33,035 nucleotides of DNA from Gammaproteobacteria bacterium. GTDB taxonomy: Bacteria; Pseudomonadota; Gammaproteobacteria; SZUA-152. Location of the stretch: NCBI GenBank assembly GCA_021647705.1, contig JAKIUF010000051.1, forward strand, positions 1 to 33,035, written 5' to 3'. Under the pieces are notes generated by a model. That model was not told the DNA's origin and did not search any database. It worked only from the letters and a program-made list of their open reading frames with translations. The translations under genes were made by a program, and so were the position numbers. Shown here piece by piece: positions 1-33,035 of this stretch. Position 1 is the first letter of the stretch, and every line of letters begins with the position of its first letter.

Positions 1-1578
1 GAAGCAGGTTTTGATCGTTTCTCACTGCAATTAGTCAGACAGTATTTTCAACCGATGGCCGATGAACTGGGCATTGATATCAATGAGCTGTTGAGCCTGG
101 GGCAAAGTTATGCTGATGCGGTAAACGAGCCTTTTAATATGGCTTATCTGGCTTTGCACGGTGCTGGTGCGAGCAATGCGGTGAGCCGGCTGCATGGCGA
201 GGTCAGTCGGCGTATCTTTTCTCCGTTATTTCCCCGCTGGCCAGAGGCTGAGGTACCCGTTGGCTATATTACCAACGGCATTCATGTACCGAGCTGGGAC
301 TCTCCAGCATCGGATACCCTGTGGACCGAGGCTTGTGGCAAGTCACGCTGGCGCGGTGCGCTGGAAACCGTGGAAGCGGATTTGCGCGAGCAGTCGGATG
401 CAACGTTATGGCGTTTTCGCTCCCGTGGCCGCCAGCGGCTGGTGAGCTGGTTGCGTCATCGACTGTTGCATCAATATCGTGGCCGGGGATCGGAAGAATC
501 GCGCAGCCGGGAATATGCCGATGCTCTTGAGCCCGATGCGCTGACCCTGGGTTTTGCCCGGCGCTTTGCTGAATACAAACGTCCCAATTTGTTGCTGCAC
601 GACCCGCAGCGGCTGGTGCGGTTGCTCACCAATCGTGACCGACCGGTGCAACTGGTTATTGCCGGTAAGGCCCATCCTAAAGACATGATTGGCAAACAGA
701 TGCTGCAACAATGGCAGCAGTTTCTGGCACAAAACAATCTCTGGCAACAAGTGGTGTTTGTTGAAGATTATGATTTGCATGTCGCGGCTCAGCTGACCCA
801 GGGTGTCGATGTGTGGATCAACACCCCACGTCGGCCCTGGGAGGCCAGTGGCACCAGTGGTATGAAAGTGCTGGTTAATGGTGGGCTCAACCTATCGGAA
901 TTGGATGGCTGGTGGGCCGAGGCTTATGCGCCGGAGCTAGGTTGGGCGCTGGGTGATGGCCGTGAGCATGCCGATACCGCAACCCAGGATATCGCCGAAA
1001 CAGAACAGCTTTACCGCTTGCTGGAAGAAGAGGTGGTACCTTGTTTCTATCAGCGTGATACGAATGGCATTCCTCTGGCCTGGGTCAGTCGCATGCGTGA
1101 AAGTATGGCTCGCCTGACCACACAGTATTCCACTAATCGCATGTTGCGCGAATATACCGAAAATTATTACCTGCCATTGGCCAAAGCCTGGCAACAGCGT
1201 AGTGCTGAACCTGCTGTTGCTGAAGAGCTGGAAGCGTGGCACCAGTGCTTGCAACAACACTGGTCACGCATTCACTTCGGCAATGTGAGCACACAGCAAA
1301 ACAATGGCGGCTGGCAGGTGGAAGTGCAGGTCTATCTTGATGATCTTCCTGTACAGGCAGTGAGGGTTGAATTGTATGCCGATGCCATCAATGGTGGTGA
1401 ACCGGTGCGGCAGATATTGGAGCGGGGTGCAGCATTGGCGGGTACTGCCAATGCCTGGTTGTATTCCGGTAGCGTTACCGCTGACCGGCCATTTACAGAC
1501 TTTACACCCCGCATTGTTCCGGCACATCCACTGGCAAACGTACCGTTGGAAGCAAAGATGATTCTCTGGTATCGCTGA
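1..1578 (+). CDS. glgP: Alpha-glucan (glycogen/maltodextrin) phosphorylase, 5'-truncated by window edge
   Basis: The reading frame is open from base 1, so this is the last 525 residues of a larger protein; the first ATG at 55 is internal. Glucan phosphorylases (GT35) release glucose-1-phosphate from alpha-1,4-glucans in the cytoplasm, using pyridoxal phosphate. Visible family blocks are EAGFDRF at the window start, GYITNGIHVPSWDSP, LTLGFARRFAEYKRP, VIAGKAHPKD, and RRPWEASGTSGMK. In the last of these, K289 (counted from base 1) is the expected PLP lysine, followed by NGGLNLSELDGWWAE. The wording matches the short, TIGR02094-like alpha-glucan phosphorylase branch rather than E. coli GlgP/MalP. 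The C-terminal ~110 residues are poorly conserved. No downstream partner lies on the same strand. The family call is firm; the preferred substrate is not readable. Confidence 0.93.
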   Translation, partial: EAGFDRFSLQLVRQYFQPMADELGIDINELLSLGQSYADAVNEPFNMAYLALHGAGASNAVSRLHGEVSRRIFSPLFPRWPEAEVPVGYITNGIHVPSWDSPASDTLWTEACGKSRWRGALETVEADLREQSDATLWRFRSRGRQRLVSWLRHRLLHQYRGRGSEESRSREYADALEPDALTLGFARRFAEYKRPNLLLHDPQRLVRLLTNRDRPVQLVIAGKAHPKDMIGKQMLQQWQQFLAQNNLWQQVVFVEDYDLHVAAQLTQGVDVWINTPRRPWEASGTSGMKVLVNGGLNLSELDGWWAEAYAPELGWALGDGREHADTATQDIAETEQLYRLLEEEVVPCFYQRDTNGIPLAWVSRMRESMARLTTQYSTNRMLREYTENYYLPLAKAWQQRSAEPAVAEELEAWHQCLQQHWSRIHFGNVSTQQNNGGWQVEVQVYLDDLPVQAVRVELYADAINGGEPVRQILERGAALAGTANAWLYSGSVTADRPFTDFTPRIVPAHPLANVPLEAKMILWYR

Positions 1579-1691
1579 GGTGATTGCGAGAGTAATCTAC
1601 TTACGGTTATATGTTAATGCGATGGATGAAAATGCTCCTTAAAATTCCGGGCCACCTGGACATTTATTGCTTTACCAAACCTGGTGCTTGT

Positions 1692-1785
1692 GAACGCAGA
1701 GATCACAGAGGCGCAAAGGCATAGAGAAAAACAGTAAACACTCTGTGCCTCTGTGTCTCTGCGGCCTCTGTGTGACAGACATTGT
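1692..1785. repeat. Imperfect palindromic repeat core (CGCAGAG/GCGCAAAG type)
   Basis: The left arm contains cgcagag, cacagaggcgcaaagg and catagag. The right arm reads ctctgtgcctctgtg, tctctgcgg and cctctgtgtg. Together they form a long imperfect hairpin around an A-rich centre. The same core motif recurs inside the elements at 2173-2341, 11576-11715 and 21676-21970. The rest of the 314-bp gap 1579-1892 shows no gene. At 1855-1872 there is a lone match (ttaacttatgacattggg) to the terminal inverted repeat of the element at 2395-2539. Confidence 0.6.
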
Positions 1786-1892
1786 GTTTTTTGTTTCCAC
1801 AACATTCTGTGGTACACACTGAACCTCTAAACATTATTCGCCACCATTCACTTCTTAACTTATGACATTGGGGGTGTTTACTTTTTCATTGC

Positions 1893-2159
1893 CTAACGAA
1901 ACTGGCTAACCCCCGTCCAGCGCATATTTCCCTGGTGGTTTTTTTCAGCATGTTTTTCTGCATCATGTTGAGCTAATGCCCGGTCTGCATAACAGCTTCT
2001 ACTAAACCAGCCCTCCAGGTTGTGCAGGCTGTGGGTGCAAATTGCGAAATAGGGTTTGCTTAAGGAACAGCTCCCGGCTTCAGGATGATTACCTAATGCA
2101 AGCACAGTATTTGATGGGACGCTGGCGAGCAGCAGTCCATAAAAAAGTAATTTTTTCAT
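1893..2159 (-). CDS. Small secreted protein of unknown function
   Basis: An 88-residue protein of no family I recognise. It begins with a typical signal peptide (MKKLLFYGLLLASVPSNTVLA, with cleavage likely after ALA at 22). The mature part has three cysteines and is rich in His, Lys, Asp and Glu towards the C-terminus (QHDAEKHAEKNHQGN). That composition would suit a periplasmic or secreted protein, and metal binding is only a guess. The ATG at 2159 has no strong Shine-Dalgarno sequence. It stands alone between repeat elements, with one element starting 14 bp upstream of it. The signal peptide makes it more believable than a random ORF of this size. Confidence 0.55.
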   Translation of the reverse strand: MKKLLFYGLLLASVPSNTVLALGNHPEAGSCSLSKPYFAICTHSLHNLEGWFSRSCYADRALAQHDAEKHAEKNHQGNMRWTGVSQFR

Positions 2160-2172
2160 AGTGATAAATTAT

Positions 2173-2341
2173 ATGTGAATTAAGGGTTAAAAACATTTTT
2201 CTTTTAAAAAAAACATAGGGTATTTAACGCAGAGGACGTAAAGTTTTTAGTGTTTTTCTCTGCGTTCTTTGCGCCTCTGCGAGCTCTGCGTTAAATACCC
2301 GGTGATTCTTAAAACAGATATTTTTAGCGCTTAATTCACAT
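2173..2341. repeat. MITE-like nested-palindrome element, about 169 bp
   Basis: The outer ends are inverted repeats: atgtgaattaagggttaaaa at the left, ttttagcgcttaattcacat at the right. Inside them lies a second inverted pair, gggtatttaacgcagag and ctctgcgttaaataccc, enclosing the gcgcctctgcg/ctctgcgttctttgcg core. No coding capacity. The ends match those of the split copy (5246-5367 and 11576-11715) and the full copy at 21676-21970, so this is one family with several members. I see no clear target-site duplication. Confidence 0.7.
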
Positions 2342-2385
2342 TTGTGGTCTGCGTAACATCAGTTAGTAATAAAGGGGCTAATAGA

Positions 2386-2547
2386 GTGATTTAGCCAATG
2401 TCGTTAAGTTAACAAAAAACGGCGTACCGTAGGTTGGTGGTGAGCTTGCGAACCCCAACGGAATTGACGATGTTGGGGTTCGCAAGCTCACCACCAACCT
2501 ACAACAGGCCGGAAATTTGGCTTAACTTAATGACATTGGTGATTTAG
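2386..2547. mobile_element. Non-autonomous MITE (2395-2539) with 9-bp target duplication
   Basis: Terminal inverted repeats ccaatgtcgttaagttaa (2395-2412) and ttaacttaatgacattgg (2522-2539) match at 17 of 18 bases. The 9-mer gtgatttag stands directly outside the left end (2386-2394) and recurs at the right end (2539-2547, sharing one G). Inside is a perfect 31-bp inverted repeat, 2429-2459 and 2472-2502, with a 12-nt loop. The inner hairpin lies beyond the 3' end of the minus-strand GNAT gene and could also end transcription in both directions. No transposase is present; the parent IS family is not assigned. Confidence 0.78.
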
Positions 2548-2557
2548 TCTTTATTAA

Positions 2558-3544
2558 TTATAAATGCAGGCGGCGTAATTCAGGTTCCGGTTGACTGCGT
2601 TCCCAGGCTTCGTTGAAGGTTTTAAGAAGTAGCCGTGCCTCGGCTGGACTGTTGAATTCTGCCAAGCCCTCAAAGCGGTCATTATGCGCACGGCGGATGA
2701 TACCCACATCATCGACAATCATAAAAGTATTCACATGGTTTTGCTCTTCTTCATCGGCACGGTGAATAAAAATACGACTACTGATGCGTCGTGCCAGTTC
2801 TACGATGCGGTGCCCATGTGTCACGACTTCAGAAGGGTCCAATATCAAAATGTTGATTCTGGACCGTGAGTTGCAAAGGGCCAGTTTTTTAACGGCTTCG
2901 ATAAACTCTTCGTTGTCGAAAATTCGGGGGTCAAGATTCGGAGTGAACAAGTTCAGTGATCGTTGGCCTTGTGCAGCCATATGTATGGCGGCCTGTTTAT
3001 TGTCCTCCCGTCCTTTGAGATCAATGTAGCCACGGGTTTCACCCAAAACCTGTTTGGGTAAATCATTGATGTTGATATGCACATCCAGCGACGGCAGATT
3101 GCGGGTCATGTGTTGATGGGGAATATTGGCATCCATGAACACTTCACCTTGCGGTGTAAAATCGTGACATAGGTAAAAATTGACAGCCTGTGTTTGTGCA
3201 TCAAGTTTTACGCGGTGCAGTTGTCGTGCGCGGGCAATGGTGATCAGTGCAGTGAGCATTTGGCTGCCTACGCCACGCCGCCGCCATGCACGTAACACCG
3301 CCATGCGTCCGATGTGTCCGTCAGTGGTCATACGAGCGGTGCCGATGCCGCGCCCTTTTTCATCGCGTGCCAGCACATGTATGGCATTTTCATCCTCGCC
3401 ATCCCATTCCAGCTCAGGCGGCACGTTTTGTTCTTTGATGAATACAAATTCACGCAAGATGCGCAAATCAATCTCGGCCTTTTGCCAAGTGACGCGCTGG
3501 ACGTTAAAAGGTTTGGTGACAGTGGAATCAGGTGAAGTAGACAT
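2558..3544 (-). CDS. GNAT N-acetyltransferase with C-terminal PLD-like domain
   Basis: A 328-residue cytoplasmic protein. Residues ~15-145 are a GNAT fold. The acetyl-CoA loop is seen as RMAVLRAWRRRGVGSQML, and VNFYLCHDFTPQGEVFMDANIPHQHM resembles the ElaA/YjcF type. Residues ~170-325 form a second domain (SLNLFTPNLDPRIFDNEEF, ILILDPSEVVTHGHRIVELA) resembling the phospholipase-D-like domain often attached to GNATs beside roxA. It lacks a full HxKxxxxD motif, so catalysis there is doubtful. The start is set at ATG 3544; the longer frame begins with TTG at 3580, deeper inside roxA. The gene overlaps the end of roxA by 17 bp, so the two are probably translationally coupled. The acetylated substrate is unknown. 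Confidence 0.85.
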   Translation of the reverse strand: MSTSPDSTVTKPFNVQRVTWQKAEIDLRILREFVFIKEQNVPPELEWDGEDENAIHVLARDEKGRGIGTARMTTDGHIGRMAVLRAWRRRGVGSQMLTALITIARARQLHRVKLDAQTQAVNFYLCHDFTPQGEVFMDANIPHQHMTRNLPSLDVHININDLPKQVLGETRGYIDLKGREDNKQAAIHMAAQGQRSLNLFTPNLDPRIFDNEEFIEAVKKLALCNSRSRINILILDPSEVVTHGHRIVELARRISSRIFIHRADEEEQNHVNTFMIVDDVGIIRRAHNDRFEGLAEFNSPAEARLLLKTFNEAWERSQPEPELRRLHL

Positions 3545-4694
3545 AGGCGTGGTTGTACAGCGTTGTGAGTAATTTTGCAAAACCGGGTTGTGCTAATTTG
3601 CTTTTTATTTGTGCATACGACCATTGGTGTTGATCACAAAGCAGGGGAGCGGCGAAGGCCAGCTCTGCGGGCAGGGGATAGTGTTGACCGTTAATGAACA
3701 ATGCAGTGTGGTTTGTAGTCGTGTTTGCAATGAAGGCGAACCGTATTTGCTCATTGCGGTACAGTCTGCCTTTTTCTGCAAAGGTGTGCAAAAACGGCTG
3801 TTCATTGAGGGTTTCGATGTCTTCCGATGCGTATTCGTTTTTTGCTTCGGTGATAAATTCGCCAAACCACTGGTCAATGTTGACATCGTCAGTCAGCGTT
3901 TTTTGCAGGATGCCCCGTACCTGGGTGAGGGCATCGCTGGATATTTCGCCGGGATGTTGTTGCAGTCGGAGCGCCGGGTCCGTAAATCGTTGCGCAGGGG
4001 TAAGTTGTGAAGCGATATGGTCGGCAAAACTGTTGAGCAGCTCGGCATGGCTGGGGGCACGAAAACCCACGGAGAGGGTGATGCAGTCTTCCAGTGCAAC
4101 ACCATGATGGGCAACTCCCGGTGGCAGGTAGAGCATGTCGCCGGGATGCAGTATCCACTCTTTCGTGGCAGTGAATTCACGCATGATGCACAAATCAACA
4201 TCTGGCAGAAAATTCTCATCAGGCACGGGGTCTGTGCTGATCTGCCAGCGGCGTGTGCCATGAGCCTGAATCAAAAAGACATCGTATTGATCGGTGTGCG
4301 GACCCACAGAGCCCTGCGTCGGAGCGTAGCTGGCCATGACATCATCAACACGCCAGTTGGGAATGAAGTTAAATTGTTCACGCAACTCTGCCAGCTCAGG
4401 CACATAACGATTGCACTCCTGCACCAGCAATGTCCAGTGGGTTTCCGGCAGTTCAGCAAAGCGGTTTTCAGGAATGGGGCCGTATTCCACTGTCCAGGGG
4501 GCAGCACCCGCCTGTTCCAGTATCAATCGGGATTCCACTTCGGGCTCGCAACAGAGGCCAGCCAGTTCTTCGGGGGAAACAGGGGAGGTAAAACCGGGCA
4601 ATGCATCACGAATCAACAAAGGTTGTCTTTGCCAGTATTCAGCCAGAAAAGTTTCGGGGCAGCGATTTCCCAATAGCGTCAATGGTTTATTCAT
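3528..4694 (-). CDS. roxA: Ribosomal protein L16 arginine 3-hydroxylase (cupin/JmjC oxygenase)
   Basis: A 388-residue Fe(II)/2-oxoglutarate oxygenase of the RoxA/YcfD group, which hydroxylates an arginine of 50S protein L16. The facial triad is visible: H133-T-D135 in GSVGPHTDQYDVF and H196 in PPGVAHHGVA. A conserved N-terminal stretch (FLAEYWQRQPLLIRDA) and WRVDDVMASYAP precede it. Full length for the family, which adds a dimerisation and winged-helix part after the cupin core. ATG at 4694. In E. coli roxA lies close to purB. Here purB is on the same strand about 7 kb upstream, with a metal-resistance cassette between them. It probably shares a transcript with the overlapping GNAT gene. Confidence 0.92.
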   Translation of the reverse strand: MNKPLTLLGNRCPETFLAEYWQRQPLLIRDALPGFTSPVSPEELAGLCCEPEVESRLILEQAGAAPWTVEYGPIPENRFAELPETHWTLLVQECNRYVPELAELREQFNFIPNWRVDDVMASYAPTQGSVGPHTDQYDVFLIQAHGTRRWQISTDPVPDENFLPDVDLCIMREFTATKEWILHPGDMLYLPPGVAHHGVALEDCITLSVGFRAPSHAELLNSFADHIASQLTPAQRFTDPALRLQQHPGEISSDALTQVRGILQKTLTDDVNIDQWFGEFITEAKNEYASEDIETLNEQPFLHTFAEKGRLYRNEQIRFAFIANTTTNHTALFINGQHYPLPAELAFAAPLLCDQHQWSYAQIKSKLAQPGFAKLLTTLYNHAYVYFT

Positions 4695-4782
4695 GGCGGT
4701 AGTGTACGCGAAGCTGTGGTGTGGGTGGAGAGGGTGGCTTTACCGGTAGCGTCAATATTCAATAAACACAAAAAATGAAGGC

Positions 4783-4816
4783 AAAAAAATAGGCCGCGCC
4801 AAAGGAGTGCGCGACC
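4783..4816 (-). terminator. Rho-independent terminator of candidate sRNA B
   Basis: On the minus strand: 8-bp GC-rich stem (4809-4816 paired with 4792-4799), 9-nt loop, then UAUUUUUUU. The U-run lies only on the minus-strand 3' side, which sets the direction. Confidence 0.75.
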
Positions 4817-4877
4817 CAAAAAGAGGAGAATACGACGGTTACTGCATGGGAGGGAGGAACTACCGTCGTGCCCTTCA
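4783..4877 (-). ncRNA. Candidate small RNA B (C-rich loop hairpin plus terminator)
   Basis: On the minus strand, a stem accgtcgt/acgacggt (4862-4869 with 4832-4839) carries a loop containing uuccucccuccca. It is followed by a pyrimidine-rich linker (auucuccucuuuuu) and a terminator hairpin (4809-4816 with 4792-4799, one G-U pair) ending in uauuuuuuu. A -10-like CATACT (4889-4884) predicts a start near 4877, giving ~95 nt. The CRP-type palindrome at 4910-4925 is centred ~41 bp upstream. The CCUCCCUCC loop is complementary to Shine-Dalgarno sequences, as in known anti-SD sRNAs. The architecture matches RNA A upstream. No protein is plausible here. Not matched to a named Rfam family by me. Confidence 0.6.
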
Positions 4878-4906
4878 ATGCTAAGTATGGAAAGATTGGG
4901 CGACAT

Positions 4907-4928
4907 TTCTGTGAGCTGTGTCACAGAA
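4907..4928. promoter_or_regulatory. Perfect CRP/Vfr-type binding site
   Basis: TGTGA-GCTGTG-TCACA (4910-4925) matches the CRP core consensus TGTGA-N6-TCACA exactly. It extends to perfect 8-bp arms with the flanking TTC/GAA. Its centre (4917.5) is 40-42 bp upstream of the start predicted for sRNA B from the minus-strand -10 CATACT. That is the class II activator position, and it would also explain the lack of a good -35 box. Confidence 0.6.
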
Positions 4929-4972
4929 TGGTAGAGAGAGAAAAAAGGTGTTTATCGTGGAAAATGCAGGAT

Positions 4973-4996
4973 AAAAAAAAGGGCGCTTTCGCGCCC
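4973..4996 (-). terminator. Rho-independent terminator of candidate sRNA A
   Basis: Perfect 6-bp stem GGGCGC/GCGCCC with a GAAA tetraloop, followed by eight U on the minus strand. On the plus strand the hairpin is preceded, not followed, by the homopolymer run. Confidence 0.85.
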
Positions 4997-5078
4997 TTCA
5001 AAAGGGAGAGTAATCATGCGATAAAACCCAGGGGAGGGAGAGAGTTGTATCGCACATGTATTTGTTAGCAATGTGCGT
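4973..5078 (-). ncRNA. Candidate small RNA A (C-rich loop hairpin plus terminator), sibling of B
   Basis: On the minus strand, a stem ugcgaua/uaucgca (5048-5054 with 5017-5023) carries a loop with cucucucccuccccu. Next comes a linker (ugauuacucucccuuuu), then a strong terminator, GGGCGC-GAAA-GCGCCC-UUUUUUUU (4996-4973). A -10-like TATAAA at 5090-5085 would start an RNA of ~105 nt near 5078. The order of parts (stem, CUCCCUCCC loop, ACUCUCC linker, terminator) is the same as in RNA B, but the stem sequences differ completely while keeping their pairing. That suggests a diverged tandem duplicate under structural selection. A degenerate half-site GGTGA at 5110-5114 lies where the CRP site lies in B. 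Confidence 0.58.
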
Positions 5079-5245
5079 GCCACCTTTATAGGTTGGTGCA
5101 GAATGGGGGGGTGATGCAGTACAGGTAAAAAATTGTGGCGTTTTTGTACTGTTATGCACCAGCCCATGGCACCGTGTGACGGTTTTTTGTTATCCCGGTG
5201 TCCGAATTTTGTCGGCAGTCAATGATTAAGCACAATAAAAGGAGG

Positions 5246-5367
5246 CGTGAATTAAGTGCTAAAAACAGTCAACCGAATAAAATCACTGATTTACATTCGA
5301 TGGAACAAGCTGTTCTTCGACCATGATGAATCACAGCATCACAAAATCTAACGCAACGGCGTAGAGA
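5246..5367. repeat. Left half of a split repeat element
   Basis: The sequence aligns with the left half of the complete element at 21676-21970. Shared blocks, in order, are gaattaagtgctaaaaac (gagttaaacgctaaaaaa in the full copy), tttacattc, tggaacaa, gttctt, atcacag, and aaaatctaacgcaa. Similarity stops at ~5367, after cgtagag, just upstream of the ArsR promoter. The missing half is found at 11576-11715, on the far side of the metal-resistance genes. Confidence 0.65.
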
Positions 5368-5485
5368 TCCACAGCATTTGAGTTTCTTTTATTTTACTGT
5401 GACGGTCTGGATATGGCTCCTTAGGCTCTTTACACGCCTCTACGAAGAATCACATTTTTTCGACCTTAATTTAGGATGGTTCCAC

Positions 5486-5515
5486 TTGATTAAATACATA
5501 TACTTGCATTATAGT
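5486..5515 (+). promoter_or_regulatory. Sigma-70-like promoter of the metal-resistance operon, probably leaderless
   Basis: TTGATT (5486-5491) and TATAGT (5510-5515) are separated by 18 bp. The expected start is 6-8 bp downstream of TATAGT, at or beside the ATG at 5522. There is no Shine-Dalgarno sequence in front of that ATG (preceding bases gtgcaagt), so the message is probably leaderless. Confidence 0.55.
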
Positions 5516-5523
5516 GCAAGTAT
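5500..5523. promoter_or_regulatory. ArsR/SmtB-type operator overlapping the start codon
   Basis: ATACTTGCA-TTATAG-TGCAAGTAT is a perfect inverted repeat of two 9-bp arms with a 6-bp spacer. It covers the -10 box and the first bases of the adjacent arsR-type gene. Size and placement are those of autoregulatory operators of the ArsR/SmtB family, so repressor binding would block polymerase directly. Confidence 0.75.
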
Positions 5524-5923
5524 GCAGACGATTACTATTCAAGCAGAAACGATTTTTCAGGCATTAGCAGATAAGACCCGGTTACGGATCATCCGCCTAA
5601 TGGTGGTGACAGGTGACGAGTCCTGTTTGTGTGAGCTGGTTGATAGCCTGCTGGAACCCTCATACAAACTTTCCCGTCACCTGAAAATTTTACGTCAGGC
5701 AGGATTGTTGTCATCCCAAAAAGAGGGGCGCTGGGTCTATCATCGCCTGGTGACGAAACCTGCGTATTTGGAACAGCTATACGCCACTGTGCAGGCACTT
5801 CCCGATTTAAACGATATCTATAGCGAAGATTTGAAACTTTTTTGCAAACGGTTGTGCTTACGTGAGGGCGGACGCTGCCAGACAGGTATCCAGTCTGAAG
5901 AGTTCAAAACTGAGGCGGGGTAG
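5522..5923 (+). CDS. ArsR/SmtB-family metal-responsive repressor
   Basis: A 133-residue winged-helix repressor that should release DNA on metal binding. The frame runs upstream to 5378, but that would put the operator inside the gene; ATG 5522 gives the usual family length and start (MQTITIQAETIFQALADKTR). Residues 31-41 (GDESCLCELVD) carry C35-x-C37 at the alpha-3/recognition-helix region, as in the ArsR/CadC type. The helix-turn-helix follows (SYKLSRHLKILRQAGLL), then the wing (KEGRWVYHRL). C108, C112 and C119 near the C-terminus may be extra ligands. First gene of the operon, two bases before the CDF gene. The inducer is likely Cd, Zn, Co or Pb judging from the downstream pumps; arsenic is less likely because no ars genes follow. 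Confidence 0.88.
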   Translation: MQTITIQAETIFQALADKTRLRIIRLMVVTGDESCLCELVDSLLEPSYKLSRHLKILRQAGLLSSQKEGRWVYHRLVTKPAYLEQLYATVQALPDLNDIYSEDLKLFCKRLCLREGGRCQTGIQSEEFKTEAG

Positions 5924-5925
5924 CG

Positions 5926-6540
5926 ATGTCTGGTTGTGGCTGCGAGATTGAAATTAAAAATAGGGATCAAAGTCGTGTACTTATCCTGTTGCTGGCCATT
6001 AACGGGGTGATGTTTATTGCGGAAATTGTTGCTGGAATTATGGGTGACTCAACCGCCCTGATTGCTGATTCATTGGATATGTTGGCCGATGCGACGGTTT
6101 ATGCAATTGGCCTCTATGCCGTGGGGCGGAGTCTGCTCGTCAAGGCGAAGGCGGCTCATGTCAGCGGCATTTTTCAGATTGTGTTGGGGCTTGGAGTGTT
6201 GTTTGACATTGTTCGTCGCACCGTCGTTGGCAGTGAGCCGGAATCGCTGATGATGATTGCTGTGGGCATTGTGGCACTTATCGCTAACACGGTTTGCCTG
6301 ATGCTGATTTATAAACATCGCCAGGGTGAAGTCCACATGCGAGCAAGCTGGATATTTTCAAAAAATGATGTAATCGCTAATTTAGGTGTCATTAGTGGCG
6401 GACTTTTGGTTGCATATACTGGCTCATCTTATCCCGATCTGCTTATCGGTTTAGTTATTGCAGCCATTGTGATTCGAGGGGGCGTACAGATTATCAATGA
6501 AGCTAATCGTGAGAAAAATAAAAAAGAGATGACACTGTAA
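5926..6540 (+). CDS. Short cation diffusion facilitator (CDF) family metal exporter
   Basis: A 204-residue inner-membrane protein with about six hydrophobic segments. It begins with a Cys-containing head (MSGCGCEIE), then TM1 (VLILLLAINGVMFIAEIVAG). MGDSTALIADSLDMLADA is the CDF TM2 signature, with D48, D51 and D55 instead of the usual His-x3-Asp. TM5 has SKNDVIANLGVISGG, again without the canonical His. The C-terminal cytoplasmic domain of typical CDF proteins is absent (usual length ~300). This short, divergent form often accompanies ArsR-type regulators. It is expected to export a divalent cation by proton antiport into the periplasm. The substrate cannot be read from the sequence. Confidence 0.85.
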   Translation: MSGCGCEIEIKNRDQSRVLILLLAINGVMFIAEIVAGIMGDSTALIADSLDMLADATVYAIGLYAVGRSLLVKAKAAHVSGIFQIVLGLGVLFDIVRRTVVGSEPESLMMIAVGIVALIANTVCLMLIYKHRQGEVHMRASWIFSKNDVIANLGVISGGLLVAYTGSSYPDLLIGLVIAAIVIRGGVQIINEANREKNKKEMTL

Positions 6541-6542
6541 TT

Positions 6543-6854
6543 ATGCGTCGATTCATCGCCCATTTACTGATTTTCTCTGTAATTGCTACCAATGTGGCAT
6601 GGGCGATGGATGACTGTTTTTCACAGTATTCAAATAATGAAGTCTCTGGACTGGCACTGTCAGGCGGTTTGTTCAGTGACAATCAGAGTAATGATGTTTG
6701 CGACGAACGTTGCGTTGGTTGGCTTCATCTTGTCGCCATTACTCCAACTACTAAATTCGATTACTTCCCGTTCATCCGCGAGGAGGTGGTACGAACAGAT
6801 ATCTCTTTTCACTCCCTCGATAAAACGCCCCCCATTCGACCTCCACAAATCTAA
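6543..6854 (+). CDS. Small periplasmic protein of a metal-resistance operon (CzcI-like)
   Basis: A 103-residue protein with a signal peptide (MRRFIAHLLIFSVIATNVAWA, cleavage near 21). The mature part has a DDC and a VCDERCVGWLH cysteine/histidine cluster and ends in FHSLDKTPPIRPPQI. Small exported proteins with a Pro-rich PPxRPP tail commonly sit beside czc/cus genes; the family link is made from layout and tail, not close identity. It starts two bases after the CDF stop codon, so it is co-transcribed. Between it and the next gene a 5-bp GC hairpin (6864-6882) may tune downstream expression. The role is perhaps a periplasmic metal sensor or modulator; this is inference. Confidence 0.65.
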   Translation: MRRFIAHLLIFSVIATNVAWAMDDCFSQYSNNEVSGLALSGGLFSDNQSNDVCDERCVGWLHLVAITPTTKFDYFPFIREEVVRTDISFHSLDKTPPIRPPQI

Positions 6855-6927
6855 GTGCTTGCTCGGGGTGTTATAGGCCCCGCTTCGTTTGTTGTACTCA
6901 TAATTTCAAGCAAGGACTTAACAGATC

Positions 6928-8025
6928 ATGAACAAGTTATTAAACCGATTCCTCATTCTCTGCCTGCTGGGCAGTGCGCCGATATTTGCTAATGAAGAGC
7001 ATGAGGAGGAAGGCGGTATTCCACCCATGACGCTGGAGCAGCGTCATGCCATGGGAATTCTCACCCAGACGGTGGCTAGCCAACGGATGGCTGACGAGGT
7101 GATCGCCCCCAGTGAAGTCATGGTTAACCGTTATCACACCACCGAGGTCACGCCACGTATCACTGCTCAGATTATCCGCCGTCATGCCCGTATGGGGGAG
7201 CAGATTAAAAAAGGACAAAAGCTGGTTACGCTCTCCAGCGTCGAGATGGCCGAGGCCCAGGGTCAGTTGTTGATCGCTGACAAAGAGTGGCAGCGGGTGC
7301 AAAAGCTGGGTCGTAAGGTGGTGTCTGAAAAACGCTATGTCGCAGCCCAGGTCGACCACCAACAGGCCTACGCCAAAGTGCTTGCCTTTGGCATGACCGG
7401 AGCGCAAGTGAAGCTCTTGTTGAAACAGGGTGATGTCTCTAAAGCAACGGGTACCTTTGACTTAATCAGCGCTCAGGCGGGCACCGTGCTCAGTGATGAT
7501 TTTGTCATCGGCCGGGTGGTTGAGCCGGGTCAGGTGTTGATGGAGATCAGCGATGAGTCCCGCCTCTGGGTGGAGGCAAAGTTGGCGGCGGAAGTCGCTG
7601 ATCGAATAGAGATAGGAATGTCTGCCCGCGTGAGCAGTGATGAGCAACACTGGGTTAGCGGCAAGGTGGTTCAAATCCACCGCCGTATGGATGAGACGAC
7701 CCGCACACTGGCCGTGCGTATTGAGCTGGACTCAAGCGAGGGTGGTCTGCGCCCTGGTCAGTTTGTCAAGAGTGCCATTGCGCTCACCGCTGGTAAGTCG
7801 GTCATGGCAGTGCCCAGTGAGGCGGTGGTGCTATTGCAAGGGGATTACGTTGTCTTTAAGCCGGAGGGTGATGAGATTCATCCCGCACCCGTGGAACGTG
7901 GTGTGATTCGCGGTAACTGGACGGAGATCAAAGCGGGCCTGGCGTTGGGTGACGAGATTGTGATTCAGGGTGCCTATGTACTCAAATCGTTGCTGTTGAA
8001 ATCGATGATCGGCGATGCGGATTAG
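6928..8025 (+). CDS. HME-RND efflux periplasmic adaptor (CzcB/CusB family)
   Basis: A 365-residue membrane fusion protein. The signal peptide is MNKLLNRFLILCLLGSAPIFA, followed by an acidic His-containing stretch (NEEHEEEGG) that may bind metal. The barrel-sandwich/lipoyl halves are visible as ITAQIIRRHARMGEQIKKGQ and DFVIGRVVEPGQVLMEISD. A short alpha-hairpin lies between them, then a beta-barrel (LWVEAKLAAEVADRI) and a membrane-proximal domain (EGGLRPGQFVKSAIAL, AVPSEAVV). It links the inner-membrane RND pump to an outer-membrane channel. Thirteen bases before the pump gene. No gene for the outer-membrane factor (CzcC/CusC) is present in the cassette, so a channel encoded elsewhere must be recruited. 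Confidence 0.9.
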   Translation: MNKLLNRFLILCLLGSAPIFANEEHEEEGGIPPMTLEQRHAMGILTQTVASQRMADEVIAPSEVMVNRYHTTEVTPRITAQIIRRHARMGEQIKKGQKLVTLSSVEMAEAQGQLLIADKEWQRVQKLGRKVVSEKRYVAAQVDHQQAYAKVLAFGMTGAQVKLLLKQGDVSKATGTFDLISAQAGTVLSDDFVIGRVVEPGQVLMEISDESRLWVEAKLAAEVADRIEIGMSARVSSDEQHWVSGKVVQIHRRMDETTRTLAVRIELDSSEGGLRPGQFVKSAIALTAGKSVMAVPSEAVVLLQGDYVVFKPEGDEIHPAPVERGVIRGNWTEIKAGLALGDEIVIQGAYVLKSLLLKSMIGDAD

Positions 8026-8037
8026 GGGGTAGTCATC

Positions 8038-11000
8038 ATGTTAAATAATCTGGTTGAAGCGTCCTTACGCTATAAGTTTTTGGTGATCGTCAGTTTTGCG
8101 GTAGTGGCTTTTCTCGGTTGGCGAGCGGTCATTACCGTTCCTATTGATGCCTTTCCTGATGTTACCCCGGTGCAAGTGAATATCTACACCGAGGCAGCCG
8201 GTCTGGCGGCTGAAGATGTAGAAGAGTTGCTTACTTTTCCAGTGGAGTCGGGCATGGCGGGGCTGCCCGGTGTGCAGGAGATTCGTTCGGTGAGTCTATT
8301 CGGGCTTTCCTACGTCTCGGTCTATTTCTCCGATGATCTCGACATTTATTTTGCCCGACGGCTAGTGATGGAGCGCCTGCAAGAGGTGGGCGACCGTTTA
8401 CCAGAAGGTTATGGCAAGCCGGAGATGGGGCCGAATACCTCGGGGCTGGGGCAGGTTTTCTGGTATACGGTGGAGCGAGCAGACCGTTCTCTTAAAGAAA
8501 AGACGCTTAAAGAAGATGTCAGCAACATGGATCTGCGCAGTTTGCAGGACTGGCAGGTGCGTTTGATGCTGCGCACCGCGCCGGGCGTGGATGATGTGAT
8601 GTCCTGGGGTGGCGAGGAGCGGCAGTTTCAGGTGGTCATTGATCCACTGAGACTGATCGAATACGACCTCAGTTTCCGCGAAGTGATGGAGGTGATCGAA
8701 CGCAATAATGGTCAGGTGGGTGGCCAGTATATTAATCAAGGCTCAGAACAGTATCTGGTACGCGGCTTGGGGCTGGTGGAGAACGAGACCGACATCGGCA
8801 ATATTGTCGTCAAGGTCGAGGATGGTACGCCAGTCTTTTTGCGTGACGTGGCAAAGATCGCCCAACAACCGGCGTTACGCTTCGGTGCGGTCACCCGTGA
8901 TGGCGAAGAGGTGGTGCTGGGTATGGCACTTGCCCGTATCGGCGAGAACGCCAAGAGCGTGGTGGAAGCGGTGAAGGAGAAGTTTGCCATTGTTGAGTCT
9001 GCACTGCCCGAAGGTGTTGAGCTGCGACCGGTCTACGAGCGTACCGATCTGGTGGACAAAGCGATCAGTACCGCCGTGAAGGCCCTGGTCGAAGGCTCTA
9101 TTCTTGTGGCCATTATCCTGTTTCTATTTCTCGGTGAAATCCGCTCGGCCATCGTGGTGATCTCAGCATTGCCCCTGGCGATGCTGATTGCCTTTATCTT
9201 TATGGGCGAGATGGGATTGTCGGCCAACTTAATGTCGCTGGCGGGGCTGGCTATCGGTATCGGCATGATGATCGATGGGGCCATCGTGATGACCGAAAAC
9301 GCCTTTCGCATCATGTCCGAATGGCGTGAGAAGGGTGAAAAAGTCAATCGCAACGCCGCCGTATTGGCCGCTGCCAAAGAGGTGGCAAACCCTATCGCTT
9401 TTGCCATCCTGATTATCATCGTGGTCTTTTTACCGCTCTTCAGTCTCGAAGGGTTGGAGGGCAAGCTGTTCAAGCCCATGGCCTTTAATATCAGCTTCGC
9501 TATGGCGGGTTCGCTGTTGCTGACACTGACCATTATTCCAGTGCTGGCGGTGTTGATCCTCAAACCCAAAGAGGAGCGCGATACTCTATTAGTGCGCTGG
9601 TTGAAGCGAGTCTATCTGCCGACCCTGGCCTGGTCGTTGGCACACAAAAAAGCTGTCGTCGGCGCTGCGGTGGGACTATTGATCGGGGCGCTGGCACTCT
9701 TCCCACTGCTGGGCAAAGAGTTTATGCCGCAGTTGCAGGAGGGTTCCATCATGTGGCGTGTGGTGTCGATTCCTTCTACCTCGTTGGAGCAATCCATCAA
9801 GATTTCCAAGGATGTTTCCACTGTGCTCACCGCCTTTCCTGAAGTGAAAACCACCGTCGCCATGATCGGCCGTGCCGAGAAGGGAGAAACCGCTGATGTG
9901 AACTATATGGAGATCTATACCGAGCTGAATCCTCATGAAGAATGGCCCGAAAATCGTGACATGGCCTCGCTGGTGGATGAAATGCGTGAGCAACTGGAAG
10001 TGGCCGTACCCACGGCCGTCATCAGCTTTACCCAGCCGATTCAGATGCGAGTCGAAGAGCTGATATCCGGTGTGCGCGCTACCCTGGCGGCCAAGCTCTA
10101 TGGGCAGGATCTGAACGAGTTGGATCGCATTAGCCAACAAGTTAAAAATGCCATCAGCCAGGTGGAAGGCGTGGCCGATCTCTCACTGGAAGCTAACCTC
10201 GGCAAGCCGCAGATTCAGATTCGTGTCAACCGCGAACAACTGGCTCGCTATGGCATGAACGCTGACGAAATATTAACCGTGGTACGTACCGGCATCGGCA
10301 ACGAGCCAGTCTCGACGCTGATTGATGGCGTTAAGCGATTCGATATCACCGTGCGGCTCAACGATGCGGCTAAAATGTCAGTCGATGCGATTCGTAATAT
10401 TCCTCTGCGCAGTAGTGGTGGCGCCATCGTGCCATTGCATAAAGTAGCGGATGTGTCGGTCACAGAAGGTTACTCCTTCATTCGTCGTGAGCAGTTGCAA
10501 CGTTACGCTGTTATCCAGATGGATGTACGTGGCCGCGATGTGGATAGTTTTGTCCAGGCAGCCGAAGCAGCTATTGAAGCGCAGGTCAAAATGCCGCCAG
10601 GTTACTGGATTGAATGGGGCGGCGCATTTGAGAATCAACAGCGGGCGCTGACACGATTGGCCATCATCATTCCGTTGACGATCTTCTTCATCTTCGTGCT
10701 GCTCTACACCGCGTTCAATTCAATCAAGTACGCCACCTTGATTATCGCCAACGTTCCCTTTGCCACCATTGGCGGCATCGCCTCGCTTTTCATCAGCGGA
10801 CAATACCTGTCAGTGCCATCAGCGATTGGCTTTATCGCTGTCTTCGGGGTGGCCATGCTTAACGGTATTGTCCTGATAAGTTTTCTCAACGAACTGCGGG
10901 AGAAGGGTTTGTCCGTCTCAGAGGCAGTACGCAAAGGCGCAGAGATGCGGTTACGGCCGGTGATGATGACCGCCAGTGTCGCCATTCTCGGTCTGGTGCC

Positions 11001-11145
11001 GATGCTGCTTTCTAGTGGTGTCGGTGCCGAAACCCAGCGCCCCCTTGCGACGGTTGTGATTGGTGGGCTAATTACTTCCACCTTGTTGACCCTGGTGCTG
11101 TTGCCAGTGATTTATGAGTGGATGGAAACACGTAAGCAAAAGTGA
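8038..11145 (+). CDS. Heavy-metal efflux RND pump (CzcA/CusA family)
   Basis: A 1035-residue proton-driven inner-membrane pump, full length for the family, with 12 expected membrane segments and two large periplasmic loops. Family marks: N-terminus with VPIDAFPDVTPVQVNIYTEA; TM4 with IGIGMMIDGAIVMTEN, where D413 and E420 are the proton-relay and family-diagnostic residues; and a second-half VAMLNGIVLISFLNELREKG. At the place of the CusA methionine M573 (YMPST), this protein has SIPST. That argues against Cu/Ag and favours Zn/Cd/Co, though the substrate is not proven. SD agggggt precedes ATG 8038. It ends just before a hairpin and the PII-like gene. Confidence 0.95.
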   Translation: MLNNLVEASLRYKFLVIVSFAVVAFLGWRAVITVPIDAFPDVTPVQVNIYTEAAGLAAEDVEELLTFPVESGMAGLPGVQEIRSVSLFGLSYVSVYFSDDLDIYFARRLVMERLQEVGDRLPEGYGKPEMGPNTSGLGQVFWYTVERADRSLKEKTLKEDVSNMDLRSLQDWQVRLMLRTAPGVDDVMSWGGEERQFQVVIDPLRLIEYDLSFREVMEVIERNNGQVGGQYINQGSEQYLVRGLGLVENETDIGNIVVKVEDGTPVFLRDVAKIAQQPALRFGAVTRDGEEVVLGMALARIGENAKSVVEAVKEKFAIVESALPEGVELRPVYERTDLVDKAISTAVKALVEGSILVAIILFLFLGEIRSAIVVISALPLAMLIAFIFMGEMGLSANLMSLAGLAIGIGMMIDGAIVMTENAFRIMSEWREKGEKVNRNAAVLAAAKEVANPIAFAILIIIVVFLPLFSLEGLEGKLFKPMAFNISFAMAGSLLLTLTIIPVLAVLILKPKEERDTLLVRWLKRVYLPTLAWSLAHKKAVVGAAVGLLIGALALFPLLGKEFMPQLQEGSIMWRVVSIPSTSLEQSIKISKDVSTVLTAFPEVKTTVAMIGRAEKGETADVNYMEIYTELNPHEEWPENRDMASLVDEMREQLEVAVPTAVISFTQPIQMRVEELISGVRATLAAKLYGQDLNELDRISQQVKNAISQVEGVADLSLEANLGKPQIQIRVNREQLARYGMNADEILTVVRTGIGNEPVSTLIDGVKRFDITVRLNDAAKMSVDAIRNIPLRSSGGAIVPLHKVADVSVTEGYSFIRREQLQRYAVIQMDVRGRDVDSFVQAAEAAIEAQVKMPPGYWIEWGGAFENQQRALTRLAIIIPLTIFFIFVLLYTAFNSIKYATLIIANVPFATIGGIASLFISGQYLSVPSAIGFIAVFGVAMLNGIVLISFLNELREKGLSVSEAVRKGAEMRLRPVMMTASVAILGLVPMLLSSGVGAETQRPLATVVIGGLITSTLLTLVLLPVIYEWMETRKQK

Positions 11146-11161
11146 TTGGTGCTCAATCGGT

Positions 11162-11190
11162 AACGGCTCCCTCAGATAGAGAGAGCCGTT
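11162..11190. promoter_or_regulatory. Hairpin between RND pump and PII-like gene
   Basis: AACGGCTC/GAGCCGTT, an 8-bp perfect stem with the extra pairing ctc/gag inside. It is followed by ttacatta rather than a long T-run, so it is more likely an RNA-processing or stabilising element, or a weak attenuator, than a full terminator. The next gene has its own good SD, aggaga, at 11208. Confidence 0.4.
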
Positions 11191-11218
11191 TACATTATTC
11201 ATTATTAGGAGAAAGACC

Positions 11219-11533
11219 ATGAAAGAGATCAAAGCCTTTATCCACCGCAATCGCATTATCGATGTCATCCGTGCTCTGAAGGAGGCTGATTTTCGTAACC
11301 TATCAATCATCGATGTGAAGGGTACACTCAAGGCACTGGACAACAAGGAGCAGGATTACTCCGTCGAACTGGGAATTGCCATCATTACCGAAATGAAACT
11401 GGAATTGGTGTGCGATGAATCACGGGTAGATGAAGCGACCCAACTGATTCAGCAACACGCCCGAACAGGTCAAGCTGATGCCGGGTGGATTTATGTCATC
11501 GATATTGGTCAAGCGATTCGGATTGATGGGTGA
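11219..11533 (+). CDS. PII-like protein linked to heavy-metal RND pump
   Basis: A 104-residue cytoplasmic protein with the PII ferredoxin-like fold pattern: MKEIKAFIHRNRIIDVIRALKEADF (beta1-alpha1), KLELVCDESRVDEATQLIQQHARTG (beta3-alpha2), and GWIYVIDIGQAIRIDG. The T-loop lacks the uridylylated Tyr of GlnB/GlnK, and the C-terminal part is short. PII paralogues of this kind, encoded next to czcBA/cusBA-type genes, are a recognised separate group (PII-NG). Their ligand and partner are poorly known; a role in sensing metal or nucleotide and adjusting the pump is likely but inferred. ATG 11219 follows SD aggaga. Last gene of the metal operon. Confidence 0.8.
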   Translation: MKEIKAFIHRNRIIDVIRALKEADFRNLSIIDVKGTLKALDNKEQDYSVELGIAIITEMKLELVCDESRVDEATQLIQQHARTGQADAGWIYVIDIGQAIRIDG

Positions 11534-11575
11534 GTAAAGTTGGACCGAAAAAAATGATCTGCAATACTTTCACCA

Positions 11576-11713
11576 TAAGATAGCTCTAAATTTTATTGCT
11601 TTTGCTCGTTATCCTCTAACCCTTTACACGCTCTGCGTCTTCGCATTGGGTTTTCATTATTCAGGCCTAGTCGGCATGTGCATGAAAACAGGTGATTTAG
11701 CCTATAACTCACA

Positions 11714-11715
<2 letters not shown>
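11576..11715. repeat. Right half of the split repeat element
   Basis: The block from ctctgcgt to actcacat (11630-11713) aligns with the right half of the full element at 21676-21970. Shared words include ttttcattattcag, gcatgaaaacagg and the terminal taactcacat/taattcat. The first part (11590-11630, attttattgcttttgc, tatcctcta) matches the central loop of the full copy in reverse complement, so the loop is inverted here. The right stem gcgtcttcgcattgggtt pairs with aatctaacgcaacggcgtagag of the left half at 5346-5367. The element ends on the purB stop codon. Confidence 0.62.
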
Positions 11716-13126
<1,411 letters not shown>

Positions 13127-13297
13127 CTATATTCGGCGGTCGTGGGGATCAGGGAGCAAAGTGATTTGTTATTTACCCGGAAAAGGTAATGTTTATGGGG
13201 GCGGCGGCAGTTTGTGCAAAAAAAATGTCTGTTTTATATCCACAGCCTTTTTCCACCTGCATTCCGACTTTATTAATCATCAAGGAAGAATAAACTT

Positions 13298-14584
13298 GTG
13301 TCACAGCCTATTTTACGTCTGATTTTTGTTTTTTTGTTCAGTTTTTATCCTCTGGCGGTTTCAGCCGTGCCCTTCGGTACTTACGATCCGCGTTCTATTG
13401 CCATGGGTGGGGCAGGTGTCGCTTCGGGTAACAGCGCCAATGCGGTGTTTTTTAATCCTTCCCTGTTAGCGCAATACACGTCACGCAAACACCGTGCGCG
13501 TAATTCCAATTATGTCTTTCCGGTCGTCAGTTTGAGTGTGTCGAAAGTGGCTGAAGGCATCGCTGACTTGGCGGATAACAACCCGGAACAAGTATTATCC
13601 AGCTCAATAGCCACCTATAATGCCAGTCCCAATCAAGCCACCGCAGAAGGTGTGCTGACAGCCTCCCGCAACCTGCAAAATGACCTGGAGCCTGTTGCCA
13701 ATGAGTCGGTATTTTTCGATGGTATGGTTGGCATGGTGATCGGTATTGGTGATCGCCGAGAGGGAGGTGCGTTTGTTATCAGTCGGCGTTTTGTTGGGGA
13801 TGGTCTTGCTGACCAGACCGCTGCCGACAAACAGTTACTTGCTGATTATATTGAAGGTCTGGATTTTGTCGTCAGCGGAGGTACCAGTGGTGCGCCGCAT
13901 CCTGAGCTGTTTGATGTTAACGGTAACTTGCTGGACCAGACCAACAGCCTGACCAGTACCGCCACTGGTCGGGGATTGTTGTTGACGGAGCTGGGCATCG
14001 CTATGTCCTGGGGCGTTGAATTGTTCCGCAATAAAATCGATGTGGGTTTTACACCAAAGTTTGTGCAAGGCACCACCTATGAATACAACGGTGCCCTGGG
14101 CAATTCTCAACTGGGAACCACCGAGCGCAAGGAAAATGAAGACTGGCAATTTACGATGGATGTTGGAATGAGCAAAGCGCTGAGTGACAAATTAAAGTTA
14201 GGCTTGGTTGTGAAAAACCTTGTTCCGCTGGATTTCAGCACCAAATCCGGCGGAAACATCAAGATTCAACCTCAGTTACGTGCTGGAGCCGCTTATCGTT
14301 CAGCTAAATGGGGATACTGGGCGCTGGATGTGGACATGCTGGAAAATAAATCCGTCGGTGGTGGTGACAATACCCAATATCTGTCTTTGGGGGGAGAGTG
14401 GCTCGTAAAAGCATGGGCTTTGCGCGCTGGCTATAAGCAAAACCTCGTCGGGCGCGGTGATTTTTCTAAAGGAATTTTTACCGCAGGAACAGGTTACCGT
14501 TTTGCAAGTGTGAGTTTTGATATCGCCTATGTTGATTCAGGACCGGAAAGGGCTGCTTCGTTACAAATGAGTCGTCGTTTTTAG
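13298..14584 (+). CDS. TraF_2/FadL-like outer-membrane beta-barrel protein
   Basis: A 428-residue exported protein starting at GTG 13298 with SD aaggaag. The signal peptide is LRLIFVFLFSFYPLAVSA, and the mature N-terminus reads VPFGTYDPRSIAMGGAGVASGNSANAVFFNPSLL. This MGGAGVA...NAVFFNPA pattern is typical of the chromosomal 'conjugal transfer TraF' (TraF_2, PF13729) and PorV/FadL-like barrels. Alternating beta strands continue to the end (FKQ..GTGYRFASVSFDIAYVD), and the protein closes in SLQMSRRF with the C-terminal Phe of outer-membrane barrels. Despite the family name there is no conjugation gene nearby. Transport of a hydrophobic compound is possible; the function is unknown. Confidence 0.8.
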   Translation: MSQPILRLIFVFLFSFYPLAVSAVPFGTYDPRSIAMGGAGVASGNSANAVFFNPSLLAQYTSRKHRARNSNYVFPVVSLSVSKVAEGIADLADNNPEQVLSSSIATYNASPNQATAEGVLTASRNLQNDLEPVANESVFFDGMVGMVIGIGDRREGGAFVISRRFVGDGLADQTAADKQLLADYIEGLDFVVSGGTSGAPHPELFDVNGNLLDQTNSLTSTATGRGLLLTELGIAMSWGVELFRNKIDVGFTPKFVQGTTYEYNGALGNSQLGTTERKENEDWQFTMDVGMSKALSDKLKLGLVVKNLVPLDFSTKSGGNIKIQPQLRAGAAYRSAKWGYWALDVDMLENKSVGGGDNTQYLSLGGEWLVKAWALRAGYKQNLVGRGDFSKGIFTAGTGYRFASVSFDIAYVDSGPERAASLQMSRRF

Positions 14585-14769
14585 ATATTACGGATATGTG
14601 TTGCAGATACCTACTTATACCGATAAAAAAATGGTTTAAGGATTATTAAAGTAGGTGACAATTACTCTGAAAAACACTGAGGTAATCTCGCCAGTATGCA
14701 AGAGCAATAAGTTACCTTCAATATCATATTTCAATTACTACAAAAATTAAATTTTCGGAGAGAGAAAAA

Positions 14770-15387
14770 ATGAAAAGCCATAGTGCCTTTTTTCAAATCG
14801 TAGCATGTGTCGGTTTCATGTATTCCGTGAGCGTTACTGCTGGTGAATGGCGGTTTCCACTGGCTATTTCTTATATTGGAGGTACGAATGATATTGCCGA
14901 TTTGTACAGCGATAATATAGAAAATGAGGTGGCGGGAGCCGACGTTTCTTCGCTGGTTATTCCGATTGGTGCAAGTTTTCATCCTTATTATGAATTTGAC
15001 GCCGGATTTGGGCTCGGTGTTGGTATTGGGCCTGCCATGGTTCTTTCTGCCAAATCAAACTCGGGTTCTCGTGATTATGATTATTTAAATATTCCAGTAA
15101 ATATCGATATTCGATACACATTTTCGAAGACAGGGTTTGCGCCCTATTTACGAGCAGGTGTACGCAAAAATAATGCCTCTGGTGACTATGAGATTGGCGA
15201 TAATATCGGTATGTTTTATGGTGTTGGCGTTGAGTTTCGAACATCCAGTCGAGTGAATTTAGGTGTTGAGGTTGCACAGGATAATTCAGAAATAGAATTC
15301 ATCGTAGTCGATCAGTTTGGTGATAGAAGTGGTAGCAAGAAGATAAAACCGACAGATTTAATGGTGTCGTTTTATGTAATATTTTGA
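14770..15387 (+). CDS. Outer-membrane beta-barrel (OmpA/porin-like) protein
   Basis: A 205-residue exported protein: signal peptide (MKSHSAFFQIVACVGFMYSVSVTA), then amphipathic strands such as YEFDAGFGLGVGIGPAMVLS, YLNIPVNIDIRYTFS, FAPYLRAGVRKN and VNLGVEVAQDNSEIEF. It ends in MVSFYVIF with the C-terminal phenylalanine used by the BAM machinery. Likely eight strands, like the OMP_b-brl (PF13505) proteins. SD ggagag precedes ATG 14770. It stands alone, 185 bp after the TraF_2-like gene. The function is not readable. The 216 bp after it (15388-15603) hold only a 30-codon frame that I do not trust. Confidence 0.75.
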   Translation: MKSHSAFFQIVACVGFMYSVSVTAGEWRFPLAISYIGGTNDIADLYSDNIENEVAGADVSSLVIPIGASFHPYYEFDAGFGLGVGIGPAMVLSAKSNSGSRDYDYLNIPVNIDIRYTFSKTGFAPYLRAGVRKNNASGDYEIGDNIGMFYGVGVEFRTSSRVNLGVEVAQDNSEIEFIVVDQFGDRSGSKKIKPTDLMVSFYVIF

Positions 15388-15603
15388 AGGAGTTAAGTTT
15401 GAAAATTTGATGTATGGGTGAGGGTTTTTATGAATGGCGTGGTAGTTTGTGAGCCGTATCAATTGAATGACTTTCCTCCGGTTTTGTCCAGGCTGGGCCT
15501 ATTGGACAATAAGCTTGACTGAATATGATTAATCATTCCAGTTGTGGTGGCAGTGCTCCCGGCAGTGATAATACACAACAGTGTGATCCTAGACCGTTCA
15601 GCC

Positions 15604-16575
15604 TTAGTCCTTCAACGTGACTGGCGTGACAAAGCCGGGCGGTTTGACCGCCAGCACGGCACAATTAATCTGGTTGAGGATCGTCTCTGCGGTGTTGCCC
15701 ATGAAGAGTCCGGCCAAACCGGTGCGGGCCACGGTACCCATGACGATGAGATCGGCATCAACTTGTCTGGCTTGTGCCGGAATTTCCGTGCGTGCATTAC
15801 CCTGGCGGAGATGAAGCTGTGGTGATAGGTAATCGTAAGCTTCCGCACCTATCCAGTTGCGTAACTTGCCGGTCAACCGTTCAAGCTGGACCTGCCGTTC
15901 ACGCTGTTCACGATTCACGTTGGCGGCGACTTGCGCTTCGGATAAATCGCTGCTGAATACTCTTATCAAACTCTCCGTTATGGGTTTCCAGGCATGGATT
16001 ACATGCAATTCAGCGAAATCGGATAGCACTATAGAACTCGCCAGCTCCAGAATAAGCCGGTTCAGATCATTTTCCCCACCGTCTTCCTGCCATGAGTCAA
16101 AATCAACTGCGGCCATAACCCGGCTATAATTGGGTTTTTCCTCCGGCAACATGATCCACACTGGACACGGGCACTTGCGTAACAGGTGCATATCGTCGCT
16201 GCTGAATAACCGGTCTTGCCAATCCTGGGTTTCCGCGCTTTTAATCACCAGGTCACACCCGTTGCGCAGTATTTCTCGAATAATTTCCAGAAACGGTGTG
16301 CCAATCAACACTCGGGTTTGTATGTTAATCCGCTGGCGGTAGGGTTCAATCAGGGAGTCCAGTTCTTGTTTACGTGCATTGACGATTGCCGCTTGGAGGT
16401 CCACAAAGACTGGATTGTCTCCCGGCATTCTAATGTCGGCAGTTACGCTTTCGACCACATCGACAATCGTCAGGTTTGCCTGGTTGTTTTCAGTCAGCGT
16501 GGCTGCGCGTTCCAGCGCGGGTTTGTGCCCGGTTTCTGGCGTCACTACACAAAGAATATTATTGAATCTTTTCAT
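15604..16575 (-). CDS. Tandem-domain universal stress protein (UspE-like)
   Basis: A 323-residue cytoplasmic protein with two Usp domains. The first, residues ~1-150, begins MKRFNNILCVVTPETGHKPALERA. The second, ~155-315, ends in the nucleotide-binding signature GTVARTGLAGLFMGNTAETIL, followed by NCAVLAVKPPGF. The start is moved to ATG 16575, because GGAGGT (16588-16583) lies 7 bases upstream; the longer frame would begin with GTG 16584 inside that leader. It follows the CPA2 antiporter gene by 96 bp on the same strand, so the two probably form an operon. Usp partners of cation antiporters are common and may sense ATP or stress state. Confidence 0.88.
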   Translation of the reverse strand: MKRFNNILCVVTPETGHKPALERAATLTENNQANLTIVDVVESVTADIRMPGDNPVFVDLQAAIVNARKQELDSLIEPYRQRINIQTRVLIGTPFLEIIREILRNGCDLVIKSAETQDWQDRLFSSDDMHLLRKCPCPVWIMLPEEKPNYSRVMAAVDFDSWQEDGGENDLNRLILELASSIVLSDFAELHVIHAWKPITESLIRVFSSDLSEAQVAANVNREQRERQVQLERLTGKLRNWIGAEAYDYLSPQLHLRQGNARTEIPAQARQVDADLIVMGTVARTGLAGLFMGNTAETILNQINCAVLAVKPPGFVTPVTLKD

Positions 16576-16671
16576 TTTATTCACCTCCGTTGGATGGAAG
16601 TCAAGAGATACCGAATATTGCGGACACTCTTTGCTCTACCGTTTTGGTTTCGACACTGTTCCTGTTTTCCA

Positions 16672-18327
16672 TCAGGGTTGCTTGTCGATTACGCCAAACA
16701 GATTATCAACAGCCTCCGAAGCCGCATCGGCGTAAGGAAGTAATACCAGGTTGGCACCCGCCTGCTTTAATTGCCGGGCACAAGTGGTGGTGTGGGCTGT
16801 TACCGCCACTTGCCCTTTGTAACCATGATCACGCAAGCCTTGCAGCAAGGCGAAATTAACGGACTTTTCTCGCAAACTGCTCAAAACCCAGCGTGCCTGC
16901 TCAAGCGGCAAGCTGGCGAGAAATTCTGGGTCTTCAGCATCGCCGTAATACACCTCATAACGGTTTTCTTCCTGCCCGTGTATCAGATTGGGATCGAAAT
17001 CGACCCCGAGCACTCGGTAGCCGCGTTGCTCCAGCTCGCGCGCAATCCTTGTGCCGAACCGTCCCAGACCAAACAGGATGACATCAACCTTGTGTCGCTC
17101 CATATACTGGTCTTGAGCTTCTTCCCTGTATGCCCGTTTACGCTCGAACAACCCCAACCAGGGGGAAAGTCGCTCGTAGAGGAGGTGGGAGTACAGAATC
17201 ATGTAAGTAGAGGCGCTGATAGTAATCAAACCCACCAGGGTGATGAGACCCATGGTGTCAGCGTTAATATGGCCCAGGCTTAGGCCCAATGCTCCCAGGA
17301 TCAGGGAAAACTCGCTGATCTGCGCCACTGTCAAACCGGCCAGAAAGCTGGTGCGTTTACGGTAACCCATGACACCCAGGATGATCATTACGATTAACGG
17401 GTTACCAAGAAGCACAAACAACGACAGCAGAATGGCCGGTACTACCTGTGCATCGAGTGTTGCCAGATCCAGCCCGGCACCCAGGTCGATGAAAAAAAAC
17501 AGCAACAGAAAATCCCGCAGACTCACCAGGCGCGAGCCAATAGCCTCGCGGTAGGGTGTGGAGGCCAGCGACACCCCGGCGAGAAAGGCACCTACCTCCT
17601 TGCTGAAGCCCAAATGGCTACCCGCTGCTCCCAGAGCGACCGCCCAGGCAATGGCGAACAGTACCAGCAGTTCCGGGGAGCGGGCTAATTGGTGTAGCAG
17701 TGGCGTCAACACGTAGTGTATCAACAGGCCAATGGCAACGATAAACAGCCCACCTTTGATCAATACCGCAAGCGCTTCTCTGCCCAGGCCCGCAGTGTCA
17801 CCGGCTTCGCCCAACGCGGTCAGACCAATCATCACCAGCACCACGACGATATCCTGAACGATAAGAAAACCAATAGCGATGCGTCCGTGCAGCGCATCTA
17901 CCTCACGCTTGTCGGACAGCAGCTTGACGATAATAATGGTGCTGGAAAAGGTTAACGCCACTGCCACATAAAGAGCGGTTACCGGGGACATCCCAAGGGC
18001 AATGGCAATAAAGTAACCAACGACGGAAGTAAAAAAAACCTGCCCCAGCCCGGTGGCCAGCGCTACCGTTCCCATGCTGCGGATGATATGTAGATCCAGC
18101 TTGAGCCCAACCACGAACAACAACAGTGCAATACCCAATTTGGCTAGCAGATCAATCTGATCGTTTGCGGATACCCAGCCGAGTGCGGATGGCCCCACCA
18201 GAACACCTACGGCGATAAAGGCAACAATCAGTGGCTGTCGCAACCGTATACCGATAGCGCCGATGACGGCGGCCACCAATAACAGCACTGCCATTTCTGT
18301 AAAGACGTCACCGAAGATTGATGTCAT
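16672..18327 (-). CDS. CPA2 monovalent cation:proton antiporter (KefB/YbaL type)
   Basis: A 551-residue inner-membrane protein. Residues ~1-385 form a Na+/H+ exchanger domain of about 12 helices (LRQPLIVAFIAVGVLVGPSALG, ALTFSSTIIIVKLLSDK, FIDLGAGLDL). Residues ~410-530 form a Rossmann TrkA-N/RCK domain (VDVILFGLGRFGTRIARELE with GxGxxG, then GVDFDPN and GDAEDPEF). The RCK part should bind NAD(H) or a nucleotide and gate K+ or Na+ efflux. There is no TrkA-C. A palindrome AGTGTC-tctttg-GACACT (18464-18481), 137 bp upstream, may be a control site. Expected role: pH, K+ or electrophile stress, together with the Usp gene downstream. Confidence 0.92.
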   Translation of the reverse strand: MTSIFGDVFTEMAVLLLVAAVIGAIGIRLRQPLIVAFIAVGVLVGPSALGWVSANDQIDLLAKLGIALLLFVVGLKLDLHIIRSMGTVALATGLGQVFFTSVVGYFIAIALGMSPVTALYVAVALTFSSTIIIVKLLSDKREVDALHGRIAIGFLIVQDIVVVLVMIGLTALGEAGDTAGLGREALAVLIKGGLFIVAIGLLIHYVLTPLLHQLARSPELLVLFAIAWAVALGAAGSHLGFSKEVGAFLAGVSLASTPYREAIGSRLVSLRDFLLLFFFIDLGAGLDLATLDAQVVPAILLSLFVLLGNPLIVMIILGVMGYRKRTSFLAGLTVAQISEFSLILGALGLSLGHINADTMGLITLVGLITISASTYMILYSHLLYERLSPWLGLFERKRAYREEAQDQYMERHKVDVILFGLGRFGTRIARELEQRGYRVLGVDFDPNLIHGQEENRYEVYYGDAEDPEFLASLPLEQARWVLSSLREKSVNFALLQGLRDHGYKGQVAVTAHTTTCARQLKQAGANLVLLPYADAASEAVDNLFGVIDKQP

Positions 18328-19567
18328 GATTCAGCTACCCCATATACCTTTAAATGGATTTCAGCCTGTGACAGGCTGTCTACAAGCGAGAGCCGTGTCA
18401 TTATCACCACCGGCCACAAAGCTCACCCACAAGCCCGCCCCGATGTTTGTGTGAATCACCACCAGTGTCTCTTTGGACACTATCAATTTGTAATCTGTCC
18501 TGTCGAAAAAAAATCAATTAAAAAGCGCGTTAAAGGGAACACCGTATTTTAAAAGGTCATGGTTTGATCTTACACATAAAAGGCGACAAATAGTGTGTAA
18601 TATCAAGCAATGTCTCTTTTTTTCTCAGAGGTCAAAGAGATGCAGAAAAATACACTAAAACTCCGCACCCCTGTGTTCATAATAGGCGTTTTTGAGCATC
18701 ACTAAATATAACTCCCCACGTACTGGAGCACTTGTCCTGGATGGGTTAAAGCCTGTGAACTCCGGCTAAAAACATGCCGGAATAACGGTATTCCCTAAAG
18801 TACTAACAGAACGATTCCACCCCTGATCCATCTTGCGGATAAGGGTGATGACAAAGGGTTATTTATAACCAAGAGGCTTTTCTGAAAAGGATCGTTGATT
18901 GCCGTGCGTGAAGTAAAGTATTGCTGCTTGATGATTTTTGCTTTCTCGGAAAGTGCCCCAGGTGTGTGATATAAAGCGATTTCAGCGAAGTGGAATTTGA
19001 CATTTTTTTCGATAACCTGTTTTGATGCTGGTTGAAAATCCAGTTTTTGACAGGCGTATTTATAAACAATTTTTGCTCGCATAATAGCCAATCATTTCTT
19101 TTTTTTTCAATATTCCGAAGTGAGTGATGAATAATTGCCAGGCGATCATGAGGAGTTTTAGTGTTGTTATGAAATGAAAAAGGGTGTGTGGTGAATGCCT
19201 GGATTTCAAATGCTGTGGGTAACTAATACGCGCTAGCCTTTGGTTGTCGCCGAGCCTGGTTGCTCATTGTAGGCCAATAAAGTTTGTAGCTTTGTCTGCT
19301 AAAAAAATCAAGAGGGTAATAACGGGGAGGGTTATCAGTCATTTTCTTGTCTTCTTTATCCATAACAATAAAAAGTGGGAAAATGATTGTAGCGTTTCGT
19401 CATTTTTGTATGGCTGGTATTGAAATGTTTGTTTTAAATCGATACCATCACTTCTAACTTTTGGCACCGGAGTTGGTGCAGGTTCATTGACTTTTCTCGT
19501 GCGCATTGTTGGATAAATGCAGTGAAAGGAAACGGATATTCTAGCTCGTGATTTGAGGATGTATTTT
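18328..19567. other. 1.24-kb gap with no convincing gene
   Basis: Contains the upstream region of the CPA2 gene (with the palindrome at 18464-18481), many stop codons in all frames, and several blocks similar to other gaps. 18570-18613 (reverse strand) resembles 24013-24056, sharing cattgcttgatatt and cctttta. 18859-18934 resembles 24236-24310. A 98-codon frame at 18795-19091 (minus) has no family features or good start and is left out. The last ~500 bp before 19568 would be the leader/promoter of the multicopper oxidase gene; I see no confident promoter. Confidence 0.5.
18859..18934 (+). repeat. Intergenic block related to 24236-24310
   Basis: About 75 bp align with the block 24236-24310. 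Shared parts include tttataa, ttttct-aaaa, ttgattg, gtg-gtgaag and aagtat, at roughly 70-75% identity by eye. Both stand upstream of genes for large exported lipoproteins (634 bp and 138 bp before the chosen starts). The similarity could be a shared regulatory segment or a leftover of duplication. Confidence 0.5.
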
Positions 19568-21673
19568 ATGCGCCGTAGTGTTGTAATAAGGACTGTTACG
19601 CTGGCAACTTGTCTTGCTGTTTTAATTGTTTTATCCAGTTGTGGTGGCGGTGGTTCCAGCAGTGATACTTCCAACGAAAAACCTATAGCAAGGGTTTCAC
19701 CCGAAACTGAACAATTTATTCAAGTTGGAGGTAGTATCAATTTTAGCGGGGACAGTAGTAGCGACCCTGATGGAAATAACCCGCTGAGCTACCAATGGAC
19801 GTTTTCAGGTGCCGCAACTTCAATTCAGCAGTCAACCGACAGTAACACTGGAATGGTATCGTTTACTGAGGTTGGCATGGTTACCGCAAAACTGGTGGTA
19901 ACAGATAGCCTGGGACTGGCGTCGGATATCACTACCGTTGTCATCAATGTTGCAGCGGTTAATAGCAATCAGCCACCTGTTGGGTCAATCAGCCATGATG
20001 ATGGTAATGGCAGTGTTGGTAGCACTGGTAATTTCAGTATTACCGCCGGTAGCAGTGTCGTTTTTAGCAGTACAGTAACTGATCCGGAAGATGATTCAAT
20101 CAGCTATGCCTGGGATTTCCAGGGTGGAACTCCAGCGACATCCAACAGTAGCTCTGTCACTGTCAATTATGCAAACGCGGGTACATTCCCCGTATCGTTG
20201 GTTGTCAGTGATGGTAATAGCAATAGTGTGACTATTCCTGCAACACCTTTACTGGTTACCGTAGTCGCAAACCTTCCCGTTTTTAAACATCTGCCGATAT
20301 TAATGCCGACCATGGTCGGTGATGTGGCAACTTATACTTTAAATGCTCAGGAAAACATTAATGTCGTGGTTGAGACACCAGAGGGAAGCTGGACAACGCC
20401 CATGATGCGTTACAATGACTTGCAGCTACCACCGGTTATTGTTGCCAAGCGTGGTGACAGCATCGAAGTCAATGTTAATAATAATCTTATTGCCAGCGAT
20501 GAAGATACAACCGTACATTGGCATGGGTTCAAAATTCCGGGCTCTCAGGATGGTGGACCTGATTTCCCTATTCCTGCGGGCACTTCAAAAACCTACAGTT
20601 TTACTCTTGTGCAGCCAGCGGCTTCACTTTGGTTTCATCCCCATGCTCACGGCACGACGGCTACACAAGTCTATAAAGGTCTGGCGGGCGCATTCATTCT
20701 GACCGACGATATTACTGATGCCCTGGAAACCAACAATGAACTACCTTCGGGCGAATATGATATCGCCCTGTTGGTCCAGGACCGCCAATTCACTGAAGAG
20801 ACCAATGTTTCCGGTGTACGGGATCTCGTCTATCAGGTTGGTATGAATGGAGTATTGAGTGACCGAATATTGGTGAATGGCGCTGAAATGCCTGCTCTGG
20901 ATGTCGCAACAAGTCAGTACCGGTTCCGGTTATACAATGCTTCCAACGCGCGCACTTATAATTTTGCTTTGGATAACGGCGCTAATTTTTATGTTGTTGG
21001 TAGCGATGGAGGACTTCTGAATACACCCGTGCTGACTAAGAACATTATGCTAGGTGCGGGTGAGCGTGCCGAAATTGTGGTGGATTTTCGTCACCGTCTC
21101 AATCAGCAAATCAAATTAATCAGCCGGGCAGTTGGCAACAATAGTGCGGACTCTGATGTGATGCGCTTTGATGTGAACAGAGAAGTGACAGACCCGGTGG
21201 TTTTGTATACCAGTTTACCCGCCAATGCAGAAATCAACACTCGACTAACAAAAGCTGACGCGAGTGTTACCCGGGATTTTGTGATGAGTATGCGTATGGG
21301 GCCTACGGGTGGAATGGTGTTTCTGATCAATGAGATGACTTTTGATATGAGCCGGATTGATGAAACCGTTGCTTCAGGTGCGATTGAAATCTGGAATATT
21401 CAAAACACCTCGGTGATGGAGCATCCATTCCACGCCCATGCCATACAATGGCAAGTGCTTGATCGTGGGCCGACGGGTGGAATATTGACAGCAGCCAGTG
21501 GTGTTGAGCTTGGTTGGAAAGATACCGTGCTGGTGCAGCCCGGTGAAACGGTCCGGTTTATTGGTAAATTTGATCCGGTTGTTAACAGTGGACTGTATAT
21601 GTATCACTGCCATATTCTGGAACATGAGGATGCCGGTATGATGGGGACTTTTGAAGTATTGCCCATGATGTAA
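19568..21673 (+). CDS. Multicopper oxidase lipoprotein with two PKD domains
   Basis: A 701-residue exported protein. ATG 19568 is preferred, with gagg nine bases upstream; upstream TTG/ATG codons (19553, 19559) lack that spacing. The signal ends in the lipobox VLSSC (C25), then a Gly/Ser linker. PKD-like domains occupy ~37-128 (SGDSSSDPDG..YQWTF) and ~134-233 (FSSTVTDPEDDSISYAWDF). Cupredoxin domains carry all four copper motifs: H317-W-H319-G, H357-P-H359-A-H361-G, H619-PF-H622-A-H624, and H680-C681-H682-x3-H686-x4-M691 with the type-1 Cys and axial Met. It is thus a complete laccase/CueO/CotA-type oxidase anchored to a membrane. The PKD domains suggest surface display and carbohydrate or protein binding. 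The substrate (Cu+, Mn2+, phenols) is unknown; no cop genes are adjacent. Confidence 0.88.
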   Translation: MRRSVVIRTVTLATCLAVLIVLSSCGGGGSSSDTSNEKPIARVSPETEQFIQVGGSINFSGDSSSDPDGNNPLSYQWTFSGAATSIQQSTDSNTGMVSFTEVGMVTAKLVVTDSLGLASDITTVVINVAAVNSNQPPVGSISHDDGNGSVGSTGNFSITAGSSVVFSSTVTDPEDDSISYAWDFQGGTPATSNSSSVTVNYANAGTFPVSLVVSDGNSNSVTIPATPLLVTVVANLPVFKHLPILMPTMVGDVATYTLNAQENINVVVETPEGSWTTPMMRYNDLQLPPVIVAKRGDSIEVNVNNNLIASDEDTTVHWHGFKIPGSQDGGPDFPIPAGTSKTYSFTLVQPAASLWFHPHAHGTTATQVYKGLAGAFILTDDITDALETNNELPSGEYDIALLVQDRQFTEETNVSGVRDLVYQVGMNGVLSDRILVNGAEMPALDVATSQYRFRLYNASNARTYNFALDNGANFYVVGSDGGLLNTPVLTKNIMLGAGERAEIVVDFRHRLNQQIKLISRAVGNNSADSDVMRFDVNREVTDPVVLYTSLPANAEINTRLTKADASVTRDFVMSMRMGPTGGMVFLINEMTFDMSRIDETVASGAIEIWNIQNTSVMEHPFHAHAIQWQVLDRGPTGGILTAASGVELGWKDTVLVQPGETVRFIGKFDPVVNSGLYMYHCHILEHEDAGMMGTFEVLPMM

Positions 21674-21675
21674 AA

Positions 21676-21970
21676 CATGAGTTAAACGCTAAAAAATATT
21701 CAGCCGAATGAAATAATTACTTTACATTCTCTGGAACAAATTGTTCTTTGATCCCGGATCACAGAGTCATAAAATCTAACGCAAAGGTGAAAAGGTGGGA
21801 AGACGTAGAGAATGAAAAGAGTCAGAGGATAAAGTGCAAAAGCGATAAAAAATCTTAAATACTGTGAATCTCTGCGTTCTTTGCGTCTCAGCGCCTTTGC
21901 GTTGGATTTTCATTATTCAGCCCCAGCCAGCATCGCATGAAAACAGGATGAGTTAGCTCTTAATTCATAG
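21676..21970. repeat. Full-length copy of the 295-bp palindromic repeat element
   Basis: Starts catgagttaaacgctaaaa and ends ttagctcttaattcatag, which are inverted relatives. Inside, the arms aatctaacgcaaaggtg (21775 region) and cgcctttgcgttggatt (21890-21907) pair, and a second arm pair, gacgtagag and ctctgcgtt, encloses a ~75-bp loop. No coding capacity. It begins three bases after the multicopper oxidase stop codon, as the copy at 11576-11715 abuts purB. It serves as the template that shows the copy at 5246/11715 is split. The remainder of the gap to 22042 shows nothing. Confidence 0.7.
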
Positions 21971-22042
21971 TAGAGATCGAAAATAAATAATGTGTACAGT
22001 GTTTTTAGCGCAAACAATTAAGGCAAGTTAGATATCCTGATC

Positions 22043-23470
22043 TTATATGTGTTCGGTCGTAGATTCATTTGTATTTGTGCTTGATTCAGGAGTTTTTCCC
22101 TCAGGTATGGGAGCATCAATACGCAGTTCATCGTCTGAGTTAGAAAGAATGTTGGGAATGCTCGAATTTACAGCTTCTGACTCTTTAACCTTTGGTGCCT
22201 TTGCTACCCACCTGGAAAGGTGTTGACCAATATCTTGATAGAACAAAGGGAACTCTTTAGAAGAGTCTTCAACGAATGTTTTGGCTCCTTTGAATCTGGC
22301 AGCCATATCTACTATTCGTACAACCTCAAGGTATGTTGGTAAATCAGACACTCCCTCTGGTATTAAAACGGTGGGATCTTCAGTAGCCTCAACTAAAGAA
22401 GCAGAAGTCATGGGGATTCTTCTTGGCCAATATGCCCTCAATCCAACATTTCCAATACCCTTACTCCTCAGTTGACGAGTAATCCAGTTTATAGAGGCTG
22501 TAGCCCTGGCTCTATCTTTTGGGGCTTCTAACTTCATGCTGATGTTAATCGTTCTCCTCAAACAATCTGCTGAGAAAATAATCCTGGATGCTGCGTTAGG
22601 AATTTCAAACTCTGTAGAGAAACCGTTGTTTTGAGCCAAATCAGCGCAGTCCCCAGAGAAATTTAGTTCTGCTTCTTTTTCCCGGGCTCTTGATAAAGCT
22701 ATTTTCACAGGCTGCCCAATGGACATGCTGAGATTAAGTGATAAGTGCCTTAACAGTTGATGCCACCCCGAAACAGATATCTCTACAATTTCACTCGTCT
22801 TACTCAGTGCAGTACCATGCTGTACAGAACTACATAGGTTTTTCCATTCTCCAGGCATTCTTGTTAATGATGATACCCCTGACGAATCATGATCAAGATA
22901 CCGGACTAATTCACTGAGTATATAAGCTTGCTCTGGGTCCTCAACATTCTTGTTAGCAGTGAGCAGAACAGCCCTGGATTTCAAGGACAACCAAGAAAAG
23001 TGATATAGCTCTACTGACCTTAGCTTATTTTTAGATACTTTAATCGGGTGATGGGTAGGGGTTGTTGAGAATTGGTTTGATATAGTAATCAAAGCATTTA
23101 TGCCATGAGCTTTCGCTAAATCAAGGTATTCTTCGACCTGCTCTTTTGTTAGTTCAGCATTTCCAATTTTTGATTCAATTAAGGCAGTCCATTGCTTTGA
23201 CCCACTTGTGATAATTATCAGCCCATCAGGCCTGGGCCCTTTTGATTTTTCGTTATTCTTGAAAGTAACTTCGGTATAGCACACAATTTTTATGCGTTTA
23301 CCTACTGGCGCACCTGCATCTGAAAGAACTTCTCTCGCAAAACCAGGAACTACCATAAACGAAGCAAGTAGGCTTGACGTTGCTCTTTCTTCTTTCTTGG
23401 AGTCTGCAACCGTCGGTATTAGGCGTGCATACTGCCCGCTGGCGAGACGCTCTGTGATTTCTAATCCCAT
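22043..23470 (-). CDS. PD-(D/E)XK nuclease-like protein, orphan, possible defence gene
   Basis: A 475-residue protein without signal or membrane segments. The N-terminal half shows a PD-(D/E)XK core: E67 in CYTEVTF, P81-D82-G in GPRPDGLIII, E99-S-K101 in WTALIESKIGNAEL, and Q111 in KEQVEEYLDLA. This is the spacing of restriction-type and Holliday-junction-type nucleases. The C-terminal half (~220-420) is unrecognised and ends in an acidic Ser/Thr/Pro tail. No methyltransferase or helicase is adjacent. SD gagggg before ATG 23470 lies in the end of the preceding small membrane-protein gene, two bases away, so the two are coupled. Placement between repeat-derived and fossil sequences fits acquisition by transfer. 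Antiviral activity is inference. Confidence 0.7.
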   Translation of the reverse strand: MGLEITERLASGQYARLIPTVADSKKEERATSSLLASFMVVPGFAREVLSDAGAPVGKRIKIVCYTEVTFKNNEKSKGPRPDGLIIITSGSKQWTALIESKIGNAELTKEQVEEYLDLAKAHGINALITISNQFSTTPTHHPIKVSKNKLRSVELYHFSWLSLKSRAVLLTANKNVEDPEQAYILSELVRYLDHDSSGVSSLTRMPGEWKNLCSSVQHGTALSKTSEIVEISVSGWHQLLRHLSLNLSMSIGQPVKIALSRAREKEAELNFSGDCADLAQNNGFSTEFEIPNAASRIIFSADCLRRTINISMKLEAPKDRARATASINWITRQLRSKGIGNVGLRAYWPRRIPMTSASLVEATEDPTVLIPEGVSDLPTYLEVVRIVDMAARFKGAKTFVEDSSKEFPLFYQDIGQHLSRWVAKAPKVKESEAVNSSIPNILSNSDDELRIDAPIPEGKTPESSTNTNESTTEHI

Positions 23471-23472
23471 AC

Positions 23473-23826
23473 TTATCCCCTCACTCTCTTGTTTATTATT
23501 ATGGTGTCTGAAAGCAACCTGACAGGTATAATCAGTACCAAAGTGACGAGGTTAAATATGTCACTTCGACGCTTGTTCCGGTAGCGGCTTATTCCAGGAT
23601 TTTCTGGTATCTGGTTCCCTATGGCCAGATTCAGTGCGTAAATTACCACAAAATAAAATGTTGTGTGTAACATGCTTTCCCAAAAAAATCTAAAATCAAC
23701 TTTTGGTTTTCTGTCGAAACTGTTAAGCTCGGTGTCCCGCCCTGTATTTTGATTAGCTTTGATATTTGGGTTCAAAGTAAAGGTTTTGGTAATTCGAAAC
23801 CCTTCAGTTTCATTAAACTTGTGCAT
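23473..23826 (-). CDS. Small predicted membrane protein coupled to the nuclease-like gene
   Basis: A 117-residue frame with two hydrophobic stretches (MLHTTFYFVVIYALNLAIG, ~52-70, and DIFNLVTLVLIIPVRLLSD, ~89-107) and a polar N-terminus. It ends two bases before the nuclease gene, on the same strand, and its tail contains that gene's ribosome-binding site, which supports real translation. ATG 23826 has only a weak SD; an internal start at the Met of MLHTTFYF is possible. No family recognised. A nuclease plus a small membrane protein is a layout seen in defence gene pairs, but nothing here proves it. Confidence 0.5.
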   Translation of the reverse strand: MHKFNETEGFRITKTFTLNPNIKANQNTGRDTELNSFDRKPKVDFRFFWESMLHTTFYFVVIYALNLAIGNQIPENPGISRYRNKRRSDIFNLVTLVLIIPVRLLSDTIIINKRVRG

Positions 23827-23887
23827 AGCTTTGCTTTGTAGGTTGCCCGAAACACATCAAATCTTTGCGTGAGCCAAAGTAGGAGGC

Positions 23888-24010
23888 TTATTGCCTGAGT
23901 GCCAGTGCGTGTTTTGGATATTAAAATGCGTGTTGTATTAAAAAAATAGGGCGTCTAGGTAGTTAGTGATCAGCATTATGTAACTGTGTTTGGTTAACGG
24001 GAAATAGATT
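23888..24010 (+). repeat. 3' flank duplicated with 29988-30110
   Basis: About 123 bp with roughly 75% identity by eye to 29988-30110. Shared words include ttatt-cctgagtgcc, ttaaaat-cg, ttgtatta, aggtag-tag, atca-cattatg and gaaaatagat/gaaatagatt. The block carries the last codons and 3' flank of the autotransporter gene. The rest of the gap 24011-24447 holds the inverted repeat at 24141-24182 and the block 24236-24310, with no gene. Confidence 0.6.
23889..23924 (+). pseudogene. Fossil C-terminus of an autotransporter-barrel paralogue
   Basis: The 12 codons read Y C L S A S A C F G Y stop. They align in frame with the end of the intact autotransporter gene (Y Y L S A G A R F E L stop, 29989-30024), at a constant offset of 6100 bp. 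Similarity continues ~86 bp beyond the stop codon (to 24010, against 30110), while upstream of ~23888 it fades. It is best read as the remains of a second copy of that gene, most of it lost or replaced by the nuclease gene pair. Confidence 0.6.
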
Positions 24011-24140
24011 TGAGTCATTGCTTGATATTGCACAAAATTCATTACCTTTTAATGTTGCGCAAGTCTCAAAAGTGAATTGAGTGCTAAAAACACCTGTTTT
24101 AAATTATGTTGTTTATAAAAATAGGGTGGGTGAAGGCAAT

Positions 24141-24182
24141 GGGTATAACGGGAGCAGGAACAGGCTATACACAGTTATACCC
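24141..24182. promoter_or_regulatory. Perfect 9-bp inverted repeat upstream of the Fn3/CSLREA lipoprotein gene
   Basis: gggtataac (24141-24149) and gttataccc (24174-24182) are exact reverse complements with 24 nt between. It lies 266 bp before the chosen start. It could be an operator, or an RNA hairpin if the transcript starts upstream. No terminator T-run follows on either side. Confidence 0.4.
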
Positions 24183-24235
24183 GGGTTGTCTCCGCCATTT
24201 TTCCGGTATTTTCGCATAGAATTATGTGGTTTTTT

Positions 24236-24310
24236 CCTTTATAAGTAGGTGAGTTTTCTAAAAATATCTTTGATTGTGGTGTGTGAAGCGAAGTATCATT
24301 GCCCGATAAC
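24236..24310 (+). repeat. Intergenic block related to 18859-18934
   Basis: See the partner block. This copy ends 138 bp before the start of the 1293-residue lipoprotein gene and so probably lies in its promoter or leader. Confidence 0.5.
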
Positions 24311-24447
24311 TTTAAGACGTTGTGATGTTTTGCTACGCCTGTTTACTTGCCATAAAAAATAAGGAAGATACTGTAGTTGTTAAATTAGCCAGTAGCAGGA
24401 AACCATTCACAACGATTTTCAATAAAAAATCACTTCGGTCAGTTGTT

Positions 24448-27400
24448 ATGAAATTGTCATACTATTTTTTGTTTTCAAGTTTATGTGTTCTTTTGTTTTC
24501 AGGGTGTGATAGCAGTGATAATGCCGTTTCGACCAGCATTGATTTGAATCCACATTTTCAGACACAGGAAGACGAAACTGTCAGTTTTGGTGCTGTGCCT
24601 GCCACTTCCGAATTATTCCTATCCGCACTGGAGCAGCCTGCAAATGGGGAAATCATTAGTGCGGGGGTTGGCCGATATTTGTATGTGCCGGAAAAGCATT
24701 TTAATGGTCGCGATTCTGTTGGATTTACATTGTCGGACAATGAGCAAGGCACCATTACTTTTGAGGTGACTCCGGTCAATGATGCGCCCCTGGCTGGTGA
24801 TGATGTCATTGCCAGTATCGATGGCGAAAAAGTGACTATTCCCGTGCTTTTCAATGACGTGGAATTCGATGTTGGTGACCGTTTGCATATCAGTGATATC
24901 ACGCAGCCTGACAAAGGTGAAGTAACCGATAATGGTGATGGTACTGTTGATTTTTCGCCCCCCGAAAAATTTGTGGGTACAGTACGCTTTAGTTATGAAG
25001 TGAGTGACCAGTCTTCTGCCAGTGACCGTGCAAACGTTGACGTATTTGTTATTTCAGGAGAGGCGCGCTTAATCGGTATCGAGTTAACGCCGGCCGTGCT
25101 CACCTTGCAACAAGGGGCTTCGGTTCAATTTAAAGCAGTGGCGATTTTCGCCGATACGACCAGCGCCGATATCACCACAGTGGCGGAGTGGGTGTCGTCT
25201 GATCCGGCGTTATTAAGTTTCAGTGACAAGCCGGAAGCCAGGGGGTTTGCAACAGCAAAGTCAAGAGGGTCGGTGTCTGTTAGCGCATCGTTTAACGGTA
25301 TTTCTGTTTCCACAACGACGGTAAATATTTTATCGAAAGCCCCCGCAGCCCCGGTGTCCATGACCGGAGAACATGTGGGCAATGGTGTCATTGCGCTTGA
25401 TTGGTCGGCGGTTGCTGATGTCGATCATTATAATATTTACTGGTTTACGGCTAACCAGGGGACTCAGGTCATTAGTCGTGTAGCCCCCCCTTTTCAACAT
25501 ACGGGTAATGCGCTGGGCGTGACCTATTATTATGCCGTCAGAGCGGTTAACGCCGATGGCCTGGAAGGAAAGCCCAGTACCCGGATAGCTGTAAAACCGC
25601 AGACGTTGCCAGCAGAACCTGATGTGCTCCCACCGGAAGTGGCTGATATAGTGGTGATGAGCCAGCGAGTACAGTTAAGCTGGCAGGCTGCCGACAACGC
25701 GGAATCTTATGTGTTGTACTGGTCGAATACACTACCGTTTGAGCTCACAAGCGCTAACCGCATTGAACTGATGGGCACTACGTTTATTCATGAAAATCTG
25801 GATAACGGATTGGATTATCATTATGTTATTGCCTCCGTAAACGCAGATGTAGAAAGTGTACCGGGTACGGTTTTCTCCGTTACTTTGCCGCCGGATACAC
25901 CTGTATTAACGGCCGAAGCGGGTGATGCGAGCATTACGTTGAGCTGGGATGCCGTTATCGGTGTTGATACTTATTGGCTTTATTGGTCAACCACCTTGCC
26001 CGTTGTGCAGGATGATTCCCGCCGCTTTGAAATAGCGGCCACCGACCCTTTAACCATCAATCACGATGGCTTAAACAATGGCGAGGCTTATCATTATCTC
26101 ATTCTTGCCGTGAACAAGGGGGGAGAGAGTTCACCAGGGTTAGCCACAGCAGTACCACTGTCCATGCAAGAGCCACCCGTACCACCGGAAAATGTCAAAG
26201 CAACGCTAAATTTAAATCAGGCTGAGCTTAGTTGGGATCCTGTGGATAATGCTAGTTACAATGTTTACTGGTCCACGGAAACACCGGTGGATACTGCTGT
26301 CGCTGAAAGGGTATCGGTGACCAGTCTGGACTATATACTCCAGGATCTTCTACCGGCCACAAGTTATTATTTTGTGGTGAGTGCGGTAATCGACAGTGTT
26401 GAAAGTGCGCCATCCTCACCAGAGATAGAATTAAGTGTGCCACCTGATATGCCAGAAGTCAGTGCCCGTGGTGGCAAGCAACAAGTCACCCTGACCTGGA
26501 ATGGTGTCACAGGCGCAGAGGGTTATACTGTTTATTGGGCTGAGAAAGATTGGGTTGGAAATACAAACGTCGCACCGTTATTAGATAATGTTATTTCTAT
26601 CGATGTGAATGACGAGTTCAATACTTATACACATGATAATTTAACGAATGGTAATACTTATTATTATTTTGTGACGGCGCATTATAATGGTGAAGAAAGC
26701 GATGGCATAGAAGTGCGGGCAATCCCTCGGGATTATACCGTAACAAAAACGGACGATACCGCCGATGGCAGTTGCGATGCAGACTGCTCCTTACGCGAGG
26801 CCATTATCGCTGCCAATTCCACTGTAGGAAAAGAAACGATCATTGTGCCCCAGGGAACCTATGTCTTGAGTATTCCCGGAGTAAAGGAGCAGGAGGGATT
26901 AACCGGCGATCTTGATATTACTGATGACTTTATACTGCTGGGTGACGATGCAGCAACAACGATTATTGATGCCAACAAGCTGGATCGGGCGCTGGATCTT
27001 TCAGCAGACACGGGTCATATTGCCAATATCACCGTCCGTAATGGTTTTTCAGGCGGTGAATTGGGCGGTGGTATTTATCACGGTTCAGGTGAACTTCGTA
27101 TTGATAACAGCATCATTACCGGCAACAGAAGCGAACAATTCGGTGGCGGTATCGCCAATCGAGGCAGTATTAAATGCTCTAGTAATGGGGAAAGTGATGG
27201 GGGGCTTGGCGCGTTAGGAGGTGGATGCCCTGTTCTTACCATCAACAACAGTGTTTTATCGGATAATTGCGCAGACGGATCAGGGTCAGCTATTGAAAAT
27301 TTTGGTTTGTTAATGCTGAACAACAGCACGGTATCCGCCAATGGCTTAGTCGAAGATGTGTGCTCAGATGTCTTTGGTGTTATCCATACTCAGTATGGTG

Positions 27401-28329
27401 TGACGCTTATTCATCAATCAACACTCACCGATAATACTGCGGGCTCCGTGCTAAGTGAGTGGAATGCCACTGTTGTCATAACGAATTCAACGATCGCGAA
27501 TAATCAAACCATCGCAGGCGCAGTTGCGACGGGGGCTTTGGGCAAACTAAGTTTGATTAACAGCACTGTCAGTGGCAATAAAAATGAAAAAAATCAGTCC
27601 GCCACCTTTGGGGCACCCTTGGAGATGGCCAATACATTGCTTGCAGGTAACATTAATGCAGAAAATGCCATATCGGATTGTTCTGCTATCAATGTTAACA
27701 ATCAACCCGGTAGCCCTTTGTTGTTAATTTCACTTGGGAACAACCTGATTGGCAATAGCATCACTGATTGTGAACCTTTCCTGGTTCTGGAAGAAAGTGA
27801 TTTGACGGGCGACGCCGGTCTAGGTGAATTTGTTGATAACGAGACACCGGGAGGTGGTTATTATCCTTTGCTGGTCGATAGTCAGGCCGTCGATGCCGGT
27901 AGCAGTGAATACTGCCCCGGTACAGATCAACGAGGTAATTTGCGTCCCGCAGACGGGAATGGCGACACAGTGGCTGAGTGTGATATTGGCGCTTTCGAAC
28001 TGGCCGCGAAAGCCAGTAGCCGCCCGCCGTTAATGGCCCCGATGGTTCACGCTATTGGTGGTGATGCCCAAGTGGCATTAATGTGGAACGGCGTTAGTGG
28101 CGCAGTGAGCTATAACATTTATTGGGCCGAAAATGATGATGTCGTGCCATCGTCAGACAATGTTATCAAAATAATCGGTCGTTCCGCATCCAACCTCTAT
28201 GTGCATGAGCCATTAAAGAATGGCAGCACCTACTTCTATCTCATCAAAGCTGTTTCTGCAAACGGGGAAGAAAGCCCGGCTCGCCAAGTGAGTGTCGTCG
28301 TCAATATACCTGAGTCTAGCGGGGAATAG
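24448..28329 (+). CDS. Giant Fn3 / CSLREA / beta-helix lipoprotein (choice-of-anchor Q-like)
   Basis: The frame opens at 24322, but ATG 24448 gives a clean lipoprotein signal, MKLSYYFLFSSLCVLLFSGC (lipobox LFSGC, C20), so the protein has 1293 residues. Domains in order: Ig/cadherin-like (~25-205, LFNDVEFDVGD, NGDGTVDFSPP); Big_2 (~208-296, LQQGASVQFKAVAIFADTT, WVSSDP); five fibronectin type III modules (~300-760, each with a Trp..YNIYW pattern); CSLREA motif (~763-792, SCDADCSLREAIIAAN); right-handed beta-helix (~818-1150, repeated NSTI/NNSV turns); choice-of-anchor Q end (VDAGSSEYCPGTDQRGN..CDIGAFEL); and a sixth Fn3. Probably a surface adhesin or carbohydrate-binding protein. It is followed after 45 bp by an autotransporter-barrel gene, which may be its export partner. 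Confidence 0.85.
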   Translation: MKLSYYFLFSSLCVLLFSGCDSSDNAVSTSIDLNPHFQTQEDETVSFGAVPATSELFLSALEQPANGEIISAGVGRYLYVPEKHFNGRDSVGFTLSDNEQGTITFEVTPVNDAPLAGDDVIASIDGEKVTIPVLFNDVEFDVGDRLHISDITQPDKGEVTDNGDGTVDFSPPEKFVGTVRFSYEVSDQSSASDRANVDVFVISGEARLIGIELTPAVLTLQQGASVQFKAVAIFADTTSADITTVAEWVSSDPALLSFSDKPEARGFATAKSRGSVSVSASFNGISVSTTTVNILSKAPAAPVSMTGEHVGNGVIALDWSAVADVDHYNIYWFTANQGTQVISRVAPPFQHTGNALGVTYYYAVRAVNADGLEGKPSTRIAVKPQTLPAEPDVLPPEVADIVVMSQRVQLSWQAADNAESYVLYWSNTLPFELTSANRIELMGTTFIHENLDNGLDYHYVIASVNADVESVPGTVFSVTLPPDTPVLTAEAGDASITLSWDAVIGVDTYWLYWSTTLPVVQDDSRRFEIAATDPLTINHDGLNNGEAYHYLILAVNKGGESSPGLATAVPLSMQEPPVPPENVKATLNLNQAELSWDPVDNASYNVYWSTETPVDTAVAERVSVTSLDYILQDLLPATSYYFVVSAVIDSVESAPSSPEIELSVPPDMPEVSARGGKQQVTLTWNGVTGAEGYTVYWAEKDWVGNTNVAPLLDNVISIDVNDEFNTYTHDNLTNGNTYYYFVTAHYNGEESDGIEVRAIPRDYTVTKTDDTADGSCDADCSLREAIIAANSTVGKETIIVPQGTYVLSIPGVKEQEGLTGDLDITDDFILLGDDAATTIIDANKLDRALDLSADTGHIANITVRNGFSGGELGGGIYHGSGELRIDNSIITGNRSEQFGGGIANRGSIKCSSNGESDGGLGALGGGCPVLTINNSVLSDNCADGSGSAIENFGLLMLNNSTVSANGLVEDVCSDVFGVIHTQYGVTLIHQSTLTDNTAGSVLSEWNATVVITNSTIANNQTIAGAVATGALGKLSLINSTVSGNKNEKNQSATFGAPLEMANTLLAGNINAENAISDCSAINVNNQPGSPLLLISLGNNLIGNSITDCEPFLVLEESDLTGDAGLGEFVDNETPGGGYYPLLVDSQAVDAGSSEYCPGTDQRGNLRPADGNGDTVAECDIGAFELAAKASSRPPLMAPMVHAIGGDAQVALMWNGVSGAVSYNIYWAENDDVVPSSDNVIKIIGRSASNLYVHEPLKNGSTYFYLIKAVSANGEESPARQVSVVVNIPESSGE

Positions 28330-28374
28330 TAACCGGGTTCGGTAAACGCATTCGTGCGAATAACAGGAATAATC

Positions 28375-30024
28375 ATGCACATTACAACAAAAATTCATTA
28401 CATTTATTATTTACTGGCACTGTTTTTGAGTGTCTATTCTGCTTGTGCATTTGCTGTGCCGCCTGTTGCAGGCAATGTCAGCGTCAACACACCACAGGGC
28501 GTGCCCCTGGATATCGATTTGTCAAACGCTATAATCGGTGGAGACGGTGTGCTCAGCGTTTCCATTCCTGAGCTTCCTGATGAAACTCAGGGAGTGGTGA
28601 ATATTACAGGCGCGCTTAGCATATCGTTTACCCCCTCAGTTAACTTTAAAGGTATTGTGCGATTTGCTTACCAAGTGGACGACACAGCAAACCCGGAATC
28701 ACCCGCCAGTGCAACAATTACGGTTACCGTAGCAGAAGCCAACAATGAAATTTCGGCAGTGGGTGTCCGGAAGGAAACACCTGGTGCCGCGCTGGGTAGT
28801 GTGCTGGATGTCACCTGTCCGGGCTTGCGGGGTATTGATGTCAGCCAGCTCAACGATGCAGAGCGTGAGTTGTTGGCCCGTTGCAATGATCTGTTGGCCG
28901 CATCGGCCCAGGGATTAACAGCAGAGGTGATTGCTGCACTACGACAAATCGCACCGGAGGAGGTTGCCGCACAGATTCGTGCTGGCAAAAGCTTGTCTGA
29001 GCGCCAGATGAGCAACATCGGCAGTCGCTTATCCGCCTTACGGCGGGGTTCTGTAGGATTATCACTGGCTGGGTTGTCATTGCGGACACAGCAGGGTGCA
29101 AACATTCCGGGAGAGTTGTTTAACAGCGTATTTGATACAGGTGGCAGTGCGGGTGAATCAATAACCAGTCCCTGGGGAGTGTTCGTCAGTGGTGTGTTTG
29201 GTCGTGTAAAACGGGAGCAGACATTGCAGGAAGATGGCTTCACCCTGCAAACTCTGGGCATGACCATTGGAGCAGATTATCGTTTCAACGAAACATTGGT
29301 TGCGGGTGGAGCCCTGGGATTTGCCGATAGTGATGTGGATATAAACAACAACGCGGGCGATATGGCGGTTGAAGGTATTAATTTTACGGGGTATGCCACT
29401 TATTATATTTCTCAAAAAACCTATCTTGACGGCATCCTGTCATATAACAGTCATCGCTATGACTCGACACGAAACATCCGTTTTGTGTTGAATAACAATC
29501 CCGTTGATGCTCAAGCGAAAAGTAAACCGGATGGCCGCTTGCTGGCATTGAGCATTGGTGCCGGTCACGAGTTTTATGCTAAACAGAGGTGGGTGACCAG
29601 TGCGGAAGGTCGGCTTGATTACGCCAGCTCCACCATTGGCGCTTACGATGAAACAGGTGCCGGAGGATTAAATCTGTCCATTGAGGAGCAGCAATCCGAT
29701 TCGTTGGTCAGCAGTCTAGGCTTGCAAATGAGTTATGCGCACAGTACCCGTTGGGGGGTATTGATGCCGCAATTTAATATAGGTTGGCAGCATCAGTTCA
29801 AAGGGGATGCGATACGCATTAAAGGCCAGTTTATAAATGATCAGTTTGGTACCACTTTTCAATTTAAAACAGATAACCCCGACCGGGATTATTTTAGTCT
29901 GGGATTGGGGGTGTCAGCGGTACTGCCAAACGGGAATATGGTTTTCATACAAACCGCAACCACGCTGGGGCGAGACAAATATGAAGATTATTACCTGAGT
30001 GCCGGTGCGCGTTTTGAGCTTTAA
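28375..30024 (+). CDS. Autotransporter-barrel protein with a minimal passenger
   Basis: A 549-residue protein. ATG 28375 has SD agga seven bases upstream. Signal peptide to CAFA (~27), one Big_9/Ig-like domain (~28-120, VNFKGIVRFAYQVDD), and a middle region with two Cys and helical repeats (CPGLRGIDVSQLNDAE, EVIAALRQIAPEEVAAQI). From ~265 a ~285-residue beta-domain follows (SPWGVFVSGVFGRVKREQ, GMTIGADYRFNETLVAGGAL), ending YYLSAGARFEL. Typical autotransporters carry hundreds of passenger residues; here nearly none. The passenger-like protein is the separate lipoprotein upstream. A fossil of a second copy lies at 23889-23924. Confidence 0.86.
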   Translation: MHITTKIHYIYYLLALFLSVYSACAFAVPPVAGNVSVNTPQGVPLDIDLSNAIIGGDGVLSVSIPELPDETQGVVNITGALSISFTPSVNFKGIVRFAYQVDDTANPESPASATITVTVAEANNEISAVGVRKETPGAALGSVLDVTCPGLRGIDVSQLNDAERELLARCNDLLAASAQGLTAEVIAALRQIAPEEVAAQIRAGKSLSERQMSNIGSRLSALRRGSVGLSLAGLSLRTQQGANIPGELFNSVFDTGGSAGESITSPWGVFVSGVFGRVKREQTLQEDGFTLQTLGMTIGADYRFNETLVAGGALGFADSDVDINNNAGDMAVEGINFTGYATYYISQKTYLDGILSYNSHRYDSTRNIRFVLNNNPVDAQAKSKPDGRLLALSIGAGHEFYAKQRWVTSAEGRLDYASSTIGAYDETGAGGLNLSIEEQQSDSLVSSLGLQMSYAHSTRWGVLMPQFNIGWQHQFKGDAIRIKGQFINDQFGTTFQFKTDNPDRDYFSLGLGVSAVLPNGNMVFIQTATTLGRDKYEDYYLSAGARFEL

Positions 30025-30110
30025 AATACGCCTTGTATTAGAAAATAGAACGCCGAGGTAGCTAGCATGATCAACATTATGCGAGCGAGTTTGATCAAAG
30101 GAAAATAGAT
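29988..30110 (+). repeat. 3' flank duplicated with 23888-24010
   Basis: Contains the last 11 codons, the stop and 86 bp of 3' flank of the autotransporter gene; partner of 23888-24010. The following 30111-30284 shows no gene. Confidence 0.6.
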
Positions 30111-30284
30111 GTTTTAGTCAAATACTTTCGCTGAGAGTGTTTTTTTCAAGTGATCTATTAGTGTTTCTCGTAGCGAAAGGGCTTTTCCCGGAGTTGTTTA
30201 TTTTAAGTTTGATCTAATCAACGATTTATTTTATGGTCTATAGTGGATTGAAATAATTACGAAAGCTGTTTGAGGGATGCGATT

Positions 30285-31220
30285 ATGGCTGATGAAATAT
30301 ATAAATATACAATTGTAAGTGGGGATACTTGGTGGGAACTTGCCAACGAATACACCAACATTAATAAAAATATTTCCAACGCCCAAGCGCAACTGGAAAT
30401 TAAAAAAATAAACCCAAGTATAAAAAATTTAAAGGTCGGCGATAATGTTAATCTGCCGTTTGAGAAGGAAAGCACTGCGATCGCTAAACCCAAAACACCT
30501 TATGAGAAATGGCAGGCAACGGTCAATGAAGGAATAACCGATTCGAGTTGGGATGAGTATGACAAACTTATTGAAACCACTGTGTTAGCTTATAATGCAC
30601 GTCTTGGAAAGACATCGCGTAATGTTTTAAAAGTCATGCCAAATTTAAAGTGGACTTGGATAAAGGCCATGGTATGGGTTGAAAGTGGTGGGCCAAAAAA
30701 TCCGGCCTGGAATACGCGTCCGATGCAAATCGGTAATCCCAGTGACCCAGGTTACGGTGCTTTAAAAAAAGGTGAAGGTGCTGCTAAAGTTATTGTCGAT
30801 GCAAGGTTGAAAGCTGATATCAACAAAATCAACACTCCCACAGTGAATGTTCGTATAGGTATCGCTTACCTTATTAGCAGGTTAGCAAAAATTGAAATCA
30901 GATCACTGCGAAGTGATAAGGATAAAAAAGAATACGAATACATGGTTGTAGCGGGAGATAGCTTTGATAGAATTTCCAAAAAATGCTCTACAACGATTGA
31001 TGAACTGAAGAAAAGCAACCCTATGGTAAAGCCTGCACTGCTCAAGCCGAAGATGAAGATTAAATACCATAAGGCAAGCCTAGAAACGGTTATTGTTGAC
31101 TGGCGTCTGGTTACCGCATCCACACTTTATGCAAGGTATAATCAGGGTGATGAGCTTTATGCTAAAAAATTAACTTATCTTATGACCGAGGTATTTCCTA
31201 AATTAGAAAGGAAGGGATAG
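30285..31220 (+). CDS. LysM-lysozyme-LysM protein, candidate antibacterial effector
   Basis: A 311-residue protein. ATG 30285 has SD tgaggga seven bases upstream; the frame's TTG 30270 overlaps that SD and is rejected. There is no signal peptide. LysM 1 is at ~5-55 (YKYTIVSGDTWWELANEY, NPSIKNLKVGDNVNLP). The centre (~65-210) is lysozyme/SLT-like: WIKAMVWVESGGPKNPAWN with E133 as likely catalytic acid, then RPMQIGNPSDPGYGAL. LysM 2 is at ~217-262 (YEYMVVAGDSFDRISKKC). A muramidase lacking a signal but carrying cell-wall-binding modules must be exported by a non-Sec route. This VESGG..WNTRPMQIGNP type is familiar from type VI secretion-associated peptidoglycan hydrolases. The next gene encodes a periplasmic protein, as expected for immunity. 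No T6SS gene is in the window. Confidence 0.78.
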   Translation: MADEIYKYTIVSGDTWWELANEYTNINKNISNAQAQLEIKKINPSIKNLKVGDNVNLPFEKESTAIAKPKTPYEKWQATVNEGITDSSWDEYDKLIETTVLAYNARLGKTSRNVLKVMPNLKWTWIKAMVWVESGGPKNPAWNTRPMQIGNPSDPGYGALKKGEGAAKVIVDARLKADINKINTPTVNVRIGIAYLISRLAKIEIRSLRSDKDKKEYEYMVVAGDSFDRISKKCSTTIDELKKSNPMVKPALLKPKMKIKYHKASLETVIVDWRLVTASTLYARYNQGDELYAKKLTYLMTEVFPKLERKG

Positions 31221-31227
31221 GTAAAAA

Positions 31228-31737
31228 ATGTCTTTAATAAAACCATTTTTAAGTCATTTTGTCTCGGTGTTAATTTTCTTCGGGCTAGTTTCAATGGCGC
31301 AGGCTGGAGGAGAGGCCGTGAACGAAAAAACACCTTTAAATGAGCGCCAAAAAATATATAAAACTCTTGTCGAACAAGGATTGTTAAATAAAGGCAGGCA
31401 ACTGGTTCGTATGGTCCATGTGTGCAATCTTGTTATAGATAAAAAAATATACCCGGTGATAGAGGTTAAAGAGAACGTGCGTGGTGCGCAAGTTCCACGA
31501 GGTGTGCCGCATATTTTTATTCTTGATTCGTCATTAAAGTACATTAATAAAATTTATTATGATATTGGCTCAACCCCGCTTTATTGCAAGGACAATAAGC
31601 TGTATTGGTTTGGCTATCTAATGATTAATGATAGACTGCCGGAAGGGAATGTTGTGACTTTCACCCAAGGCGGGAGAAAGATGATAGTTTCTGCCATGGA
31701 GAGTAATGACTTTCCATCTCAACGACCGCCGCAGTAA
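31228..31737 (+). CDS. Periplasmic protein, candidate immunity to the LysM-lysozyme effector
   Basis: A 169-residue protein with a signal peptide (MSLIKPFLSHFVSVLIFFGLVSMAQA, ~26). The mature part has two cysteines that could form a disulphide (VHVCNLVID and TPLYCKDNK) and a beta-rich pattern (IYPVIEVKENVRG, PHIFILDSSLKYINKIYYDIG). No family recognised. It starts 7 bp after the effector-like gene and is followed by a terminator, so the two form a closed bicistron. Periplasmic location, size and position are those of immunity proteins against peptidoglycan-cutting effectors; the role is inferred from context only. Confidence 0.65.
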   Translation: MSLIKPFLSHFVSVLIFFGLVSMAQAGGEAVNEKTPLNERQKIYKTLVEQGLLNKGRQLVRMVHVCNLVIDKKIYPVIEVKENVRGAQVPRGVPHIFILDSSLKYINKIYYDIGSTPLYCKDNKLYWFGYLMINDRLPEGNVVTFTQGGRKMIVSAMESNDFPSQRPPQ

Positions 31738-31744
31738 CGTACAC

Positions 31745-31777
31745 AAAGGGGCAGTCAACAAAGGCCCCTTTACCCAT
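31745..31777 (+). terminator. Terminator after the effector/immunity pair
   Basis: aaaggggc (31745-31752) and gcccctttt-like gccccttt (31764-31771) form a perfect 8-bp stem with an 11-nt loop, followed by tacccatttt. The 3' T-rich stretch is modest. It lies 8 bp after the stop codon. Confidence 0.6.
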
Positions 31778-32060
31778 TTTCAATTGAAGGGAAATAACCA
31801 TCCATATAATAGCACCTGAGTTTTGAGGTCGGTGGTATTACCCAGCATTTTCAGTCATACCGTTATCTGGACTTTATTTCGGAATACTTTCTAAGTAGAT
31901 TGTGCCAAACGCTGTTTTGATTGCTGGTATTTGTAGGCCGTTAGATGTTATTTGGAGCTTATCAAGGCAAAAGCAAGAATGATAAAGAATCATTCGCCGA
32001 GCTTGCTGGCCTATTTTCAACATTCGATTAGCAACGCTTCTGATTTCTAGGTGATTGGTT
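31778..32060. other. Gap with no convincing gene
   Basis: A 70-codon minus frame (31874-32086) overlaps the start of the gap's neighbour in another frame and shows no signal, SD or family pattern. No repeat or RNA structure was noticed. Confidence 0.4.
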
Positions 32061-32246
32061 TTACCACCACAAATAATAAAAACCAATACTTGCTAAACAG
32101 GTAATGATAAAGCCCGTCGCATACTCGGCTATCGGGCCGTGACGCGGGGAATGAAAACGTGGGTGGGCTTTCATAATGCCCGCTACTAAAAAGGCGAATA
32201 AAAATACAGAGGCAGCAATTTTTCCTATGATGATGAAAAAGTCCAT
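32061..32246 (-). CDS. Two-helix small membrane protein, possible immunity partner
   Basis: A 61-residue protein with two hydrophobic segments (FFIIIGKIAASVFLFAFLVAGIM, ~3-25, and YATGFIITCLASIGFYYLWW, ~42-61) joined by a His/Arg-rich loop (KAHPRFHSPRHGPIAE). No family recognised. ATG 32246 has no clear SD. A perfect -10 TATAAT on the minus strand (32308-32303), overlapping the stop codon of the gene before it, could give it a separate promoter, but the -35 is poor. Small membrane proteins downstream of membrane-active toxins are often immunity factors, and the preceding gene has a hydrophobic core. That link is speculative. Confidence 0.5.
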   Translation of the reverse strand: MDFFIIIGKIAASVFLFAFLVAGIMKAHPRFHSPRHGPIAEYATGFIITCLASIGFYYLWW

Positions 32247-32303
32247 AAGTTGTAAATTTTATTGATGACGTAAAACGTGCTACATGCCGATTGCGGCTGT
32301 GTA

Positions 32304-32741
32304 TTATAGCCGTCTTAAAGCATTGCGCGCTTCTTTGTTGGCTTTTTCGGTAATGCGCATAAGTACAAGTCTAATTAAACTGCGAGTTAATTCTTCTTTG
32401 GATTCCGCTATTTTCATACCCAGAGCTTGCATTAGCTTGCGCATCAGGTGTTCCACCCAAATGCTGATGTTCTCGGCAAGATTAATCCCTTTTGCCAAAA
32501 TATAAGCAATTTTGTCAGCGATAGTAAAGGCGGCAACAAATGCTCCTTGGATAGAAATGATAGCTATCATAGCAACTTTTTTTATTACATAAATCAATGC
32601 AGAATCCACCCAGCGCCAAAAAGTAGCGGTATTGGTATCTGCTGCGGGAGATTTTGATTTTAACCAGGACTCAATGGCTGACTCGACAGTATAAGGACTT
32701 TCCGGTGTATCCGATAACTGCTTCCAGGATTTTGCTTTCAC
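32304..32741 (-). pseudogene. 3' remnant of an unknown gene cut by the IS66-type element
   Basis: 145 codons with a hydrophobic centre (ALIYVIKKVAMIAIISIQGAFVAAFTIADKIAYILAKG, ~48-85) and a helical charged C-terminus (AESKEELTRSLIRLVLMRITEKANKEARNALRRL). The only start is a GTG at 32741, four or five bases from the left end of the IS (32746/32747). The frame stays open into the IS, and there is no SD. The natural reading is that the IS removed or separated the 5' part. The surviving piece might be the pore-forming end of a larger toxin-like protein next to the effector pair; no family recognised. Confidence 0.6.
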
Positions 32742-32745
32742 GGAT

Positions 32746-33035
32746 TGTAACTACTCAGCCAGCAATCCGGTCAAGGTATTGAATAACAAAGTGAACCTGA
32801 TATAACCTCATGGCCATGCACACACTTCTCGACAAGCGATCCCTCAACGCATTAGATAAAGATGATTTAATGGCGTTGCTGCTGCAGCAAAACGAGATAC
32901 TGATGGCACAAAGTACTCGTATTGCCGGGCTGGAAAAAGAGATTGAGGCGCTAAAAAACCGGCTGGCTAAAAATAGCCGTAACAGCAGTAAACCACCCTC
33001 AAGTGATGGTTATGGCAAACCCAAGCCAAAAAGCC
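32746..33035 (+). mobile_element. Left end of an IS66-family insertion sequence
   Basis: The end begins at TGTAACTACTCAGCCAGC (IS66-family ends start GTAA), 63 bp before the transposase start. The other end lies outside the window, so the target duplication (8 bp in this family) cannot be checked. No tnpA/tnpB accessory genes precede the transposase, as in single-ORF IS66 relatives (ISBst12 group). Confidence 0.7.
32810..33035 (+). CDS. IS66-family transposase, N-terminal part (runs off the window)
   Basis: The first 75 codons are visible. ATG 32810 and in-frame ATG 32816 are both possible. After a short head comes a leucine-zipper-like helix (LLLQQNEILMAQ, AGLEKEIEALKNRLAKNS) and the hallmark RNSSKPPSSDGYGKPKPKS, which marks the N-terminal zinc-finger/coil region of IS66 TnpC transposases. 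The catalytic DDE domain lies beyond the window. Too short to tell whether the copy is intact. Confidence 0.88.
   Translation, partial: MAMHTLLDKRSLNALDKDDLMALLLQQNEILMAQSTRIAGLEKEIEALKNRLAKNSRNSSKPPSSDGYGKPKPKS

Follow-up and report, generated by a model that had tools for sequence, protein, structure and literature searches.

The window analysed here (the whole stretch of 33,035 nucleotides) contains an intergenic region flanked by two housekeeping genes, with purB on the upstream side and roxA downstream. Two minus-strand units noticed in a preliminary description of this region were both confirmed by sequence inspection inside 4783-5078. In each unit the parts follow in the order given there: a closed stem, a C-rich loop, a CU-rich linker and a GC-rich terminator with a U-run. 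In the direction of transcription of the units the features are:

5177-5213, minus strand: conserved upstream element GACAAAATTCGGACACCGGGATAACAAAAAACCGTCA, in the window GACAAAATTCGGACACCGGGATAAC...CGTCA
5067-5082, minus strand: putative sigma-54 promoter TGGCACGCACATTGCT (-24/-12) of unit 1, full element in the sequence
4973-5057, minus strand: unit 1 small RNA, start predicted at ~5057 from the promoter position, end of the U-run at 4973
minus strand: unit 1 stem TGCGATA/TATCGCA, its loop given as CAACTCTCTCCCTCCCCTGGGTTT
5027-5044, minus strand: unit 1 C-rich loop CTCTCTCCCTCCCCTGGG, from sequence and folding
5000-5013, minus strand: unit 1 linker TTACTCTCCCTTTT, unpaired and strongly conserved, also read as TTACTCTCCC
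4978-4999, minus strand: unit 1 terminator stem-loop, followed by a U-run to 4973 (eight T at the end)
4910-4925, minus strand: CRP-type palindrome TGTGACACAGCTCACA, its centre approximately 41.5-42.5 bases before the start predicted for unit 2
4882-4887, minus strand: -10-like hexamer TACTTA of unit 2, CATACTTA or CATAATTA in loci of the genus
4783-4875, minus strand: unit 2 small RNA, predicted start at ~4875, end of the U-run at 4783
minus strand: unit 2 stem ACGACGGT/ACCGTCGT, from sequence
4840-4860, minus strand: unit 2 C-rich loop GTTCCTCCCTCCCATGCAGTA, from sequence, folding and alignment
4818-4832, minus strand: unit 2 linker TATTCTCCTCTTTTT, also read as ATTCTCCTC
4791-4817, minus strand: unit 2 terminator stem-loop, followed by the U-run 4783-4789 (seven T at the end)
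3531-4694, minus strand: roxA (ribosomal oxygenase), Pfam PF08007 (JmjC_2) and PF20514 (ROXA-like_wH)

The two Pfam domains bear out the name roxA that the downstream gene had been given. At 4695-4715 the gene has no Shine-Dalgarno sequence; the hexamer TACACT ends 6 bases before the ATG, and a similar box is present in 15 other loci. The CTCTCC linker of the preliminary description is exact in unit 1, whereas unit 2 has TTCTCCTC instead, and the RNA lengths of ~95 and ~105 nt expected there have to be shortened, since the promoters predict about 85 and 93 nt. The folding energy was -29.8 kcal/mol for unit 1 (z -5.47) and -30.6 kcal/mol for unit 2 (z -3.19); in both cases none of 200 shuffles was equally good. 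The U-runs of 7-8 at the ends of the units would be compatible with Hfq binding. An own-genome DNA search with the locus gave one match at E values up to 0.001. The locus is single, and the region as a whole is not a dispersed repeat, an alternative that had also been raised.

Conservation of the structure was tested on aligned relatives. In the unit 2 alignment (A2, 17 rows) 91.9% of 372 cells pair, and no more than 53.0% do so when the partners are slid by 1-3 columns. Changes on both sides were found in 17 of the 22 pairs, with 51 such cells as against 20.4 in shuffles. Two loci, L110 and L111, were excluded from A2 because their unit 2 loops are not confidently alignable; the covariance model R2, for which no rows but those of unit 2 were used, gives them 18.0 and 27.2 bits. 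For unit 1 the sequence-only alignment A1 had its stems out of register, and RNAalifold returned four pairs from it, none with change on both sides. A1 was superseded by a model from ten relatives (A3, R1) and then by the model-guided alignment A5 (18 rows), in which 91.4% of 302 cells pair (slid partners at most 55.7%). Changes on both sides occur here in 15 of the 17 pairs (67 such cells, 24.4 in shuffles); A5 leans towards R1, to which it was fitted. Further pair types were no better than in shuffles, 58/500 and 225/500 of which reached the observed value. Compensatory changes in homologues, which the preliminary description had named as a test of its reading, are thus present in both units. 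Within the unit 1 linker, ATTACTCTCCC is identical in 13 of the 18 aligned unit 1 rows.

The relation between the two units was examined with R1 (ten unit 1 rows from relatives, the window excluded) and R2. On the window R1 found unit 1 with 52.1 bits (E 1e-11) and unit 2 with 23.1 bits (E 0.0013). R2 found unit 1 with 33.3 bits (E 2e-7), and its next own-genome match scored 21.8 bits. Each model thus detects the other unit, as expected for neighbouring siblings akin in structure and sequence. Other hairpins in 370 genomes reach up to 31.4 bits with R2, so that kinship of the units by duplication is likely rather than proven, with convergence as the alternative.

A DNA search covering 96 genomes gave matches in 12, ten of them members of the genus (the own genome included) and two others. 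The matches in L010 and L012 were discarded as homologues because they were short and chance-like on inspection. A RoxA protein search had matches in 19 of the family's 24 genomes, and in these 19 the region before roxA was read. Unit 2 was present in 19/19, with divergent forms in G012 and G016. Unit 1 was present in 18/19; in G009 unit 2 stands without unit 1 within the 900 bases read before roxA. (L021-L027 and L031 share contigs with G-labelled genomes and were counted once; L027 and L013 are the same locus.) The arrangement varies. The units are ~700 bases apart in G005 (L027), as against ~95 in the window, and in G021 additional DNA separates unit 2 from roxA. G012 has a third unit (L110:792-870) upstream of the pair, which scores 22.5 bits with R1 and is preceded by its own sigma-54-like site, TGGCACATCGAATGCA. 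The inter-unit DNA of G005, the third unit of G012 and the solitary unit 2 of G009 (900 bases) argue that the units are separate genes. Between the units of G005 (L027 2150-2847, G005:C122) opposite-strand ORFs resemble, by eye, a RelE/ParE-type toxin and antitoxin.

The five family genomes without a roxA match (G001, G010, G014, G018 and G020) gave best R2 matches of 20-27 bits, which were terminators or hairpins, with no sigma-54- or CRP-type site in the preceding 250 bases and no purB or roxA in the DNA examined. One of them, L135 (G010:C11:32000-32077; R2 ~20 bits), consists of a small hairpin, whose loop contains a C-run, and a terminator behind it; it may be a remote relative of the units. 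A C-run-loop hairpin followed by a terminator was also seen in G012 (L136, G012:C127:22743-22815; R2 ~20 bits), away from purB and roxA in the DNA examined. In genus g3 two genomes (L139, L134) have a hairpin with the loop CTCCTCCC between two ORFs, perhaps a cis element, and there are four further R2 matches of ~28-29 bits (L143, L145-L147).

Outside the family, among 72 roxA loci, a unit-2-like hairpin with a TGTGA-type site before roxA was seen in L044 (Sulfuriflexus), L054, L055 and L063. An R2 search of the window and 53 of 112 loci detected L054 (E 0.0007), L063 (E 0.037) and L055 (E 0.59); L044 was not detected in this search, and its identification is by eye alone. Of 370 genomes of the class searched with R2 at a limit of E 1e-4, nine had a match, three of them family members and six others (L148-L153). 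Five of the six non-family matches look like plain terminators or hairpins and were rejected. The remaining one, L148 (~1427-1570, G204:C368), is built as unit 1: a closed stem, a C-rich loop ACCTCCCCCTTAG, a CU-rich CATCCTCCCTC and a terminator, with a sigma-54-like TGGCACAGAGCATGCA 74 bases ahead of the structure. No purB or roxA was found within the 2 kb examined, and L148 could be either a relative or a convergent structure. Because of L148 and the non-family roxA loci, this kind of RNA may extend beyond the family.

The promoters of the twins are of two kinds, sigma-54 for unit 1 and CRP-type for unit 2, a difference that the preliminary description had missed, together with the linkers as perhaps more specific pairing segments and the candidate targets. 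A sigma-54 site, TGGCA(C/T)-N6-TGC(A/T), is found in 18/18 unit 1 loci, the pattern itself having served to place unit 1 in them. Its distance to the unit 1 stem is 13-14 nt in 16 loci and 20 nt in two. The exact sequence TGGCACGNNNNTTGCW occurs five times in the own genome (control 1), and another exact copy precedes genes resembling flgB and flgC by eye. The upstream element aligns in the eight genus loci compared, and a related form is present in 5/6 loci of genus g3. With up to 3 mismatches allowed, its pattern has no second match in the own genome, and no copy was found, by eye and genome search, at the four other exact sigma-54 sites (L016, L017, L018 and L020). The element is probably the binding site of a sigma-54 enhancer-binding protein. 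It stands directly after the purB stop in L022-L025 and L031. In the window a metal-efflux gene group (5240-11600) lies between purB and the element, with an ArsR-type regulator, a CDF transporter, a HlyD-type adaptor, a CusA/CzcA-type RND pump and a P-II-like protein; it looks inserted because in L022-L025 the purB stop comes just before the element (by eye).

For unit 2 the best match to TGTGA-N6-TCACA was sought in the 80 bases before the unit in 19 loci. It had no mismatch in nine loci, one in three and 2-5 in seven, so that a site with at most one mismatch is present in 12/19 loci, the window and 11 others. The centre of a CRP class II site lies near -41.5, and that of the unit 2 site in the window, counted from the predicted start, would sit at about this position. 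The site is degenerate in L102-L108. The degenerate sites of genus g3 (L102-L107) are followed by a conserved TTCAGTTTGAACCCGGATAAT-like block, L103 and L105 having AGTGAAATGATTCACT at the matching position; perhaps the regulator has changed there. The -10-like hexamer of unit 2 has an exception in L101, where CATAATA is found. At the sequence level unit 1 has a -24/-12 element and a putative upstream activator site, as a sigma-54-dependent transcript would, and unit 2 has a CRP-type site.

Since the units lie on the same strand as roxA, precede it in 19/19 family loci read and end, with the unit 2 terminator, ~90 bases before it, they might form a cis-acting leader or attenuator whose terminators control read-through into the gene. 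However, in 16/19 loci a -10-like box (TACACT/TAAACT/TAGACT/TATACT) ends 6-8 bases before the roxA ATG, a position as for a leaderless mRNA (L024, L108 and L110 are the exceptions; L108 has a Shine-Dalgarno-like AAAGGAG). A single leader would need neither two full terminators nor two unlike promoters, and the extra DNA that separates the units in G005, or unit 2 from roxA in G021, also speaks against it. We regard this explanation as quite unlikely. A conserved region could also encode a peptide, and in the window a 71-aa frame does overlap unit 2. This frame has stops in L023, L027 and L031, L024-L027 and L031 lack its ATG, and conservation tracks the base pairs; with the frame broken across relatives and the pairs kept, peptide coding was rejected as extremely improbable.

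Two other explanations accept that the units are RNA genes. Their single-stranded, conserved loops could serve as sponges that titrate a protein such as CsrA or Crc/Hfq, as the sigma-54-driven CrcZ reportedly does. CsrA-binding RNAs carry GGA loops and Crc/Hfq-titrating RNAs carry A-rich motifs. The conserved segments here are CU-rich, neither of the two, and long stretches at ribosome-binding sites are perfectly complementary to the linkers, which makes a sponge unlikely. The pair might also belong to a described family of C-rich small RNAs (the alpha-r8/suhB 'cuckoo' RNAs, NmsR or sX13), with which it shares the plan of C-rich anti-Shine-Dalgarno segments; the suhB model even touches both units at 17.4 bits. 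This score has an E value of 0.61 and compares with a gathering score of 41, and no Rfam family reaches its gathering score; membership is very unlikely. The explanation we prefer, with a probability of roughly three in four, is a pair of sibling small RNA genes that have separate promoters and separate terminators and whose RNAs block ribosome-binding sites. That these are two small RNA genes is, as part of this, highly probable from the sequence comparisons, and that the RNAs act by pairing at ribosome-binding sites is probable.

Candidate targets were ranked against 307 ORFs that a simple script called in the window and in 20 stretches. This background covers ~9% of the genome and comes from contigs to which earlier matches had pointed. 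The counts for the nirK-like gene, the cytochrome gene and the unit 2 loop are biased because L233, L248, L249 and L251 hold target-pattern places; the GFA site (below) was not found through a target pattern search. The C-rich segments fit many Shine-Dalgarno sites.

In the own genome the unit 1 linker has a 14-nt gapless perfect complement at the ribosome-binding site of a nirK-like gene, and a CATG of the unit 1 RNA can pair with the start-codon CATG of this gene. The duplex of linker and site (-26.0 kcal/mol) ranks 1/308, the next reaching -21.7; the gene drops to 4/308 when a longer piece of unit 1 is used. When unit 1 linkers were shuffled with the anti-Shine-Dalgarno core kept, 14 nt was reached in 6/2999 and, with the CTCTCCC core, in 41/2985 cases. 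The 10-mer linker complement AAGGGAGAGTN{0,9}ATG occurs 22 times in 12 genomes of the genus, seven of these places being the RNA locus, and four times in the control, which was too easy because the reversed pattern is not a Shine-Dalgarno sequence. Six of the other 15 places belong to one gene, the nirK-like gene, in 6/12 genus genomes; as the six are closely related, the site may be shared by descent. The product is a 318-aa copper protein. It scores 162 bits with TIGR02376 (copper nitrite reductase; cut-off 296), and its best solved relative is 4kns, 'Multicopper oxidase type 1' (355 bits), followed by copper nitrite reductases, for which reasons the gene is called nirK-like. On this evidence the arguments for and against its being a real target appear evenly balanced.

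The loop complement GGGAGGGAGN{3,10}ATG was found 25 times in the 12 genus genomes (control 13). Nine of these places are one diheme cytochrome c gene, in 9/12 genomes (its frame is broken in G006), whose ribosome-binding site matches the loops of both units. Orthologues in G001 and seven genomes of other genera have the site in the form GGGAGGGTG. No G-rich site was present at the best matches in G013, G017, G020, G022 and G023 (g3; 53-54% identical, perhaps paralogues). For the loops the cytochrome ranks 4th to 6th of 308, and shuffled loops were equally good in 28/3000 cases for unit 2 and 353/3000 for unit 1. Co-evolution of RNA and site was not detected among the 12 genomes: swapped pairs equalled the cognate ones, 737/2000 permutations being as good for unit 1 and 1252/2000 for unit 2. 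In the own genome the cytochrome c gene is the first of a cbb3-like cluster that also contains CcoN- and CcoO-like genes, all below the equivalog cut-offs. The sequences suggest a candidate whose status as a real target is possible and somewhat doubtful. The cluster in L251 (11395-18559) comprises a c4-like diheme cytochrome, a second cytochrome c, a short COX1-like ORF and the CcoN- and CcoO-like genes; with all of these below equivalog cut-offs it looks like an unusual heme-copper oxidoreductase.

Among the own-genome ORFs compared, a GFA-family gene has a ribosome-binding site that is perfectly complementary to the unit 2 linker over 15 nt. Shuffled unit 2 linkers, again with the anti-Shine-Dalgarno core kept, reached 15 nt in 0/2966 and 0/2659 cases. 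The gene lies in L247 on the reverse strand (start codon at base 15703).

Comparison of the sequences establishes the structure, the terminators and the conserved promoter elements of the units; from these we infer their transcription, the activators, the pairing in the cell and the targets. The sigma-54 RNA polymerase would make unit 1 when an enhancer-binding protein acts from 5177-5213, and unit 2 would be made while a CRP-type regulator occupies 4910-4925. Each RNA would leave two CU-rich stretches unpaired, its loop and its linker, and translation would be blocked where these base-pair with G-rich ribosome-binding sites. Unpaired C/U-rich segments, a conserved fold and an intrinsic terminator, the structural marks of anti-Shine-Dalgarno RNAs, were all found. 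The best candidates for targets would be respiratory: the nirK-like copper nitrite reductase for the unit 1 linker and the cytochrome c for the loops of both RNAs. We consider the mechanism likely, and the targets plausible but unproven. A further idea, which we put forward tentatively and hold to be rather unlikely, is a two-input switch of respiration, in which sigma-54 and cAMP-CRP-type signals each fire one sibling, the cytochrome being a shared target of the loops and the linker targets private (the nirK-like gene for unit 1, the GFA-family gene for unit 2). If true, nitrite and oxygen reduction would both be tied to two global signals through one intergenic region.

The Rfam scan that had been proposed for the region was run with Rfam 15, and no family reached its gathering score in the window. 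At E values up to 10 there were 12 weak matches around the locus, all far below threshold, such as SorY (20.2 bits against 111), LhrC (20 against 110) and suhB (17.4 against 41). The absence from Rfam, the conserved architecture, the covariation and the cross-detection by R1 and R2 support the earlier suggestion of a new or lineage-specific anti-Shine-Dalgarno RNA pair before roxA. Narrow literature searches in one open library found no description of this RNA family (a purB intergenic small RNA in Chromatiales included), nor of sigma-54 and CRP-type promoters on tandem siblings (the cuckoo motif CCUCCUCCC included).

CrcZ and NrsZ are sigma-54-driven small RNAs, and transcription of GlmY/GlmZ is reportedly enhancer dependent. 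Enhancer-dependent sigma-54 transcription is described for the small RNA Qrr (PMC10162802), and GlmY/GlmZ (PMC7073468) also count among the sigma-54-driven small RNAs. The likeness of these four systems to the present pair lies in enhancer-dependent transcription, here predicted for unit 1; they differ in that the window has no Rfam gathering match. Moreover, Qrr, GlmY/GlmZ, CrcZ and NrsZ use other pairing segments.

The closest parallels, compared by description, are sibling or C-rich RNAs. NmsRA and NmsRB of Neisseria meningitidis are tandem, similar siblings in one intergenic region, whose UC-rich loop and UC-rich inter-stem segment are anti-Shine-Dalgarno sequences directed at TCA-cycle mRNAs (PMC5362039). 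The units resemble them as tandem siblings with a C/U-rich anti-Shine-Dalgarno loop and linker. In contrast, the NmsR RNAs have three stem-loops, are 70% identical and are under stringent-response control, and the sigma-54/CRP input pair seen here does not appear in the part of their description at hand (PMC5362039). In Xanthomonas, sX13 uses C-rich loops to repress mRNAs that carry G-rich motifs close to the start codon; it differs as a single, Hfq-independent RNA with three C-rich loops, not a pair (PMC3771888). The alpha-r8/suhB RNAs (mmgR; SisA-D of Caulobacter) are siblings that share an anti-Shine-Dalgarno 10-mer under unrelated promoters (PMC12559287). Sibling RNAs under unrelated promoters are a likeness of SisA-D to the pair, whereas the alpha-r8/suhB RNAs are described there as alphaproteobacterial (PMC12559287), and the suhB model stays at 17.4 bits here against its gathering score of 41. 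Given the precedents NmsR, sX13 and SisA-D and no gathering match, the pair appears to be of a known kind, sibling anti-Shine-Dalgarno small RNAs, and its family new to Rfam. With it, a conserved family of RNAs not contained in Rfam 15 would be added to a lineage of Gammaproteobacteria for which the named relatives found are metagenome-assembled genomes, and this family would have concrete and testable candidate targets in nitrite and oxygen respiration. Twins with similar loops, unlike linkers and separate promoters would offer a clean natural case for asking why sibling small RNAs persist.
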